From: Marivivens geojensis
Lineage (GTDB): Bacteria > Pseudomonadota > Alphaproteobacteria > Rhodobacterales > Rhodobacteraceae
Assembly: GCF_023540835.1 (NCBI RefSeq)
Contig: NZ_JALKCU010000002.1
Span: 248,001 to 312,000 of the forward strand
DNA length: 64,000 nucleotides
Direction of reading: 5' to 3'
The translations under genes and the position numbers were made by a program. The stretch's first letter is position 1; every line of letters begins with the position of its first letter. The notes below the pieces were generated by a model. It did not search any database. It was not told the DNA's origin and saw nothing but the letters and a program-made list of their open reading frames with translations. Shown here piece after piece: positions 1 through 64,000 of the stretch.

Positions 1-97
1 GGCCTTCGCCGATCCAGCGCCACCGTTCCAGTGTGCGATGCGAGATCGCCCAGCGTCGGGCCAGTTCCTTTTGCGTGAGGCAGAGTTTTGACTGCAT
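1..97 (-). CDS. Partial HTH (excisionase/MerR-like) DNA-binding protein
   Basis: Only the first 32 codons are inside the window; the gene runs off the left edge. The visible N-terminus reads as a helix-turn-helix of the HTH_17/AlpA type (LTQKELARRWAISHRTLERW), the class used by phage and plasmid excisionases and small regulators. The ATG at 97 is preceded by a good Shine-Dalgarno (AGGAGA, six bases upstream), which supports the start. It follows the 227-aa gene at 296-979 on the same strand after a 198-bp gap filled with repeats. Function beyond DNA binding is an inference from the motif. Confidence 0.6.
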   Translation of the reverse strand, partial: MQSKLCLTQKELARRWAISHRTLERWRWIGEG

Positions 98-141
98 CCT
101 TGTCTCCTGTCTTGGTTACCAGGAGACAATGCAAAACGCCG

Positions 142-274
142 GTGTGGGATGTCGTCGGGATCGCAGTGGGATGCAGTGCCGGATCAAGACACTGAGAAAT
201 TTCAACACCGTAGAATGCAGTGGGGGATGGGCATCCAGCACCCATCCCCCAGCAGATCCCACACCCATCCCACA
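142..274. repeat. Cluster of TGGGAT(G) repeats with an 11-bp perfect inverted repeat
   Basis: The motif GTGGGATG or its complement recurs in this 133-bp gap: at 142-151, 164-172, and in reverse at 256-263 and 267-274. A perfect inverted repeat, TGGGGGATGGG at 221-231 and CCCATCCCCCA at 241-251 with a 9-base spacer, sits in the middle. There is no T-run after the stem, so it does not look like an intrinsic terminator. Iterated sites beside a small HTH gene are typical of a regulator-binding array or iterons; that reading is inference. Confidence 0.5.
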
Positions 275-295
275 GCGCGCGCGGGTGCGTCGTTC

Positions 296-979
296 TTAAT
301 CAAAACGCAAACGGTAGTTCCCGCGACCGTCAGACTGAATCAATTCGCGCCACTCGGGCTTTGACTTGAAGACATCGACCATTTTCAGGCTGCGCGATCC
401 TGCGGCCGTCAGAAGGGCCTTTCCGTTCTGCCAAGGCTGGCCCGCTTCGGCCGCGGCATGGAGCACGCGCACGACCTCGGCCTGGATGGCACCAAGTTGA
501 AAGCAAAAGCCGCGGCTGCGCACTTCGCGGTAGCCGATGGTGTAGATGAACCCTTGCTCTGGAGTTCGCCCGTCGCCTCTGTGAAATCCAGCTTTTATTT
601 CATAGCGATCGCGCTCATGGCGCCGCATCAAAAGATCCCCAATAACAACATATTGAGAAGCATGTGTTTCTGGAAGCGCCGCGTAACCGCACCGATCATG
701 GCGGAACTCATTCAGATGAGCCTCCCCGCAACGGAAGAGGTAAAAGACATCGCAGGCGTGCAGATCGAGAAGACCACTGAACACCCGCTCCTCATAGGGA
801 ACCCGAAACCGCGCCCCATCAATGTCAGCGTCATAGTCGCCAAACTCCAGGAGTTGATTGAAGACCCGAATGGACAGACGGACTTGGTTGTTTTCTGCGA
901 GGTAGATCAGATCGTCTTCCTCAATCGACCAGCGCCGAAGGATCTCTGGCAGCGAATAATACTCCTTCTCAATCCGCAT
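296..979 (-). CDS. Hypothetical protein of the mobile region, 227 aa
   Basis: I do not recognise this family. The protein starts MRIEKEYYSLPEILRRWSI, and the first 40 residues resemble the opening of an HTH or tail-type adaptor; the remainder is a soluble mixed alpha/beta sequence with no membrane segment or signal peptide. The ATG at 979 has a strong ribosome-binding site (GGAGG about six bases upstream). It is divergent from the S24 repressor at 1088, and the shared intergenic region holds a LexA-type box whose near edge is 27 bp upstream of this start. This suggests damage-responsive expression as part of the element. Confidence 0.7.
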   Translation of the reverse strand: MRIEKEYYSLPEILRRWSIEEDDLIYLAENNQVRLSIRVFNQLLEFGDYDADIDGARFRVPYEERVFSGLLDLHACDVFYLFRCGEAHLNEFRHDRCGYAALPETHASQYVVIGDLLMRRHERDRYEIKAGFHRGDGRTPEQGFIYTIGYREVRSRGFCFQLGAIQAEVVRVLHAAAEAGQPWQNGKALLTAAGSRSLKMVDVFKSKPEWRELIQSDGRGNYRLRFD

Positions 980-1005
980 GACCGCCTCCGACTCTCACCC
1001 CGCAT

Positions 1006-1020
1006 GTTCCGTTATTGTTC
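1006..1020. promoter_or_regulatory. Candidate LexA (SOS) box GTTC-N7-GTTC
   Basis: The sequence is GTTCCGTTATTGTTC, an exact match to the alphaproteobacterial LexA consensus GTTC-N7-GTTC. It lies between the divergent 227-aa gene (start 979) and the S24 repressor gene (start 1088), where bound LexA could silence either promoter. The match is seen directly; LexA binding is inferred. A motif with eight fixed bases is expected about twice by chance in 64 kb counting both strands, so its position is the main support. Confidence 0.5.
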
Positions 1021-1021
1021 T

Positions 1022-1088
1022 ATCGTCTTGACGATCCCATAGCAATCATGTCTTATCCTATTATATCCACAACCCGATGGGGATAAGA
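1022..1088 (+). promoter_or_regulatory. Candidate promoter and autoregulatory operator of the S24 repressor
   Basis: A perfect 14-bp dyad (ATCGTC-TT-GACGAT, 1022-1035) contains a possible -35 hexamer TTGACG (1028-1033), 17 bp ahead of a possible -10 TCTTAT (1051-1056). The -10 lies in TCTTATCC (1051-1058), whose exact inverse GGATAAGA (1081-1088) overlaps the Shine-Dalgarno and start codon of the repressor. Paired half-sites over promoter and RBS are the usual layout for phage-type autorepression. The dyads are seen; the function is inferred. Confidence 0.45.
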
Positions 1089-1765
1089 TGACCTCGCACC
1101 ATAGTTTGGCCGACCGACTGCAGGCGCGCGCTGACCAGCTTGGGCTCAGCCCTGCGCATGTTGCTGAGATGGCTGGGGTCAATCGCTCATTCGTGTACGA
1201 CATCCTGCGAGGCCGCTCATCTCGGCCCGGGCTGGACCGATTGATGGAGGTCGCGCGTGTTCTCAAGGTCGAGGTGGATTGGCTCATCCACGGCATCGGT
1301 GACGTCGAGGGGCCACCCCCTTTCTTGGAGAATCCCGACGAAACCTTCGTGCCGATTACACAAGCCCCGGTGCGCCCCTCAATGGGCGGCGGTTCCGTCG
1401 TCCTCGAAGACCATGAAGAACCAGGACGCGCCTATCACTTCCGGAAGTCGTGGATCAAGCAGGGTCTGAAGGCTTCGCCCTCCCAACTCCGGATCATGAA
1501 GGTTGAGGGCGATAGCATGGAACCCACGCTCTTTGATGGGGACACCGTTCTCGTTGACATGGACCGCAAAGCCCCAAACCCGCCTGGGATCTTTGTTCTA
1601 GATGACGGCATGGGCTTGGTCGCAAAGCGCCTGCAACATGTCCCGAACAGCGATCCGCCCGCCGTGCGCGTAATCTCGGACAACAAGCATTATCCGGAGT
1701 ACGAGCGCACGGCAGATGAAATCGTCATCGTCGGGCGCATTCGTTGGTTTGCACGGGAGATTTGA
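1088..1765 (+). CDS. XRE-type HTH / S24 peptidase-domain phage-like repressor
   Basis: Residues 8-65 form a Cro/CI-type helix-turn-helix (LSPAHVAEMAGVNRSFVYDI). Residues about 115-225 are an S24/LexA-like peptidase domain with the nucleophile serine in GDSMEPT (S143) and the general-base lysine in LVAKRLQ (K180), plus the usual C-terminal VGRIRWFAREI. Proteins of this layout are prophage or ICE repressors whose self-cleavage is triggered by RecA. No clear Ala-Gly cleavage pair is visible in the linker (a Gly-rich stretch occurs at 99-102), so self-cleavage is uncertain. The GGGGATAAG ribosome-binding site fixes the ATG start. It probably controls the divergent 227-aa gene and its own transcription. 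Confidence 0.85.
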   Translation: MTSHHSLADRLQARADQLGLSPAHVAEMAGVNRSFVYDILRGRSSRPGLDRLMEVARVLKVEVDWLIHGIGDVEGPPPFLENPDETFVPITQAPVRPSMGGGSVVLEDHEEPGRAYHFRKSWIKQGLKASPSQLRIMKVEGDSMEPTLFDGDTVLVDMDRKAPNPPGIFVLDDGMGLVAKRLQHVPNSDPPAVRVISDNKHYPEYERTADEIVIVGRIRWFAREI

Positions 1766-1807
1766 CCCCTCAGGCTTACCACAAATTACAACAGGGCAGC
1801 TTATCTG

Positions 1808-2503
1808 TCAGATATCTTTATTCTCTTTCGGTGGCTCTAAAGTGTCGGGAGCGCCATCGGGTCCGAAATATTCCCAATCCTCAGTTTCATCGAATTCATC
1901 GTAAATCCCTCGCTTCATGATTTGGCCAGAGGGGTAAAAGTACTGCCACACACCGATTTTCCGAAAATTACGCTTGTAACCTATGCTTAAAATTACGCCG
2001 TGTTCATAGAAATCCACCCAAACGCCGTTTGGAACGCCGCCCTCGCGAGGGTGAGAATATTCTAATGCACCGCTTGGGAAAAATTTCTCGTGAACGCCGT
2101 CCTGCGTTCCTTCCTTGTACTCAAGGCGAAACTGCAATCGACCTTCAGAATCGAATATCTCCCAGACACCATGACGATTATCATCCTTATAATTTCCACG
2201 AGCTTTCAGAACGCCATGTTCGAAAAATGACCACCGGCCCGTCTGTTTGCCCTCAAAGTAATCGCCGACGGATGTTCGTAAATTTTCAAGATCATACGTC
2301 GTCCATCGCCCGTGCCTCAGTCCCTTGGAAAAGTAACCTTGGGAAATCAATCTTCCTTCAGCACTATAGGTTTCCCAAAGCCCCTCCCGTTCCCCATTAA
2401 TAGTCTCGCCTTTGTACGAAATGCCGTTGGCGAGGACTGCCGAGCCTGGAACGGAAGCCACAAATAGAGCCATGACAAAAAATACTAAAAATAAGTGTCT
2501 CAC
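1808..2503 (-). CDS. Secreted MORN-like (YwqK-type) repeat protein
   Basis: The protein has at least seven imperfect repeats of about 23 residues of the form G-x-W-x-x-[YF]-x-x-x-G-x-[LI] (for example HGRWTTYDLENL, TGRWSFFEHGVLKARG, HGVWEIFDSEGRLQ, IGVWQYFYPSGQIMKRG). This is the toxin-antitoxin YwqK/MORN_2 pattern. I prefer the GTG start at 2503: it is preceded by AGAGG and gives a signal peptide ending in ...SAVLA-NG, whereas the longer ATG frame puts a basic stretch ahead of it. It is convergent with the repressor gene and looks like cargo: DNA here is visibly richer in A+T than its neighbours. MORN_2 proteins are often periplasmic immunity or scaffold proteins, but no toxin partner is visible. 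Confidence 0.7.
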   Translation of the reverse strand: MRHLFLVFFVMALFVASVPGSAVLANGISYKGETINGEREGLWETYSAEGRLISQGYFSKGLRHGRWTTYDLENLRTSVGDYFEGKQTGRWSFFEHGVLKARGNYKDDNRHGVWEIFDSEGRLQFRLEYKEGTQDGVHEKFFPSGALEYSHPREGGVPNGVWVDFYEHGVILSIGYKRNFRKIGVWQYFYPSGQIMKRGIYDEFDETEDWEYFGPDGAPDTLEPPKENKDI

Positions 2504-2718
2504 GTGCTTGAGCCTCTTCTTATCTGTTATCCGTACGCTCAGGATAAAAAGCCCCACCCCTAAAGGCAAACTGGGAAAGCCATGGGACAGGTAAACATTT
2601 TGCCTCCAAATACCATGGGCTTCGCCGTAGCACGCAGAAACCCAATAACCCTCTGATTTATCTTGATTATGATCTCAGGCGAGGCCCAAGAAGGTTCACC
2701 AACCCGAAAGGCGCTTCA
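2504..2718. other. Intergenic spacer, divergent promoters expected
   Basis: This 215-bp gap separates the MORN-like gene (leftward) from the recombinase cassette (rightward). I see no convincing gene, terminator or repeat in it. The final 20 bases (AAAGG eight bases before ATG 2719) supply the ribosome-binding site of the first cassette gene. Confidence 0.4.
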
Positions 2719-2967
2719 ATGTTTGATGACCGAGAAACCCCGATTTCGGGGCCCAATCCTCTATGCCCTGACCGCATGTCGGCCGATGCACGCCTCGCCG
2801 AGATCGGGCGCATTCTGGCCGCAGGCGTCGTTCGGCTGAACGCCAAGAAGTCCAGCGGTTTATCTGCCCAGAACGGAGACAGGTTCGTGGACTTCTCGCC
2901 CCGAAAGAGCAGTGGTCGTCGTGCAAAACGTATCCGAATTGGAGGAATTCATGAAGCATCACAATAA
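2719..2967 (+). CDS. Small conserved protein at the head of the DUF2924-recombinase cassette
   Basis: The 82-aa protein has the core SADARLAEIGRILAAGVVRL followed by a Lys/Ser-rich tail ending in a basic segment (DFSPRKSSGRRAKRIRI). Similar short ORFs with an RLAEIGxILAxGLVRL core commonly precede DUF2924 genes in alphaproteobacterial mobile elements, which is why I treat it as a real gene. It has a good ribosome-binding site (AAGG) and overlaps the DUF2924 start by 17 bp. Its function is unknown; the basic C-terminus suggests nucleic-acid binding. Confidence 0.65.
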   Translation: MFDDRETPISGPNPLCPDRMSADARLAEIGRILAAGVVRLNAKKSSGLSAQNGDRFVDFSPRKSSGRRAKRIRIGGIHEASQ

Positions 2968-3451
2968 GATAACCCCCACGCAACCGGGGCATGATCCACG
3001 CCTGGATCAGACGGTGCTGTCGCGCCTTGCCGCACTGAAGGCAATGTCAGTCAAGGAGTTGAAAGCCGAATGGGAAAAGCTCTTCGGGACCTCGGCGCCG
3101 AACAACAGTCGCGCTTTTCTCGAACTGCGGATCGCCTATCGACTTCAGGAACTGACCTATGGCGGCCCCGACCAAGACACGCGTCGCATGCTGGAACTTC
3201 TGGCCGACGAGGTCGAAGGCCACGCACGGCGCAAACATCAGATCGCCGATCCCCGCAATCCGGTGGTGGGCACGAAGCTGCTGCGCGAATGGGACGGCGT
3301 CGAACACACCGTGACCGTGCTGAAGGACGGCTTTGACTGGCAGGGTCGGAAATTCAAATCTCTCTCCGCCATCGCCCGCGAAATCACTGGTAGCCGCTGG
3401 AACGGATACAGGTTCTTCGGCCTGCGCGAGCGGAAACGGGAGGAGGCATGA
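2951..3451 (+). CDS. DUF2924 domain-containing protein
   Basis: This 166-aa protein matches the DUF2924 pattern: an N-terminal helix (LAALKAMSVKELKAEWEKLFG), a central ELRIAYRLQELTYGG, and a C-terminal GTKLLREWDGVEHTVTVL / FKSLSAIAREITGSRWNG module. The C-terminal part resembles a small modified-base or DNA-binding fold seen in phage proteins. I use ATG 2951, which has GGAGGA five bases upstream; a longer reading from 2912 lacks a good RBS. It overlaps the recombinase start by four bases (ATGA), so the two are translationally coupled. In this family the gene nearly always sits directly upstream of a large serine recombinase and may act as its accessory factor. Confidence 0.85.
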   Translation: MKHHNKITPTQPGHDPRLDQTVLSRLAALKAMSVKELKAEWEKLFGTSAPNNSRAFLELRIAYRLQELTYGGPDQDTRRMLELLADEVEGHARRKHQIADPRNPVVGTKLLREWDGVEHTVTVLKDGFDWQGRKFKSLSAIAREITGSRWNGYRFFGLRERKREEA

Positions 3452-4776
3452 TACACATGGATACCAGACCGAACCGCCGCCTGCGCTGCGCCATCTACAC
3501 ACGCAAGTCGAGTGAGGAAGGCCTCGACATGGAATTCAACAGCCTCGACGCCCAGCGAGAGGCCTGCGAGGCATTCATCGCCAGTCAGAAGTCCGAGGGT
3601 TGGGTCGCCACGCGCGAACGCTATGACGATGGTGGGTTCTCGGGCGGCAACTTGGACCGCCCCGGTCTGAAGCAGTTACTGACAGATATCGACGATGGGC
3701 TGATTGATGTCGTGGTGGTCTACAAGATCGATCGTCTGTCGCGCTCGTTGATGGATTTCTCCAAGCTGGTCGAGGTCTTCGACCGTAATGGCGTGACCTT
3801 CGTCTCGGTGACGCAGTCCTTCAACACGACCACCTCAATGGGAAGGCTGACACTGAACATTCTGCTGTCCTTCGCCCAGTTCGAGCGCGAGGTCATCGGC
3901 GAACGCATCCGCGACAAGGTAGCAGCCTCCCGCAAGCGCGGCATCTGGATGGGAGGGTATGTGCCCCTCGGCTATGATGTGCAGGACCGCAAGCTGGTGG
4001 TGAACGAGGCAGAGGCCGCCAACGTGCGGCGGATCTTCCAGCGTTTCATTGATCTGGGCTCCGCCACAGTGCTGGCGCGGGAGCTTCGTGGCGAAGGCTT
4101 CCGCAACAAGCAGGGCACGCTGATCGACAAAGGCTACCTGTACCGCCTTCTGAACAACCGCGTGTATCGGGGCGAGGCCCTGCACAAGGGCAAGTCTTAC
4201 CCCGGAGAGCATGACGCCATCATCGACGCTGACCTCTGGGATCGCGTGCATGCCATCCTGCAGGAAAGCCCCCGCAAGCGGGCCAACAACAGCCGCTCGC
4301 AGACGCCAGCGCTCTTGAAGGGGATGATCTTCAGCGAAAATGGCGCCGCCATGACGCCCACCAGCACGAAGAAGGGGGCGAAGCTTTATCGGTACTACGT
4401 CTCAATGGATGTGATCCGAAACCGCGAGACCGGCGACGAAACAGCGCCGATGCGTCTGGCCGCCGGCATGGTCGAGGATGCCGTCGTGACCGAAATTCGG
4501 CGCATCCTGCAAACATCAGAGGTCGTCACACAGGTGCTGACCGTCCTGAAACGCGAGGGCGGTGCGGCATCGGAGGCGGATACCATCGCGGCGCTGCATC
4601 AGTTCAGCGCGCTCTGGTCGCAACTCTTCCCCGCCGAACAGGCACGCATCATTCAGTTACTGGTGCGGCGCGTCACGGTTACTGCAGCAGGTCTCGAGGT
4701 GGACATTCGGCGCGAGGGCATCGCGGGGGTCGTCCGCGAGATGGTGGTGCCCAGCAGGCTGGAGGCGGCGGAATGA
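3448..4776 (+). CDS. Large serine recombinase (resolvase/invertase N-domain + Recombinase domain)
   Basis: This is a site-specific DNA recombinase that cuts and rejoins DNA through a phosphoserine intermediate. Residues 12-160 are the resolvase domain with catalytic serine S21 in AIYTRKSS, the YDDGGFSGGNLDRP motif and VYKIDRLSRSLMDF with its conserved arginines. Residues about 168-270 are the Recombinase domain (GYVPLGYDV...NRVYRGE). The region that normally forms a four-cysteine zinc ribbon (ALLKGMIFSENGAAM...YRYYVS) has no cysteines, as is usual for the DUF2924-linked subgroup. At 442 aa it is shorter than typical phage integrases (450-600 aa). An ATG at 3457 is a possible alternative start. 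Confidence 0.92.
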   Translation: MIHMDTRPNRRLRCAIYTRKSSEEGLDMEFNSLDAQREACEAFIASQKSEGWVATRERYDDGGFSGGNLDRPGLKQLLTDIDDGLIDVVVVYKIDRLSRSLMDFSKLVEVFDRNGVTFVSVTQSFNTTTSMGRLTLNILLSFAQFEREVIGERIRDKVAASRKRGIWMGGYVPLGYDVQDRKLVVNEAEAANVRRIFQRFIDLGSATVLARELRGEGFRNKQGTLIDKGYLYRLLNNRVYRGEALHKGKSYPGEHDAIIDADLWDRVHAILQESPRKRANNSRSQTPALLKGMIFSENGAAMTPTSTKKGAKLYRYYVSMDVIRNRETGDETAPMRLAAGMVEDAVVTEIRRILQTSEVVTQVLTVLKREGGAASEADTIAALHQFSALWSQLFPAEQARIIQLLVRRVTVTAAGLEVDIRREGIAGVVREMVVPSRLEAAE

Positions 4777-5153
4777 CCAACCCCGACGATACGATCCGCG
4801 TGCTGATCCCGTTGAAGGTGCGCAAGAAAAACGGACGGCCCAAAATCCTGACGCCAGCTGACTATCGACCGAGCGAGGATCTGGCGCAGGATCCGCACAT
4901 CCTGCGGGCCATCGGCCGCGCATGGGGCTGGCGGCGGCGCATGGATGCCGGTGAGTTTGCCACCATTCAGGAACTGGCCGAGGCCGTGGGACTGGCGGAG
5001 CGCCATGTCAGCAGGCAGCTGCGGCTCGCCTATCTGGCGCCAGAGGTACTGAAACGACTGACCTACGGGCGCGAGGCTTCGGCGGTCAGCCTCTATGATC
5101 TGTGTTTTCTGGCGGGGGAGGCTTGGGGGCAGCAGGTCAGGCAGGCGTTTTGA
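4773..5153 (+). CDS. Small HTH (ParB/KorB-like) protein of the recombinase cassette
   Basis: The 126-aa protein overlaps the recombinase stop by four bases. Its centre carries a helix-turn-helix (TIQELAEAVGLAERHVSRQLRLAYLAPEV) of the KorB/ParB type. The ending (YGREASAVSLYDLCFLAGEAW) is typical of the short HTH proteins that follow DUF2924-linked recombinases. It may regulate the cassette or act as a directionality factor; both are inference. Confidence 0.75.
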   Translation: MTNPDDTIRVLIPLKVRKKNGRPKILTPADYRPSEDLAQDPHILRAIGRAWGWRRRMDAGEFATIQELAEAVGLAERHVSRQLRLAYLAPEVLKRLTYGREASAVSLYDLCFLAGEAWGQQVRQAF

Positions 5154-5250
5154 TTTCAGAACCGCACGATCATTTTATTGCTTTTGGGAGGCTTGCCTAA
5201 TAGCCTGACTGCCAAGAGTGTCCGTGGGCGTTAACTAAAGGAAACTGATA

Positions 5251-5682
5251 ATGGCTGGCAGCTTGAATAAGGTGATCATCGTCGGCAACTTGGGCGCCAA
5301 CCCTGAGATTCGAGATCTGCCAAGCGGCCAGAAAGTTGCCAGCCTGCGGGTAGCTACCAGTGAACAGTGGACTGACCGAGCTTCAGGCGAAAAACGTGAG
5401 CGAACCGAATGGCATACCATCAGTGTTTTTGACCAGAATGCTGCACAATACGCTCAAAACTATCTGAAAAAGGGCAATAAGGTCTACATCGAAGGCCGAG
5501 TGGAAACACGTAAATGGCAAGCGCAAACAGGCGAAGATCGCTACAGCACAGAAATCATTGTGAACCAAATCGGTGGCAAGTTGATCGGCCTATCAGGTGG
5601 ACAAGAATCTCGGGGTAACGAAGGCTACGAGCCTAACCGTCCCACATTGCCCTCTCCAATCGATGATGTGATACCATTCTAG
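5251..5682 (+). CDS. ssb: Single-stranded DNA-binding protein
   Basis: The 143-aa protein has a complete OB-fold ([21 protein letters not shown] ... FRVAT-type core ... [10 protein letters not shown]) and a short linker. Its acidic C-terminal tip DDVIPF is the docking peptide that recruits RecQ, RecO, PriA and exonucleases. The short linker marks it as an accessory SSB of the kind carried by plasmids and ICEs; chromosomal alphaproteobacterial SSBs are usually 160-180 aa. The ATG has AAGGA nine bases upstream. It is convergent with the giant RecQ-containing helicase gene, whose RecQ domain is a natural partner for the tip. Confidence 0.93.
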
Positions 5683-5866
5683 CAAGCAGTCGCCATACTC
5701 GGTCGGCCTGAAACATTTCCGTCCTGCCCAGCCAAGGGAGGGCTACTCACAAGATTCGACATTCCGCCCCGAGTAACTAAGGCCTAGAAATAGTTGCGTT
5801 CGTTGATACAAAGCACATTCACCGTGTAATCTACCTAATCCTTTAAGTCTCCGCAGTAGAGTAGGT
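5683..5866. other. Convergent intergenic gap
   Basis: A 184-bp spacer lies between the 3' ends of ssb and the giant helicase gene. A T-run at about 5869-5876 follows only a weak dyad, so I do not call a terminator. No gene is supported here. Confidence 0.4.
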
Positions 5867-8800
5867 CTATTTTTTTCGCCAGGGGATCCAAGACCAGCGA
5901 TCTTTTTTAAATTCCTCTCTGGTCCCCCAAGGCTCTTTAATGTGCCTTTTCTCAATGGGTCGCTTTGAGGCACAATCCACACATTTGGATGTGCCAGGTG
6001 CTGCTTTCAGGCGAAGTTCCGGAATCAATTCACCACATTCGTCACATCTGATTACCGTATCCAATTTTTCTTCAATTTCGATTACCTGATATTCTTCATC
6101 CGGCAGCACCTTGGCGCTCATATCCTGCGTAATCTGCTTTGCATCGTTTTTGTCAACTAAACCCATTTTTTTCAATCGACTACGAATACCGCCAGGTTGA
6201 CGCCCCATAATTCTCGCTATCTTCGCAATCGAAATTTGCCGCTCAAATAAATCTCTGAGCTCCACTTCTTGATCATCGTCCCAAGCCGCATAAGCATTCG
6301 GGGATTTCTTTTTAACTTTTGCAATTCGTTCATGATAGGTAGAGGTTTCCGACGCAGCCTCTGGCTCAGGGAGAATGGACCCATGAGGATAATAGCGGCC
6401 ATTGCGCTTATTCAAAAAAACGAATCTTTCCCCAAAAACCTTCCGTGATTTATTAGTTATAGCACCTAAATCTCCCTGAACCTTAGCGGCAGAAAAGCCG
6501 GTTTTTGCGCATAATTCCGAAAACGCGATGCCATCGTCGCTACCCTCGATAGCATTCAAAATACGCTTCTGGTCTTCAGTTAACTCCAAAATAGACTGAT
6601 CGCCTGCGCGAAGCCGACCGCCCGGGCCTTCCGCAACTTCCGGCTCGATGGTTGCATGCTCTTGGTCCGTGCCCTTGAATATGCTTTGGGTCCAAGTTTT
6701 TTTGCTTTCGTTGGCCCCCTCTCTCACATGAGCGACGGAAGAAGGCCCAAAGACCAACTCTGGCAGCACCACACTCCATGTGTCCCGCTTGAGATGGCTC
6801 TGGTATTGTTCTGCGGAGTCCTCTCGGAATCTAGTTGAGATCGCATACACGTTTCCGTGGAGAAACTTAGCTCCAGTTGGCGGCGCAAACTTCTTTGCGA
6901 GGCGACAGACCGCAGCCCCATCGCGGTCGGTCACCACCCAGTGATCGCCGCGCTCTTCCAAGTGGAGTGGGTCATTAGACTTGATACGTTCAAGAGCTGC
7001 AAGCGAGGCGTTGCCGTCGTTTAATCGTCCAGCAAAATCCAAAAAGACCTCAGAAGGATCCAGGGTCTTGTAGAGCTTTCGGCAATCCGAGACATCGACC
7101 GTGCCTGGCACGCGCCTTCGGATCAGGAACGCTTCGTCGTTCAGATTCTCAAGAATTGGATGCCTGTCAGTCATTGCTGTGAGCGCCAGACTGCGCCGAG
7201 CTCGTGTCATAGCCACATAGTAGAGGCGCCGCGCCGCATCCCGATCTTCGCCGTTCGATCGCTTCTCCCAAGCTCCATCGAGCACTACAACGTCGTCGAA
7301 CTCGAGCCCTTTGGCGCGATGGGCTGAGAGAAGAAGTAGGCCGCTCTGGCGTTTTCGGACACCGCGTCCCCATTCAGCTAACCATTCGAGGATATCCCTG
7401 CGATCCGTCTCACGGTCCCCAATCTCGTGAACGAAGTCTTCAACACCTTCTCGAAGGATGGACCACCACGGGCCGTCAGGCTGTACAGCCATCCAATCGG
7501 AAAGCTCTGAAACACGAAGCCCGGAGCGATCCCTGGCTCTAAGCCAATTGACCAGTGTTTGGGTTTCTCGCAGACGCCAGAAGTTCGGAAGGTCAGCGTT
7601 TGCAGTCTGAACAGGAATGCCACGCGCCTCGCAGTAGCTGCGCACGGGCTGTAGATAACTCCATTCTCGTGCAATGACGGCGGCTTTGGCCCAATTCCAC
7701 TCTGGAACTATCTTGGAGAGGCGCTCCAATTCTTCAACAGCTAGGACTGCCTGGGTGAGCTGGTCGCCGGCCTCCTTCAGTACTTGGACACGGCCGCGCC
7801 CGACGCTGTCGAGACGCTCCAGCAAACCGCCAGGACGATCATCCTTACGCCCCCGGTTAACAGTAATGTCGTGGCCCGCCTTCATGCGCTCCGCGGCCGG
7901 TGCAATGACATGGTTCGAGGCGTTGATAATATTGGCCGTCGATCGGTAATTTTCGATTAGGTGGCTGGGCTGCGCTTTGTAGTCCTCCTCGAAGCGACGA
8001 ATAAACCCCACCGAAGCGCCTGCGAAAGCGTAGACGTTCTGGTCGTCATCGCCCACGGCAAAGAGGCTCAGACGCCGATCATCATCCTCGATGGAGCGTC
8101 CGGCAACAGCGGCGATGAGCTCATATTCCTGAGGCCCGATATCCTGATACTCGTCCACTAGGATCCATCGATAGCCTTCAATGAGCGTCTCGCGCTGGGC
8201 CTCGGCCTCGTCGCGAGATAGACCCTGGCCCTTCAAGAGGTCAATGGCCTGAGTCATGATCTCATCAAAGTCGACGCTTTCGACTTTTTCCGCACGCTTT
8301 GAAAAGCTCGCGCCCACCATTCGCATTGCGAGACCGTGGCAGGTAGAGATTGTCACGCCGCGGGCATCATCGCCGATGAGCTCGAGGAGCCGCCTTCGGA
8401 TCTCCGTTGCGGCATGGCGGTTATAGACTAAGGCCAAGATGCCCCTCGGGTTCTCTCGTTTGACCCGAATGAGGTATGCGATCCGGTGGACAAGGACCCG
8501 GGTCTTTCCAGAGCCGGGGCCCGCCAAAACCAGAACATTTGTTTGTTCGCGGTCATCCGCTACGATCCGGGACTGATTTGAGTTACCCAACGACTCAACG
8601 ATGGAGCTCCAGGATTCCGGAGTGGTTTGACGCTGGAGCTCCGAGCCCCGACCAGGAAGCCATTTCTGGACAAAGTTTTCACGATCGAGTGTGAAATAGT
8701 CTTCAGAGAGCCTGAGAGCGTCTCTCATCGACCCTAGGCCACGCTCAGCGTAAGCACCCATGATGTGGGTCTGAAGAACCTGCTCCTGATAATGCAGTTT

Positions 8801-11800
8801 CAGCGGCTCAAAATCGGCTTCTGTAAATTGCTGGCTGCCAGGGGCTAAATGGATCGTCATTGCTGGCCGGAAGATCGTAAGGCCTTTACCGAGCGTTACG
8901 ACCCCCTGCTCATGGAGCCAAAGGAGCGCGCGGTCGAGAAGCTTGGCCGGATCGGAAATAGCACTCGAAAGCTCGAAATCAGCGTTCAGAGACGCCATCA
9001 ACGCGCCTAAGGTCGTCTCAACTTGAATGTCTTTTCCTCTGGCCTTCTCCGGTGCTGTATTCTGAAGCCCGTTAAGCAAGACCCGCGCCGCCAGACGACG
9101 TATTTGAGCTGTCACAGAAAGCACTTGCCAGCTCCTCTGCATCCTGACCGAGAGATGCTCCCGATCGATCTTCCGGACTTGGAGGCTTCCAACGCCCTCA
9201 CTCTCGTCGCGACCGTCCCGCGCGATTCCACGGACAAGCCTATCGACAATGTCTGGTCGAACAGTCGAGTGACCCATGTCGCGCAATTCTTGGGAGGCGA
9301 CTTTCAGGTTGAGCGTTGAGGCATGTCCTATTTCGAGATCCGGTGCGAACTCCCTCAGTTTGTCGATCAGATCTTTCTCAAGGCTGTTAGCTTCCAGGAG
9401 GCGTCTTTCAGAAGAGTCTTCGACGCCGAGATGCACGAAAATCGTTATAGCAGTATCATTCGACGCAATTCCAAGCGTCTCCAGGTCATTCAAGGCTTTG
9501 CGCATCTGCCCTGGCGAGAAGCCAGAGATACCGCAGAGTTCGTCTGTTGAGATGCCCTGGTCTGAGGGCGCGTTGATCAGGCTTTCGACGAGAGACCTGA
9601 GCTTAAGACGATAGCTCTCCGTCATATCGGCCTTGTCAATGATCCTCTCGGCTTCTTCCAGGGTTCGGATGCGGAGAGACGAGGGGAAGACCCGGGTGCG
9701 GTTCTCTTCACGCTTTAGGAGCACAGCTTCTTCGAGCCAAGACACGGCCGTCTTAACGCGGGTGTCGTCTGTCGCAGTGTCCCGTTCAAACTCTAGATCT
9801 TTCTCCTCTCGAACGATTTCCCCCGGTGTGGCAACCACCTCGCCCTTTTGCTTAGTCCGACGATCGAGCCGTCTGAGGGACTTGAGAATGGCGCCGATTT
9901 CGCGCTTCTCAAGCCGGGACTGGGCTGAAAGGCTGAATTGGCGTTCAATGTCGTCGCGACTGAAGAGGAGGATGCATCGGGCATGATCCCGATCGCGACC
10001 GGCACGCCCCGCCTCTTGAAGGTAGTTCTCTAGTGAGCCCGGAATGTCTGCATGCACGACAAGGCGGATGTCCGGCTTGTCGATCCCCATACCAAAGGCG
10101 TTGGTGGCCGCGATGACGCGTAACGCGCCGTCGGCAAAAGCCATCTGCACATCGTGTTTCTCTTCCGGTTTCAGGCCGGCGTGGTAGTGCGCCGCCGCAA
10201 AGCCGCGCTCCTTGAGAAAAGCTGCGACACGCTCCGTTGCGGACCGTGTTGAGCAGTAGACGATTGCTCCAGACGTACCTGATTTCGGAAGAGCGTCTTC
10301 CAAGACCGTTACGACGTCCCCAAGCTTTTTGCCCTTGTCCGTGGGAATGATCTCGAAGGAGAGGTTTTCGCGGACGGCCCCACCGTCGAGAAGCTTGAGG
10401 ATGACGCTAAGCTTGGTTTTGAAATGGTCCGTCATGTCTTGGATGACATCGGGTTTTGCCGTTGCAGTCAGACAGATGATCGGTGCGGGGTCTTCATCGC
10501 CAGAATACTCTTTGATGAAGCGTCCGACGTATCGGTAGTCCGGCCGGAAATCATGCCCCCATTTCGAGATGCAGTGCGCCTCATCGAGGACCCAATACCC
10601 TACTTCACGTTGGTTCAGAACTGAACGGACTGATGGGCTCCGGAGCTGCTCCGGTGAAATCAACAGCATCGCTGCATCACCTAGGCGCACTTGATTCAGA
10701 GCTTCTTGGCGCTCGGGCATCGAGAGCATGCCATTGATCGTGACGCAGGACGTGATGCCCTGCCGGCGCATCCCCTCCACCTGATCTGCCATGAGGGCAA
10801 CAAGCGGAGAGATCACGACAGTCAGCGCACCGGTCTTCGTGAATTGGGAAAGCGCCGGCAGTTGGTAGCAGACGGACTTGCCAGTCCCGGTGGGCAAGAT
10901 CCCGAGAATCGGGCACTTACTAAGAGCAGTCGCAACGATGGTTTCCTGGAGCGGCTTGCCATCAAGCCCTACCGGGTTTGGCCGAAACCCTTCAAAGCCA
11001 AACCATCTCTTGAGGAGGGCTTTGGGGTCGTTCTGTTCGCGGCACCAGTCGCAGTCAGGATCTGTGCAGGGTGTATCACGAAGGCGGCGAACCAGGAGGC
11101 TGGCTTCGGGGAATTGATGACGCACCCAGGGGGGCATGACGGAGTCGCCGCCCGCCACTGAGATCCAGGCGAGCGCGTAAGCGAGCGGCCAACCGTCCCG
11201 CGCTGCTTCGGGAATGACAGTTTCGATCTTATGGACGCAGGCTGCGCCACGCAGCAGCCCCCGTATTGCCGTTTGTGCCTCCGCAGGACCCGGGCGTCGA
11301 GCCCCTCGCACAAATTCAAAGACTGCATCGAAGCCCGCGTGGTCTAGTTGCGTGGTCGTTAGGTAGTGGTAGACCCGTGTTATCTCTGGATCAGCATAGT
11401 TGATCTCAGAAAGTGCCTCAATCTGATTGCTCAAAACGGTAAGCACCAGGTCTGCATCAAGTTCTGGATCGTTGACGTGTCCCGCCTGCAACCGCCCATC
11501 CTGATAATGCTTCACCAAGTGATGGTACGGGTTCCTCGGGAAGGCGAGCGGGTTCAGCCAGAGCGTATCGATTATTGGCTTACTCAGAAGCCGAAGGTCG
11601 CGCTTGATCGTTTCCAGATGACGCGCATCAAAGGTGATGAAGTTGTGACCGACGACGAACTCCGCCGCATCTGAAAAGCGGTCGAGCCCGTCGAGGGCCT
11701 CTAAGAGGTTACCCCGTTTGAAGACACACGACTCTACGGGTTTATGGCGGACGCCAGCAAAGCTTTGTATGCGATTGGTCTTAGGATCGATCTCAAGATC

Positions 11801-11872
11801 GATTGACACGCACTTGTTCAGAAACTCTTCCGATCGCGCGTCTTTGGGATGTAGGCCGTCCTCCAAATTCAC
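5867..11872 (-). CDS. Giant exonuclease-RecQ-UvrD fusion helicase with C-terminal DNA/RNAP-binding module
   Basis: A 2001-aa multidomain protein. Residues 20-150 look like a DEDD/DnaQ-type 3'-5' exonuclease (SIDLEID with D25/E27, GHNFITFD with N77/D82, ELDAD near D139). C269/C274/C277 may bind metal. Residues 286-650 are a complete RecQ core: Walker A GILPTGTGKS (324-333), DEAH (430-433), LTATA, and QEAGRAGRD (619-627), followed by RQC-like winged-helix sequence to about 900. Residues 1100-1570 are a UvrD/PcrA-type SF1 helicase: AGPGSGKT (1117-1124), VDEYQD (1239-1244), GDDDQNVYAFAGA, HRAKGLEFDDVVV, YVAMTRARR. The tail has a winged helix (1764-1830), a Myb/SANT-like HTH (1863-1905) and a DksA-type CX2C-X17-CX2C finger (C1943-C1967). 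The start codon is GTG with a poor RBS. Motifs are seen; a defence or repair role is inferred. Confidence 0.9.
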   Translation of the reverse strand: MNLEDGLHPKDARSEEFLNKCVSIDLEIDPKTNRIQSFAGVRHKPVESCVFKRGNLLEALDGLDRFSDAAEFVVGHNFITFDARHLETIKRDLRLLSKPIIDTLWLNPLAFPRNPYHHLVKHYQDGRLQAGHVNDPELDADLVLTVLSNQIEALSEINYADPEITRVYHYLTTTQLDHAGFDAVFEFVRGARRPGPAEAQTAIRGLLRGAACVHKIETVIPEAARDGWPLAYALAWISVAGGDSVMPPWVRHQFPEASLLVRRLRDTPCTDPDCDWCREQNDPKALLKRWFGFEGFRPNPVGLDGKPLQETIVATALSKCPILGILPTGTGKSVCYQLPALSQFTKTGALTVVISPLVALMADQVEGMRRQGITSCVTINGMLSMPERQEALNQVRLGDAAMLLISPEQLRSPSVRSVLNQREVGYWVLDEAHCISKWGHDFRPDYRYVGRFIKEYSGDEDPAPIICLTATAKPDVIQDMTDHFKTKLSVILKLLDGGAVRENLSFEIIPTDKGKKLGDVVTVLEDALPKSGTSGAIVYCSTRSATERVAAFLKERGFAAAHYHAGLKPEEKHDVQMAFADGALRVIAATNAFGMGIDKPDIRLVVHADIPGSLENYLQEAGRAGRDRDHARCILLFSRDDIERQFSLSAQSRLEKREIGAILKSLRRLDRRTKQKGEVVATPGEIVREEKDLEFERDTATDDTRVKTAVSWLEEAVLLKREENRTRVFPSSLRIRTLEEAERIIDKADMTESYRLKLRSLVESLINAPSDQGISTDELCGISGFSPGQMRKALNDLETLGIASNDTAITIFVHLGVEDSSERRLLEANSLEKDLIDKLREFAPDLEIGHASTLNLKVASQELRDMGHSTVRPDIVDRLVRGIARDGRDESEGVGSLQVRKIDREHLSVRMQRSWQVLSVTAQIRRLAARVLLNGLQNTAPEKARGKDIQVETTLGALMASLNADFELSSAISDPAKLLDRALLWLHEQGVVTLGKGLTIFRPAMTIHLAPGSQQFTEADFEPLKLHYQEQVLQTHIMGAYAERGLGSMRDALRLSEDYFTLDRENFVQKWLPGRGSELQRQTTPESWSSIVESLGNSNQSRIVADDREQTNVLVLAGPGSGKTRVLVHRIAYLIRVKRENPRGILALVYNRHAATEIRRRLLELIGDDARGVTISTCHGLAMRMVGASFSKRAEKVESVDFDEIMTQAIDLLKGQGLSRDEAEAQRETLIEGYRWILVDEYQDIGPQEYELIAAVAGRSIEDDDRRLSLFAVGDDDQNVYAFAGASVGFIRRFEEDYKAQPSHLIENYRSTANIINASNHVIAPAAERMKAGHDITVNRGRKDDRPGGLLERLDSVGRGRVQVLKEAGDQLTQAVLAVEELERLSKIVPEWNWAKAAVIAREWSYLQPVRSYCEARGIPVQTANADLPNFWRLRETQTLVNWLRARDRSGLRVSELSDWMAVQPDGPWWSILREGVEDFVHEIGDRETDRRDILEWLAEWGRGVRKRQSGLLLLSAHRAKGLEFDDVVVLDGAWEKRSNGEDRDAARRLYYVAMTRARRSLALTAMTDRHPILENLNDEAFLIRRRVPGTVDVSDCRKLYKTLDPSEVFLDFAGRLNDGNASLAALERIKSNDPLHLEERGDHWVVTDRDGAAVCRLAKKFAPPTGAKFLHGNVYAISTRFREDSAEQYQSHLKRDTWSVVLPELVFGPSSVAHVREGANESKKTWTQSIFKGTDQEHATIEPEVAEGPGGRLRAGDQSILELTEDQKRILNAIEGSDDGIAFSELCAKTGFSAAKVQGDLGAITNKSRKVFGERFVFLNKRNGRYYPHGSILPEPEAASETSTYHERIAKVKKKSPNAYAAWDDDQEVELRDLFERQISIAKIARIMGRQPGGIRSRLKKMGLVDKNDAKQITQDMSAKVLPDEEYQVIEIEEKLDTVIRCDECGELIPELRLKAAPGTSKCVDCASKRPIEKRHIKEPWGTREEFKKDRWSWIPWRKK

Positions 11873-12330
11873 TTCTCACAGCGCTTGCCAGATGAGAAAG
11901 TTATCAACTGTAATTTATAGGTTTTAAAGAAAAAAATAATTGTTCTCCATACGTTCGGCAGAACTTTAGCATGATTAGTTTGGCCTAGTCGAAAGTACCG
12001 GCGAGCAAAGGCCTGGGACGCTTCCTCTGTGCTGAAGACGTGCGCCAATCTCAAAGCTAGGTGTTCACCTTGAATTTAAGATACGTTTGCGCATCAACCC
12101 GCACAACCACGCCGCCTTCGGGTATCTCTGTTCGCACCGAGAGCAGACGAACCCGCCTCAACTGCGGCGTAGTCCAATATTCCCAACACGCTGAAAAGGC
12201 GACGTTTTTTGAATCCGCCTCGATTTGGATGAAGGGCGGATGGAAAGAGACCAGGGGCGTTCAGAGACGGATTTCGGCGGAAATACCAGTCTCCGAAAAT
12301 CGGATAGCCTCGGTAAACCACTTTGAAACA
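11873..12330. other. Long intergenic region between giant helicase and tRNA-Ser
   Basis: Apart from the helicase promoter and LexA box at 11914-11956, I see no gene with a credible start and codon use in these 458 bp. A and T dominate up to about 12,060, then composition returns to the chromosomal norm. This change may mark the right edge of the accessory region, but I found no direct repeat of the tRNA 3' end here. Confidence 0.4.
11914..11956 (-). promoter_or_regulatory. Predicted promoter of the giant helicase overlapped by a LexA box
   Basis: On the minus strand a -10 TATAAA (11914-11919) lies 17 bp from a weak -35 CAATTA (11937-11942). A GTTC-N7-GTTC motif (GTTCTCCATACGTTC, 11942-11956) directly abuts and overlaps the -35 by one base. 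The gene starts 42 bp downstream of the -10. A LexA box in this place would repress transcription until DNA damage. The motif is exact; regulation is inferred. Confidence 0.5.
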
Positions 12331-12357
12331 AAAAGAAAAAAGGCCCCGTCAGGGACC
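12331..12357 (-). terminator. Intrinsic terminator of tRNA-Ser
   Basis: On the minus strand the stem GGTCCC-TGAC-GGGGCC is followed by seven Ts, C and five Ts. It starts about 25 bases after the tRNA CCA end, so the transcription unit of the tRNA is intact. Confidence 0.85.
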
Positions 12358-12382
12358 TTATCTCGGGTTTGCAATGTGCAAG

Positions 12383-12472
12383 TGGCGGACAGACAGGGAT
12401 TCGAACCCTGGAGACGGTCTCCCGCCTACACACTTTCCAGGCGTGCGCCTTCGACCACTCGGCCACCTGTCC
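12383..12472 (-). tRNA. tRNA-Ser (anticodon GGA)
   Basis: A 90-nt class II tRNA. The acceptor GGACAGG pairs with TCTGTCC, the T-arm is CAGGG-TTCGAAT-CCCTG, the anticodon loop CTGGAAA carries GGA, and there is a long variable arm typical of serine tRNAs. The 3' CCA is encoded. A likely promoter (TTGCAT, 17 bp, CTAAAC) lies at 12483-12511 on the minus strand. The 3' end faces the accessory region, which is the usual geometry for tRNA-adjacent islands. Confidence 0.97.
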
Positions 12473-12482
12473 GTGACGCGGG

Positions 12483-12511
12483 GTTTAGCCGCAACGGATC
12501 AGGGAATGCAA
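12483..12511 (-). promoter_or_regulatory. Candidate sigma-70 promoter of tRNA-Ser
   Basis: Minus-strand TTGCAT (12506-12511) is separated by 17 bp from CTAAAC (12483-12488), about 11 bp before the tRNA 5' end. The spacing and position fit; the -10 is imperfect. Confidence 0.5.
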
Positions 12512-12547
12512 GGGCCTCTTGCAAAAATTCCGCACTGAATCGGCGTC

Positions 12548-13264
12548 TTATTCGATGTGAATGGACACGCGACGGTTCTGCGCGCCTTTCTTTTCGATTT
12601 TCCCGATCCGAACAGCCCCTATTTCCGAGGTCCACGCGACATGCGTGCCGCCACAGGGCTGCAAATCAACAGTCTGTTCGCCCTCACCGATCCGCACCAG
12701 CCGTATACGCCCCGACCCGCGCGGCGGCTGCACTGACATAGTTTTCACCAGCTCCGGATTCGCGTCGAGTTCTGCATCGGTGATGTATTCATCGGACACC
12801 CGATGATCCCCCGCAATGAGATTGTTCAGTGCAGCCTCAAGTGCTTCTTTATCGATCGGTGCCTCTGGCATATCGAAATCGAGCCGCCCTTTATCAACGC
12901 CGATAGATCCGCCCGTCACAGGGAGCGGAATAACCACAGACAAAAGGTGCAACGCTGTGTGAACCCGCATCAGCCGATAGCGACGATCCCACTGGATTTC
13001 TTGCGTGACGACGGTGCCGACGGCCGGCAATGGAGCAGGCTCTGCAGGAACGAGAACGATATCATCGCCCTCCCCTTTGATCGTGGTTGCGATCTTCATC
13101 TGACCGCCATCCCACGTCAGTTGCCCGCTATCCCCCGGCTGACCGCCCGCTGTCGGATAAAAGATCGTCGCATCCAGAACGATCCCGCCCTCTTCGGTCA
13201 ATGCTGTCACAGTGCCAGAAGCAGAACGGCAATAGGCATCATCACGAAACAGCGGCTGGGTCAT
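12548..13264 (-). CDS. Alanyl-tRNA editing protein (AlaX family)
   Basis: This is a free-standing homologue of the AlaRS editing domain that hydrolyses misacylated Ser- or Gly-tRNA(Ala). The zinc-binding motifs HTALH and CGGTH (in LQPCGGTHVA) are present, as are the AlaX N-terminal YPTAGGQPGDSG and the C-terminal IGKIEKKGAQNRRVSIHIE. I use ATG 13264, one base past the upstream gene's stop (TGA-T-ATG) with GGAGA upstream; a longer reading into the neighbouring gene is not credible. At 238 aa it matches the usual AlaX-M/L size. It is the last gene of the cysK-mscS-alaX run. Confidence 0.9.
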   Translation of the reverse strand: MTQPLFRDDAYCRSASGTVTALTEEGGIVLDATIFYPTAGGQPGDSGQLTWDGGQMKIATTIKGEGDDIVLVPAEPAPLPAVGTVVTQEIQWDRRYRLMRVHTALHLLSVVIPLPVTGGSIGVDKGRLDFDMPEAPIDKEALEAALNNLIAGDHRVSDEYITDAELDANPELVKTMSVQPPRGSGRIRLVRIGEGEQTVDLQPCGGTHVAWTSEIGAVRIGKIEKKGAQNRRVSIHIE

Positions 13265-13265
13265 A

Positions 13266-15617
13266 TCAGGTCTCCGGGTCTTGGTCAGATCTGGGATGTA
13301 GGGCTTCGGGGTTACGCAGCCAGATATCGCGCTGCGCAAATGGAATTTCGATACCTTCCGCTGCAAAGCGTTCGGCAATCGAATGGTGAATTTCGGACTT
13401 TGTAACGACCGAGAAATAGACGTCACGCAGCACGGCCCGAATTTCGAAATCAAGGCTATCTGCCCCGAAACCTACGAACAACACATTAGTGGCTGGGCAG
13501 ATGATAACCATCGGATGGGCTTCTGCGATTTCGCGGAGGATAGCCTCAACCCGTTTGGTATCCGTGCCATAGGCTACGCCAACACGCACCGTGATACGAC
13601 CAGCGAGGCTCCCTCTGGTCCAGTTTGTCACCTGACCGCTGACGAGATCGGCGTTCGGGACAATCACGTCCTGACGGTCAAACGTCTCAATCCGAGTTGC
13701 GCGCACAGAAATGTCCCGCACGATACCCATCTGGCCGTTCACTTCGATCCAATCCCCTTCAGAGATCGGACGTTCGATCAACAGGATGATGCCAGAGACA
13801 AAGTTCGACACGATGGTTTGAAGGCCAAAACCGATACCGACAGAAAGCGCACCTGCGACAATCGCGAGGCTAGAGAGGTCAAACCCCGCGGTCGTGATCG
13901 CAATCACGGCAGAGAGGAAGATACCCAAATACCCAAGGCCAGAGACAACCGCGTTCTGCCCGCCGATATCCAGCTTTGTCTTTGGTAGAACCGTCGACCG
14001 CAGCGTTCCCTGAACAAAACGGGTCATCGCGTAGCCAGCGCCAAAGATCACAACGAAAGTTAAGAAGTCGGTCGGTGAAATCCGCGTCTCACCAATCGTA
14101 AAGCCCTCACGGAAACGGGTCCACACTTCGAGAAGGTCCGCCTCTCTCGCGCCCCAAATCAGCGCCAAGAGCGGAACAGAGAGTAGAAGTAGCGCAAAGC
14201 CGATCAAGACGGGGATCAAGGCTTCGGCGGCGGTATCAACCGCGCCCGTCAGCATTACGTAAAGGTCGAGCACCAATCGCTGCAGCAATAAAACCACCGC
14301 CAGAACAGCGAGCGTATTCACGGTCGGATACAACAGCGCCTGCGCACCGCTCGAATAGCCAGCAATAGCGAGGAGCGGCGACAGAACCGCGACAATCGTC
14401 ACCGCCTGACCGAGCACTGAAATGATGCGATTGCGATAGACCTCTGGATCGTCTCCATCTTTGCAGTGGTGAACGATCAGCCGTCCGAACTGGAACAAGA
14501 AAACCGAGGCCACGAGTTCAATCGGGAACAACACAACAGTGCCAGCCAATCCGGTGGTATCGCCCACTCCGACCACAGCGACCATAACGGCCCCGATGGC
14601 CAAGGCCCAGAACAACCGTTTCAGGATACGACGACCCCGCAAGCGGTCGTCGGCGGACATGCACAACGGACCTTTTTCGGCTTCGACCACGCTAAAGAAC
14701 TGCATCGACAGCCAGCGCCCGACGATCACATACATTGCCGCATTGGGCAGCGCTGACAGGATCGTTGTCCCGCGAAATCCAAGGATTTGCGTCGTGGCGA
14801 GCGCCTCTGTCAGCAGCAAGACTGCGATATAAGGCAACGCAATCAAGCCAAGCGAAACAACGAATTTCCAAACATCCGCGCCGCGTAGATTCCGCTCTGT
14901 CACCTGACGGTTCAGGGCCATGACCCATGCCCGCGACCGCCAGAACAAGCCGATAGACACGAGGATCATCAGGCCAGCAGCACCAAACAAGTCGTGCCAA
15001 ATGGTGCCGTTTTTGTAGCTGGTGGCAAATTTGGCTTTGCTCTCGACCACGACGGCTGACAGTCCCTGCCAAATTGCAGTGATCGCCAGCGACCAGTTCG
15101 CTGGATCGGCGGGCGTAGCGCCGCGCGTCGTCAGACGTTCGGCCTCGCGCATGCGCATAACAGCGTCGATTTCACCGATCAAACCATTCGAACGCGTGTG
15201 CGCCTCTTGGGCGAGGATCACAGGCGACCGTAGTCGATCCAATTGGCCGTTCAACTCGGTCCGACGTGTCGAAATGGCGAGTGGCTCAGTCGCGCCATCC
15301 GCTGGTGCCGCGCCCAAAGCGTCAAGCTGCGCGCGAACAGTTGCAATGCGAGAAGCATTCAGCGACTGAGCATCCAGAAATTGGTCACGCCACCCCGCAA
15401 GTTCGGCACGCAACCGATCCAACGCGAATGTCGACACAGCCCCCGATTCCAACGACCGCTCTGCCCGCGTCGCAACGCGATCCCACGCGATGTAATCGGG
15501 AACACCTTCGATGATGGTTTCAGGTAATTGCGGACCAATGACTTGAGAAAAGGACAAGGTCGGCACAACGGCCAACCACGCCACAATTGCTAAGACAATA
15601 GCCCGAACGAATACCAT
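13266..15617 (-). CDS. MscS-type mechanosensitive channel with DUF3772 periplasmic domain
   Basis: A large inner-membrane mechanosensitive channel of about 783 aa that releases solutes on hypo-osmotic shock. A signal peptide (...PTLSFSQ) is followed by a periplasmic coiled region typical of DUF3772 (residues 35-180). About ten membrane helices come next, then the MscS core from about 570: the pore helix region GALSVGIGFGLQTIVSNFVSGIILLIERPISEGDWIEV and the beta domain VRDISVRATRIETFDRQDVIVPNADL. The ATG at 15617 overlaps the cysK TGA by one base, so it is translationally coupled to cysK. Confidence 0.92.
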   Translation of the reverse strand: MVFVRAIVLAIVAWLAVVPTLSFSQVIGPQLPETIIEGVPDYIAWDRVATRAERSLESGAVSTFALDRLRAELAGWRDQFLDAQSLNASRIATVRAQLDALGAAPADGATEPLAISTRRTELNGQLDRLRSPVILAQEAHTRSNGLIGEIDAVMRMREAERLTTRGATPADPANWSLAITAIWQGLSAVVVESKAKFATSYKNGTIWHDLFGAAGLMILVSIGLFWRSRAWVMALNRQVTERNLRGADVWKFVVSLGLIALPYIAVLLLTEALATTQILGFRGTTILSALPNAAMYVIVGRWLSMQFFSVVEAEKGPLCMSADDRLRGRRILKRLFWALAIGAVMVAVVGVGDTTGLAGTVVLFPIELVASVFLFQFGRLIVHHCKDGDDPEVYRNRIISVLGQAVTIVAVLSPLLAIAGYSSGAQALLYPTVNTLAVLAVVLLLQRLVLDLYVMLTGAVDTAAEALIPVLIGFALLLLSVPLLALIWGAREADLLEVWTRFREGFTIGETRISPTDFLTFVVIFGAGYAMTRFVQGTLRSTVLPKTKLDIGGQNAVVSGLGYLGIFLSAVIAITTAGFDLSSLAIVAGALSVGIGFGLQTIVSNFVSGIILLIERPISEGDWIEVNGQMGIVRDISVRATRIETFDRQDVIVPNADLVSGQVTNWTRGSLAGRITVRVGVAYGTDTKRVEAILREIAEAHPMVIICPATNVLFVGFGADSLDFEIRAVLRDVYFSVVTKSEIHHSIAERFAAEGIEIPFAQRDIWLRNPEALHPRSDQDPET

Positions 15618-16648
15618 CAATCTTCGAATACACCAGGAATTGACGACGGTCCGTGCTCCAACCAGCCAGGTACAGGTAGGCCCTTGGATTTCAGGAAGTC
15701 AGGGTTAAAGAGTTTGGACTGATAACGCGTGCCGTAGTCACACAGGATCGTCACGATCGTGTGGCCTGGCCCCATTTCTTTGGCCATGCGGATGGCACCC
15801 GCGACGTTCACACCAGACGACCCACCAAGGCAGAGCCCTTCGTGTTCGAGCATATCAAAGACGACAGGCAGCGCTTCTTCGTCAGGGATCTGGTAGGACA
15901 TATCGGGCGTAAAGCCTTCGAGGTTCGCGGTGATGCGCCCCTGACCGATACCTTCGGTGATCGAGGTGCCCTCGGACGCCAATTCGCCAGTCGTGTAGAA
16001 GCTGTGCAGCGCGGCGCCCATCGGATCCGCGAGGCCGATCTTCACGCCTTTCGGCTGGAGAGCCATACCCACGCCCGCGAGCGTGCCGCCGGACCCGACC
16101 GCACAGATAAAACCGTCAACCTTACCGCCCGTCTGTTCCCAAATCTCGGGCCCAGTGGTTTCGATGTGTGACTGACGGTTTGCGGTGTTGTCGAACTGGT
16201 TCGCCCAGATCACACCCTCTGGCGTGGTTTTGGCCAGCTCTTCGGCCAGACGGCCAGAGTAGCGCACGTAGTTATTCGGATTCTTATAGGGTGCAGCAGG
16301 CACCTGAACCAATTCCGCACCAGCGAGGCGCAGCATATCTTTCTTTTCCTGCGACTGGGTCTCAGGAATAACAATCACGGTCTTAAAGCCCATCGACGCG
16401 CCAACCAGCGCGAGGCCAATACCTGTGTTGCCTGCGGTGCCTTCGACAATCGTGCCACCCGGTTTCAGATCACCACGCGCAATCGCATCCTTGATAATAT
16501 AAAGTGCAGCACGGTCTTTGACCGACTGACCCGGGTTCATGAATTCAGCCTTGCCCAAGATGTTGCAGCCCGTTGCCTCTGACGCGGCACGAAGCTTGAT
16601 CAGTGGGGTGTTCCCGATTGCGGCGGCGAGGTCTTCTTTGAACTGCAT
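15617..16648 (-). CDS. cysK: Cysteine synthase A
   Basis: A PLP-dependent O-acetylserine sulfhydrylase making cysteine from O-acetylserine and sulfide. The Schiff-base lysine is K44 in NPGQSVKDRAAL, the substrate loop is EGTAGNTGIGLA, and the phosphate-binding loop is GSGGTLAG. At 343 aa it is slightly longer than E. coli CysK, with a C-terminal extension (KSKGLPVPGWLEHG) common in alphaproteobacteria. An AAAGG ribosome-binding site precedes the ATG. It sits 51 bp after the Nudix gene and overlaps the MscS gene. Confidence 0.93.
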   Translation of the reverse strand: MQFKEDLAAAIGNTPLIKLRAASEATGCNILGKAEFMNPGQSVKDRAALYIIKDAIARGDLKPGGTIVEGTAGNTGIGLALVGASMGFKTVIVIPETQSQEKKDMLRLAGAELVQVPAAPYKNPNNYVRYSGRLAEELAKTTPEGVIWANQFDNTANRQSHIETTGPEIWEQTGGKVDGFICAVGSGGTLAGVGMALQPKGVKIGLADPMGAALHSFYTTGELASEGTSITEGIGQGRITANLEGFTPDMSYQIPDEEALPVVFDMLEHEGLCLGGSSGVNVAGAIRMAKEMGPGHTIVTILCDYGTRYQSKLFNPDFLKSKGLPVPGWLEHGPSSIPGVFED

Positions 16649-16699
16649 GGTTTGGCCTTTCTGTCTGTCATACCTGTGTAGGGGCGACGCACCGATAAC

Positions 16700-17800
16700 T
16701 CAAGCCAGTGCAGCGATCTCAGAGCGGTTTCGGTCAAGCCAGTATAACATCATGATCAAAGGCAGAACTGTGATTTCGCCACTGTCCACCAAACCCAACG
16801 CCCGTTCGCGATCCAGAAGGTGAAGGCGAATATCTTCCGCTTCAGTATCAAGCCCGCCCAAACGCGGTAAATCATCGGGCAAATCGCAAATGCCGATGTA
16901 GCAATAGAAAAATTCCGTGCAATTCCCTGGGGTTGGGTAGGCATTTGCCACGGGGAGCAGCTCACCAATGGTCAAACCCGCCTCTTCGACGGCTTCGCGG
17001 CGCGCAGCGTCCTCGGGTGTTTCGTAGTCATCCACGATGCCAGCGACGGGCTCTAGCATCCACGGATTCCCGTCTTTGCGGAAAAACGGACCCGTGCGGA
17101 ACTGTTCCGTCAAAAGCACCCGATCCCGCACGGGATCATACGGCAAAACCAGCGCCGCATCGAAACCGACTGTGGTTTCCCGCGCTATTGGTTCCGACAG
17201 CAGACCATCAAACGTCTCGCGCTCAAGGTCTACGCCGCGGAATTTATAGAAGTCACCAGACAGCACGCGACTCTTCACAATTGCCGAATGGCCCGCCGCG
17301 CGACGCACTTCGTTCGGTCCCGTTTCGCGCCCTGCCCGCACATGAGCCGCCGCTCTCGCCCGTATGGGCTTCCACTGTTGACGAAGGGCCTCACCGCTAA
17401 GTGGCGGCGAATGAAGCGCAATTTCTGCGGCCGCCATACGCGACACATCGCCGTCTTCCTGTTCCCACGTCTCGAGCGACCAAAGCTCACCACTCGCAAC
17501 ATTCGGATGGTCCGCGAAATACACGCCCGCTTCGATTCCGTCGATCACCACTGATCCACGGCTGTAGTCCCAAGGCAGTTCGTAAGCGTCCAGACGCTCC
17601 ATCTGCGCCTCAGACAACCCACGCCAGAGCACGCCCTTTGCCAGTTCACCAACGGCAGGCACCAACATCGGCACCGTTGTGCCTGCGACCCGTTCAACGC
17701 GGTAATCAGGCAAAACCGTTTCAGTCGGTGTGCCACCCTCGCCCGCGATCAGGTGGAACAACCGTGGATCGCGAAGCGATCCGAAAACGAACAAATCCAT
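16700..17800 (-). CDS. Gamma-glutamylcyclotransferase-like / Nudix (ADP-ribose pyrophosphatase) fusion
   Basis: Two domains are fused. Residues 1-115 match the GGCT/AIG2-like fold (FVFGSLRDPRLF, ...ERLDAYELPWDYSRG). Residues 190-366 are a TIGR00052-type Nudix hydrolase with an exact 23-residue Nudix box at 254-276 (G-x5-E-x7-REAVEEAGL). The Nudix half should hydrolyse ADP-ribose or a similar nucleoside diphosphate; the GGCT half lacks enough visible landmarks to assign a substrate. The start overlaps the trgA stop by one base (TGATG), so the two are coupled. Confidence 0.88.
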   Translation of the reverse strand: MDLFVFGSLRDPRLFHLIAGEGGTPTETVLPDYRVERVAGTTVPMLVPAVGELAKGVLWRGLSEAQMERLDAYELPWDYSRGSVVIDGIEAGVYFADHPNVASGELWSLETWEQEDGDVSRMAAAEIALHSPPLSGEALRQQWKPIRARAAAHVRAGRETGPNEVRRAAGHSAIVKSRVLSGDFYKFRGVDLERETFDGLLSEPIARETTVGFDAALVLPYDPVRDRVLLTEQFRTGPFFRKDGNPWMLEPVAGIVDDYETPEDAARREAVEEAGLTIGELLPVANAYPTPGNCTEFFYCYIGICDLPDDLPRLGGLDTEAEDIRLHLLDRERALGLVDSGEITVLPLIMMLYWLDRNRSEIAALA

Positions 17801-18243
17801 CAGGAATCCATTTTATCAGCGATAAATTCAGTCACGATCCCAATCACAATCGATCCCGCTAACAAGATCGAAATAATTGTCGGCTTTGCGAGTACCACTG
17901 CGAGGTCGAAAGATATCCCGATCCCCGACATCATCGCTTGCATCAGCCCATTATACCGGAGCTCTGCCGACCGCAGCAGCATCTGGGTAAATCCATGCAG
18001 CGCCAAGGTGCAAAACACGATAGCGACAAGGGCCGTCACCCCGTTGCTGATCCCGCTCATTGTGCCCAACCCCGCACGACCGCCCGCGATCCGCCATCCA
18101 AGGATCAAGGCGATGCCGCCATTGAATTCCGTAAAATACCAAGGCGTCAGGCCAAACGGAAACAAAGGCACCATCAGAAAAGAGGCCCCAATAAAGAGCG
18201 CCGCAAATCCAATCGCGCCGACGAGTTTTGCAAAAGTGGGCAT
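17800..18243 (-). CDS. trgA: TrgA family membrane protein
   Basis: A 147-aa integral membrane protein with four predicted helices that begins MPTFAKLVGAIGFAALF. It matches the TrgA family of Rhodobacterales, first linked to tellurite resistance, including the central NGGIALILGWRIAGGRAGLG and the C-terminal LLAGSIVIGIVTEF. I use ATG 18243, with AAGGA upstream, rather than an earlier GTG/ATG that adds a polar leader. The molecular function is unknown. Confidence 0.82.
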   Translation of the reverse strand: MPTFAKLVGAIGFAALFIGASFLMVPLFPFGLTPWYFTEFNGGIALILGWRIAGGRAGLGTMSGISNGVTALVAIVFCTLALHGFTQMLLRSAELRYNGLMQAMMSGIGISFDLAVVLAKPTIISILLAGSIVIGIVTEFIADKMDS

Positions 18244-18283
18244 AGACACCGGTCCTTTTGAACATCGGTGCCTATTCACGCGC

Positions 18284-19492
18284 TCAGGTCGGGCGCGACA
18301 CCGTTATCTGGGTCACGTCGCAGTTTCCGCTATGGAATGTTCCCGCGCAAGAGGAGAGATACAAATTCCACATTCGCCGAAAACGATCATCGAACCCCAA
18401 CGAAGCAATTTCGTTCCATCGTTCATTGAATACGTCTGACCAGCGCCGCAAGGTTTGGCTGTAGCTTTCGCCAAATTCGATTGAGCCATCGACGCACATA
18501 CCCGACTTTTCTACCTCTTTCCGCAGCACAGAAGGGCTTGGCAGCATCCCACCCGGGAAAATGTATTTCTGAATGAAATCAACGCCCTTGCGATAAACCT
18601 CAAACCGACGATCCTGTACGGTGATGATCTGCAGCGTTGCCTTTGCCCCCGGCTTCAGACATTTGCGAACCGTTTCGAAATAAACGGGCCAATATTTCTC
18701 TCCAACCGCTTCGAACATCTCAATGCTTGCGATGCCATCATAGGTGCCCGTTTCGTCTCGGTAGTCTTGCATCTTAAATGTAACGCGATCAGAAAGTCCT
18801 GCCTTTTCAATACGCTCACGCGCGTAATTCAACTGCTCCTTACTGATAGTAAGACCCGTAACATTCAGACCACGTTCCTTGGCTGCGTATTCAGCGAACC
18901 CGCCCCAACCACATCCAATCTCAAGCACATGATCGCCCGCTTTAACGCCCATTGCGTCAACCATAGCCGCGTATTTCTGAATCTGCGCAGCCTCAAGACT
19001 TTCCTGGCCGGTTTTAAAATAGGCCGACGAATATGTCATAGTATCGTCGAGCCATAAGCCATAGAAATCATTACCCAAATCGTAGTGATAACTGATGTTC
19101 TTTTTGGCCTGTCGTTTCGAATTCGACTGCAGCCAGAACCGCAGTTTTTCATAGGCGCGCACCAAACCCTGACCAGGGAAACCGTCGAAAACTTCATCTT
19201 CGGCGTCGTGTACAAAATCCATAAAGGTCATCAGGTCGGGCGTATCCCACCATCCTTCCATGTAGGATTCCATAAACCCAAGGTCGCCTTCGCGGATCAA
19301 TCGCGCAAAGATATCCTTGTTATGAATGGTGATCGCTGTGACATAGCCCGCTGATTTACCTTCGGCACGAAACACGCGGCCATCGGGGAGCTCGATATCA
19401 ATCCGACCGCGTGGAATATTGCACAGGATGTCAAAGACCGGACCAAAATAGCGCGGAAGATTGGATTGCCCTTTGGTGCTGGTCAGTATCAT
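18284..19492 (-). CDS. cfa: Cyclopropane-fatty-acyl-phospholipid synthase family methyltransferase
   Basis: A SAM-dependent enzyme that adds a methylene (or methyl) group to unsaturated phospholipid acyl chains. The SAM site is VLEIGCGWGGFAEYAA. Family landmarks include YHYDLGNDFYGLWLDDTMTYSSAYF, IEMFEAVGEKYWPVYF and the cysteine-containing tail. I choose ATG 19492, which has GGGGA five bases upstream; the ATG at 19504 lacks an RBS. It lies 79 bp downstream of phrB on the same strand, and the pairing suggests membrane and DNA protection under light or stress. Confidence 0.9.
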   Translation of the reverse strand: MILTSTKGQSNLPRYFGPVFDILCNIPRGRIDIELPDGRVFRAEGKSAGYVTAITIHNKDIFARLIREGDLGFMESYMEGWWDTPDLMTFMDFVHDAEDEVFDGFPGQGLVRAYEKLRFWLQSNSKRQAKKNISYHYDLGNDFYGLWLDDTMTYSSAYFKTGQESLEAAQIQKYAAMVDAMGVKAGDHVLEIGCGWGGFAEYAAKERGLNVTGLTISKEQLNYARERIEKAGLSDRVTFKMQDYRDETGTYDGIASIEMFEAVGEKYWPVYFETVRKCLKPGAKATLQIITVQDRRFEVYRKGVDFIQKYIFPGGMLPSPSVLRKEVEKSGMCVDGSIEFGESYSQTLRRWSDVFNERWNEIASLGFDDRFRRMWNLYLSSCAGTFHSGNCDVTQITVSRPT

Positions 19493-19571
19493 CTGTTTCC
19501 CCATATTAACGGAACTTTGCCCGAATTATTTGTTATCTTATGTAGGGTTACGCACATCTGACCAGAATGGA

Positions 19572-20993
19572 TTATTTTTCGCGAGCAGAATATGCATCCA
19601 AAGCTCGCGCTCGTCCTTCTTCCAAGGAAACAACTGGTTCAGGGTAGTTCAAATTAGCAGAAAGCCCCCAACTCAGTGGGACAGCCTCGAAATAACTCAG
19701 AGCCGTTTCCGTCGGTGTCGCATAGCGTTCAGCGATCCAGCGCTTACGATAAATCCGGTCCCCATCGAACTTCTCAAGCTGCGTCTCAGGGTTAAAGATA
19801 CGGAAATACGGCGCGGCATCTGGTCCCGACCCTGCCGTCCACTGCCATCCCATCGCATTCGACGCTGGATCCCAATCGGTGAGGCAATCCTCAAACCATT
19901 TCATCCCGATTTTCCAGTGGGTCATCAGGTGTTTGGTCAGATAAGACGCCACAATCATCCGAGAGCGATTATGCATCGTGCCCGTGACATACATTTCGCG
20001 CATTGCCGCGTCGACAAAAGGTTCACCTGTCCGACCCTGCTTCCAAGCGACAACCTCGGGCGCGTCCTCATCCGTATTCCATGGGAACGCATCCCATTCA
20101 GGACGCCAATTTGAGTCAAGAATATGTGGCGTGTGATGCAGGAGGTGATAGGCGAATTCACGCCAAACAACTTCTTTTAAAAAGTGCTCGGCGCCCGCCG
20201 CGCCGCCCTCCATCGCCCGCCAGCCAGCGTGCCAGAGAGCACGAGGCGCGATCTCGCCATACGTGAGGTTTTCGGACAAACGCGACGTGGACTCGATAGC
20301 AGGAAAATCCCGCTTGGCTTTGTAATCATTGATCCGATGTTCAATGAAATCATCCAACCGCGCGGCAGCTGCCTTTTCACCAATCGCCTGATGGGCGGTT
20401 ACAACATCGGCCCCTCGACGCATAGCGGCACCTAGGTTCCACTCCTCCAGTCGATCCGACGCTGGCCAAGCCTCTGGTGTTAGGATGGTTTCGGGCGCGG
20501 GCAGACGCGGAGCAACGGGCCGATCCCGAACGGCTTTCCACATTGGCGAATAGACGCGGTAATATCCGCCATCCTTTGTCGAAACCGTCCATGGTTCGAA
20601 CAAAAGATGGCCCGCGAAACTTTGCGCATCGATGCCTTGGGCCTTCAGCGTAGATTTGATCGCCGTATCCCGGGCTTTGCAGGCAGGATCATAAAGACGC
20701 GACCAATAGACTGCAGCCGCTCCCGTCTCTGCAATCAATTGCTGAAGGACGTCCAATGCGGCCCCACGGCGCAGGATCAAACGACTCCCGATCCCAGCAA
20801 GCTGATCCGCCAAAGCCCCAACAGATTGACCCCAACGCATCTTTGGCGCTGCACCTGTTCCGTCCACAATGTCATCGCAAATGAAGACAGGAATAATCGG
20901 ACGCCCCGTCTCACACGCCGCGGTAAGTGCTTCGTGATCGGCAAGCCGCAGGTCACGGCGGAACCAAAGGAGGATTGGGCGCTGGTCAGTCAT
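19572..20993 (-). CDS. phrB: Deoxyribodipyrimidine photolyase
   Basis: A light-driven FAD enzyme that splits cyclobutane pyrimidine dimers. The 473-aa protein has the N-terminal antenna domain (LLWFRRDLRLADHEAL) and the FAD/catalytic domain with WREFAYHLLHHTP, the GEPFVDAAMREMYVTGTMHNRSRM motif, the electron-transfer tryptophan region (GMKWFEDCLTDWDPASNAMGWQW) and SGPDAAPYFRIFNP. AGGA lies eight bases before the ATG. It is 50 bp downstream of acuI. Confidence 0.95.
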   Translation of the reverse strand: MTDQRPILLWFRRDLRLADHEALTAACETGRPIIPVFICDDIVDGTGAAPKMRWGQSVGALADQLAGIGSRLILRRGAALDVLQQLIAETGAAAVYWSRLYDPACKARDTAIKSTLKAQGIDAQSFAGHLLFEPWTVSTKDGGYYRVYSPMWKAVRDRPVAPRLPAPETILTPEAWPASDRLEEWNLGAAMRRGADVVTAHQAIGEKAAAARLDDFIEHRINDYKAKRDFPAIESTSRLSENLTYGEIAPRALWHAGWRAMEGGAAGAEHFLKEVVWREFAYHLLHHTPHILDSNWRPEWDAFPWNTDEDAPEVVAWKQGRTGEPFVDAAMREMYVTGTMHNRSRMIVASYLTKHLMTHWKIGMKWFEDCLTDWDPASNAMGWQWTAGSGPDAAPYFRIFNPETQLEKFDGDRIYRKRWIAERYATPTETALSYFEAVPLSWGLSANLNYPEPVVSLEEGRARALDAYSAREK

Positions 20994-21043
20994 GCATAGT
21001 CCTATTTAACAATAGCAGCGAAACTAGCGCCCTCCCTCAAAGG

Positions 21044-22033
21044 TCAAGCGTTTACGTCAACGACAACACGCCCTTTGACTTGCCCCTTGAGGATATCAGC
21101 CCCCAAGTTTGGCAGATCAGACAGTGTTGCGGGCTGAACCATCGCTTCAAGCTTGTCCATCGGCAGATCAGTTGAGACCCGCTGCCATGCCCGCAGACGG
21201 TTGTCGTAGGGCTGCATCACGCTGTCGATGCCCAAGAGGTTCACCCCCCGCAGCAAGAATGGAACAACAGTCGCAGGCAACGTCGCGCCGCCAGCGAGGC
21301 CAACCGCAGCAACGCTTGCACCGTATTTCATTTGGCCCAACACACGCGCCAACATCGCGCCGCCAACAGCGTCAACACAGCCTGCCCAAGTTTCTGCCTC
21401 AAGCGGGCGCTTGACCGTTTCGGCGATTTCTTCACGGGCGACGATACGGGTCGCCCCGAGGTCGCGCAGGTATCCTTCAGTCTCCGGACGCCCCGTCACG
21501 GCAGCCACTTGATACCCTAAATGCGCCAAAATTGCCGTCGCAACAGACCCAACACCACCCGCAGCGCCCGTGACCAAAACCTCACCTTTTTCGGGGGTTA
21601 GGCCATGATCCTCAAGCGCCAGAATAGCGAGCATTGCAGTAAACCCTGCTGTCCCCACCGCCATTGACTGTCGTGTGCTCAGGCCTTCTGGCAGCGGTAC
21701 CAGCCAATCGCCATTGACCCGCGCCTTTTGCGCGTAACCGCCCCAATGGACCTCGCCCACGCGCCAGCCCGTCAAAACAACCTTATCGCCCACCGAATAG
21801 CGCGGATCGTCAGAAGCTTCGACCGTGCCAGCGAAGTCGATCCCTGGCACATGCGGATAATTCCGAACAAGCCCACCCCCTGATCCAAGGCACAGCCCGT
21901 CTTTGTAATTCACAGTCGAATAATCCACTGCGACCGTCACATTGCCCTCCGGCAAACGGTCGGTGCTGATATCCTGAACCGACGCACTGGTAGCGCCTGC
22001 TTCGTCTTTGTCGACGATCAATGCCTTAAACAT
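21044..22033 (-). CDS. acuI: Acrylyl-CoA reductase-type zinc-independent MDR oxidoreductase
   Basis: A medium-chain dehydrogenase of the YhdH/AcuI family, reducing acrylyl-CoA to propionyl-CoA with NADPH. This step is part of DMSP and propionate metabolism in roseobacters. The 329-aa protein has the family start FKALIVDK, VPGIDFAGTVEAS, the nucleotide-binding LVTGAAGGVGSVATAIL and LLGIDSVMQP. Catalytic zinc ligands are absent, as expected. I use ATG 22033 with GGGAGA upstream. No dddA/dmd genes are visible next to it, so the physiological substrate is inferred from the family. Confidence 0.85.
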   Translation of the reverse strand: MFKALIVDKDEAGATSASVQDISTDRLPEGNVTVAVDYSTVNYKDGLCLGSGGGLVRNYPHVPGIDFAGTVEASDDPRYSVGDKVVLTGWRVGEVHWGGYAQKARVNGDWLVPLPEGLSTRQSMAVGTAGFTAMLAILALEDHGLTPEKGEVLVTGAAGGVGSVATAILAHLGYQVAAVTGRPETEGYLRDLGATRIVAREEIAETVKRPLEAETWAGCVDAVGGAMLARVLGQMKYGASVAAVGLAGGATLPATVVPFLLRGVNLLGIDSVMQPYDNRLRAWQRVSTDLPMDKLEAMVQPATLSDLPNLGADILKGQVKGRVVVDVNA

Positions 22034-22125
22034 GGTTTCTCCCTCATATGTTTCAACCAAGGATAGCGACACGCGCAGCGCCGTCAAACGCAACCCGTCC
22101 ATCCCGAACATTTACGCGAAGCTAC

Positions 22126-22154
22126 TTGAGTTCGCCAAAGTCAGAACCTATATT
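22126..22154 (+). promoter_or_regulatory. Sigma-70 promoter of ssrA
   Basis: TTGAGT (22126-22131) and TATATT (22149-22154) are separated by exactly 17 bp. The predicted start at about 22161 is at the head of the permuted tmRNA gene. Confidence 0.7.
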
Positions 22155-22160
22155 CAAAGT

Positions 22161-22474
22161 GTCTCTTCGGGGACTATGGACATAAACGCGCTCGTAATAA
22201 GCGGATCGGACCCGGGGGCGGTACCCGGCGACTCCACCAAACATCCTTCATTTGGGGATCATGGGGTCGAAATAGGATCGACGAACGTCTAAAGGGGTTA
22301 TGCTTTGTCTCGGTGAGATACCACCGTTATCGGTTCAAACTGTACAATTGCAAATGACAATCGTGCTCCGGCAATGGCTCTGGCTGCGTAAGCAGTTCGG
22401 GTCGCCGAAATTAAGTCCTGACGCCTAGCAGCCTCAGGCGGGGTTCGGAGGTACCTGGCAACAGAAACCTCCAC
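22161..22474 (+). ncRNA. ssrA: tmRNA, circularly permuted two-piece form
   Basis: The acceptor piece comes first and ends with encoded CCA at 22237-22239. Its 3' acceptor strand CGACTCC (22229-22235) pairs over all seven positions with GGGGTCG (22263-22269), which opens the coding piece. The T-arm is CCGGG-7 nt loop-CCCGG (22212-22228). The coding piece continues with the hallmark GGATCGACG and encodes the tag ANDNRAPAMALAA from GCA at 22350 to TAA at 22389-22391. Downstream stem-loops include GGAGGT...ACCTCC near 22457-22473. A processed spacer (22240-22262) separates the pieces. This arrangement is characteristic of alphaproteobacteria. The outer ends are estimates. Confidence 0.95.
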
Positions 22475-22481
22475 TTCATCC

Positions 22482-22865
22482 TTAACATTTGTTGACCGTT
22501 GAAACTGCCATAACAGTGCCGTTTGGCTCTGGCTTCCAGATCAGTTCGATGGTCGCGCCGCTCTGAATCAAAAGGCGCATACGGCGGTAATTGCAGACGG
22601 TTGCCTGCACCATGCTTTCCGATGGGGCGATATGCGTAATTTCAACAGACAGCTTCAGACCCGTAACACGTGTCGATGCCACGATATCGGTAGAGTCCCA
22701 TGGCAAATATCCTTCGGCCTCAAGCTGCTTTGCCTGATCAATGAGCGCCAGCTGCAACTCAACAGCCTGTCGGTCGGGATTACCAAAGAGACCCAATGAT
22801 TTAGCGCCCATGTATCCCAAAACGGACAACACGAGGATCGCAACGGCCCCTAACAGTTTTTCCAT
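22482..22865 (-). CDS. Hypothetical membrane-anchored protein, 127 aa
   Basis: I do not recognise this protein. It has one N-terminal membrane helix or uncleaved signal (LLGAVAILVLSVLGYMGAKSL), then about 100 soluble residues with a predominantly beta pattern and two cysteines (C110 region and the C-terminal residue), which could form a periplasmic disulfide. It is convergent with the tmRNA gene, whose 3' end lies only a few bases away. Upstream is AAGGGG about ten bases from the ATG. Confidence 0.6.
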   Translation of the reverse strand: MEKLLGAVAILVLSVLGYMGAKSLGLFGNPDRQAVELQLALIDQAKQLEAEGYLPWDSTDIVASTRVTGLKLSVEITHIAPSESMVQATVCNYRRMRLLIQSGATIELIWKPEPNGTVMAVSTVNKC

Positions 22866-23004
22866 CCCGTGACCCCTTATGATAGTCTCTTCTCAGGATA
22901 CCTATAAATAACGACAATGAAACGAAAAGTTGTAGTGGATGAAGATTTAACGACGGCCATGGGAATGAATTGCAAAGAGCCGAAAACAATGGCCAATTGC
23001 CGCC

Positions 23005-24246
23005 ATGACACAGCTCTCTGACCTCATCCGCATCTTTGGCCGCATTGGCCTTTTGTCCTTTGGCGGCCCTGCGGCGCAGATCGCTTTAATGCACCGCGAA
23101 CTGGTCGAAGAACGCCCGTGGCTATCCGAGGCAGAGTTCCTCCGCGCCCTGTCCTTTTGCATGCTCCTCCCTGGCCCCGAGGCAATGCAGCTTGCCACTT
23201 ATGCAGGCTGGAAACAGCGCGGCGTTGTCGGTGGACTGATCGGCGGCGGGCTCTTTGTCCTACCGGGTGCAATTGTGATCATGGCGCTTGCGCTACTCTA
23301 CGGCCAATTCGGCGCGTTGAATTGGGTGCAAGCGGTCTTCCTTGGCGTCAAAGCCACGGTCGTCGTGATCGTGATCCAAGCCATCTTTCGTCTGTCCAAG
23401 AAAGCGCTGAAACAGAAGTTACATTGGCTCTTGGCTGTGGGGGCCTTCGTTAGCCTTTACGTCTTCGCCCTGCCCTTTCCGCTCGTGATCGCCGTAGCCG
23501 CGATAATCGGTGGCGCGTTCTGCGCAACATCAGAGGACGCCCCAAAGGTTTCGATCAACTGGCGCACCCCCTTCATGGTCGTTTTGATCGGAGGCATCCT
23601 CTGGGGCCTCCCAATCCTCTTGGTGGGTGACGGCCTCCTGCGCGACATCGGCGTGTTCTTCTCCAAACTCGCCGTTGTCACCTTTGGCGGAGCCTACGCC
23701 GTTCTGGCCTATATGACCCAAGACGTCGTCGCAAATTACGGCTGGCTTTCGACCTCTCAAATGATGGACGCCTTGGGGCTTGCCGAAACCACGCCCGGTC
23801 CACTGATCCTAGTGACCCAATTCGTGGCGATCGTTGCTGGCACGAACGCAGGGCTATCGGGCGTCGCGGCAGGGTTAATGGCTCTCTGGGTTACGTTTGT
23901 TCCCTGCTTCATATGGATTTTCGCAGGGGCACCGTTGATCGACTGGCTTGCGTCGCGGCCTCGTCTATCTTCCGCCCTCGCTGGCGTAACGGCCTCTGTT
24001 GTCGGTGTTATTGCCAACTTGTCCGTCTGGTTCGCGCTGCACTTGTTCTTTGGTTCGACACAAGCCATCACCTTTGGCCCAGCCCAATTCATCCTTCCTA
24101 AGGCCGCATCACTCGACCCAATCACTCTCGGCCTCGCGATCTTTGCGGGATTTTTGCTGCTCCGCAAATCCTACGGTTTGCCAATGGTGCTTGGCCTCAC
24201 GGGCGGCGCCAGTTGGCTTGTGCAATTTGTCATAGCGGCAACGTGA
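23005..24246 (+). CDS. chrA: Chromate transporter (CHR family, two-domain)
   Basis: A 413-aa inner-membrane protein of the CHR family, which exports chromate in exchange for protons. Both halves carry the family motif: FGRIGLLSFGGPAAQIALMHRELVEERPW with LPGPEA in the N-half, and FFSKLAVVTFGGAYAVLAYM with ETTPGPL in the C-half. About twelve helices are predicted. No strong Shine-Dalgarno is visible before the ATG. Chromate specificity is family knowledge; many CHR proteins have untested substrates. Confidence 0.9.
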   Translation: MTQLSDLIRIFGRIGLLSFGGPAAQIALMHRELVEERPWLSEAEFLRALSFCMLLPGPEAMQLATYAGWKQRGVVGGLIGGGLFVLPGAIVIMALALLYGQFGALNWVQAVFLGVKATVVVIVIQAIFRLSKKALKQKLHWLLAVGAFVSLYVFALPFPLVIAVAAIIGGAFCATSEDAPKVSINWRTPFMVVLIGGILWGLPILLVGDGLLRDIGVFFSKLAVVTFGGAYAVLAYMTQDVVANYGWLSTSQMMDALGLAETTPGPLILVTQFVAIVAGTNAGLSGVAAGLMALWVTFVPCFIWIFAGAPLIDWLASRPRLSSALAGVTASVVGVIANLSVWFALHLFFGSTQAITFGPAQFILPKAASLDPITLGLAIFAGFLLLRKSYGLPMVLGLTGGASWLVQFVIAAT

Positions 24247-24310
24247 CTATCCCTCTTTTATCCCGCTCCGAATCCCGTATGTTGGGGGTAACAGGGCGAA
24301 AGGAACGACC

Positions 24311-24781
24311 GTGAGCCAGAAGATCGACTACGGCAATCTTATGCACGAGGCTATGCGTGGCCTCATTCAAAAAGTATTGGCCCGCGTCGCGGACGAAGGT
24401 CTGCCCGGACAGCACCATTTCTTTATCACCTTTGACACGATGCACCCCGATGTCGAACTGGCCGATTGGCTGTCGGATCGGTACCCAGGCGAAATGACCA
24501 TCGTGTTGGAACATTGGTTCGACGCCCTGACCGTCACCGACGAAGGGTTTAGCGTCACGCTGAACTTTGGTGATAATCCAGAACCCATCTACATTCCCTA
24601 CGATGCGATCCGCACCTTCGTAGACCCATCCGTTGAGTTCGGACTTCGGTTTGAAACCCAAGAGGACGACTTCGACGACGAGGATGACGACGACGAAGCG
24701 CCGATGGTCGAAATGGCCGAAGAAGAGCCGAAGCCCCGCAAAGAGGCTGAAGTCGTCAGCCTGGACCAATTCCGCAAGTAA
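24311..24781 (+). CDS. sspB: SspB, ClpXP adaptor for ssrA-tagged proteins
   Basis: The 156-aa protein matches the alphaproteobacterial SspB family: it binds the ssrA tag on stalled nascent chains and hands them to ClpXP. The N-terminal domain (DYGNLMHEAMRGLIQKVL ... FFITFDTMHPDVELADWLSDRYPGEMTIVLEHWF) is the tag-binding fold. An acidic flexible linker (residues 115-145) leads to the ClpX-binding tail EVVSLDQFRK. The start is GTG with AAGGA six bases upstream. Its location about 2 kb from ssrA fits the shared pathway. Confidence 0.93.
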   Translation: MSQKIDYGNLMHEAMRGLIQKVLARVADEGLPGQHHFFITFDTMHPDVELADWLSDRYPGEMTIVLEHWFDALTVTDEGFSVTLNFGDNPEPIYIPYDAIRTFVDPSVEFGLRFETQEDDFDDEDDDDEAPMVEMAEEEPKPRKEAEVVSLDQFRK

Positions 24782-24899
24782 GCTGCGGCAATTCGTTTGC
24801 CTTGATAGCGATAACAACGCGGTATGCATCTGTATACTGCATTGATTTCCCGTGCGCATGGGGTATGACAAGCCCCAAGTCGTAACAGGGAGAGTCCAG

Positions 24900-26294
24900 A
24901 TGACCGCAACCCGCACCGAAACCGACAGCTTCGGCCCGCTTGAAGTCCCCGCAGACAAATACTGGGGCGCACAGACCCAGCGTTCGATCATGAATTTCCC
25001 AATCGGTTGGGAACGTCAGCCCGTGCCGGTGATCCGCGCACTCGGTGTGATCAAAAAAGCTGCAGCAATCGTCAACGAAGGCTTTGGCGATCTGGACGCA
25101 ACCCTGTCCAAAGCGATCCAAGAGGCCGCGACCGAAGTGATCGAAGGCAAATTCGACGACAACTTCCCGCTCGTGGTTTGGCAGACAGGCTCTGGCACCC
25201 AGTCGAACATGAACGCGAACGAGGTCATTTCGAACCGTGCAATTGAGATCCTCGGCGGTCAACTTGCATCGAAATCGCCTGTTCACCCGAACGATCACTG
25301 CAACATGGGTCAGTCGTCTAACGACACCTTCCCGACTGCGATGCACGTCGCTATCGGCATGCACACACGTGACGTTCTGCTTCCGGGTCTGCGCAAACTG
25401 CACGCTGCTCTGGCTGCAAAGTCCGAAGAGTTCAAAGACATCATCAAAATCGGCCGCACCCACACACAGGATGCGACCCCTCTGACCCTTGGTCAGGAAT
25501 TTGGTGGTTACGCCCATCAGGTCGCCCAAGGCATCAAACGCGTTGAGATGTGCCTGCCAGACATCTACGAACTGGCACAGGGCGGCACCGCAGTGGGCAC
25601 TGGTCTGAACACCCGCGTTGGCTTTGCTGAAAAGGTTGCAGCAGAAATCGCGAACATCACGGGCCTGCCCTTCGTCACCGCTCCGAACAAATTCGAAGCA
25701 CTGGCAGCACATGACGCAATGGTCATGTTCTCGGGCGCTCTGAAAACCGTTGCTGGATCGCTCTTCAAGATCGCAAACGACATGCGCCTCTTGGGCTCTG
25801 GCCCGCGTTCGGGTCTAGGTGAACTGATCCTGCCCGAAAATGAACCGGGTTCGTCGATCATGCCAGGTAAAGTGAACCCGACCCAAGCCGAAGCGCTGAC
25901 CATGGTCTGCGCCCACGTCATGGGCAACGACGCAGCGATTGGTTTCGCGGGTTCGCAAGGTCACTTTGAACTCAACGTCTACAACCCGATGATGTCCTAC
26001 AACGTTCTGCAATCGATCCAGCTGCTCGGTGATGCGGCTTCGGCCTTCACCGACAACATGGTTGTTGGCACGCAGGCAAACGTCGCACGTATCGACAAAC
26101 TGATGAAAGAGTCGCTGATGCTCGTCACAGCACTCGCGCCGACCATCGGTTACGACAACGCAACCAAGGTTGCGAAAACCGCACACAAGAACGGCACCAC
26201 CCTCAAAGAAGAAGCCATCGCGCTCGGCTTTGTTGATGCAGAGACGTTTGATCGGATTGTGCGTCCAGAAGACATGATCGGCCCGAAAGGCTAA
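24900..26294 (+). CDS. fumC: Fumarate hydratase class II
   Basis: A TCA-cycle enzyme interconverting fumarate and malate. The 464-aa protein has [24 protein letters not shown], the active-site regions [11 protein letters not shown] and [17 protein letters not shown], and the signature [16 protein letters not shown] use ATG 24900, preceded by GGGAGA; a longer reading lacks an RBS. A strong terminator follows seven bases after the stop, so it is probably transcribed alone. Confidence 0.96.
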
Positions 26295-26300
26295 TCAAAC

Positions 26301-26330
26301 GGGCCGCCCTTCGGGGCGGCCTTTTTCTTT
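26301..26330 (+). terminator. Intrinsic terminator of fumC
   Basis: The stem GGCCGCCC-TTCG-GGGCGGCC is followed by TTTTTCTTT. The UUCG tetraloop makes it very stable. Confidence 0.93.
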
Positions 26331-26391
26331 CCCTCTTGGCAGGGATACACGCTTTGCGATACTCCAGCCTTCCAACATTTGGAGTCGCAAG

Positions 26392-26571
26392 ATGAGTGAC
26401 ATCATCAACCTAAACAAAGCCCGCAAACAAAAGACACGCGCCGAAGAAAAAGCGCAGGCCGATGTGAATGCTGTTAAATTTGGCCGCACCAAAGCGGAAC
26501 GTTTGTTAACGGCAGCCCGGGAAGAAAAAGCGCGCCAGCGGCTCGACCAGCAGAAGTTTGAGGACGAATGA
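26392..26571 (+). CDS. DUF4169 family small protein
   Basis: A 59-aa, highly charged, helical protein (MSDIINLNKARKQKTRAEEKA...) matching DUF4169 of alphaproteobacteria. GGAG lies ten bases before the ATG. Its stop overlaps the next gene by four bases (ATGA), so both are translated as a pair. Its role is unknown; it almost always travels with the ribbon-helix-helix gene that follows. Confidence 0.8.
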   Translation: MSDIINLNKARKQKTRAEEKAQADVNAVKFGRTKAERLLTAAREEKARQRLDQQKFEDE

Positions 26572-26786
26572 CCACACGGCCCGAAAAACATTCTCTGACA
26601 CTTCAGGGACACCGTACATCGGTGTCTCTCGAACCTGAGTTTTGGGCAGCCTTCACAAAAGCTGCCAAAGAGGACGGAAAAGCGATCAACGAACTTGCCG
26701 TTGAAATCGACGAGGCTCGTGGCGACGTTGGCCTCGCCTCAGCGATCCGCGTTTGGATCCTGAAACGTCTTCAGTCCGACGCGTAA
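26568..26786 (+). CDS. Ribbon-helix-helix domain protein
   Basis: The 72-aa protein (KHSLTLQGHRTSVSLEPEFWAAFTKAAKEDGKAINELAVEID) has the RHH_4 pattern: a short strand, then two helices. Such proteins bind DNA as dimers. It is coupled to the DUF4169 gene. Its last 16 bp overlap the 3' end of the convergent gene at 26771-27007. The target is unknown. Confidence 0.8.
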   Translation: MTTRPEKHSLTLQGHRTSVSLEPEFWAAFTKAAKEDGKAINELAVEIDEARGDVGLASAIRVWILKRLQSDA

Positions 26787-27007
26787 AGCGACGCACGCAC
26801 CCGTGCGAGATCTTGTAGTTCACGAAGTTCGGATTCGAGGATTTGCGCATAGGGCGCACGTTTACGTTCGCGCAGCACCTCTTGCGGAGTTTGACGAACA
26901 GGACGCGAAAAACGCCCCCGCAACATCAAGCCCTTTACCCGATCCAAGGACTGACGGAGCCCACCGTCAGTAGTAGAAAAGTCAATCATAGCCATACCGA
27001 CACCCAT
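26771..27007 (-). CDS. Hypothetical protein, 78 aa
   Basis: Unrecognised. The sequence is basic and helical (LRQSLDRVKGLMLRGRFSRPVRQTPQEVLRERK) with no membrane segment. Possible starts are ATG 27007, 26995 and 26989; a GGGGG run ahead of 27007 slightly favours the first. The upstream 161 bp to the P450 gene are AT-rich and hold its promoter, if it is expressed. Confidence 0.5.
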   Translation of the reverse strand: MGVGMAMIDFSTTDGGLRQSLDRVKGLMLRGRFSRPVRQTPQEVLRERKRAPYAQILESELRELQDLARVRASLYASD

Positions 27008-27168
27008 TCGGCTTAGCCCCCGATGACCTTTAGTATATAATTAAATCTGACCAGCTAGCTGTAAGTGCAAATAGCCACTAAACCACAGGGTTATTGTCAC
27101 ATTAAGATACTGAAAAAGATACATAAACTTTCAGAACTTTTTATTATCCGTTCGGGTAATTCAGCGAT

Positions 27169-28521
27169 CTATCCGCGTTTCCGCAGTCGCAGCCATATGC
27201 CTTGAGACGATCGAACAGTGAGGTGCGCAACTGGAACGGGTTCACGATTCTCATCTGGCTCAATGACAAAGTTCCGCAGAATCAACGATAGCAACATCGG
27301 CCCTTCGACCATGGCAAAGCCCGCGCCCGTGCAAACGCGGCTCCCTGCGGAAAACGGAATATAGGCGTCGCGTTGGCACTGTTTGCCGTTGTCCGTACCC
27401 CACCGTGCCGGATCGAATTCGTCAGGCCGTTCCCAGAGCCGTTCATGCCGATGAAGGTGCCACGGTGACAAAACAATCTGCGATCCCGATTTCACACCGC
27501 GTCCACGGAAAGCCTCAGGACAAGTGGTTTCGCGCACCAACATCGGCACAGGCGGATAGAGCCGTAGCGCCTCGCGGAACACATCCCGCGACAGTTTCAG
27601 AAGCGATACAGAGCTGAAATCAGACGTAAGTACCTTGGCCTCTTTGGCCAGACGATCCTGCCACTCTGGATTGGTCGCCAACAGGTACAGCGTCCATGCC
27701 AACGCAGACGCGCTCGTCTCATGCCCCGCAAGGAAAAAGATCGCGACCTGATCAATCATCTCGTCCACATCGAACCGATCCCCTGTTTCGGGGTCGGTGG
27801 TGGTCATGATCTTGGTCGCCAAATCGTCTGGCGCGGTGCCTGCCTCAATCGCGGCCAGACGTTCGGTGGTCAGATCACCGATCAGATTTCGAATGACGCC
27901 TGCCGTCCGTTTGGTTTCCGAACGAAAAAACCGCGGCATCCATTTCGGCCCTCGGATAAACGCCGCGAGGTTCAGGATTGGCTGGCTGCGCTGATGCGCT
28001 TTGAACTCTGAGAACACAGCCGAAGCCGTTTCGTGTTCAATCGGGATAGAAAACAAAGTGCGGAAAATCACGTCGGCTGCGGCATGGCTCGTCTCGGCCT
28101 CGATCTCTATCGGGGTGCCATCGGCATGGGCCGAAAGGCGTGCGATAGCGGCCTCGCCTGCCTCCCACATCGCGGGATAGGTGTCACGTAGACGACCGCC
28201 CTCAAAGGCGGGATCAATGATGCGACGTTGACGTTTCCATGTTTCGCCATTGGTCAGAAACACCGAGTTGCCAAGGAGCGGCCTTAGCCCCGCACCAATG
28301 CGGTCACTTTTCGGGAAATCGTCGGGCCGCTCTTTCAGAACCTGCCGTACCAGTTCGGGATCATTGCAGAGGTAGCTGCGGAAAAACGGCGTCTTAAACT
28401 CTGCCATCCACGCCCGATAGAGCCGTGCAGGTTGCGCGCTCAAAATGTCCTCACGAAAGAGCTTGAGATACCGCCAGAGCGACACCTTGTCTGCGCGAGC
28501 CTTGGGCTTGGGCGGGATCAT
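27169..28521 (-). CDS. Cytochrome P450
   Basis: A 450-aa haem monooxygenase. The I-helix oxygen-binding motif is FFLAGHETSAS, the K-helix EXXR is EALR, and the haem loop PFSAGSRVCTGAGFA places the axial cysteine at C397. The N-terminus has no membrane anchor, so it is a soluble bacterial class I enzyme. It resembles the fatty-acid/alkane-type CYPs (CYP4/102-like) in the HERLWERPDEFDPARW region, but the substrate cannot be read from sequence. No ferredoxin gene is adjacent. The ATG overlaps the stop of the upstream gene (four bases), so the two form a unit. Confidence 0.93.
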   Translation of the reverse strand: MIPPKPKARADKVSLWRYLKLFREDILSAQPARLYRAWMAEFKTPFFRSYLCNDPELVRQVLKERPDDFPKSDRIGAGLRPLLGNSVFLTNGETWKRQRRIIDPAFEGGRLRDTYPAMWEAGEAAIARLSAHADGTPIEIEAETSHAAADVIFRTLFSIPIEHETASAVFSEFKAHQRSQPILNLAAFIRGPKWMPRFFRSETKRTAGVIRNLIGDLTTERLAAIEAGTAPDDLATKIMTTTDPETGDRFDVDEMIDQVAIFFLAGHETSASALAWTLYLLATNPEWQDRLAKEAKVLTSDFSSVSLLKLSRDVFREALRLYPPVPMLVRETTCPEAFRGRGVKSGSQIVLSPWHLHRHERLWERPDEFDPARWGTDNGKQCQRDAYIPFSAGSRVCTGAGFAMVEGPMLLSLILRNFVIEPDENREPVPVAHLTVRSSQGIWLRLRKRG

Positions 28522-29759
28522 GGAGCCACCGATCTGTAACGCGATGCAGCAGCGACCTTACGGCTCCGCGATGGCGGGCGCCTCTCGTATCGGTCGCCAA
28601 GCGTCAGCGGCCCAGCTGTAATCTGGAAATAGTCGTAGTCTTTGGGCCGATCAAAGGCGCAAAGATATTGAAAATGAAGCCGAAAGAACCGCCACCGCAA
28701 TTCGCTCCACCGTTCTGCCGACAAGGACTGCGTAAAGGCCGCCGACATCACCAGTGGCCATTTTTGACCCTCTGGTGCGACACCCGTCACCCCGACAGGA
28801 TCACAAAGCGCAAAAGCACAACCATCCCCCGGAGCGGTCACATCAACCCACGTCAGTTCTTCGCGCGTCGACAGATAGGCCAAGTCCGCCCGCAACCGCC
28901 AAGCATCGCGCAGGAAACTCACCATCGGGACGACATGACCAAGCGAGAGGAAGGACAGTTTCGCCCCTTGTTCGGGCACACGACCATCACGGATCAGATC
29001 GGACAAGATCGAGACAGCGAGGTGCGCACCAGAAGAATGACCGACGACCAGAACTTCATCATAGCCATCGTCAAAAGCGGCAGCGATCTGGTCCTCAAAT
29101 TCCGCCATCCGCACCTCTAGCTCTGGCGGGTTCGCGCCTTTCCAACGGGCCGAATAGGCGTAATCGTGCATAAGGTAATAGGCAAAGAGCTTCCCGTCTT
29201 TCGATTTGAAGAACTGGAGACTTTGGATCGCGCTCACTGCACCGACACCCAACCCAACCACAGTTCCCATCCATACAGGCAAATCGATCAAAGTCGCGCC
29301 GAACGCGGCTGCCTGACCCAACAACGCGCCGATTCCCACGGCCACGGCCAACTGCAACAGCAGCATCCCGACGGGATAAAGTGCTGCAATCACAGGCCCC
29401 TTGCGTAGGCGCATCAAACGAAACAGCGCACCCGTCGCGATATATTCCCACGCCGTGCGCACCAACTGGCCATAGGTCGCGGGAATGCTCTGCGACATCG
29501 AATTGCGCACGATGTCCGACCACACCAGAACATCGACATCGGCGTCAACGCCCTGCCCGTCGATGTTCGCTGTGACGTGCCACCCATAAGCACCGCCCGT
29601 CGTTTTTGGCTTGAGCGCGATCTCATAGCCCGACACGCGGGCCTGATCAGCGCTTTCTTTGCGGTAAAGTTCACGGTAGCGGCGCGGGTGAATCGGATCG
29701 TAGCCGGGGATGTAGAACACCCGACGCCGTTTCACCTGTCTCTCGGTCGTTTCCGTCAT
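28518..29759 (-). CDS. Membrane protein with alpha/beta-hydrolase-like GXSXG motif
   Basis: The 413-aa protein starts with a soluble segment (RRRVFYIPGYDP, a hydrolase-like strand and turn). Two to three membrane helices follow at about 125-180 (KGPVIAALYPVGMLLLQLAVAVGIGALLG ... VWMGTVVGLGVG). A cytosolic domain then carries EVLVVGHSSGAHLAVSIL, the nucleophile elbow of an esterase or lipase (G-H-S-S-G). A downstream aspartate and histidine are plausible but not certain. Overlap with the P450 suggests that it supplies or processes a lipid substrate for it; this is inference. Confidence 0.7.
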   Translation of the reverse strand: MTETTERQVKRRRVFYIPGYDPIHPRRYRELYRKESADQARVSGYEIALKPKTTGGAYGWHVTANIDGQGVDADVDVLVWSDIVRNSMSQSIPATYGQLVRTAWEYIATGALFRLMRLRKGPVIAALYPVGMLLLQLAVAVGIGALLGQAAAFGATLIDLPVWMGTVVGLGVGAVSAIQSLQFFKSKDGKLFAYYLMHDYAYSARWKGANPPELEVRMAEFEDQIAAAFDDGYDEVLVVGHSSGAHLAVSILSDLIRDGRVPEQGAKLSFLSLGHVVPMVSFLRDAWRLRADLAYLSTREELTWVDVTAPGDGCAFALCDPVGVTGVAPEGQKWPLVMSAAFTQSLSAERWSELRWRFFRLHFQYLCAFDRPKDYDYFQITAGPLTLGDRYERRPPSRSRKVAAASRYRSVAP

Positions 29760-29816
29760 GCGCTATTCCGCGACTGTTTCACTCAGCCTAACGCGGAATT
29801 TGGGCGAGAGTAAGTC

Positions 29817-30581
29817 CTAGCCGATGGTGCCGAGTACGGGGAAGGTATCCAACAGCCAGCCCGACAACATCGCGAACCGTCCTGTAAGCAGCAGAAGCCC
29901 AATCACGACCAGCAGTGCGCCGGAAACCTTTTCGATCACACCCATATTACGTTTCATCCACGCCATCGGCCCTTTGAGCCGCGGGAAGAAAATCGCAATC
30001 AGCAGGAACGGTATCCCGAGCCCCGCTGCATAAGTGCCCAAGAGGATCGCGCCACGGGCGGCTTGGGTTTCTTGGGCGGCTAGGGTCAGGATCGTAGACA
30101 AAATAGGGCCAAGGCACGGCGTCCAACCAAAGGCAAAAGCGAGGCCCAAAAGATAGGCTCCAAAGGCAGAGCCGCCCTGATCTTTCACCTCAATCCGCGC
30201 TTCTTTCATCAGAAATGGGATGCGGAACACGCCCATGAAATGCAGACCAAAGAGGATCACCAGCGCGCCTGCAACATAATTCACCCACTCGATCACCGAC
30301 CAATACAGCCGCCCAATCGTGGACATCCCATATCCAAGGAATACGAAAACAGTCGACAGACCGAGGACAAAGAACACAGCGGCAAGGATCACCCTGCCCC
30401 GCGCAGATGCAGACCCATCCATGTCAGAGACCGTCACCCCGCCCATATAGGCAAGATACGGCGCCGCAACGGGCAGCACACAAGGGCTGAGGAACGACAA
30501 TAGCCCCGCGAACAAGGCAACACCCATGGCCGTGAAAAGCCCTGCATCCATCACAATCTGCGTTGAGAGTATTTCGCCCAT
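29817..30581 (-). CDS. ccdA: Cytochrome c biogenesis protein CcdA
   Basis: A polytopic inner-membrane thiol-disulfide transporter that passes reductant from thioredoxin to the periplasm for cytochrome c maturation. The 254-aa protein has six to seven helices and the two redox cysteines in LSPCVLPV and GWTPCLGP. It stands alone between the hydrolase-like gene and rne. Confidence 0.93.
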   Translation of the reverse strand: MGEILSTQIVMDAGLFTAMGVALFAGLLSFLSPCVLPVAAPYLAYMGGVTVSDMDGSASARGRVILAAVFFVLGLSTVFVFLGYGMSTIGRLYWSVIEWVNYVAGALVILFGLHFMGVFRIPFLMKEARIEVKDQGGSAFGAYLLGLAFAFGWTPCLGPILSTILTLAAQETQAARGAILLGTYAAGLGIPFLLIAIFFPRLKGPMAWMKRNMGVIEKVSGALLVVIGLLLLTGRFAMLSGWLLDTFPVLGTIG

Positions 30582-30680
30582 GTCGTCTGGCCCTTTGATC
30601 TTTGCCCTTCGATACCGTGCCAGATAGCGCGCGTCACCCCCGATGTCCTGCGCTGATCGTCACAGTTTAGCGAAGCGCTG

Positions 30681-30710
30681 AAAAAAAAAGGCCGCCCCGA
30701 AGGACGGCCC
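30681..30710 (-). terminator. Intrinsic terminator of rne
   Basis: On the minus strand the stem GGGCCGTCC-TTCG-GGGCGGCC is followed by nine Ts, a few bases after the rne stop. Confidence 0.92.
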
Positions 30711-30717
30711 GATCAAT

Positions 30718-33528
30718 TTAGCGACCCAGTGACCACCAACCGCGGCGTTTGGGTTTATCGTCTTTCGGCTCTTCCGCCTCTGCCGGAGGAGCAGCAGGCG
30801 TAGGCTCAGGCGCTGGCGCAGGTTCCGCCGCTGGCGCAGGCTCAGGCTCTGCCACTGGTTCAGGTGCAGGTGCTGCAACCTCAACCGGAACTTCAACAGG
30901 TGCCTCAGGTGCAGCCTCTACGACAGGCTCCGCGACCACCTCAGCAGGCGCTTCAACAGCCTCAGCCTTTGCAGCGGGTTTCTTACGAGCACGTGGAGCG
31001 CGTTTCGGCTTCGGTGCTTCCTCAACCTCATCCGCTGGTGCAGCCTCTTCGGCTTTACCCTCTTCTGATTTCGCAGCGGGTTTCTTGCGGGTGCGCGTGC
31101 GTTTCGGCTTCGGCGCTTCCTCAGCAGGAGCCTCAGGGGCCTCAGCCTCGGTCGTAGCAGCTTCACCTTCAGCGGCCTCAGCGGCAGCGGCAGGTTTGCG
31201 GCGCGAACGCGTGCGTTTCGGTTTCGGTGCTTCTACAGGTGCGTCAGCATCGACCTCAGCTGCAGGTTCTGCAGCCTCTGCCTCGGGCGCATCGCCCTCT
31301 GCATCCGCATCACCACCTTCGGCCTCCTCACCAGACTCGGACGACTGCTCGCCCTCACCCTGACCAGGCTTCTTCCGACGACGACGACGGCGGCGGCGTT
31401 TCTTCGGCTTATCATCGCCGTCACCCTCGCCCTCTGCAGTCTCTGCATCAGACGCATCCACATCCGCTTCATCCTCATCGAGGATTTCCGCATCTTCGAT
31501 ATCGTCCTCAAGATCGTCGATCACAACGCTCGACGCGGACACAACAGGTGCGGCCTCTGGAACAATACGGGTTGCGGTCTTGAACTTCTCAATCGCGAAA
31601 TCAGGCGAAACCAGCGTCGGGTCACATTCAATACGAACAGCCATACCGTAGGTGGCTTCAATCGCAGCGATATGTTCGCGCTTCTGGTTCATCAAGTAGT
31701 TTGCAATTGCAATCGGAGCGCGGACCAGAACCTCTTTGGAACGACCACGAACGCCTTCTTCTTCCAACTGACGCAGGATCGAGAGAGCGACGTTGTCATC
31801 CGACCGCAGCAAACCTGTGCCGTGGCAATGCGGGCAAGGCTGTGTTGTAGCCTCGAGCATACCTGGACGCAGGCGCTGACGCGACATTTCCAACAGACCA
31901 AAGCCCGAGATGCGGCCCACTTGGATGCGGGCGCGATCGGTTTTCAGCTTGTCCTTGAGGCGCTTTTCAACGGCAGTGTTGTTCTTGCGCTCGTCCATAT
32001 CGATAAAGTCGATGACGATCAGACCCGCGAGGTCGCGCAGACGCATCTGACGCGCAACTTCATCCGCTGCTTCAAGGTTGGTTTTCAGCGCTGTCTGTTC
32101 GATCGACCCTTCTTTGGTCGCGCGGCCAGAGTTCACGTCGATCGCAACCAGAGCCTCAGTGACACCGATCACGATGTAACCGCCCGAAGGAAGCTGAACG
32201 GTCGGGTTGAACATACCAGCGAGGTAACCCTCAACCTGATAGCGCGCAAAGAGCGGCAGCTGGTCGTTATAGGGTTTAACGTTCTTAGAATGCGACGGCA
32301 TGATCATTTTCATGAAGTCTTTTGCCGTACGGTAGCCTGTGTCACCCGCAACGATCACTTCGTCGATCTCTTTGGAATAGAGGTCGCGGATCGTGCGTTT
32401 GATAAGGTCACCCTCTTCGTAGATCTTCGCCGGCGCTGTCGATTGCAGCGTCAGTTCGCGGATCTGTTCCCACAGGCGCTGCAGGTATTCGTAGTCGCGC
32501 TTGATCTCAGCCTTTGTACGCTGAGAGCCCGCAGTGCGAATGATCAGGCCTGCACCATCTGGCACATCCATCTCAGTCGCGATTTCTTTGAGCTTCTTGC
32601 GGTCGACGGCATTGGTGATTTTGCGGCTGATGCCACCACCACGCGCTGTGTTCGGCATGAGAACACAGTAACGGCCAGCAAGCGACAGATAGGTCGTTAG
32701 AGCAGCACCTTTGTTGCCGCGTTCTTCTTTTACCACTTGGATCAAAAGGATCTGACGAACCTTGATCACTTCTTGGATTTTGTAGCGCTTCGGACGCGGT
32801 TTCCGAGCGGGACGCACGTCTTCGTGGTCGTCTTCGTTAGCGACGGACTCGATGTTGTTATCCGCTTCGTCCTCGTCTTCATCCTCTGCTTCGTCCTCGG
32901 AGGTTTCTTCCGAAACTTCTTCAGCGGCCTCATCCTGAGTGTCCTCAGCAGGAACCTCTTCGGTCTGTGCAACCTCTTCGACCAAAGGAGCCTCAGCAGC
33001 CGTGTCATCCTCAGGCTCTTCGACCGGCGTTTCCGCGACGGTTTCCATCGGGCTCAGGCCCTCTTGGTCGTCGTCCTCACCCAGATCGATGGTTTCCATC
33101 CCCTTGGGTTCTGCCTCAACGTCCTTCGTCGCGATTAGATCGTCCGACTTGGCCGCAGCAGGTTTCGACCGCGACCGACGGCGACGGTTAACCTTTTTCG
33201 GCTTATCTTCGTCCTCGTCCTCAGCGGCGAGGCTCTCTGCATAAGCACGCTCTTCGGCCAGCAGAGCTTCGCGGTCAGCGACCGGAATTTGATAGTAGTC
33301 CGGATGGATTTCTGAGAACGCAAGGAAACCGTGCCGATTACCACCGTAATCGACAAAAGCCGCCTGAAGCGACGGTTCGACGCGCGTTACTTTTGCGAGA
33401 TAGATATTACCAGCAAGCTGGCGTTTTGACTGACTTTCAAAGTCGAATTCCTCAACTTTGTTGCCGTCTACCACCACGACGCGGGTTTCTTCCGCGTGGG
33501 TGGCATCGATGAGCATTTTCTTTGCCAT
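30718..33528 (-). CDS. rne: Ribonuclease E
   Basis: The endoribonuclease and degradosome scaffold. The core has MAKKMLIDATHAEETRVVVVDG, an S1 domain interrupted by an insert of about 150 acidic residues (100-260), the DNase I-like catalytic motif VAIDVNSGR, IVIDFIDMD and the zinc link CPHCHGTG. The C-terminal 250 residues are low complexity: alternating Glu/Ala tracts and four or more copies of a basic KPKRTRxRKKPAA-type motif, then a conserved tip RRGWWSLGR. The basic repeats probably bind RNA and partners. I use ATG 33528, matching the RNase E N-terminus; 33543 is possible. Confidence 0.95.
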   Translation of the reverse strand: MAKKMLIDATHAEETRVVVVDGNKVEEFDFESQSKRQLAGNIYLAKVTRVEPSLQAAFVDYGGNRHGFLAFSEIHPDYYQIPVADREALLAEERAYAESLAAEDEDEDKPKKVNRRRRSRSKPAAAKSDDLIATKDVEAEPKGMETIDLGEDDDQEGLSPMETVAETPVEEPEDDTAAEAPLVEEVAQTEEVPAEDTQDEAAEEVSEETSEDEAEDEDEDEADNNIESVANEDDHEDVRPARKPRPKRYKIQEVIKVRQILLIQVVKEERGNKGAALTTYLSLAGRYCVLMPNTARGGGISRKITNAVDRKKLKEIATEMDVPDGAGLIIRTAGSQRTKAEIKRDYEYLQRLWEQIRELTLQSTAPAKIYEEGDLIKRTIRDLYSKEIDEVIVAGDTGYRTAKDFMKMIMPSHSKNVKPYNDQLPLFARYQVEGYLAGMFNPTVQLPSGGYIVIGVTEALVAIDVNSGRATKEGSIEQTALKTNLEAADEVARQMRLRDLAGLIVIDFIDMDERKNNTAVEKRLKDKLKTDRARIQVGRISGFGLLEMSRQRLRPGMLEATTQPCPHCHGTGLLRSDDNVALSILRQLEEEGVRGRSKEVLVRAPIAIANYLMNQKREHIAAIEATYGMAVRIECDPTLVSPDFAIEKFKTATRIVPEAAPVVSASSVVIDDLEDDIEDAEILDEDEADVDASDAETAEGEGDGDDKPKKRRRRRRRRKKPGQGEGEQSSESGEEAEGGDADAEGDAPEAEAAEPAAEVDADAPVEAPKPKRTRSRRKPAAAAEAAEGEAATTEAEAPEAPAEEAPKPKRTRTRKKPAAKSEEGKAEEAAPADEVEEAPKPKRAPRARKKPAAKAEAVEAPAEVVAEPVVEAAPEAPVEVPVEVAAPAPEPVAEPEPAPAAEPAPAPEPTPAAPPAEAEEPKDDKPKRRGWWSLGR

Positions 33529-33939
33529 GTTTTCCAATTGCACGACGCAATGCCGCCCTACCCGGGGGCGCGGCGGAAATGTAGTCGTGTCTGTCAGGGG
33601 CGAAACGGGCGCGGCAAGCAGAGAGGCCCCTTGGGGCCGTCAATCGTCTGCCTGTGTCCAGCGCGCGTTGCATCGCGGTTCTTCCTCAGCGCCCTTTTCG
33701 GGCGCCCGTTATAAGCCCGGCGCGTCCGATAAACTCGCGCTGCCAGGGCATCCTATCGACCCATTTCGGGGCCAAATACACATCTGTCGGAGACCGAGTC
33801 TGTGACCCTTGTGTCTGAGACAGTGAATCTTTCCGGTGTCGGCCGCGCCTTTGCGGACGCCATCACGTAACGACTACATAAGACTGGCTGGGGATAAAAT
33901 ACAATGGTCAATGTGTTAACCAGCCAAATCAAAGGCCAA
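33529..33939 (-). promoter_or_regulatory. Structured rne leader region
   Basis: The 411 bp between dctD and rne hold no credible gene. Three GC-rich dyads occur near the rne side: about 33549-33570, GGCCCC-TT-GGGGCC (33625-33638) and GCGCCC-5 nt-GGGCGC (33687-33703). A TATAAC hexamer on the minus strand (about 33708-33713) is a possible -10 without a clear -35. RNase E of other bacteria regulates itself through 5' UTR hairpins; that this leader does so is inference. A separate inverted repeat GGCTGG/CCAGCC flanks 33891-33926. Confidence 0.45.
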
Positions 33940-35271
33940 TTACAGGTAATCGGACCGCTGTAAGTTATATTTCGCCATCTTTTCGTTGAGCGTTCGGCGT
34001 GGCAGGCACAGTTCGTCCATGACTGCCACGATCGACCCTTTATGGCGGCGCATCGTGTTATCGATCAGCATCCGCTCGAAGGCTTCTACAAACTCTTTCA
34101 ACGGCTTACCCTCGGTCGTCATGGTCGGTGGCTGTTCGTCGCTATCCGCCATCAACAAGGACGCAATCGTTCCTGACCCACGGCGAGACTGTAGAACCGC
34201 GCGCTCTGCGACATTCGTCAACTGGCGCACGTTCCCCGGCCAAGGCGCTTGAAGCAACTGCGCCGCCTCTTGCGCAGACACTTGCGGCGTGTCGCAGCCG
34301 TATTCATCGGCGAACTGTTCCGCATAGGTCGTAAAGATCGACAGAATGTCCTCACCCCGCGCTCGCAGCGGCGGCACAGTGATGCGCAGCGCGGCCAGTC
34401 GGTAAAATAGGTCCGATCGCAACTCGCTTTCGCAGGTTTTATCCTGTTCCTGCAGGTTACAGATCGCAATGATCCGCGTTTCAGCAGGCGTGCCCTGCTC
34501 ATTGATCGCGGTCATCAAACGCGACTGATGCGACGGGCTGAGCGCTTCAATATCTTCGAGGACCAATGTCCCGCCACGCGCCTCTTCCATCGCTGGGATC
34601 GGCTCGTCTTCATTCGCAGGCCCAAACAGACGGCGGGTCAGGCTGTCCTCATCAAAAGCGCCACAGGACAGGATCACGAATTTCTTCGATGCCCGCGCAC
34701 TCACGGCATGGAGAGCGTGAGCGATCAGCGTTTTCCCAGTGCCCGTTTCGCCTTCGATCAATACATGCCCATCAGCTTGCCCAAGGTCGAGGATATCCTC
34801 ACGCAGACGCTCCATCGCAGGCGAGGTGCCGATCAGTTTTTGCATCAAAGACGTTGGGTCCGACAGTTCCTTGCGCAGCATCCGCGCATCCAAGGTCACA
34901 CGCCGCGCATTGGTCGCCTTTTTCGCAAGCTCGGTCATCCGATCGGGGTTGAACGGCTTCTCAAGAAAATCATAAGCCCCGATCCGCATCGCCTCGACCG
35001 CCATCGGCACATCGCCGTGACCCGTGATCATGATGACGGGAAGAGTGCTATCCAAACCCTTGATCTTACGCAGAAACTGCATTCCATCCATGCCGGGCAT
35101 CTTAATGTCACTGACCACAATACCGGGGTAATCCGAAGTCAGAACCTTCAGCGCATCTTCGGCACAGGCGTAGGTTTCTGTGTCAAAACCCGACAAGGCC
35201 AACCATTGGCTGATCGACTGGCGCATGTCCTTTTCATCGTCCACAACGGCAATTTTCATGGCTTTTGTCAT
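33940..35271 (-). CDS. dctD: DctD-like NtrC-family response regulator lacking GAFTGA
   Basis: A 443-aa response regulator. The receiver domain has D11/D12, phospho-acceptor D55 (VVSDIKMPG) and K105. The AAA+ domain has Walker A GETGTGKT (174-181) and ends with a Fis-type HTH (KGSIVAVMDELCLPRRTLNEKM). The sigma-54-contacting GAFTGA loop is missing: only about 15 residues separate LFG (215-217) from GGTLVLEDI, and the Walker B reads LED instead of LDE. The start codon may be the internal ATG four codons later (MKIAVVDDE). It is co-transcribed with dctB. Confidence 0.87.
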   Translation of the reverse strand: MTKAMKIAVVDDEKDMRQSISQWLALSGFDTETYACAEDALKVLTSDYPGIVVSDIKMPGMDGMQFLRKIKGLDSTLPVIMITGHGDVPMAVEAMRIGAYDFLEKPFNPDRMTELAKKATNARRVTLDARMLRKELSDPTSLMQKLIGTSPAMERLREDILDLGQADGHVLIEGETGTGKTLIAHALHAVSARASKKFVILSCGAFDEDSLTRRLFGPANEDEPIPAMEEARGGTLVLEDIEALSPSHQSRLMTAINEQGTPAETRIIAICNLQEQDKTCESELRSDLFYRLAALRITVPPLRARGEDILSIFTTYAEQFADEYGCDTPQVSAQEAAQLLQAPWPGNVRQLTNVAERAVLQSRRGSGTIASLLMADSDEQPPTMTTEGKPLKEFVEAFERMLIDNTMRRHKGSIVAVMDELCLPRRTLNEKMAKYNLQRSDYL

Positions 35272-35277
35272 ATGCGT

Positions 35278-37035
35278 TTACTCCGCTGCTTCAACGTCAC
35301 TGGCCAAGACCGGCAAGGTCATTTCAAAGACTGCCCCACCTTTTGCGCCATTGCGCGCGGTGAGGCGACCCCCGAGGTCAGTCACAATTCCTGACGAAAT
35401 CGCGAGGCCGAGCCCCACACCGTCACCCGGCTGTTTCGTCGTGTAAAATGGTTCGAACAGGGCATCGAGGTCTTCGATCCCCGCCCCGTTATCGCGCACG
35501 ATCAAACGTACGGCGTCTGTCACGGTCAATGTGACCTCAACGGACGGATCATCGACACCTTTCGTTGCGTCGAGCGCGTTTCGCAACAGGTTGATGATCA
35601 CCTGCTCAAGGCGCAGCCGATCCCCAAAGATCAACGCAGGATTGGATGGCAAGGTCCGCGTGATCGCAACCTTTCGCGTTTTCAATTGCGGTTCCATCAT
35701 CGACAGTGCGGTCGACACCGCGTCGCGCACATCTACTTCTTCAAAGGCATCTTTGCCTTTGCGGGCATAGGATTTCAGCTGTTTGGTGATCGCACCCATC
35801 CGATCGATCAGATCGTCAATCCGCCCAAATGACGACAGTGCCTCGTCCGCGCGTTTACGCTGCAACAACAACCGTGCGCCTGCCAAATAGGTTTTCATCG
35901 CGGCCAGTGGTTGGTTCAACTCGTGGCTCACCGCTGCGGACATTTCACCCAAAGCCGCCAATTTCGATGACTGCGCCAGTGATTGCTCTGCGACTTCTAA
36001 CGTCTTTTCAACCTTCTGACGTTCTGCAATCTCGCGTTGGAGCCGCAAGTTCAACGCCCGCAATTCAGCCGATTCCCGCTGGAAAAACACAACGCGGTTT
36101 GCCGATTTGCGCGAGGACACCCAGAACGCCAAGGCCAAGAGGATCGCAAAGCCCATGATTTCGAGGGCGAGTACCCCGTTCACCTTTTCCCGCACGGAAT
36201 CATAGGTGGTGAAACTGACCATCCGCCAGCCTTGGAACGGGACGCGGGTTTCACGGCGCAACACGGCCTCGCCACGCAAGTAAGCGTCAATCGGAACGAC
36301 GGTCCAATCGCGTGTCGCCTCGAACGCACGATCAATAGCAGATGCGGGCGATTGACGGGCCAATGCTTGTTCTTCCACCAATCCACGCCAGCGCGGTTCG
36401 GTCGATAGAATGATCGTCCCCTCGCTATCAGCAACGAACACCGCGTCCGAAATGCTTGCCCAACTGCGTTCGAGTTTTTGCAAATCAACAGCAACGGTCA
36501 TCACGCCCAAGGTGCCGCTCGGATCGTCCATCTTGCGCGAATAAACGAACGAGAACCCGCCCGATTCAGTGCGCACAGTCGTAAAGATCGTCGCGTTCGA
36601 CCGCAGTGCATTGATGTAATACGGTGCGTTACGGTGGTTTTCGCCCAAACGGTTTCGGTCAGTCGCAGCAACCGTGCGCCCATCTTTGTCCAACAGCATC
36701 AAAGACGCCGCGCCAATCTCATCGACAAAGGATAACAATCGCTGGGTCGATAGAGAGTATTCCGCCGCCGACAACGCACGCAGCAACTCTGGGTCGCGGG
36801 CCAGCAGTTGCGGCACGATAGAGTTACGCTGAAGTTCGGAAATCAGGTTCCCGACATAAAGCGTCATACGCACTTCGGCCCTATTGCGGGTCGATTCCGT
36901 AAAACGCTCTGTCAGGAAAACATTGGTGACATAGACCACCGCGATCGCAATTGCGACGAACAGACCGAACGCCAGCCGATTAAGCCAACGACGGATCTTT
37001 ACTCTCTCAGCACGGTTCACGGTCTTTGCACCCAT
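35278..37035 (-). CDS. dctB: DctB-like sensor histidine kinase
   Basis: A 585-aa membrane kinase with two transmembrane helices (about 20-41 and 287-307) that bracket a periplasmic double-PDC (Cache) sensor, as in the C4-dicarboxylate sensor DctB. The phospho-acceptor is H371 in SAAVSHELNQPLAAM. N, G1 and G2 boxes follow (NLLRNALDA, DNGAGI, GVGLGLAIS). It precedes dctD by six bases. No dctPQM transporter is next to the pair here. It starts 35 bp after purQ on the same strand with no terminator visible, so read-through is possible. Confidence 0.88.
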   Translation of the reverse strand: MGAKTVNRAERVKIRRWLNRLAFGLFVAIAIAVVYVTNVFLTERFTESTRNRAEVRMTLYVGNLISELQRNSIVPQLLARDPELLRALSAAEYSLSTQRLLSFVDEIGAASLMLLDKDGRTVAATDRNRLGENHRNAPYYINALRSNATIFTTVRTESGGFSFVYSRKMDDPSGTLGVMTVAVDLQKLERSWASISDAVFVADSEGTIILSTEPRWRGLVEEQALARQSPASAIDRAFEATRDWTVVPIDAYLRGEAVLRRETRVPFQGWRMVSFTTYDSVREKVNGVLALEIMGFAILLALAFWVSSRKSANRVVFFQRESAELRALNLRLQREIAERQKVEKTLEVAEQSLAQSSKLAALGEMSAAVSHELNQPLAAMKTYLAGARLLLQRKRADEALSSFGRIDDLIDRMGAITKQLKSYARKGKDAFEEVDVRDAVSTALSMMEPQLKTRKVAITRTLPSNPALIFGDRLRLEQVIINLLRNALDATKGVDDPSVEVTLTVTDAVRLIVRDNGAGIEDLDALFEPFYTTKQPGDGVGLGLAISSGIVTDLGGRLTARNGAKGGAVFEMTLPVLASDVEAAE

Positions 37036-37070
37036 GGGGCGATGTTACGCTCGCCCCACGGAAGGCTCAA

Positions 37071-37736
37071 TCAGGCGCTGACCAACTGGTCCAGCATAGA
37101 GCGGAAAAGCGCCTGTCCATCGGTGCCACCATGGTTGGCGTCGATGGCACGTTCGGGGTGCGGCATCATACCCAGAACACGGCGGTTTTCGGACAGAACA
37201 CCAGCGATATTCTCGCGAGCACCGTTTACGTTCTCGGTGTAGGTGAACGCGATACGGTCCTGATCACGCAACGCAGCAAGGGTTTCGTCGTCGCAATAGT
37301 AGTTACCATCGTGGTGAGCGACAGGAATATTGACGATCTGACCCTTGGTGTAACCAGAGGTGAACGCGCTATCGGTTGTCTCAACGGTCAGGCCAACAGT
37401 GCGGCAGACGAATTTAAGACCCGCGTTGCGCATCAGCGCCCCCGGCAGCAAACGGGTTTCGGTCAGAACCTGAAAACCGTTGCAAACACCCAGAGCGTAA
37501 CCGCCAGCGTGGACGTGATCGACAAGGCCCTGACAGACAGGCGATTGTGCCGCAATCGCGCCACAGCGCAGGTAGTCACCGAACGAGAAACCGCCCGGAA
37601 CAGCGACCAGATCAACTTTGGGCAGGCTGGCGTCTTTGTGCCAAACCACCGAGACGTCGAAACCGGACTTTTCCAGCGCGACCGCCATATCACGGTCGCA
37701 GTTGGAACCCGGGAACTGGAGGACAGCAGCCTTCAT
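37071..37736 (-). CDS. purQ: Phosphoribosylformylglycinamidine synthase, glutaminase subunit
   Basis: The class I glutamine amidotransferase subunit of FGAM synthase (with PurL and PurS) in purine synthesis. The nucleophile cysteine lies in LGVCNGFQVLTE, and the catalytic His/Glu are in MMPHPERA. The 221 aa are standard. Its start follows the purS stop with a four-base overlap region. Confidence 0.96.
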   Translation of the reverse strand: MKAAVLQFPGSNCDRDMAVALEKSGFDVSVVWHKDASLPKVDLVAVPGGFSFGDYLRCGAIAAQSPVCQGLVDHVHAGGYALGVCNGFQVLTETRLLPGALMRNAGLKFVCRTVGLTVETTDSAFTSGYTKGQIVNIPVAHHDGNYYCDDETLAALRDQDRIAFTYTENVNGARENIAGVLSENRRVLGMMPHPERAIDANHGGTDGQALFRSMLDQLVSA

Positions 37737-37966
37737 TAGGACAGCTCCACCGTGTAGCTTTCGATCACGGTATTTGCGAGGAGCTTTTCACACATCTCTT
37801 TGACGGTGGCCTCTGTGGTCCCGTCAGCAAGATCGAGCTCGATCACTTTACCTTGGCGGACACCTTCGACGCCGGCAAAACCAAGCGCACCCAGAGCATG
37901 GCGAACAGCCTCACCTTGGGGGTCCAGAACGCCATTTTTCAGCATGACATGCACACGAGCTTTCAT
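37736..37966 (-). CDS. purS: Phosphoribosylformylglycinamidine synthase subunit PurS
   Basis: The 76-aa small subunit that bridges PurL and PurQ for ammonia channelling. It has the family pattern MKARVHVMLKNGVLDPQGEAVRHALGALGF and ends in NTVIESYTVEL. It sits 15 bp after purC and abuts purQ. Confidence 0.96.
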   Translation of the reverse strand: MKARVHVMLKNGVLDPQGEAVRHALGALGFAGVEGVRQGKVIELDLADGTTEATVKEMCEKLLANTVIESYTVELS

Positions 37967-37981
37967 CGGGCGATATCCTTT

Positions 37982-38743
37982 TTAGTTAATCATCGTTGGC
38001 TTGGTCGTGTGGGTGACGTTCGTGGGCAGAACCCCCAAACGACGTGCCACTTCGGTATAGGCATCGGTTAGGTTGCCCAGATCGCGACGGAATACGTCTT
38101 TGTCTAGCTTCGCACCTGTTTCGACATCCCACAGACGGCAGCTATCAGGGCTGATTTCATCAGCAACCACCAAACGCGGGTATTCATTTTCCCAGACGCG
38201 ACCAAATTCGATTTTGAAGTCGATCAGACGGATACCAACGCCGTGCATTACACCTGCGAGGAAATCGTTGACGCGCAGAGCGGTCGAAACGATCTCGTCC
38301 AGCTCTTGCTGGGTCGCCCAGCCGAACGCTGCGATGTATTCTTCGGGAACCAGCGGATCGCCAAGAGCGTCATCTTTGTACGAGAACTCAACAATCGGAC
38401 GCGGCAGTTGGGTGCCCTCTTCGAGGCCCAAACGTTTCGCCATAGATCCAGCCGCAAAGTTACGCACAATCACCTCGAGCGGTACAATCTCGGCCTGACG
38501 GCAGAGTTGTTCACGCATGTTGAGGCGTTTGATGAAGTGCGTAGGAATCCCTACAGCCTGAAGGCCAGTCATGAAAAACTCGGACAGGCGGTTGTTCAAC
38601 ACGCCCTTACCGTCGATCACAGCCTTTTTCTCTGCGTTGAATGCAGTGGCATCGTCCTTAAAATACTGAACAATCGTGCCCGGTTCCGGGCCTTCATACA
38701 GAATCTTAGCTTTGCCTTCGTAGATCTTTTTGCGCCGCGCCAT
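37982..38743 (-). CDS. purC: SAICAR synthetase
   Basis: Phosphoribosylaminoimidazole-succinocarboxamide synthase, 253 aa: it joins aspartate to CAIR. Landmarks are [51 protein letters not shown] and LIDFKIEFG. It is the first gene of purC-purS-purQ. Confidence 0.96.
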
Positions 38744-38792
38744 GCACGTCCCCTCGTCTGGCTGCGCTTTCCGCAGCGTGAGTCATGGGCTG

Positions 38793-38821
38793 CGTATAGG
38801 GCAAGCCCCTCGAAGCTGCAA
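38793..38821 (-). promoter_or_regulatory. Predicted promoter of purCSQ
   Basis: Minus-strand TTGCAG (38816-38821) and TATACG (38793-38798) are 17 bp apart, 50 bp before the purC ATG. A perfect inverted repeat TTTGCG-AAAG-CGCAAA lies just upstream at 38850-38865 and could be an operator. Confidence 0.55.
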
Positions 38822-38938
38822 GAATTGCAAGCGCAAACCGCTATGCGAATTTGCGAAAGCGCAAAACAGGGAAATCTTGTCCTGACTGACGTGGACCACC
38901 ACATAGAATGCAGAGCACCGTAACAAAGGGAGGTCCCC

Positions 38939-39253
38939 ATGAGCACTTTTGATGATCGCGAGAAGGCATTTGAAGATAAGTTCGCCCATGATGCTGAAAT
39001 GCAGTTCAAGGCCGAAGCCCGACGAAACAAGCTTTTGGGACTTTGGGCGGCAGAGCTTTTGGGTAAATCAGGTGAAGACGCAAATGCCTACGCCGCCGAG
39101 GTGGTCAAAGCCGATCTTCAGGAATCTGGGGACGAAGATGTCTATCGCAAAGTCGCGGCCGATCTGGGTGACAAAGCGGACGAGGCCACGATACGCGCAA
39201 AAATGCGAGACCTCCGCGCTGTCGCCAAAGATCAACTGATGACCGAAAGCTAA
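38939..39253 (+). CDS. DUF1476 protein, F1-ATPase zeta-subunit type inhibitor
   Basis: The 104-aa helical protein (MSTFDDREKAFEDKFAHDAEMQFKAEARRNKLLGLWAAELLG) matches the DUF1476 family. Its Paracoccus member is the zeta subunit that blocks F1-ATPase rotation through its N-terminal inhibitory segment. GGGAGG precedes the ATG. A hairpin without a T-run (ACGGGCGCG/CGCGCCCGT, 39261-39287) follows and may attenuate transcription. Inhibition in this organism is inferred from the family; potency varies among alphaproteobacteria. Confidence 0.88.
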   Translation: MSTFDDREKAFEDKFAHDAEMQFKAEARRNKLLGLWAAELLGKSGEDANAYAAEVVKADLQESGDEDVYRKVAADLGDKADEATIRAKMRDLRAVAKDQLMTES

Positions 39254-39356
39254 TCCAAAAACGGGCGCGAAAAACAACCGCGCCCGTCTATGAAATACAA
39301 TTCAGGTTTGAAAACCTTGCCATGTCATGCCATGCGGGGACAAACGACTCTGACGA

Positions 39357-40376
39357 ATGGTTCGCGATATGACAAATGCACTTTCCCGCTTGCTCGAAAC
39401 ACGCGACTGGCTGATGGCCGACGGCGCGACAGGCACTAACCTGTTCAACATGGGCCTCAGCTCTGGTGATGCGCCAGAAATGTGGAACGTCGAACATCCT
39501 GAAAAGATCAAAGCCCTCTACGCTGGTGCTGTGGACGCAGGCAGTGATCTGTTCCTCACAAACTCTTTCGGTGGCAATGCATCGCGTTTGAAACTGCACG
39601 GCGCAGAAGGCCGCGTTCGCGAACTGAACCGCATTGCGGCAGAACTGGGTCGTGAAGTCGCTGACGCCGCTGGCCGTCCCGTGATTGTCGCAGGCTCTGT
39701 TGGCCCGACTGGAGAAATCATGGCGCCGATGGGCAGCCTGACCCACGAGCTGGCCGTTGAAATGTTCCACGAACAGGCCGAAGGTCTGAAAGAAGGCGGC
39801 GCGGATGTACTTTGGGTCGAAACCATTTCGGCTGTCGAAGAATACAAAGCAGCTGCAGAAGCCGCGAAACTCGCTGGTATGGCGTGGTGCGGCACGATGA
39901 GCTTTGACACCGCTGGCCGCACCATGATGGGCATCACCAGTGCCGACCTCGCAAAAGTGATCGATAAACTCGACCATCCGCCGCTTGCGTTTGGTGCGAA
40001 CTGTGGCGTTGGCGCTGCTGACCTTCTGCGCACCGTTCTTGGCTTTGCTGCCACTGGGTCGCAAACCCCGATCATCGCAAAAGGCAACGCGGGTATCCCG
40101 AAATACCACGACGGCCACATCCACTATGACGGCACCCCGTCCCTGATGGGTGACTATGCAGTGCTGGCGCGTGATTGCGGCGCGACCATCATCGGCGGAT
40201 GTTGTGGCACGACACCAGAACACCTGCGCGCCATGAAAGAAGCACTGGAAACCCGTCCGCGTGGCGACCGTCCGACCTTGGACGAAATCGCTGCGAAACT
40301 CGGTGGTTTCTCGTCGACCTCTGATGGCACCGACGGTGACGGCCCAGAGCGTCGCAAATCGCGTCGCCGCGGATAA
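39357..40376 (+). CDS. bmt: Homocysteine S-methyltransferase domain protein (Bmt / split methionine synthase)
   Basis: The 339-aa protein has the homocysteine-binding (beta/alpha)8 barrel with the zinc cysteines in FGANCGVG and GGCCGTTPEH and the N-terminal MADGATGTNLFNMG. Such stand-alone domains transfer a methyl group to homocysteine, from a corrinoid protein or betaine. The next genes encode a corrinoid protein and DUF1638, so a split B12-dependent methionine synthase is the best reading; the name betaine-homocysteine methyltransferase is also used for this family. The tail from about 310 is a disordered Asp/Arg-rich extension. A strong terminator separates it from the corrinoid gene. Confidence 0.87.
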   Translation: MVRDMTNALSRLLETRDWLMADGATGTNLFNMGLSSGDAPEMWNVEHPEKIKALYAGAVDAGSDLFLTNSFGGNASRLKLHGAEGRVRELNRIAAELGREVADAAGRPVIVAGSVGPTGEIMAPMGSLTHELAVEMFHEQAEGLKEGGADVLWVETISAVEEYKAAAEAAKLAGMAWCGTMSFDTAGRTMMGITSADLAKVIDKLDHPPLAFGANCGVGAADLLRTVLGFAATGSQTPIIAKGNAGIPKYHDGHIHYDGTPSLMGDYAVLARDCGATIIGGCCGTTPEHLRAMKEALETRPRGDRPTLDEIAAKLGGFSSTSDGTDGDGPERRKSRRRG

Positions 40377-40403
40377 GTGCAGGTCGACCCCTGAAAATCC
40401 AAA

Positions 40404-40433
40404 AACCGCGCCGTTCGGTGCGGTTTTTTTTCG
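40404..40433 (+). terminator. Intrinsic terminator after the homocysteine methyltransferase gene
   Basis: An AACCGC/GCGGTT stem with a GCC-GTTC-GGT top is followed by eight Ts. The next gene must therefore have its own promoter in the 110 bp that follow. Confidence 0.9.
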
Positions 40434-40544
40434 ACATTTTGTGATACCGTCGTTTCCGACCCGCTCAGAGTCGCAATCGGTCCAGACCAATTGTCGCATT
40501 GGGATCAAATCACCGCAATTGTCCCTTCCAACTAGAGAACGCCA

Positions 40545-41243
40545 ATGTCCGATCAAGATGACATCATTCTGTCCGAACTGAACGACGAAGAACTCGTCGA
40601 ACAGATGTTTGACGACCTTTACGACGGTCTGAAGGAAGAGATCGAAGAAGGTGTTGAAATCCTTCTCGAGCGTGGCTGGACTCCTTACCGCGTCCTGACC
40701 GAAGCTCTCGTTGGTGGCATGACTGTTGTTGGCCGCGACTTCCGCGATGGTATCCTCTTCGTTCCCGAAGTTTTGCTCGCTGCGAACGCGATGAAGGGCG
40801 GCATGGCCATCCTGAAGCCGCTTCTGGCTGAAACAGGCGCACCGCGCGTTGGTAAAATGGTGATCGGCACGGTTAAGGGCGACATCCACGACATCGGTAA
40901 AAACCTAGTTTCCATGATGATGGAAGGCGCTGGCTTTGAAGTTGTCGACCTCGGCATCAACAATGCTGTTGAGAAATACCTCGAAGCGCTGGAAACCGAA
41001 AAGCCTGACATCCTCGGCATGTCGGCTCTGCTGACCACCACGATGCCTTACATGAAAACGGTGATCGACACGATGGTCGAACAGGGTATCCGCGACGACT
41101 ATATCGTTCTGGTTGGCGGCGCACCGCTCAACGAAGAATTCGGTCGTGCGATTGGCGCTGATGCTTACTGCCGTGACGCTGCTGTTGCAGTGGATACCGC
41201 GAAAGCCTTCGTTGCGCGCAAGCACAACCAGATGAATGCCTGA
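40545..41243 (+). CDS. Corrinoid (B12-binding) methyltransferase protein
   Basis: The 232-aa protein has the MetH-type helical cap (about 12-95, EVLLAANAMKGGMAILKPLL) and a cobalamin domain with the cobalt-ligand motif GDIHDIGKNLV (H115), GADAYCRDA and VLVGGAPLN. It carries methylcobalamin between a methyl donor enzyme and the homocysteine methyltransferase. GAGA lies about nine bases before the ATG. It overlaps the DUF1638 gene by eight bases. Confidence 0.92.
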   Translation: MSDQDDIILSELNDEELVEQMFDDLYDGLKEEIEEGVEILLERGWTPYRVLTEALVGGMTVVGRDFRDGILFVPEVLLAANAMKGGMAILKPLLAETGAPRVGKMVIGTVKGDIHDIGKNLVSMMMEGAGFEVVDLGINNAVEKYLEALETEKPDILGMSALLTTTMPYMKTVIDTMVEQGIRDDYIVLVGGAPLNEEFGRAIGADAYCRDAAVAVDTAKAFVARKHNQMNA

Positions 41244-41874
41244 TCTTTCAGACAGCATACTGACAAATGACGGCCTTGCCCCTTTGGGGCGAGGCCGCGT
41301 TCTTATTGTGGCCTGCGGTGCCCTCGCCCATGAGATCACTGCACTGAAACGGCTGAACGGTTGGGATCACGTCGACCTCCAATGCCTTCCCGCGATTTTG
41401 CACAACCACCCCGAACGGATCACCGACGCGGTCGAGGCTGCCGTCATTGAGAACCGCGATGACTATGATCAGATCATGGTCGCCTATGCGGACTGTGGCA
41501 CGGGTGGACAGTTGTTCGCGAAATGCGATGAACTGGGCGTCGACTATATCGCTGGTCCGCACTGCTATTCGTTTTTTGAAACGAATGCTGTTTTTGAGGC
41601 CCACGGTGAAGTCACCGCCTTTTACCTCACCGATTTCCTTGCCCGCCAGTTTGACGCCTTTGTCTGGAAACCGCTCGGCCTGGATCGTCACCCCGATCTG
41701 TTGTCGATGTATTTCGGCAATTACGAAAAACTGGTTTACCTTGCCCAAACAGACGACCCTGCTCTGACAGCCAAAGCGGCCGACTGCGCGACCCGCATGG
41801 GCCTCGCGTTTGAGCGTCGTTTTACAGGATACGGCGACCTCGCGACGGCGATCGCGAAGGCCGCAGCGGATTAA
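41236..41874 (+). CDS. DUF1638 domain protein
   Basis: The 212-aa protein matches DUF1638: VLIVACGALAHEITALKR at the start and VAYADCGTGGQLFAKCDELGVDYIAGPHCYSFF in the middle, with conserved cysteines and histidine that could bind metal. It overlaps the corrinoid gene. In other roseobacters, DUF1638 genes next to split methionine synthase genes are reported to be needed for methionine synthesis; a methyl-transfer or corrinoid-handling role is inferred here. Its TAA and the aroB TAA on the other strand share the palindrome TTAA. Confidence 0.85.
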   Translation: MPDLSDSILTNDGLAPLGRGRVLIVACGALAHEITALKRLNGWDHVDLQCLPAILHNHPERITDAVEAAVIENRDDYDQIMVAYADCGTGGQLFAKCDELGVDYIAGPHCYSFFETNAVFEAHGEVTAFYLTDFLARQFDAFVWKPLGLDRHPDLLSMYFGNYEKLVYLAQTDDPALTAKAADCATRMGLAFERRFTGYGDLATAIAKAAAD

Positions 41875-42983
41875 CCGCGCAGCGCGTCATTCAGGACCGA
41901 CAGCACGGCCTCACGCGACACATCCGAGGTCACAAAGGCCTGCCCGATCCCGCGCGCAAGGATGAACCGTAGCTTTCCATCCAAAACCTTTTTGTCCTGC
42001 CCCATGAGCGTCAACAGCGCCTCAGCATCCGGCAGGTCACCCGGAATATCGGTCACATCCGTTTTCATGCCCATCTCACGCAGGTGCGCACGAACGCGGC
42101 TCGGGTCCTCTTGGCTACAAAGCCCCATGCGAGAGGACAGCTCAAAGGCCAGCGCACAGCCAATTGCGACACCTTCGCCGTGAAGAAGACGATCTGAATA
42201 TCCCGTCGCTTTTTCCAGCGCATGGCAGAACGTGTGACCGAGGTTCAGAAGCGCCCGATCCCCCTGCTCTGTCTCGTCGCGCATCACGATCTCGGCTTTC
42301 ATTTCAACCGAGCGTTTCACGGCATAAACCCGCGCCGCCATATCGCCCGCAGCCATTTTCGGCGCATTTACTTCAAGCCAATCGAAAAACGCCGCATCCC
42401 CCAACAGACCGTATTTCACGACCTCACCGTACCCCGCGAGGAAATCGCGTTCCGTCAGTGTGGACAGAATCGACGTATCCGCCAAAACGAGACTCGGCTG
42501 ATGGAAAGCACCGACGAGGTTCTTACCTTGATCCGTGTTGATACCCGTTTTCCCGCCGACAGAGCTATCCACCTGCGCCAAAAGCGAGGTCGGGATTTGA
42601 ACGAACCGCACACCGCGACGCAAAACCGACGCAGCAAAACCAACTAGATCACCAATCACACCACCACCGAGCGCGATAACGAGGCCGTTCCGTTCGACCT
42701 TTTGCTCAAGCAGCCATTCAACCGTTTTGGTAAACTCAGGCCAACGTTTGGTGCTTTCGCCCGCAGGCAAAGTCAGCGCGGAATGCGCCACGCCCGCGGC
42801 ATCCAAAGACGCCTGCAAGGTCGCCAGATGAAGTCGCGCAACATTTTCATCCGTAACAATCGCGACCTTCTTAACCGTCAGCATGTCCGCCACCCGCGCA
42901 CCTGCTGTCGCAATCAGGTCTGGCCCGATCAGAACGTCGTATTCGCGGCCAACCAACCCAACATGCACGGTTTCGAAAGTCAT
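41871..42983 (-). CDS. aroB: 3-Dehydroquinate synthase
   Basis: The second shikimate-pathway enzyme, making dehydroquinate from DAHP with NAD and a metal ion. Landmarks are GGGVIGDLVGFAASVLRRGVRFVQIPTSLLAQVDSSVGGKTGIN and the metal-site histidines in LNLGHTFCHALE and LLHGEGVAIG. The 370 aa are standard. Its ATG overlaps the aroK stop (ATGA), so the pair is coupled. Confidence 0.96.
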   Translation of the reverse strand: MTFETVHVGLVGREYDVLIGPDLIATAGARVADMLTVKKVAIVTDENVARLHLATLQASLDAAGVAHSALTLPAGESTKRWPEFTKTVEWLLEQKVERNGLVIALGGGVIGDLVGFAASVLRRGVRFVQIPTSLLAQVDSSVGGKTGINTDQGKNLVGAFHQPSLVLADTSILSTLTERDFLAGYGEVVKYGLLGDAAFFDWLEVNAPKMAAGDMAARVYAVKRSVEMKAEIVMRDETEQGDRALLNLGHTFCHALEKATGYSDRLLHGEGVAIGCALAFELSSRMGLCSQEDPSRVRAHLREMGMKTDVTDIPGDLPDAEALLTLMGQDKKVLDGKLRFILARGIGQAFVTSDVSREAVLSVLNDALRG

Positions 42984-43585
42984 GATTTTTCCTTTAGGAC
43001 ATCGACACGGCCCAATAGCGCTTCGATCGCTTTGTCGGTGGTGTCATCAATCGAATAATTTGCCAGCGTTTCGACCGTTAGGTTCGCGAGGCTATAAATC
43101 GGCTCTCGCACTGCCAACAAATCTGCGAGCGTCTGACGCGGGTTCGCAGTGCGCAACAGCGGGCGCGTATCCTTGTGACGCACACGTTCCCAGAGCGTAT
43201 CCAACGACGCCTTGAGCCAAAGCGACACACCCTTTTCGGTGATCATCGTGCGGTTCCGTTCCGCCATGAACGCCCCCCCGCCCGTCGACAACACACAAGG
43301 CCGCCCATTCAGCAGACGCCGAATAACCTCAGTCTCACGACGACGGAAAAACTCTTCGCCATCGCGGGCGAAAATCTCAGAGATGCTTGCGTTAGCGGCA
43401 CGCTCAATCTCGGCATCAGAATCAAGGAAGGCCACACCCAACCGAGTCGCCAGCGATTTGCCGATCGCAGACTTGCCCGACCCCATCATTCCGACCAGAA
43501 CAACCGTCCGTTCCAGACGAAATGGACCGCTCAAAGCGGTTTTGCTCTCTGGGTCGTGATCGGCTGTGGCTTGCCGAGTTGTCAT
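42980..43585 (-). CDS. aroK: Shikimate kinase
   Basis: A P-loop kinase phosphorylating shikimate. Walker A is GMMGSGKSAIGKSLA; shikimate-binding DSDAEIE, GEEFFRRRE and STGGGAFM are all present. I use ATG 43585 (GGGACA upstream), giving a usual 201-aa protein; the longer frame adds a hydrophobic leader with no RBS. It is transcribed ahead of aroB and divergently from the small membrane gene at 43686. Confidence 0.95.
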   Translation of the reverse strand: MTTRQATADHDPESKTALSGPFRLERTVVLVGMMGSGKSAIGKSLATRLGVAFLDSDAEIERAANASISEIFARDGEEFFRRRETEVIRRLLNGRPCVLSTGGGAFMAERNRTMITEKGVSLWLKASLDTLWERVRHKDTRPLLRTANPRQTLADLLAVREPIYSLANLTVETLANYSIDDTTDKAIEALLGRVDVLKEKS

Positions 43586-43685
43586 TTTCTGTCCCGAATG
43601 GCGTGTTATTGCTTGCAAGGGCATATATAAAGACAGCCAAGGGTGCAAAGCCCATGAGGCATAAAGGGCAAGAAAGGCTATCGGA

Positions 43686-43841
43686 ATGTTGTGGAGATTG
43701 TTCAAAGCTCTGATCGTTCTGCTTTTTCTAGCGGGGGTCGGACTTGTGGCATATGCCTACGTCGGGCCACTGTTCTTTCCGGCAGATTTCGCGGCGCCGG
43801 AACAAGCAGTCAGCCAGCCCGTTACCCTGCAGGTGAAATAA
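43686..43841 (+). CDS. Small single-pass membrane protein, 51 aa
   Basis: The reading frame MLWRLFKALIVLLFLAGVGLVAYAYVGPLFFP... encodes one N-terminal membrane helix and a short Ala/Gln/Val-rich tail. It ends three bases before the next gene's ATG, so the two are almost certainly one operon. The protein is not recognised by name, but such short ORFs ahead of the xerD-linked secreted protein are plausible conserved genes. Confidence 0.6.
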   Translation: MLWRLFKALIVLLFLAGVGLVAYAYVGPLFFPADFAAPEQAVSQPVTLQVK

Positions 43842-43844
43842 CAA

Positions 43845-45392
43845 ATGAAAGGGGCACAGCTGATCACAGCCTTTGTTTTGCTGGCCTCCGCGACCCAAGC
43901 CCAAGAGGCAGGTCCGCTGTCAGCCATTGATTGGCTGTCCAATAGCGTTGATCCGAATATCATCGTCAGCCCTCTAGGATCTGAGTTTGGAACAGGCGTT
44001 GCGCCACTCGACGGGGCGGAATCACCCGTGGTCACAGTGACCCCTCTCGACAGTGGATCCCCTGATTTGGTCGGGCTCTTACCGCCATCGATGACGGGGC
44101 TACCGAACACCATTTGGTCGGCAAGCACCGAATCAATTCTCGTGTCTCTCGTGACCGCAGAACGGACAGAGTCGGTCCCCGCGATCCAAGACTTCCTAAC
44201 GGTCCTACTTCTCGCCGAAGCCAAACCGCCCTTTGATGCGGGCCGTGAGGGGAACCTATTCCTTGCCCGCGTTGATAAATTGCTCGAGGTCGGTGCACTG
44301 CAACAGGCCCAAGCACTTCTTGAGGCCGCGGACCCGCAAGAACCCGCCCTCTTCCGCCGTTGGTTCGACATTTCGCTGCTGACGGGCACCGAAGACAACG
44401 CATGTGCCACGATGCGCGACGCACCTGACCTCGCGCCCACTCATGCGGTCCGTATTTTCTGCGTGGCCCGTGGCGGCGATTGGGATACGGCGGCACTGAT
44501 CCTCAACACTGGGATTGCGCTCGGTGACATTCAGCCCGACGACGAACGGCTTTTGGTGCGGTTTCTTGAGACTGAATTCGATGATCATGCGGCACCTGTT
44601 CCTACGCCTGATCGGATAACGCCACTGAAATTCCGCCTGCTCGAAGCGATTGGCGAGCCCGTTCCCACGGCAACCCTACCACGCGCCTTTGCCCACGCCG
44701 ATCTGCGCGATGTGGCAAGCTGGCGGAGCCAGCTTGAAGCGGCAGAGCGTTTGGCCCGTTACGGTGCGGTCGACGACAATGTTCTACGTGCGCTCTACAC
44801 CGCGCAACGTCCTGCGGCTTCTGGCGGCATCTGGGATCGCGCCGAAGCGTTCCAACGGTTTGACACAGCCATTCGCGCACGCGAGCCCGTTGCAGTTGCC
44901 GCAGCCCTGCCCGCCGCATGGTCCGCAATGCAACACGCGCGCACCGAAGTGCCGTTTGCGCGTCTCTATGCACCAGACCTCGCTGCCTTGCCTTTGACAG
45001 GTGACGCAGCGGCCTTGGCGTTTCACGTGCTACTGTTGTCCGCTGATTACGAGGCCGCAGCACTTAGCTTTGCCGCGACCACCGATGAAGATGAATTCCT
45101 GAGCGCAGTTGCCCGCGGCAACGTCTCATCCGTCACAGCAAAGACGCCCGCGCAACAAACTGTATTTGCTGCATTTTCAGGCGAAACACTCGTTCCCGAG
45201 TCCATCGCAGACCTCATCAATTCGCAGAAATTGGGCGAAGCACTGCTGCGCACCATTGCGACCTTTGGTGAGGGCATGACAGGCGATCCGGTTGCCATTT
45301 CAGAGGCGCTCGTAACCCTGCGCACGGTCGGACTAGAGGATGTCGCGCGCCGTGCGGCGCTGCAGTATCTGTTGTTGGACCGCCCATCATGA
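43845..45392 (+). CDS. Secreted helical-repeat protein linked to xerD
   Basis: The 515-aa protein has a signal peptide (LITAFVLLASATQA-QE) and a long alpha-helical body with TPR-like pairs (AQALLEAADPQEPALFRRWFDISLL, DWDTAALILNTGIALG, YEAAALSFAATTDEDEFLSAV). It would be periplasmic. I know it only as a conserved alphaproteobacterial hypothetical placed directly before xerD; the stop overlaps the xerD start by four bases. A role in the cell envelope or in division is possible, but nothing in the sequence proves it. Confidence 0.65.
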   Translation: MKGAQLITAFVLLASATQAQEAGPLSAIDWLSNSVDPNIIVSPLGSEFGTGVAPLDGAESPVVTVTPLDSGSPDLVGLLPPSMTGLPNTIWSASTESILVSLVTAERTESVPAIQDFLTVLLLAEAKPPFDAGREGNLFLARVDKLLEVGALQQAQALLEAADPQEPALFRRWFDISLLTGTEDNACATMRDAPDLAPTHAVRIFCVARGGDWDTAALILNTGIALGDIQPDDERLLVRFLETEFDDHAAPVPTPDRITPLKFRLLEAIGEPVPTATLPRAFAHADLRDVASWRSQLEAAERLARYGAVDDNVLRALYTAQRPAASGGIWDRAEAFQRFDTAIRAREPVAVAAALPAAWSAMQHARTEVPFARLYAPDLAALPLTGDAAALAFHVLLLSADYEAAALSFAATTDEDEFLSAVARGNVSSVTAKTPAQQTVFAAFSGETLVPESIADLINSQKLGEALLRTIATFGEGMTGDPVAISEALVTLRTVGLEDVARRAALQYLLLDRPS

Positions 45393-46327
45393 CAGCGCCG
45401 TCAGGCATGATGCACTGGATCCAGAGCTTCCTCGAAGCGCAGGCCGCTGAACTTGATGCCGCAACGAACACCCAACTGGCCTATGCCCGCGACCTCAAGG
45501 ATTTTGCGGACTGGCTAGACCGTCGCAAGATCCATTTCCTCGATGCGGATCGGACCAACGTCGAAAACTACCTAATCAGCTGCGAGGCTGAAGGGTTGGC
45601 CGTTTCGACCCGCGCCCGTCGCCTCTCTGCGATCAAACAGCTTTACCGTTTTGCCTTTGAAGAAGGCTGGCGCAGCGATAACCCTGCGGTTCAAATCAAA
45701 GGACCCGGACAGCCTAAACGATTGCCCAAAACGCTGAGCGTTGAGGATGTTGACCGCCTCCTGCATGTCGCCCGTACACATGGCCGCGACACGGCGCGCA
45801 ACGCATGTCTAATGGAACTTCTTTACGCGACGGGCATGCGCGTCACCGAACTCGTAAGCCTCCCAATTGCCGCTGCGCGGGGCAATCCGCAGATGCTCTT
45901 GGTGCGCGGCAAAGGGGGTAAGGAACGGATGGTCCCGCTCTCTGCTGCGGCCTTGAACGCGATCTCGGACTGGCTCGATGTCCGAGACACGGCAGAGGAC
46001 CTCGCCAAACGCAAAGGCATCCCTGCCTCCAAATTCCTCTTTCCATCGCGGAGCAAAGACGGCCACCTGACGCGCCATCGTTTCTTTGCCCTGATCAAAG
46101 AGCTCGCGGTCGCTGCAGGCATTTCCCCCGAAAGCGTCACCCCCCACACCATTCGCCACGCATTTGCCACGCACCTTTTGGCGGGAGGGGCTGATTTACG
46201 GGCCATCCAGACGATGTTGGGCCACGCGGACCTCGCGACAACGGAAATTTACACTCATGTGCTAGATGACCGTTTGAAAGACCTCGTTCTGACGCATCAT
46301 CCGCTTTCGAAAAAACGGACCACTTGA
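45389..46327 (+). CDS. xerD: Site-specific tyrosine recombinase XerD
   Basis: The housekeeping XerCD partner that resolves chromosome dimers at dif. The 312-aa protein has the N-terminal SAM-like core-binding domain and the catalytic set R151 (GMRVTE), K175 (GKGGKER), H253 and R256 (HTIRHAFATHLL), H279 and nucleophile Y288 (EIYTHV). It is chromosomal rather than element-borne: its length and neighbours fit the host gene. Confidence 0.93.
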   Translation: MTAPSGMMHWIQSFLEAQAAELDAATNTQLAYARDLKDFADWLDRRKIHFLDADRTNVENYLISCEAEGLAVSTRARRLSAIKQLYRFAFEEGWRSDNPAVQIKGPGQPKRLPKTLSVEDVDRLLHVARTHGRDTARNACLMELLYATGMRVTELVSLPIAAARGNPQMLLVRGKGGKERMVPLSAAALNAISDWLDVRDTAEDLAKRKGIPASKFLFPSRSKDGHLTRHRFFALIKELAVAAGISPESVTPHTIRHAFATHLLAGGADLRAIQTMLGHADLATTEIYTHVLDDRLKDLVLTHHPLSKKRTT

Positions 46328-46378
46328 ACCGCGCCCTTCGCGCCCCCATAACCGTTGTAGACCAACGGATTGGACCCA

Positions 46379-47677
46379 ATGCCTGTTCTCGACGCTACAT
46401 TCTGGATCACTGCCGCCGCCATCCTCGTGCTTTTGGTGCTCTCTGGCTTTTTCTCAGGCTCTGAAACGGCGCTGACGGCCGCGAGCCGTGGTAAGTTACG
46501 CTCTGCCGCCGACAAAGGATCGCGTGGGGCTGAGGCGGCGTTGGACGTGACAGAGGACAACGAACGCCTGATCGGGTCGATCCTCTTGGGCAATAACGTG
46601 GTGAATATCCTCGCCACCTCGCTGGCGACAGCGGTTCTGACGAAACTCTTTGGGCAAAACGGCGTTGCGCTGGCGACCTTGGGGATGACCCTCCTCGTTC
46701 TGATCTTTGCCGAGGTGCTGCCGAAAACCTATGCCATCACCAATCCAGAAACCGTAGCGGCCCGCGTGGCTTCTCCGATCCGCATTGTGATCCTCGTATT
46801 TTCGCCGGTTGTCTCTGCCGTGCGACTGTTGGTGCGTTTGGTTCTGCGGATGTTCGGCGTCAAAGCCGACCCAGACAGCAACATCCTCGCCGTCCGCGAA
46901 GAGATCGCAGGCGCACTGCAACTCGGCCATTCCGAAGGTGTGGTCGAAAAAGAAGACCGCGACCGTATCCTAGGCGCACTCGACCTGTCGGAACGCTTTG
47001 TCGAAGAGGTAATGCTTCACCGGTCTGGCATTCAGATGATCGACGCGGGTCTGCCCGTGCCTGAAATCCTCGCGCAGGTTCTCGAAAGCCCGCACACCCG
47101 ATTGCCCCTCTATCGCGATGATCCCGAAAACGTGGTCGGTGTGCTCCACGCCAAAGACCTCCTGCGCGCCATGCACCGCATGCTCGAAGACGGAACGATG
47201 GATACCGACGAGATGAACAAATTCGACATCATGTCGGTCGCGATGAAGCCCTACTTTATCCCCGAAACGACCACGCTCGACGATCAGATGCGCAAGTTCC
47301 TTGAACGCAAAACGCACTTTGCCTTGGTGGTGGATGAATACGGCGGGCTTGAGGGGCTGATCACACTCGAAGACATCCTCGAAGAGATCGTCGGTGAAAT
47401 CGCCGATGAATTTGACGTGGCCGAAGAAGACATGATCAAACCGACTGCGGACGGCGCCTATATTGTCGACGGGTCTATGACCCTGCGTGACCTGAACCGT
47501 GCCCACGATTGGAACCTCCCCGATGATGAGGCGAATACCATCGCGGGTCTGGTGATCCATGAGGCGCAGATGATCCCTGTTGTGGGTCAAGTGTTCAGCT
47601 TCCACGGCTTCCGGTTCGAAGTGATCGATAAGGAACAGAACCGGATCACCAGCCTGAAAATCCGCCAGCTCAATTGA
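46379..47677 (+). CDS. CNNM/CorC (HlyC)-type transporter-associated protein
   Basis: The 432-aa inner-membrane protein has a CNNM domain (three to four helices, FFSGSETALTAASRGKL), two CBS domains (about 215-330, including VVDEYGGLEGLITLEDILEEIVGEI) and a C-terminal CorC_HlyC domain. The family is linked to Mg2+/Co2+ efflux or homeostasis. I use ATG 46379; a TTG three codons earlier is possible. Its 3' end faces the HerA-like gene across a short shared terminator. Confidence 0.9.
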   Translation: MPVLDATFWITAAAILVLLVLSGFFSGSETALTAASRGKLRSAADKGSRGAEAALDVTEDNERLIGSILLGNNVVNILATSLATAVLTKLFGQNGVALATLGMTLLVLIFAEVLPKTYAITNPETVAARVASPIRIVILVFSPVVSAVRLLVRLVLRMFGVKADPDSNILAVREEIAGALQLGHSEGVVEKEDRDRILGALDLSERFVEEVMLHRSGIQMIDAGLPVPEILAQVLESPHTRLPLYRDDPENVVGVLHAKDLLRAMHRMLEDGTMDTDEMNKFDIMSVAMKPYFIPETTTLDDQMRKFLERKTHFALVVDEYGGLEGLITLEDILEEIVGEIADEFDVAEEDMIKPTADGAYIVDGSMTLRDLNRAHDWNLPDDEANTIAGLVIHEAQMIPVVGQVFSFHGFRFEVIDKEQNRITSLKIRQLN

Positions 47678-47681
47678 AAAA

Positions 47682-47701
47682 GGCGGCTCGCGCCGCCCTT
47701 T
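47682..47701 (-). terminator. Terminator between CorC-type and HerA-like genes
   Basis: The stem GGCGGC-TCGC-GCCGCC has five As on its left, which become a T-run for the leftward gene; the rightward side has only CTTTCC. It therefore serves mainly the HerA-like gene. Confidence 0.7.
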
Positions 47702-47704
47702 CCG

Positions 47705-49255
47705 TTATCGTGATTTGAACAGTGTCCCGAGGATGCCGCGCACAATGCGCCGTCCTGTGGTTCCCTTCAGCTCTTTGATGACAGCAGAGCCAATGGCCTC
47801 TCCAAAGGTTTCATCCTTCGTTGACCGCGTCCGTGTCGTGCGGGTTTTCGTCGACCGCGACGACCCACCGTCATAGCGGCGCGCATTGCGGAACTCGCGT
47901 TCCTCTTCCTCTGCCTTGGCTTCGGCTTCTTCCGCAGCAGCCGCCTCTTTGGCGGCGGCATCCGCACGTTTCAGCAGGATTTCGTGTGCCGATTCACGAT
48001 CCACAGCGTTGTCATACTTTGCCCCCATCGGGGACGTCGCCATCAGCGCCTTGCGATCGCTCGACTCAATCGGGCCGAGTTTCGACGATGGTGGACGGAT
48101 CAGGGTGCGTTGCGCGATCCCTGGGATCCCCTTGTTTTCCAGCATAGAGGTCACAGCCTCGCCCGTGCCCACCTCGGTGATGGCATCAGCGATATCGAAC
48201 GCAGGGTTCGGACGATAGTTTTCTGCCGCCTGACGCAGCGCCTTCTGATCCTTCGCTGTAAAGGCCCGCAGCGCATGCTGCACACGGTTGCCCAACTGGC
48301 CCAGAATGTCCTCTGGCACGTCAGCAGGATTTTGCGTGATGAAATAAACGCCGACCCCTTTGGATCGGATCAAACGCGCGACCTGTTCAACCTTATCAAC
48401 CAAGGCCTTGGGCGCGTCATCGAACAGCAAATGCGCCTCGTCAAAGAAGAACACGAGTTTGGGTTTATCAGGGTTGCCGACCTCGGGCAGTTCTTCGAAC
48501 AATTCAGAGAGTAGCCACAACAGGAACGTCGCATAGAGGCGCGGGCTGTTCATCAGCTTATCCGCCGCCAAAAGGTTGATCTGACCACGACCGTCGGGTG
48601 CCACCTGCATCATATCCATCAGGTCCAAGGCAGGCTCTCCAAAGAACGCCGTTGCACCCTGATTTTCCAACACGAGCAACTGACGCTGGATCGCACCGAT
48701 CGACGCAGACGCGATATTCCCATAGCGCAGTGCAATCTCACTCGCGTGTTCACCGACCCACAGGAGCATTGATTGCAGATCTTTGAGGTCTAAGAGTGGA
48801 AGCCCCTCTTCATCTGCGACACGGAACACGATGTTCAAAACGCCCTCTTGGACATCCGACAGTTCCAACATCCGCGCGAGCAAAAGTGGCCCCATTTCGG
48901 CAACGGTAGTGCGCACAGGGTGGCCCTGATCGCCGTAGAGGTCCCAAAAGGTCACTGGGAATTTATCATATTGCAGGTCGAGCCCGATGGTCGCTGCCCG
49001 CTTCATAAACGCATCGTGGAGTTTGAAATCCGCAGAGCCCGCCGCCGCCAAACCCGACAAATCGCCCTTAATATCAGAGAGAAACACAGGAACGCCCGCG
49101 GCCGAAAACCCCTCGGCCAGAATTTGCAGCGTCACCGTCTTACCCGTGCCCGTCGCCCCTGCGATCAAGCCGTGACGGTTCGCGTAGTTGAGCAAAAGCC
49201 CCTGCTGTTCAGCGTAGCCTTCGCCACCACCGCCGATAAAAATCGCGTTTTCCAT
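47705..49255 (-). CDS. HerA/FtsK-like ATPase, DUF853 family
   Basis: The 516-aa P-loop ATPase has Walker A GATGTGKT (33-40), LSDIKGDLSGLA, Walker B LVFFFDEAHLLF and the sensor region YFITQNPADVPEDILGQLGNRVQHALRAFT. This is the DUF853 (YjgR-type) branch of the HerA helicases, which are probably DNA-pumping motors, although no NurA partner is present. A charged coiled-coil (about 425-460) and a basic Ser/Arg/Thr segment precede the final helix. The family is widespread and its cellular role is not established. Confidence 0.9.
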   Translation of the reverse strand: MENAIFIGGGGEGYAEQQGLLLNYANRHGLIAGATGTGKTVTLQILAEGFSAAGVPVFLSDIKGDLSGLAAAGSADFKLHDAFMKRAATIGLDLQYDKFPVTFWDLYGDQGHPVRTTVAEMGPLLLARMLELSDVQEGVLNIVFRVADEEGLPLLDLKDLQSMLLWVGEHASEIALRYGNIASASIGAIQRQLLVLENQGATAFFGEPALDLMDMMQVAPDGRGQINLLAADKLMNSPRLYATFLLWLLSELFEELPEVGNPDKPKLVFFFDEAHLLFDDAPKALVDKVEQVARLIRSKGVGVYFITQNPADVPEDILGQLGNRVQHALRAFTAKDQKALRQAAENYRPNPAFDIADAITEVGTGEAVTSMLENKGIPGIAQRTLIRPPSSKLGPIESSDRKALMATSPMGAKYDNAVDRESAHEILLKRADAAAKEAAAAEEAEAKAEEEEREFRNARRYDGGSSRSTKTRTTRTRSTKDETFGEAIGSAVIKELKGTTGRRIVRGILGTLFKSR

Positions 49256-49325
49256 AACGTCCCCTAAATGCTCAAATCGGTGCTAAAATACATCCTTAAC
49301 GGTTTCATGCCATAGTGAAAGCGTT

Positions 49326-49399
49326 CGTCAGAATTGTATTCTGACCGACAAAATCTCCTCCCTGTTAGACTTGCCGCGCCTCTGGGCGCGGTTTTTTTA
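49326..49399 (+). ncRNA. Candidate sRNA 1 with anti-Shine-Dalgarno motif
   Basis: A hairpin (GTCAGAAT-TGT-ATTCTGAC, 49327-49345) is followed by a single-stranded stretch holding TCTCCTCCC (49354-49362), then a terminator (CCGCGCC-TCTG-GGCGCGG with seven Ts, 49374-49398). No gene reads into this terminator from the left: the neighbouring HerA-like gene is on the opposite strand. The exposed CUCCUCCC is the motif of the Rhodobacterales CcsR ('cuckoo') sRNAs, which pair with ribosome-binding sites. I see no sure promoter. Confidence 0.55.
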
Positions 49400-49429
49400 G
49401 GCGACTGCCATAAAACTGTCGTTTCTTAG

Positions 49430-49458
49430 TTGACGGTCCCGATTCCTTTTCGTAGCGT
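49430..49458 (+). promoter_or_regulatory. Promoter of candidate sRNA 2
   Basis: TTGACG (49430-49435) and TAGCGT (49453-49458) are 17 bp apart. The predicted start is near 49465, directly before the structured segment described next. Confidence 0.55.
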
Positions 49459-49464
49459 CACCAC

Positions 49465-49531
49465 AAATAGTCGGCCAAGTCCGACAGGGAGAATAGAGAA
49501 AGGGGATCGATTTCGGTCCCTTTTCTTTTTG
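49465..49531 (+). ncRNA. Candidate sRNA 2 (or leader attenuator) ending in a strong terminator
   Basis: From the predicted start at about 49465 the RNA would fold a small hairpin (GTCGG-6 nt-CCGAC, 49470-49485), then a 13-base linker, then an 11-bp stem (49499-49509 with 49514-49524, loop ATTT) followed by TCTTTTT. The length is about 65 nt. No ORF is inside. It stands 130 bp before ialB, so it could be an independent sRNA or a premature-termination product of an ialB leader. Confidence 0.55.
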
Positions 49532-49662
49532 CTGCAGGGCGTTAACGGTAACACTTCATGTGACCCAATCGGCAATCCTATGCCGATGGTGACGGCAATG
49601 TCACCTGACACACTCTGCCTCACGTGTTAGACAGTGCGCAGCAAACCAAGACAGGACTTTTT

Positions 49663-50232
49663 ATGTTCAACGTGATTAAACCGCTCGCCACCTTGACGAT
49701 GATCGCCCTTGGCGGTGTCGCACTGGCGCAAGAGACCGCAGCCCCCGCAACAGACGCCCCCGCTGACCCGCAGGTCGGTCAGGTCTACGTCAAAGAGACC
49801 TCTGGCGATTGGGAACTGCGCTGCCTCAAAGTCGAATCCGGCGATGAACCCTGCCAAATCTACCAACTGCTCAAGGATTCTGACGGAAACTCGATCATGG
49901 AAGTTACCATGTTCCCGATGCCTGCAGACCAACAGGCTGCCGCAGCAGCGACCCTTCTGGTTCCGCTGATGACCCGACTGTCCGAAGGTATCATGATCCA
50001 AGTTGATGACGCTGATCCGCGCCGTTACCCGATCGAATTCTGTAACCAAGGTGGCTGCGTCACCCGCGCTGGTTTCACCGCAGAAGAGCTCGCTGCGTTC
50101 AAGGCTGGGTCGAACGCGAAAGTGCGTATCGTCCGTGCAGAAACCGCACCTGAAGCTGCCGAAGTTATTCTGGATATGTCGCTCGCCGGTTTCACGGCTG
50201 GTTTCGACAAAGCCACCCCGCCGACCAACTAA
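49663..50232 (+). CDS. Invasion-associated locus B (IalB) family periplasmic protein
   Basis: The 189-aa protein has a signal peptide (...GGVALA-QE), an Ala/Pro spacer and an IalB domain (SGDWELRCLKVESGDEPCQIYQLLKDSDGNSIMEVTMFP ... FCNQGGCVTRAGFTAEELAAFKAG). The conserved cysteine pairs can form disulfides. The family name comes from Bartonella, but such proteins are general in alphaproteobacteria and the function is unsettled. AGG lies about ten bases before ATG 49663. Confidence 0.87.
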   Translation: MFNVIKPLATLTMIALGGVALAQETAAPATDAPADPQVGQVYVKETSGDWELRCLKVESGDEPCQIYQLLKDSDGNSIMEVTMFPMPADQQAAAAATLLVPLMTRLSEGIMIQVDDADPRRYPIEFCNQGGCVTRAGFTAEELAAFKAGSNAKVRIVRAETAPEAAEVILDMSLAGFTAGFDKATPPTN

Positions 50233-50249
50233 GGCGCTGAATTTCAAAC

Positions 50250-50277
50250 AAAACGCCGCCACTTGGGGCGGCGTTTT
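50250..50277. terminator. Bidirectional terminator between ialB-type gene and the ketosynthase gene
   Basis: AAAACGCCGCC-ACTTG-GGGCGGCGTTTT forms a GC stem with A and T tracts on both sides, serving the two convergent genes. Confidence 0.9.
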
Positions 50278-50281
50278 GCGT

Positions 50282-51493
50282 TTAAGGGGCTTTGCGCAGG
50301 GCGAGAACCGCGTTCAATCCGCCAAAGGCAAAGGCGTTTGTGAGAACCACATCCACATTCGCCTCGCGCGCCTCATTCGGCACCACGTCAAGCGCACATT
50401 CAGGATCAGGTTCTTCGTAGTTGATCGTCGGCGCGATGATCCCATCCTTAAGAGCCATTATACAGGCCAGCAGCTCGACCGCGCCCGTGCCACCGATCAA
50501 GTGACCATGCATCGACTTGGTCGAGGACATCATCAGTTTATCCGCATGCGGTCCAAAGGCATCCGCGACAGCCGCCGATTCCGTTTTGTCATTGGCCGCC
50601 GTGCCCGTGCCATGTGCGTTGATATAGCCAACCTCGCTCTTGTCGATCCGTGCGTCTCGCATTGCGCCAGTGATCGCACGCCCCGCGCCCTGCTTTGACG
50701 GCATCACGATGTCAGAGGCATCCGACGACATGGCAAAGCCGATGACTTCGGCAAGGATCGTCGCCCCACGTTTGCGCGCGTGTTCGTAATCCTCGAACAC
50801 GAAAACGCCCGCGCCTTCGCCTTGGACCATGCCGTTGCGATTGGCGCTGAACGGACGGCAACCGTCTTTTGACATAACGCGCAAGCCTTCCCAGGCTTTC
50901 ACACCGCCAAAGACCAGCATCGATTCAGACCCACCCGTCAGCATGACAGGTGCCATGCCCGAACGGATCATTTGGAACGCCTGCCCCATCGCGTGGTTCG
51001 AAGACGCGCAGGCCGTTGCCACGGTAAAGGACGGGCCGCGCAGGTTAAATTCGATCGAGAGGTGGCTCGTCGCCGCGTTGTTCATCAGCTTCGGCACGAT
51101 AAAGGGGTGAACGCGGTTCTTCCCTTCTTCGTAAACCACACGGTAGTTTTCATCCTGTGTCGTCAGACCACCGCCAGAGGTGCCAAGCACAACGCCCGAT
51201 CGATCTGCCAACTCACCGTGAAATTCCAGCCCCGACTGCGCCACAGCCTGACGCGCGGCGAGCAACGTGAACTGCGTAAACCGATCATAAAGCGCGATTT
51301 GCTGACGGTTGAAATGCGCGTGTTCGTCGTAGTTGCGAACTTGGCCTGCGATTTTCACCATCAGGCGGTCCACGTCGGGAATGTCCAACGGACCAATGCC
51401 ACAACGCCCTTCGCGCATCGCTTCAAAGGTTTGCGCAACATCATGGCCGAGGGCGTTAATCGTCCCCGCACCTGTAATCACAACGCGACGCAT
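50282..51493 (-). CDS. Beta-ketoacyl-ACP synthase (FabF/NodE-like)
   Basis: The 403-aa condensing enzyme has active-site C162 (ATACASSNHA), H294 (NAHGTGT) and H331 (SMHGHLIGG). It lies five bases after a dedicated acyl carrier protein gene and close to lpxD, away from the main fab cluster. This suggests a special acyl chain, for example for lipid A or another envelope lipid, rather than bulk fatty-acid synthesis. NodE/NodF pairs in rhizobia show the same layout. Confidence 0.9.
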   Translation of the reverse strand: MRRVVITGAGTINALGHDVAQTFEAMREGRCGIGPLDIPDVDRLMVKIAGQVRNYDEHAHFNRQQIALYDRFTQFTLLAARQAVAQSGLEFHGELADRSGVVLGTSGGGLTTQDENYRVVYEEGKNRVHPFIVPKLMNNAATSHLSIEFNLRGPSFTVATACASSNHAMGQAFQMIRSGMAPVMLTGGSESMLVFGGVKAWEGLRVMSKDGCRPFSANRNGMVQGEGAGVFVFEDYEHARKRGATILAEVIGFAMSSDASDIVMPSKQGAGRAITGAMRDARIDKSEVGYINAHGTGTAANDKTESAAVADAFGPHADKLMMSSTKSMHGHLIGGTGAVELLACIMALKDGIIAPTINYEEPDPECALDVVPNEAREANVDVVLTNAFAFGGLNAVLALRKAP

Positions 51494-51498
51494 TGGCG

Positions 51499-51756
51499 TT
51501 ATACCTTTTCGGAGACGAGCTTTGAGACAGCGTCAATGATGGCAGAGACAGACGAAATGTCGAAATCACTCTCGCTCGGGTCATTCGCATTGAACGGCAC
51601 AGAAATATCAAAGGCCTCTTCAATCGCAAAAATGCTCTCAACCAGACCGAGGCTATCAATACCCAAGTCTTCGAGGGTGTGTTCCATTTTCACGTCCGAC
51701 GGCTCTAGAACGGCCTGTTCGGCGATGATTTCGATGACTTTTTCGCGAATTTCCAT
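51499..51756 (-). CDS. Acyl carrier protein (specialised)
   Basis: An 85-aa ACP with the phosphopantetheine serine S35 in DLGIDSLGLVE. It is more divergent than housekeeping AcpP (MEIREKVIEIIAEQAVLEPSDVKM at the start, NDPSESDFDISSVSAIIDAVSKL at the end). I use ATG 51756 with GAGG upstream. It precedes the ketosynthase and follows lpxD on the same strand after 73 bp. Confidence 0.9.
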   Translation of the reverse strand: MEIREKVIEIIAEQAVLEPSDVKMEHTLEDLGIDSLGLVESIFAIEEAFDISVPFNANDPSESDFDISSVSAIIDAVSKLVSEKV

Positions 51757-51829
51757 GTGTCCTCGCCTCTCTCGGGTATGACCCTTGGGCATTTAAAATG
51801 ATCTAATCACTATGACCGCCGTTTGAAAC

Positions 51830-52897
51830 TTATTTTTGACGGTTTCCCATATCACGTAGGATTCTTGGCAGGCGGCGCAAGGATTTATAAATCTCAATTT
51901 GCTGCGTCATTTGTGTCGCGGGATAGCCCATCATCACGCGACCCGCAGGCACATTCGCCAAAACCATCGTACCAGCCGAAGTTACAACATCATCGCCGAT
52001 TTTGAGGTTATCACCGACGCCCGTCTGACCGCCCAAAACCACGCGGTCGCCAATGACTGTCGATCCAGCAACCGCCGCATGACCCGCCATAAGGCAGTGT
52101 TTGCCCATGACCACGTTGTGCCCCAAATGGCAGCCGTTATCAATCTTTGACCCTTCGCCGACAAAGGTCGGGCGGATGGTGCCTGCGTCGATGGTCGACC
52201 CAACGCCGACCTCAACATCGTCCGAGAGGATCACGCCACCCAACGAATGAATACGGTGCTGGCGTGGATCGTTCGGAATTTGCGCCTCAGTATCACCCAA
52301 AGTCGCCCGAGCCCGCTCAACATTCGACTGTTCGGCCATGACAAAGGAAAACCCGTCCGCACCGATCACGGCGTTTGGATGCAGGATCACACGATCACCC
52401 AAGGTAACACGCCGCATTACCCGCGCTCCATCAAGGAGCACACAGTTTTCACCGATCACAGCACCGGGTGCTACGGTCACATGTGCCGCAATACGGGTGC
52501 CCGCACCGATCACAGCACCTTTGCCGATCAGAACAAATGGACCAATCGCGACGCCCTCACCCAAGGTCGCGCCCTCAGTGATCGCGGTCGGGTGAATACC
52601 GTCCTCAATATCCCACGGACGATCAAGCATTTGGGTCAGTTTCGCCATCGCAAGTCGTGCGCGCGGCGCAATGATCGCAGCCTCAAGGCCAAGCGCCTGC
52701 CAATCACAACCAGACCAAACAACAGCGACCTTCGCCTGTCCCTGCCCCAGCTTTTCCGCATAGGCAGGCGACATCGCAAGTGCGAGGTCACGCGGACCAG
52801 CCGTTGCAGGCTCTGACGCGGTATCGATTTCTAGGGACAGATCGCCCAAGGCCTCAGCCCCGAGCGCAGTTGCAATCTCTGAAACGGTATAAGCCAT
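51830..52897 (-). CDS. lpxD: UDP-3-O-acylglucosamine N-acyltransferase
   Basis: The third lipid A enzyme, which adds a 3-hydroxyacyl chain from ACP to UDP-3-O-acyl-glucosamine. The 355-aa protein has the LpxD N-terminal domain and a left-handed beta-helix of hexapeptide repeats (GEGVAIGPFVLIGKGAVIGAGT, ...), with the catalytic histidine in CHLGHNVVMGKHC. Its ribosome-binding site (GAGAGGGA) lies inside the 3' half of a palindrome described next. It is downstream of the L,D-transpeptidase gene on the same strand. Confidence 0.95.
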   Translation of the reverse strand: MAYTVSEIATALGAEALGDLSLEIDTASEPATAGPRDLALAMSPAYAEKLGQGQAKVAVVWSGCDWQALGLEAAIIAPRARLAMAKLTQMLDRPWDIEDGIHPTAITEGATLGEGVAIGPFVLIGKGAVIGAGTRIAAHVTVAPGAVIGENCVLLDGARVMRRVTLGDRVILHPNAVIGADGFSFVMAEQSNVERARATLGDTEAQIPNDPRQHRIHSLGGVILSDDVEVGVGSTIDAGTIRPTFVGEGSKIDNGCHLGHNVVMGKHCLMAGHAAVAGSTVIGDRVVLGGQTGVGDNLKIGDDVVTSAGTMVLANVPAGRVMMGYPATQMTQQIEIYKSLRRLPRILRDMGNRQK

Positions 52898-52900
52898 AAG

Positions 52901-52922
52901 TCCCTCTCAACGTTGAGAGGGA
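52901..52922 (-). promoter_or_regulatory. Perfect palindrome masking the lpxD Shine-Dalgarno
   Basis: These 22 bases are a perfect palindrome: TCCCTCTCA, then ACGT, then TGAGAGGGA. In the minus-strand mRNA they form a 9-bp hairpin with a 4-nt loop. The 3' arm is the lpxD ribosome-binding site, three bases before ATG, and the hairpin starts one base after the upstream stop. Translation of the upstream gene to its end could open it. There is no T-run, so it is not a terminator. Confidence 0.6.
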
Positions 52923-52923
52923 T

Positions 52924-54522
52924 TTACCCCTGAACGCCGCCCGCGGCTACCCCTTCGCGCGCCAAAGCATCCCAAATCACTGCGTCACGACCGTAAATGT
53001 CGCGGCGATACTGCAGTGACCCGTCCACATTGGTAAACGCAGTGCGATAATCCAGATGCACTGGCACTGGCGTCTCTAGATCAACCCGTGTCTCTTGCCC
53101 TGTCCGAAGACGGGATTGAAAGAACTCGACCGGATCAGAGGTCTGCTTCGCCAAAAGCGCATAGGCAAAGTCATGCGGATCATCCAAGCGGATGCACCCG
53201 TGACTGAAGGCACGCACTTCGCGTGCGAACAAATTCTGCGCAGGCGTGTCATGCAGATAGATGTTGTAGCGGTTCGGGAACATGAATTTCACCGACCCCA
53301 GCGCGTTGCTCGGTCCCGGCGGCTGGCGCATCGAGAACGGGAAGCTGGACGCGGAATATTGACTAAACCCATTCGCGCGGTTCACAACCTGACCATTGCT
53401 CGCCACGACTTGAAGATGGCTCACGGCCCCTGCATCGGCCTGCAAGCGCGGCAGATATTCGTTCACAATGATAGAGCGCGGCACATACCAGCTCGGGTTA
53501 ATCACCATGAATTCCATCAGATCAGAGAACTCTGGCGACTGACGGTCACTTGAGTTGGCGCCGATCACCGATCGGGTTTCAAAAGTCACGATATCGTTGT
53601 CGATAATCTTAGCGGTGAAATCCGTGAGGTTCACCCAGATATGACGTTCCCCACGCGGGATATTGAGCCAACGCTCCCGCTCCATCGCGACGATGACCGA
53701 CTGAAGACGGTCCTCAATCGGGCGGTTCAGTTCGACAATCGTTGAACCACCAGCAACACCATCGGGCGTCAAACCATTGTATTCTTGAAACTTTTGCACC
53801 GCAGCCTGAAGCGTGGCGTCATAGGTTGCCGTCACCGACCGCTCCATAAAGCCCATAGCGATCAGACGGTTGCGCAGTGCCACAACAGCTGCCCCAGTAT
53901 CGCCAGGACGAAGGGTGGCCTCTGGAACGGTCTCCCCCCAACCACCGCGCGCAATCTGATGCTCTAACCGCATTTTCGACCGCATCAACCGCGCATATTC
54001 AGCGGATTGCGGTGCGAGCGACCGTAGGTATTGCACCGGATCAGCCGTCAAAAACCCATTCAGGATCTCGATCCGATCATGCACTGGCACCTCACGCTTG
54101 ATCGCGTCCAGAACACCGTTCGGATTGAGGATACCCGTCTGCACGTCCCGCGCATAGGTGAGGAACAGTTCGCTCAACTCGACTTCCATCGCGCCTTGTT
54201 CATAAGCCGTTTTAGCCGACTGCAAACGGGCGATCAGGGCATTGGGATCAAATTTCTCAGCTGGCAAACCATGAAGCGGTGCATCCGCAAACGCACCGAG
54301 CAGCGCATTACGGCGGGCCTGCGCCAGCTCGTCCGATCCTGTCCAAATGCTAGCGAAATCTCGGGCGCGGTAGAACGCAGCCAGTTCGTCATCCATCGCA
54401 ACGGACTCTGCCACGGCTTGACGGAACGCGGTGACCTGAGCCTGCACAGGCGCAGTTGCGCCCAAAACAAAGGACATCGCGACCATAGCCGCCATAGATG
54501 ACAATCGAACCGATCTATTCAC
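52924..54522 (-). CDS. L,D-transpeptidase (YcbB/LdtD-like)
   Basis: A periplasmic enzyme that forms 3-3 cross-links in peptidoglycan. I choose GTG 54522 (GAGG upstream), which gives a clean signal peptide ending PVQA-Q and a 532-aa protein. Landmarks are a scaffold domain, a PG_binding_1 domain (LRPGDTGAAVVALRNRLIAMGF...YNGLTPDGVAGGSTIVELN) and the YkuD catalytic motif with HGCIRLDDP (C443 of this protein). The gene is divergent from a DUF882 protein, another peptidoglycan-type enzyme. Confidence 0.92.
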   Translation of the reverse strand: MNRSVRLSSMAAMVAMSFVLGATAPVQAQVTAFRQAVAESVAMDDELAAFYRARDFASIWTGSDELAQARRNALLGAFADAPLHGLPAEKFDPNALIARLQSAKTAYEQGAMEVELSELFLTYARDVQTGILNPNGVLDAIKREVPVHDRIEILNGFLTADPVQYLRSLAPQSAEYARLMRSKMRLEHQIARGGWGETVPEATLRPGDTGAAVVALRNRLIAMGFMERSVTATYDATLQAAVQKFQEYNGLTPDGVAGGSTIVELNRPIEDRLQSVIVAMERERWLNIPRGERHIWVNLTDFTAKIIDNDIVTFETRSVIGANSSDRQSPEFSDLMEFMVINPSWYVPRSIIVNEYLPRLQADAGAVSHLQVVASNGQVVNRANGFSQYSASSFPFSMRQPPGPSNALGSVKFMFPNRYNIYLHDTPAQNLFAREVRAFSHGCIRLDDPHDFAYALLAKQTSDPVEFFQSRLRTGQETRVDLETPVPVHLDYRTAFTNVDGSLQYRRDIYGRDAVIWDALAREGVAAGGVQG

Positions 54523-54844
54523 GCGTAAAGCCTCAAAACTAGTATTCGCAATTATCGACCAGAGAGACACGTTGGCGTCCCGATAGTCCACTCACAATTG
54601 CGATAATCGCCCACGGAGCCACCAAATGTTGCAGGTCCGCACCGCGAAGGCGTCGCATCACGACGCAGCTCAATCGGATTTTGCGCAAATTTTCGCCTAT
54701 TTGGCCTTTGTTAACGGACGCTAGGGCATTCTTTGGTTGGTTCAGGAATCAGTCTGTGCCATAAAGTTCCTGCATCTGGGGATGAGATGAAAACAAAACC
54801 TGCACGCCACAGCAGGTGATAGCGACGGGACAGGCGCTTCAACT
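54523..54844. promoter_or_regulatory. Divergent promoter region of the L,D-transpeptidase and DUF882 genes
   Basis: The 322-bp region holds no gene. For the rightward DUF882 gene, TTGGTT (54737-54742), 17 bp, CATAAA (54760-54765) is a likely promoter with a 70-nt leader. A GTTAAC motif occurs at 54710-54715. I could not name a clear leftward promoter. Confidence 0.5.
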
Positions 54845-55426
54845 ATGACGACAACGAATACCTCGGGAATTTCTCGTCGCGGTCTCCTTCGTGCGTTCGC
54901 CGCGACCGCTGTATCGGCAGCTCCGGCTTTCACCCCTACATTCGGTCAAGCGGCAGGGTTCCTGCGCGGCGCTGGTGATGTTCGTCGGATTAAGATGTAT
55001 TCTGGCCGCACCGGTGAAAAGATCGACATGATCTACTGGATCGAAGGCGACTATATCGCTGAATCGGTCAACCAGATCGTCCACTTTATGCGTGATTGGC
55101 GGAACAACAAAACCATCGCTATCGACACGCGTACCATCGATATTATGGCAGCCTCGCACAACCTGCTCGACGTCTCTGAACCTTATATGCTGCTGTCGGG
55201 CTATCGCTCTCCAGAAACCAACGCAATGCTGCGCCGCCAATCTTCTGGCGTTGCGCGCAATTCGCTCCACATGCGCGGTCAGGCTGCTGACCTCCGTCTG
55301 GCGAGCCGTTCTGTCAACCAGATCGCAAGCGCCGCACAATCCTGCAACGCGGGTGGCGTTGGCCGTTATGCGGGTTCGAACTTCGTCCACATGGACTGCG
55401 GTCAGGTCCGCACATGGAACGGCTAA
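54845..55426 (+). CDS. Tat-exported DUF882 (YcbK-like, M15-type) protein
   Basis: The 193-aa protein starts with a twin-arginine signal (SRRGLLRAFAATAVSAAPAF). The domain matches DUF882/peptidase M15A: LLSGYRSPETNAML, SLHMRGQAADLRL and NFVHMDCGQVRTW carry the zinc ligands H/D/H. Related proteins trim peptidoglycan cross-links (MepK-like endopeptidases cut 3-3 links). Its divergent placement next to an L,D-transpeptidase supports a shared role in 3-3 cross-link turnover. Confidence 0.9.
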   Translation: MTTTNTSGISRRGLLRAFAATAVSAAPAFTPTFGQAAGFLRGAGDVRRIKMYSGRTGEKIDMIYWIEGDYIAESVNQIVHFMRDWRNNKTIAIDTRTIDIMAASHNLLDVSEPYMLLSGYRSPETNAMLRRQSSGVARNSLHMRGQAADLRLASRSVNQIASAAQSCNAGGVGRYAGSNFVHMDCGQVRTWNG

Positions 55427-55451
55427 ACGTTCCCCAAAGAACGGAAAAACA

Positions 55452-55474
55452 GGCGCCCTCTCGGGCGCCTTTTT
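55452..55474. terminator. Terminator downstream of the DUF882 gene
   Basis: GGCGCCC-TCTC-GGGCGCC followed by five Ts; convergent with the GNAT-like gene that ends four bases later. Confidence 0.88.
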
Positions 55475-55477
55475 CAT

Positions 55478-56179
55478 TTACGCCATGACCGTTTCAGCAG
55501 GAATGGTCAGGAGGTACCGTAGGTCATCGCGGTTCATCCAACACATATGCGCGACCATCGGATCGGGGCGATCCTTGGCATACCAACTCAGCGCGGCAGG
55601 TTCGGAATGCATATAGCCTTCCCGTTCACCTAAGCCCTTGAACGCGAGTTTTTTGATGATGAACCCGATCATATGATCAGGCGACCACGTCATCAGGGCC
55701 GTGGCAAGAGCAAGCCGCGCCAGAATGCTCGACATACCGGTTCCGCGGTAGGCAGGATCGCTGATCATCCAGACATCACCGTGATAGGCACAGGTGCCCG
55801 TCATACGCCGCGCACTCGGTCCGGGGGAATAAAAAGAGCGGTCAAAGTCGATCGGCAAACCCGCAGGCGGAAAGGCCACGTATTGGTCACGGAAGTAGTC
55901 GGCGAGGCTCTGCCCCTCGATCCGCAATAGGCGCACCGCTTGGGTAAAAACGAGTCGCCCATCACGGTCCCAGCCTAGAAACCAAAACCCATCATCAGGG
56001 TGAATCGCATTAAGGTTTGGGTCGAACGGCACCCCAATCGGCTGAGGCCGATGCGCGGCGATTGTTTCGGCATAGTAATCAAAGTCGGACCCCGACTCTA
56101 ACCGAATGCCATATTTTTCCGCCAAAGTTACAATGGTGGCTACATAAAGCGCACCTTCAAAAGAATCATGGATGGTCAT
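55478..56179 (-). CDS. GNAT-like acyltransferase-fold protein
   Basis: The 233-aa protein is not recognised by name. The segment VWMISDPAYRGTGMSSILARLALATALMTW fits the acetyl-CoA binding motif A (R/Q-x-x-G-x-G) of the GNAT fold, and the region before it (GFWFLGWDRDGRLVFTQAVRLLRI) resembles the central GNAT strands. No signal peptide is present. It precedes no obvious partner; the LysR-like regulator upstream on the same strand may control it. Confidence 0.55.
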   Translation of the reverse strand: MTIHDSFEGALYVATIVTLAEKYGIRLESGSDFDYYAETIAAHRPQPIGVPFDPNLNAIHPDDGFWFLGWDRDGRLVFTQAVRLLRIEGQSLADYFRDQYVAFPPAGLPIDFDRSFYSPGPSARRMTGTCAYHGDVWMISDPAYRGTGMSSILARLALATALMTWSPDHMIGFIIKKLAFKGLGEREGYMHSEPAALSWYAKDRPDPMVAHMCWMNRDDLRYLLTIPAETVMA

Positions 56180-56253
56180 TGTCTACACTCCAAGGCTAAT
56201 CATCCTTGGAGCCATCTTGTGATCCACGACCGTTAATAAATGGTTTACCAGTG

Positions 56254-57120
56254 TTAACGAATATCCATGAGCAGGTCGCTCGGCATCCGTTCAATCTCTT
56301 CTCTGGGTAGTCCGTCGATACAGAGGTCATAGGTGCGCACCACGACCGACACTAAACCACGGCTCTGATCGGGGAACCGACAGCCCAGTAGCAATCGTTG
56401 ATAGCTGATCGGCACGGCGGCACCGCCCTTCTCACGCGGAAGCTCTGACACGATATGATCGAGCCGCACGCCTTCGGTGCGTTTCACTTCCTCAAACGGC
56501 GCAACGAGCAACCGCCCGAACCCATGCCCGCCCGGAAGATCGGCGGATTTCAGGCCGATACTGCTCAGCGCCCAATCGCGCCCGAACCATGACGAATATG
56601 AGGACTCCGCTCCGACCTCCACACAGATCCATTCCTCGCCCAAACGACGGAAAACCACGACAGCGGCACGGACCGCCTGAAACTCTGGCGCTTCAATCCG
56701 TCCCTCAGACGCGACCCACGCGTTAAAACAATCCCGCAACAACGCAGGCCCACCGTCCCAAATCCGACTGATCGGCTGTTGCTGTAGATGATAATAGTGG
56801 CCGTTCGTCTTTTCGCTGCGCAATTGATCCAGCCCACGCACCTGCCCCGACTGGTTTTTCATCCATGCATCCGACAGCGCCACAATATCGAGAGCCCCCT
56901 CCAATGCATCGCGCCCCGCATCAGTCAAAGCGTATTGGCGGTCGTTCACAGAGAACAACTCGGTCCCCCGATACTCTTCCAGTGCGCGAATGTGCCGACG
57001 GACCGTTTGACGCGTGCTATTCAACCGAGAGACAGTCCTGGAAAGGTTCAATTCCTTTGCCAAAACCGTGAACGAACGGAGCATCTCATAAAATAACGCA
57101 GCTGTTTTTGGCTCGACCAT
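56254..57120 (-). CDS. LysR-type HTH regulator with atypical C-terminal domain
   Basis: Residues about 10-70 form a LysR-like winged helix (LRSFTVLAKELNLSRTVSRLNSTRQTVRRHIRALEEYRGTELF). The other 210 residues do not resemble the usual LysR effector-binding domain. I use ATG 57120, with GGAG eight bases upstream, giving 288 aa. It is divergent from the XRE regulator at 57308 and lies 74 bp upstream of the GNAT-like gene. Confidence 0.7.
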   Translation of the reverse strand: MVEPKTAALFYEMLRSFTVLAKELNLSRTVSRLNSTRQTVRRHIRALEEYRGTELFSVNDRQYALTDAGRDALEGALDIVALSDAWMKNQSGQVRGLDQLRSEKTNGHYYHLQQQPISRIWDGGPALLRDCFNAWVASEGRIEAPEFQAVRAAVVVFRRLGEEWICVEVGAESSYSSWFGRDWALSSIGLKSADLPGGHGFGRLLVAPFEEVKRTEGVRLDHIVSELPREKGGAAVPISYQRLLLGCRFPDQSRGLVSVVVRTYDLCIDGLPREEIERMPSDLLMDIR

Positions 57121-57307
57121 CTCAATGCTCCATAAGAAAATAACGTTAAAGCAACATGTTACGGTCGAATCTTGCACCGCTCAATTTGATGGGTGATTTA
57201 TGCACCATCGAGTGGTGATAATTCAACCACTTTTAGTTGTATTTAACACGTTGAAACATAACCGTTGAGGCGAGATTTTCTCTTGCAGAAGTTGTAGAGG
57301 AAACACC

Positions 57308-57697
57308 ATGCCGCATCCTATCGATGATTTTGTTGCCCAGAAAATTCGCAACGCCCGCCTTATGCGCGGTCTGACGCAATCTGGTCTGGCCGCACAAATC
57401 GGGTGTTCGTTCCAACAGTTGCAGAAATACGAAGCCGGCCAAAACCGCGTCTCCGCCAGCCGTCTTTACCAATTCGCAACCGCACTGGACGTATCGCCTG
57501 GTTACTTTTTTGAAGGCGTCGATGATCGAGCCCCGTCGGACGATATCGACACCACAACATCGCGTATTTTGTTTGCGCTCGCTCGCGTCGAGAGCCCACA
57601 GATCAAAGAAACACTCTGCCGCATGGTTCAAGCCATTGCGAAAACAGAAGAAATGGACGGCGATTACGATGCGCCGACCTATGCGAAAACGGCCTGA
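57308..57697 (+). CDS. XRE family HTH regulator
   Basis: The 129-aa protein has an N-terminal Cro/CI-type HTH (FVAQKIRNARLMRGLTQSGLAAQIGCSFQQLQKYEAGQNRVSASRL) and a helical C-terminal half. This is the SinR/R-M controller-like class common in alphaproteobacteria. GAGG lies about eight bases before the ATG. It stands alone between the LysR-like gene and the chemoreceptor. Its target is unknown. Confidence 0.85.
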   Translation: MPHPIDDFVAQKIRNARLMRGLTQSGLAAQIGCSFQQLQKYEAGQNRVSASRLYQFATALDVSPGYFFEGVDDRAPSDDIDTTTSRILFALARVESPQIKETLCRMVQAIAKTEEMDGDYDAPTYAKTA

Positions 57698-57778
57698 ACT
57701 AAGTCGTTTTCTCGCTAAATAAAGTCACGGTTGCGCCGTTGAACCCTTTGTTAGGTGACAACAGGCAAGGCAACCGTG

Positions 57779-58891
57779 ATGACTTTAATCCCCCCAAAGT
57801 GGCCATTGATGATCCGTACTGCGGTATTCAGTATAATTTTGAACATCGTCTTCGGGTCAATTGTTGGGTTCACCTATCCTTACTGGTCCGATACCCTCGG
57901 CAACCCGGCCATAGCCATCTCGCTGATCTGGATCGGCGGAAGCATCCTGACGGCCTATATTTTGCTTCGTTGGTCTCGCAGTAGCATTCGTCCGCTTGCC
58001 AAGCTCTATCGTGCTGTTCGCAAAATGGCTGATGAAAAAGACCTTAGTGTTCAGTTGCCCGAAGCCCCGACGGGCGACCTTTCCCGCACCACCATTGCGA
58101 TCACCGATTTGATCAACCTGATCCGAGGCGTGATCACCGAGGTGACCAAAGAAATCGACGTCGCTGACAACGCAGCTGAGACGATCTACAACAGCACTCA
58201 CAACCTCCACCAAAACGCCGAACGCCAGTCCAGCACGGTCGAGCAATTGTCCTCCTCGATCGAAGAAACCGCATCCATGGTGCGCTCTAATGCGAAATCA
58301 GCGAGCACAGCAAACGACCTCGCGCGACGTACCGCGACCATTGCCAACGACGGCCAGTCGCAGGTTGAAAACATGGTTATTGCCATGGACGAGATCGACA
58401 AATCCTCTCGGGCAATCATTCAGATTATCAAAGTGATCGACGAAATCGCGTTTCAAACCAACCTCCTCGCGCTGAACGCTGCGGTCGAAGCCGCACGCGC
58501 AGGCCAACACGGTCGTGGTTTTGCGGTCGTGGCCCAAGAGGTCCGCAACCTCGCTGCGCGCTCGTCGAAGGCTGCGGGTGAGACATCACGTCTAATCGAG
58601 ACATCGCGTAAGCAGGTTGAAATTGGTGTTACGACATCGGCAACGACCCGCGAAACATTCGAGAAAATCGCTGGAGAGATTATCACCGTTGCCGATCGCA
58701 TCGAAGAGATCACCCTCGCAAGCTCTGAACAGACTCGTGCTGTGGATCAAATCAACTTGGCGATGAGTGAAATCCAGAAACTCACGCTCGAAAACCAACA
58801 GCAGGCCGAGATGCTTGCGTCTGGTGCTACACGAATGCGTAGCGGCACCCAGCGTATTCGTGGCTCTGCTCGCTCGCTGAAAACAGCGTAA
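57779..58891 (+). CDS. Methyl-accepting chemotaxis protein without a sensor domain
   Basis: The protein (about 370 aa) has two membrane helices separated by only a few residues (about 10-33 and 38-60), a HAMP-like stretch (about 60-110) and a full signalling hairpin. The hairpin tip is [44 protein letters not shown], the CheA/CheW contact. There is no periplasmic ligand domain, so it may sense membrane or internal state. I use ATG 57779 (AAGG upstream). No pentapeptide CheR tether is seen at the C-terminus. Confidence 0.88.
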
Positions 58892-58966
58892 CCTGACTAA
58901 GGCGTTGACGATCACCGCGGGTTTCCCCACAAATCCGACCATGTCGTCAACGCATTACGCCACATC

Positions 58967-59692
58967 ATGATGCCCTTGCCTGAAATCCTTCCGTTTGGTC
59001 TGGATGCGGTTCTCGTGCGGTTCGAGGCGACCATGTCGGATCAGGCCAATCGGGCGGCTTTGGGCTTTGCTGCGCATATTCGTAACAGCACCCTACCGTT
59101 TATCGAAGTGTCGAGCACACTTGCCTCTGTGACGCTAAGATTTGATCCTTTGGCGGTTGGGCTTGACGAGATTACCGCGCTGCTCCAACAGCACCTCAGG
59201 ACCCACGATTGGGGCGCCGTCGCCCTGCCCTCGGGTCGAAAACTCTGGCGCGTCCCTACCTGTTACGGTGGCGATCATGGTCCGCAATTGGCTGAGGCCG
59301 CAGAACTCGCAGGGCTTTCGACGGAGGCCGCGATTGATGCACTCGGCGTGTCACGGGTGCGCGTTTTGACCATCGGGTTTGCGCCAGGTTTGCCGTATCT
59401 CGGCACGCTGCCGCCCGAATGGAACATCCCCCGCCAAACCGCCCTTACGCCAAAGGTTCCCGCTGGTGCATTGGTCGTCGCCATCCGTCAGTTCGTGGTC
59501 TTTGCAAACGCGTCACCCACAGGCTGGCGCTGGATCGGTCAAACCGCCCTACCCCTGTTTGATCCGAAACGTAGCCCCGCGTCGCTGTTTTCCCCAGCGG
59601 ATGAGGTCATCTTTACCCCCGTGTCAGAGACTGCATTCGCGACCGCCCGAACAACCCCCTTTGGCGGCGCAACGTGGGAGGACGTGGAATGA
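58967..59692 (+). CDS. pxpB: 5-Oxoprolinase subunit PxpB (KipI family)
   Basis: The first gene of pxpBCA, the ATP-dependent prokaryotic 5-oxoprolinase that opens the pyroglutamate ring to glutamate. The 241-aa protein has the KipI/AHS1 features (LPSGRKLWRVPTCYGGDHGPQL, IGFAPGLPYLGTLPPEWNIPRQ, TPKVPAGALVVA, NASPTGWRWIGQT). It overlaps pxpC by four bases. A second ATG at 58970 is an alternative start. Confidence 0.92.
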   Translation: MMPLPEILPFGLDAVLVRFEATMSDQANRAALGFAAHIRNSTLPFIEVSSTLASVTLRFDPLAVGLDEITALLQQHLRTHDWGAVALPSGRKLWRVPTCYGGDHGPQLAEAAELAGLSTEAAIDALGVSRVRVLTIGFAPGLPYLGTLPPEWNIPRQTALTPKVPAGALVVAIRQFVVFANASPTGWRWIGQTALPLFDPKRSPASLFSPADEVIFTPVSETAFATARTTPFGGATWEDVE

Positions 59693-60699
59693 CCACGCTT
59701 ACGATCCACCGCGCTGGCCCTGCGATGACGGTCCAAGACCTCGGTCGCGAGGGGTATCTGTCGATTGGCCTTCCCCGTGGGGGCACCGCTGACCGCAAGG
59801 CCATCTGCGAAAGCGCCGCCCTCCTCGGTCAATCGCCCGATCATGCGGTGATCGAAATGGCGGGTATGGGCGGCGTGTTTTCCGTCAGTCAGCCGACCCG
59901 CATTTCCCTCACGGGTGCACCGATGCGGGCCACGATGGGTGACAGGACGCTGGCTTGGAACGCCTCTCACCTCCTCATGCCCGAGGACCGCCTGACGATC
60001 GGCCCTGCGCTCTCTGGTGTTTATGGCTACATCGGCTTTGGCGGTGGCATCGCAACAGATCTCGTTATGGGCAGCCGTTCCACCCATCTCACCTGTGGCA
60101 TCGGCGCATTGCTCGAAATTGGCGCGACCCTGCCCCTCGGCCCAGATCGGAATGCGGATCGGGTCGGAATGATCCTGCCAACAGACAATCGATTTGAAGG
60201 CGGCACCATCCGCTACATCAACGGACCACAGACAGCACTATTCGATGATGCGACCTGTGCACGGTTCACCCAAACCGAATTCATCCGCGATCCCGCCGCA
60301 AATCGCCAAGGTGTAAAACTGAACGGCTCAGGCACAGGGTTCGCGACGGCCGATCAATTGAACATCCTCTCCGACGCGATCCAGCCCGGCGACATCCAAA
60401 TGACAGGCGATGGCGTTCCCTTCGTTCTGCTGCCTGAATGCCAAACCGTCGGCGGCTATCCACGGATCGGCACCGTTATTCCGCAGGACATTCCAAAGGT
60501 CGCGCAGGCCCCAGCGGGTGCAAAAATACAATTCACCTGCATCACCCGCGAAGACGCGCTATCCTCGTATCAAAGCCCCGCAGGACTGACCCGCGACCTC
60601 TCAGCGCTGTGTAAGCCGCTGATCCGTGACCCCGCGCAAATGGCGGACCTGCTCAGCTACCAACTTATTTCCGGCATGATCACAGGATGGGACGCATGA
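59689..60699 (+). CDS. pxpC: 5-Oxoprolinase subunit PxpC (KipA / AHS2 family)
   Basis: The 336-aa biotin-carboxyltransferase-like subunit. Landmarks are HRAGPAMTVQDLGREGYLSIGLPRGGTADRKA, IEMAGMGGVFSVSQP, and QMTGDGVPFVLLPECQTVGGYPRIGTVI. I use ATG 59689, which has GGAGG upstream and overlaps the pxpB stop. The product works with PxpA and PxpB. Confidence 0.93.
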   Translation: MTTLTIHRAGPAMTVQDLGREGYLSIGLPRGGTADRKAICESAALLGQSPDHAVIEMAGMGGVFSVSQPTRISLTGAPMRATMGDRTLAWNASHLLMPEDRLTIGPALSGVYGYIGFGGGIATDLVMGSRSTHLTCGIGALLEIGATLPLGPDRNADRVGMILPTDNRFEGGTIRYINGPQTALFDDATCARFTQTEFIRDPAANRQGVKLNGSGTGFATADQLNILSDAIQPGDIQMTGDGVPFVLLPECQTVGGYPRIGTVIPQDIPKVAQAPAGAKIQFTCITREDALSSYQSPAGLTRDLSALCKPLIRDPAQMADLLSYQLISGMITGWDA

Positions 60700-61451
60700 A
60701 AACGATCGATCTGAATTGCGACATGGGCGAAGGCAGCACCGAGGCCGAAGTACTCTCGGAACTCGCGATGCTCGATATTGTCAGCTCTGCTAATGTGAGT
60801 TGCGGCGCCCACGCAGGCGATGCGCGTCTCATGTCGCGCGTCATGCAAACCGCATTGGACAAAGGCGTCGCCATCGGTGCCCACCCAGGATTTGAGGATC
60901 GCGCGAACTTCGGACGGACCGAGATGACGCTCTCCCCCTCTCACCTCACCGCGATCATCCGTTACCAAGTCGCTGCCTCGGACGGGGTCTGCCGTGCCTT
61001 GGGCGGGTCGCTGTCGCATCTGAAACTGCATGGTGCGATGGCAAACATGGCGTCACGCGACGAGGATATGGCGCTCACCTGCTACCGTGCCGCACGGTCT
61101 GTCTGCCCTGACCTACCGCTTATGGTGATCGCAGGCACGGCCCAAGCACGCGCGGCTGCCACCCTCGGCGGTCCTGTGATCTCAGAGATTTTCGCCGACC
61201 GAAGCTACGAATCCGACGGCACCCTCACCCCACGCGGTCAAGACGGCGCAGTCATCCACGATCCTGACATCGCCGCGACCCGTATTCTGCAAATGCTTGA
61301 GGCGGGCGCGATCCTGCCACGTACGGGCGATCCGATCCCCGTCGCCATCGATACGATCTGTGTGCATGGCGATACCGCTGGTGCCGTGGCCATCGCCCAA
61401 AGCATCCGCGACCGCCTGACCGCTGCGGGCTATTCCATAACCGCTCAATAA
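60696..61451 (+). CDS. pxpA: 5-Oxoprolinase subunit PxpA (LamB/YcsF family)
   Basis: The 251-aa subunit begins MKTIDLNCDMGEG, the family signature, and continues with VSCGAHAGDARLM, GAHPGFEDRANFGR and the C-terminal DTICVHGDTAGAVAIA. It overlaps pxpC by four bases. No transporter gene accompanies the three subunits here. Confidence 0.94.
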   Translation: MKTIDLNCDMGEGSTEAEVLSELAMLDIVSSANVSCGAHAGDARLMSRVMQTALDKGVAIGAHPGFEDRANFGRTEMTLSPSHLTAIIRYQVAASDGVCRALGGSLSHLKLHGAMANMASRDEDMALTCYRAARSVCPDLPLMVIAGTAQARAAATLGGPVISEIFADRSYESDGTLTPRGQDGAVIHDPDIAATRILQMLEAGAILPRTGDPIPVAIDTICVHGDTAGAVAIAQSIRDRLTAAGYSITAQ

Positions 61452-61455
61452 AGAA

Positions 61456-61476
61456 TGGGGGGCGCTTGGCCCCCCA
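61456..61476. terminator. GC-rich hairpin after pxpA
   Basis: TGGGGGG-7 nt-CCCCCCA forms a strong stem five bases after the pxpA stop, but no T-run follows. It may stop transcription weakly or protect the 3' end. Confidence 0.5.
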
Positions 61477-61570
61477 GTTCCACGGATCGGGTGGAGTTAT
61501 ATACCGCCCGATTGCTTTTTGCCTGTATCCCGATCCGCGTCGGGGGCGAACGCATCCGCCCCTGAAATTC

Positions 61571-64000
61571 TTAGCTGCAGCCCGATGTGCCGCCGCATGT
61601 ATTGCACTTCATGCAGGTGCCGTTGCGCACCAACGTGTAGTTGCCGCAATCCCCACAAGGATCACCCTCGTAGCCTTGCATTTTCGCTTTGTCACGTGCC
61701 GACATCGTGGTCACTGTGCCGACGGCGGTTTCCGTCTTAGCGGTGACAACTTTGGTCTGCTGAATCTCTTCTACAGCCGTTGCACTAAACACGTTCAAGT
61801 CCTGTGGCAAGCGCTTCCGCAAGTAACCCGTCGAAGAGATTTGTTTCAGCACTTCCAACGACTTAGAGGCCGCACTTTCACTAGGTGATTTGACGTTCGA
61901 GATACCTTCCGCTTCGCCACGACCCAGATCATCGAACGCAGCACCCTGCGGTTTCACATGCGCCAGATCCGTGCGGTCGAGGTAGGACACTGCCAGCTCA
62001 CGGAAGATATAGTCGAGGATCGAAGTCGCAGACTTGATCGAGTCGTTCCCCTGCACCATCCCAGCGGGTTCAAACTTGGTAAAGGTGAACGCATCGACGA
62101 ACTCTTCGAGTGGCACGCCGTATTGCAGACCGACCGAAACCGCGATGGCAAAGTTGTTCATCATCGCACGGAAGCCAGCACCCTCTTTGTGCATATCGAG
62201 GAAAATCTCACCGAGGCTACCGTCCGCATATTCTCCGGTCCGAAGATAGACCTTGTGACCACCCACGACCGCCTTTTGGGTGTACCCCTTGCGGCGTTCA
62301 GGCATCTTTTCACGATGGCTGCGCACGATCTCTTTGACGATGACCTTTTCGATCACCTTCTCAGCCAACACAGCAGCTTTTTCCATCGGGTTGCCAGATT
62401 CGAGGATCTCAGCCGCCTCTTCGTCATCCTCGACCAGCGCCGCAGCGAGAGGTTGCGACAGCTTCGACCCATCACGGTAGAGCGCGTTCGCTTTGACGCC
62501 GAGGCTCCACGACAGTTCGTAAGCCTTCTGGCAGTCTTCAATCGTCGCATCATTCGGCATGTTGATCGTCTTAGAGATCGCACCAGAGATGAACGATTGC
62601 GCTGCTGCCATCATAGTGATGTGGCTGTTAACCGACAGATAACGCTTGCCTTTTTTGCCACACGGGTTGGCGCAGTCAAAGACGTTGTAGTGCTCTTCTT
62701 TCAGGTGCGGCGCACCCTCCAGCGTCATGGTGCCACAAACATGGTCATTCGCGGCATCGATCTCTGCTTTAGAGAACCCGAGGTGACGCAGCAAATCAAA
62801 CGACGGGTCGTTCAGTTTCGCAGCCGGAATACCGAGGATTTTCTGGCAGAACTCTTCACCCAGCGTCCACTGGTTGAACACAAAGCGAATATCAAAGGCC
62901 GATTTCAGCGCAGCTTCGACTTTGTCGATCTCGCTCTGACCGAAACCATGACCGATCAGCGCAGTGTGGTTAATCGCTGGCGCCTGACCGATCGAGCCAT
63001 GACCAACCGCATAGGCGATGATCTCTTCGATTTCGGCAGAGCTATAGCCCAGCGTTTCCAACGCAGACGGAACAGATCGGTTAATGATCTTAAAGTAGCC
63101 GCCACCTGCGAGTTTCTTGAACTTCACGAGAGCAAAGTCAGGCTCAATCCCCGTGGTGTCACAGTCCATAACCAGACCGATCGTCCCTGTCGGCGCGATC
63201 ACAGAGACCTGCGCGTTGCGGTAGCCGTGCTTTTCACCCAGCACCAGCGCCTGATCCCATGCCTCTGTCGCGATTTGCACCAGACGCGCGTCTGGGCAGT
63301 TCGCGTGATCGAGCGGAACAGGCTTCACCGCGAGGCCTTCATAGCCATCCGCATTGCCATGTGCCGCGTTGCGGTGGTTCCGAATAACGCGGAGCATATG
63401 CTCCTTGTTGCGCTCGTAGCCTTCAAACGCACCCAACTCGCCCGCCATTTCAGCCGAAGTCGCATAGGACACGCCCGTCATGATCGCAGTCAGGGCAGCG
63501 CCCATCGCACGGCCTTCGTCGCTGTCGTAGCCAAAGCCCATGTTCATCAGCAGACCGCCGATGTTCGCATAGCCAAGGCCAAGCGTGCGGAACACATAGG
63601 ACAATTGCGCGATTTCTTTGGACGGGAACTGCGCCATCATCACAGAGATTTCGAGCGTCACAGTCCAAAGACGGGTCGCGTGGATATACTGCTCAACGTT
63701 GAACTCGCCGTTCTTGTAGAACTGCAAGAGGTTCATCGATGCGAGGTTACAGGCCGTATCGTCGAGGAACATATATTCCGAACAGGGGTTCGACCCACGG
63801 ATCGCGCCATCCTCTGGGCACGTGTGCCATGCGTTGACGGTGTCGTGGAACTGGATACCCGGATCAGCACACGCCCATGCTGCGTGTCCAACCTGTTCCC
63901 ACAGATCGCGCGCTTTGACGGTTTTCGAAACGGTGCCGTCTTTGCGGTTGATCAGGTCCCAATCCGCGTCGTCCTTGATCGCCTGAAGGAAGGCATCGGT
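61571..64000 (-). CDS. nrdJ: Vitamin B12-dependent (class II) ribonucleotide reductase, partial
   Basis: The C-terminal 809 codons are present; the gene runs off the right edge. It reduces ribonucleotides using adenosylcobalamin. Landmarks are the substrate-site [22 protein letters not shown] near the edge, [45 protein letters not shown] and [32 protein letters not shown]. The C-terminal zinc-binding tail is [27 protein letters not shown]. The reading frame is open to position 64000. Confidence 0.96.

Follow-up and report, generated by a model that had tools for sequence, protein, structure and literature searches.

The fusion gene and its island in Marivivens geojensis

The window analysed here, 64,000 nucleotides of a Marivivens geojensis contig (NZ_JALKCU010000002.1, positions 248,001 to 312,000), contains on its minus strand a gene (5867..11872) encoding a 2001-aa exonuclease-RecQ-UvrD protein. 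This protein is read from a single unbroken open reading frame (window 11872-5867), for which a chance open frame was ruled out by the domain matches and their conservation, and the gene is under purifying selection. A promoter scan revealed no site upstream of the gene, the number of sites not exceeding that in shuffled sequences. An 81-kb island, inserted at the 3' end of a tRNA-Ser(GGA) gene (12383..12472, minus strand), carries the gene at one of its ends. The island is bounded by a 10-bp direct repeat, AAGTGGCGGA, whose right copy lies at 12380..12389 (no strand) and whose left copy, beyond the window, is at G000:C11:179489-179498. This short repeat was all that blastn detected of the tRNA at the far end of the island, a long tRNA duplication being absent. 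In one congener the island is missing and the site is empty. The first-pass annotation had placed the gene in an accessory region, and the island and its insertion site bear this out.

Several genes on the plus strand lie to the left of the fusion gene. They encode a phage-type repressor of the S24-peptidase type (1088..1765), the DUF2924 protein of a recombinase cassette (2912..3451), a CcrB-like large serine recombinase (3448..4776), a 126-aa protein of the same cassette with a ParB-type HTH (4773..5153; E 0.001, below the Pfam cut-off) and an SSB ending in DDVIPF (5251..5682). An operon of the fusion gene with the recombinase cassette or the SSB was rejected, as they are convergent with it on the opposite strand. 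The island also encodes a primase (PHROG E 3e-85). Clustering with 40 other loci placed the recombinase cassette next to the fusion gene in one of them only, G160.

Domain layout of the fusion protein

The domains are given below from the N-terminus, all being encoded on the minus strand. The N-terminal nuclease domain anticipated by the first-pass annotation was recovered by a predicted model and a fold search, which place an RNase H-like DEDD fold at residues 1-160 (11393..11872). Its acidic D-x-E, D, D set corresponds to D25, E27, D82 and D139, kept in 42-43 of the 43 aligned homologues. Foldseek returned no exonuclease match at E <= 0.001, and searching Pfam and PDB with the sequence of residues 1-300 gave nothing useful for the N-terminal domain. 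The third motif carries neither the His of DEDDh nor the Tyr of DEDDy enzymes; residue 134 is Asn in 42 of 43 homologues and Ser in one. Since this residue is presumably the position where DEDDh enzymes carry His, as placed by motif spacing, nuclease activity of the fusion protein is not certain. Behind this domain, residues 205-280 (11033..11260) hold a cluster of cysteines conserved in the alignment (C212, C269, C274 and C277), a putative zinc site.

Residues 285-645 (9938..11020) form a RecQ-type SF2 helicase core with the motifs TGTGKS at 328, DEAH at 430 and QEAGRAGRD at 619. It scores above the cut-off of the RecQ subfamily model TIGR00614 (294.9 bits, cut-off 219.8) and below that of the housekeeping RecQ equivalog TIGR01389 (342 bits, cut-off 640). 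No Pfam match to RecQ-zinc, RQC or HRDC domains was detected in the fusion protein at E <= 0.1. Two winged helices are predicted at residues about 736-927 (9092..9667). The model of this middle region is of moderate confidence and the winged-helix matches there are weak; the 50 structural matches listed for it include no RecQ RQC domain, which does not argue against one. The UvrD-type SF1 helicase occupies residues 1091-1600 (7073..8602), with GPGSGKT at 1118, VDEYQD at 1239 and GDDDQ at 1274. It matches Pfam UvrD-helicase with 142 bits (cut-off 23) and UvrD_C with 53.5 bits (cut-off 25.6), and remains below the cut-offs of the PcrA, UvrD and Rep equivalogs (171, 165 and 129 bits; cut-offs 911, 1144 and 951). 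The PDB matches listed, 60 of 194, include RecQ, RECQ5, BLM, WRN and UvrD/PcrA. The host genome encodes RecQ-like and UvrD-like genes separate from the fusion gene, and we therefore rejected the idea that the latter stands in for absent host enzymes. A C-terminal extension (residues 1715-2001; 5870..6730) contains a DprA/MarR-like winged helix (6473..6598) and a DksA/TraR C4 zinc finger (5960..6046). The intact reading frame, the domain matches and the conserved motifs together uphold the earlier description of an exonuclease-like domain, a RecQ and a UvrD helicase joined in one polypeptide.

Conservation and spread of homologues

Catalytic residues are retained in at least 42 of 43 homologues, in an alignment made without four fetched loci whose proteins are shorter (L049, L080, L081 and L085). 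The C-terminal tail appears to be exchangeable. The protein ends near residue 1712, with little or no tail, in 38 of the 43, while four carry a different, TraI-like tail; the complete extension (residues 1715-2001) was found only in the Marivivens copy and in G160. The DksA finger, which had been put forward as a title feature of the protein, is thus peculiar to these two copies and is refuted as a family feature. The fusion gene was transferred very recently between genera: its body is 96-97% identical in DNA to that of G160, against 69-70% for two adjacent core pieces.

The spread is patchy: matches at E <= 1e-100 were obtained in 48 of 295 sampled genomes of the family, own genome included, and in 11 of 385 genomes of the class and 15 of 398 of the phylum, counts that include the own genome and some partial matches. 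Homologues occur on 28 plasmid records, 23 of them at >= 80% coverage, and these records place full-length relatives in several bacterial phyla. Several others are found on contigs 3-4 Mb in length and are hence chromosomal, integrated elements possibly included. An alignment-based scan of IMG/VR, where a single-protein scan gave none, found 127 loci; among the 80 kept, 12 span both helicases. None of 50,697 phage records had a match covering 80% of the fusion protein, a result that does not decide between defence and other roles.

Genes neighbouring the homologues

When 41 loci were clustered, no neighbour family was shared by more than three of them. They have no chromosomal neighbourhood in common, and the fixed housekeeping position that would have spoken against the first-pass annotation did not appear. 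Known defence genes were then compared between 20 homologue loci (those of 40 fetched whose contigs left room for a control) and 20 control places. PADLOC matches at E <= 1e-60 flanked 7/20 homologues and 0/20 control places (Fisher two-sided p 0.008, with the threshold picked after both lists had been seen). The defence neighbours are a type IV restriction-like helicase at three homologue loci, Druantia DruE, a type III methylase and Septu PtuA at one locus each, and a type I methylase and specificity unit with AbiD at another; 13/20 loci had no match at this threshold. At 1e-15, 112 PADLOC families were matched by the cases and 17 by the controls. Thirty of the 115 case ORFs were scanned one by one, and 25 of the 112 families were listed for the cases, which by list order include all those at E <= 1e-60; the controls comprised 135 ORFs minus four large ones (at L165, L173, L181 and L183). 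The control places are other sites of the same genomes rather than other accessory genes, and because we take them to be mostly core chromosome, the surplus may reflect accessory location alone.

Eleven of the 28 plasmid records were viewed, two of them without annotation. In one of them a type I restriction system lies at a distance of about 1 kb from the homologue, and in another a type I-D CRISPR operon lies some 4 kb from it. On an Aliarcobacter plasmid the homologue lies beside ParA/ParB/Rep, and on a Bacteroides plasmid its surroundings include two SSB genes and ParA. Two IMG/VR contigs have it near phage replication or ParB-methyltransferase genes.

A stand-alone helicase-nuclease and its possible roles

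As judged from sequence and predicted models, the protein combines an exonuclease fold that has kept its acidic residues with two intact helicase cores of different superfamilies, lies on a mobile island and has no fixed partner. We consider the chance about even that the protein is a two-motor helicase-nuclease which stands alone and has spread horizontally, its role being most likely defence against phage or plasmid DNA. The excess of known defence genes around the homologues points to such a role, which the first-pass annotation had raised beside DNA processing for the element; activity against phage or plasmids is putative.

It is rather unlikely that the protein instead maintains its carrier elements, acting at forks or recombination intermediates in their replication, recombination or inheritance. 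The plasmids, the 81-kb island and the IMG/VR contigs are consistent with this, as are the SSB, recombinase and island primase in M. geojensis and the replication and partition genes, SSB genes and ParB-methyltransferase genes seen elsewhere. However, no kind of neighbour recurs beyond three of the 41 loci, several homologues are chromosomal, though perhaps within integrated elements, and such a function does not predict a surplus of defence genes. A WRN-like accessory of genome repair, easing host replication stress with a condition-dependent gain in fitness, would fit the exonuclease-RecQ order, the helicases named above among the PDB matches and the purifying selection, but is improbable given that 247 of the 295 family genomes have no match at E <= 1e-100, that the congener's empty site lacks the gene, that RecQ-like and UvrD-like genes are present elsewhere in the host and that transfer between genera was very recent. 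A toxic or abortive effector like RqlH, silent until infection, is highly improbable: published accounts describe RqlH, a RecQ-PRTase protein, as toxin-like within RqlH/RqlI and DprA homologues as antitoxins in such systems, and the Marivivens copy has a DprA-like winged helix, yet Pfam detected no PRTase domain and the 41 loci offer no recurrent neighbour as candidate antitoxin.

For the favoured defence role, a course of action can be sketched. RecQ and UvrD enzymes move along single strands in the 3'-5' direction, which is also the usual polarity of degradation by DEDD enzymes, so the fusion protein would probably load on gaps, forks or D-loops. There the RecQ part would probably open the DNA, the UvrD part strip or unwind it and the exonuclease trim 3' ends. 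Loss of 3' ends would leave invading DNA unable to prime or to undergo recombination-dependent replication, and both element and host would be protected. The exchangeable tail, with its DprA-like winged helix and DksA finger or its TraI-like domain, may determine the loading site; a TraI-like domain could steer the protein to relaxase-bound plasmid DNA. More tentatively, we suggest a widespread single-protein machine against invaders, borne on mobile elements and functionally a counterpart of RecBCD or WRN. Its DEDD exonuclease and its two 3'-5' motors, each from a different superfamily, would be directed by interchangeable modules at the C-terminus.

Should the protein serve in defence, it would represent a large system made of one gene, whose full-length relatives extend over several bacterial phyla and which PADLOC, judging from the families listed, covers only in parts (the RecQ or the UvrD stretch). 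As a bacterial enzyme it would further unite a WRN-like exonuclease-RecQ unit with a second motor, and so be useful for learning how a pair of 3'-5' motors shares a single DNA. If the protein serves its elements instead, it would be a DNA-processing factor common to unrelated plasmids and islands.

Comparison with known systems

Neither a RecQ-UvrD fusion nor the exonuclease-RecQ-UvrD layout is described in the titles and abstract openings listed, subscription papers lying mostly and preprints wholly outside this scope. Among the 25 of 86 matching PADLOC families listed, each covers the RecQ or the UvrD stretch. The best match, confined to the RecQ part (366 bits), is to DpdF, a RecQ-type helicase belonging to the Dpd system, but membership was rejected, the NCBIfam DpdF score (198 bits) being below its cut-off of 550. 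PsyrT matches the RecQ part with 296 bits, and PsyrTA and RqlHI likewise place a RecQ-family helicase in a toxin-antitoxin or defence setting; membership was rejected here as well, as PRTase is not among the 15 Pfam families matched at E <= 0.1 and there is no recurrent partner gene. Gabija GajB, a UvrD-type defence helicase (PADLOC, 178 bits), is a separate subunit acting with GajA, and GajA was not matched among the 7 neighbours scanned to the left of the fusion gene (296-5682).

DinG of S. aureus and B. subtilis has one XPD-like helicase where the fusion protein has RecQ and UvrD. WRN, which the RecQ part matches with E about 2e-46, resembles the fusion protein in that one polypeptide carries a DEDD-type exonuclease ahead of a RecQ core. 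WRN lacks a UvrD motor and its exonuclease is of the DEDDy kind; the fusion protein has no RQC or HRDC match and its exonuclease has N134-x4-D139. RecBCD and AddAB are likewise motor-nuclease machines acting on DNA, and models of both AddA and RecB were among the matches to the UvrD part. The fusion protein differs from them in being one polypeptide, in having a DEDD nuclease instead of a RecB-type one and in that both its motors are expected to run 3'-5'.

Position and content of the island

The gene for the 2001-aa exonuclease-RecQ-UvrD protein (window 5867..11872, minus strand) was absent from the congeneric genome G117, where the site was empty. G117 joins the equivalents of positions 179498 and 260380 of the window's own contig (G000:C11), so that the window's genome contains 80,881 extra bases. 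This insertion was bounded by a 10-bp repeat, AAGTGGCGGA, of which G117 has a single copy; the final 7 bases of the repeat form the 3' end of the tRNA-Ser. The accessory location proposed in the first-pass annotation was therefore supported. No other large gene lies between the fusion gene and the right boundary of the island. The island also carries a phage-type primase (PHROG, E 3e-85), and reading alone further suggested a ParB-like protein, a helicase and an adhesin-like protein of 14,689 aa. The latter is a single open frame outside the window (G000:C11:186739-230808), starting with a LEPRxLL-like motif and adjoined by genes read as secretion-type. The serine recombinase of the cassette at window 2912..5153 (plus strand) was the only recombinase noticed at the fusion-gene end. 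A 253-aa MORN_2-repeat protein (window 1808-2569) is encoded within the element, between the repressor and this cassette, and a 227-aa protein (window 296-979) gave no match in Pfam (E ≤ 0.1), NCBIfam or PADLOC (E ≤ 0.01).

Conserved body and variable C-terminus

The established anatomy of the fusion protein was followed across 43 aligned proteins (the window copy, 36 of the 40 family loci fetched and six plasmid homologues). The exonuclease residues D25 and E27 were each present in 42 proteins, with one gap each, and D82, D139, K332 and K1123 were invariant. Asn134, which by motif spacing takes the place of the His of DEDDh enzymes, was kept in 42/43. Four cysteines between the exonuclease and RecQ (C212, C269, C274 and C277; window 11033-11260), found in 42, 42, 42 and 43 proteins respectively, may perhaps form a zinc-binding element. 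Of 15 comparisons of the window gene with three homologues, 13 gave dN/dS values of 0.03-0.18, and the ratio was undefined in the other two; the values are rough because dS was saturated.

Beyond residue 1712, 38 of the 43 proteins had 13 residues or fewer and five had more than 100. Four of these five (L048, L063, L070 and L073) shared an alternative module replacing the winged-helix/finger tail of the window copy; it resembles the TraI middle domain (PF22863), always below the Pfam cut-off (at best 27.5 bits, the cut-off being 27.6). Besides its own copy, the window-type extension (residues 1715-2001) was complete in only one of 285 genomes, G160, and the DksA-type finger is not a feature of the family. 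L046, L047 and L048, over 80% identical to the window copy in the protein body, therefore carry a different tail or none.

G160 is a Boseongicola MAG, by matching named contigs, and of another genus. Its fusion gene is divided between two contigs, and the one with the 5' part also holds the same tRNA-Ser(GGA) (window 12380-12472 together with the overlapping repeat) and core genes. DNA identity to the window reached 96-97% in the gene body, 88% in the extension, 90% in the SSB gene (window 5251..5682, plus strand) and 82% in the recombinase cassette, whereas two alignable core pieces were only 69-70% identical. The difference between gene body and core indicates recent horizontal transfer or exchange.

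Distribution and neighbours

At E ≤ 1e-100, homologues were detected in 48 of the 295 family genomes sampled, in 11 of 385 at class level and in 15 of 398 at phylum level, counts that include the own genome and some partial matches. Plasmid homologues (28 in 72,556 records; coverage was 80% or more in 23) occurred in hosts from Alphaproteobacteria through Thiothrix, Allochromatium and cyanobacteria to Bacteroides and Aliarcobacter, the last groups being only 26-33% identical to the window protein. Among 50,697 phage records 24 matched, none with 80% coverage of the fusion protein; the 20 matches listed covered at most 25%, in the RecQ part. In IMG/VR, both helicases were spanned in 12 of the 80 loci kept from 127 found; at L188 the gene has a repressor and a transposase, Mu-like by reading, close by.

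No other gene family recurred in more than three of 41 neighbourhoods (ORFs called anew, about 7 kb per side where contigs allowed), and a fixed housekeeping position, which by the first-pass annotation would have refuted its reading, was not seen. We compared 115 ORFs near the gene, at 20 loci on long contigs, with 131/135 ORFs from 20 other places in the same genomes. At E ≤ 1e-15, 112 PADLOC families were matched near the gene versus 17 in controls, one protein being able to match many families. At E ≤ 1e-60, a cut-off chosen after both PADLOC lists had been seen, 7/20 case loci had a match versus 0/20 controls (best control match 3.8e-55; Fisher two-sided p 0.008, with the cut-off set afterwards). 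A type IV restriction-like helicase of 947-1089 aa was a recurrent large neighbour (L047, L055 and L061); the other matches were DruE (L056), a type I methylase with specificity unit and AbiD (L053), a type III methylase (L065) and PtuA (L066). PADLOC also identified McrBC at L061. Known defence genes were thus in surplus near the homologues, 13 of the 20 loci being without a match at that level; part of the surplus may reflect accessory location as such, since most control places probably belong to the core genome. On plasmids, where neighbours were inspected for 11 of the 28 matches (two carrying no annotation), we found a type I restriction system in Allochromatium, in Thiothrix a type I-D CRISPR operon at a distance of about 4 kb from the homologue, and toxin-antitoxin genes on several. 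Ordinary metabolic genes occur beside plasmid homologues too. We give a function in defence about an even chance.

Other neighbours would suit a protein serving its mobile element, which we regard as rather unlikely. Partition and replication genes neighbour the homologue on an Aliarcobacter plasmid, and at the IMG/VR loci L185 and L186 the gene was near phage replication or ParB-methyltransferase genes. A role in host repair appears improbable. That the protein is a toxic effector seems very improbable.

Proposed mechanism and relation to known systems

RecQ and UvrD helicases both translocate along single-stranded DNA in the 3'-5' direction, which is also the direction in which DEDD nucleases usually degrade. 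From this we infer the polarity and substrate of the protein, as we do its role in defence: with both motors and a nuclease, it would use gaps, forks or D-loops as loading sites, open them, displace bound proteins and shorten the 3' ends that invading DNA needs for replication and recombination. The C-terminal tail would determine the target.

The individual parts of the protein are familiar. No model spanning the whole layout was found in Pfam (complete, E ≤ 0.1) or among the matches listed for PADLOC (25 of 86) and NCBIfam (25 of 61), and the available portions of the literature searched, including PMC9122126, PMC10952713 and PMC4670107, contained no description of it. DpdF and PsyrT were the nearest defence proteins by sequence among the matches listed, with similarity confined to the RecQ part; the fusion protein does not show the defining features of either. 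It belongs with the helicase-nuclease fusions, a known kind, of which its layout is a variant.
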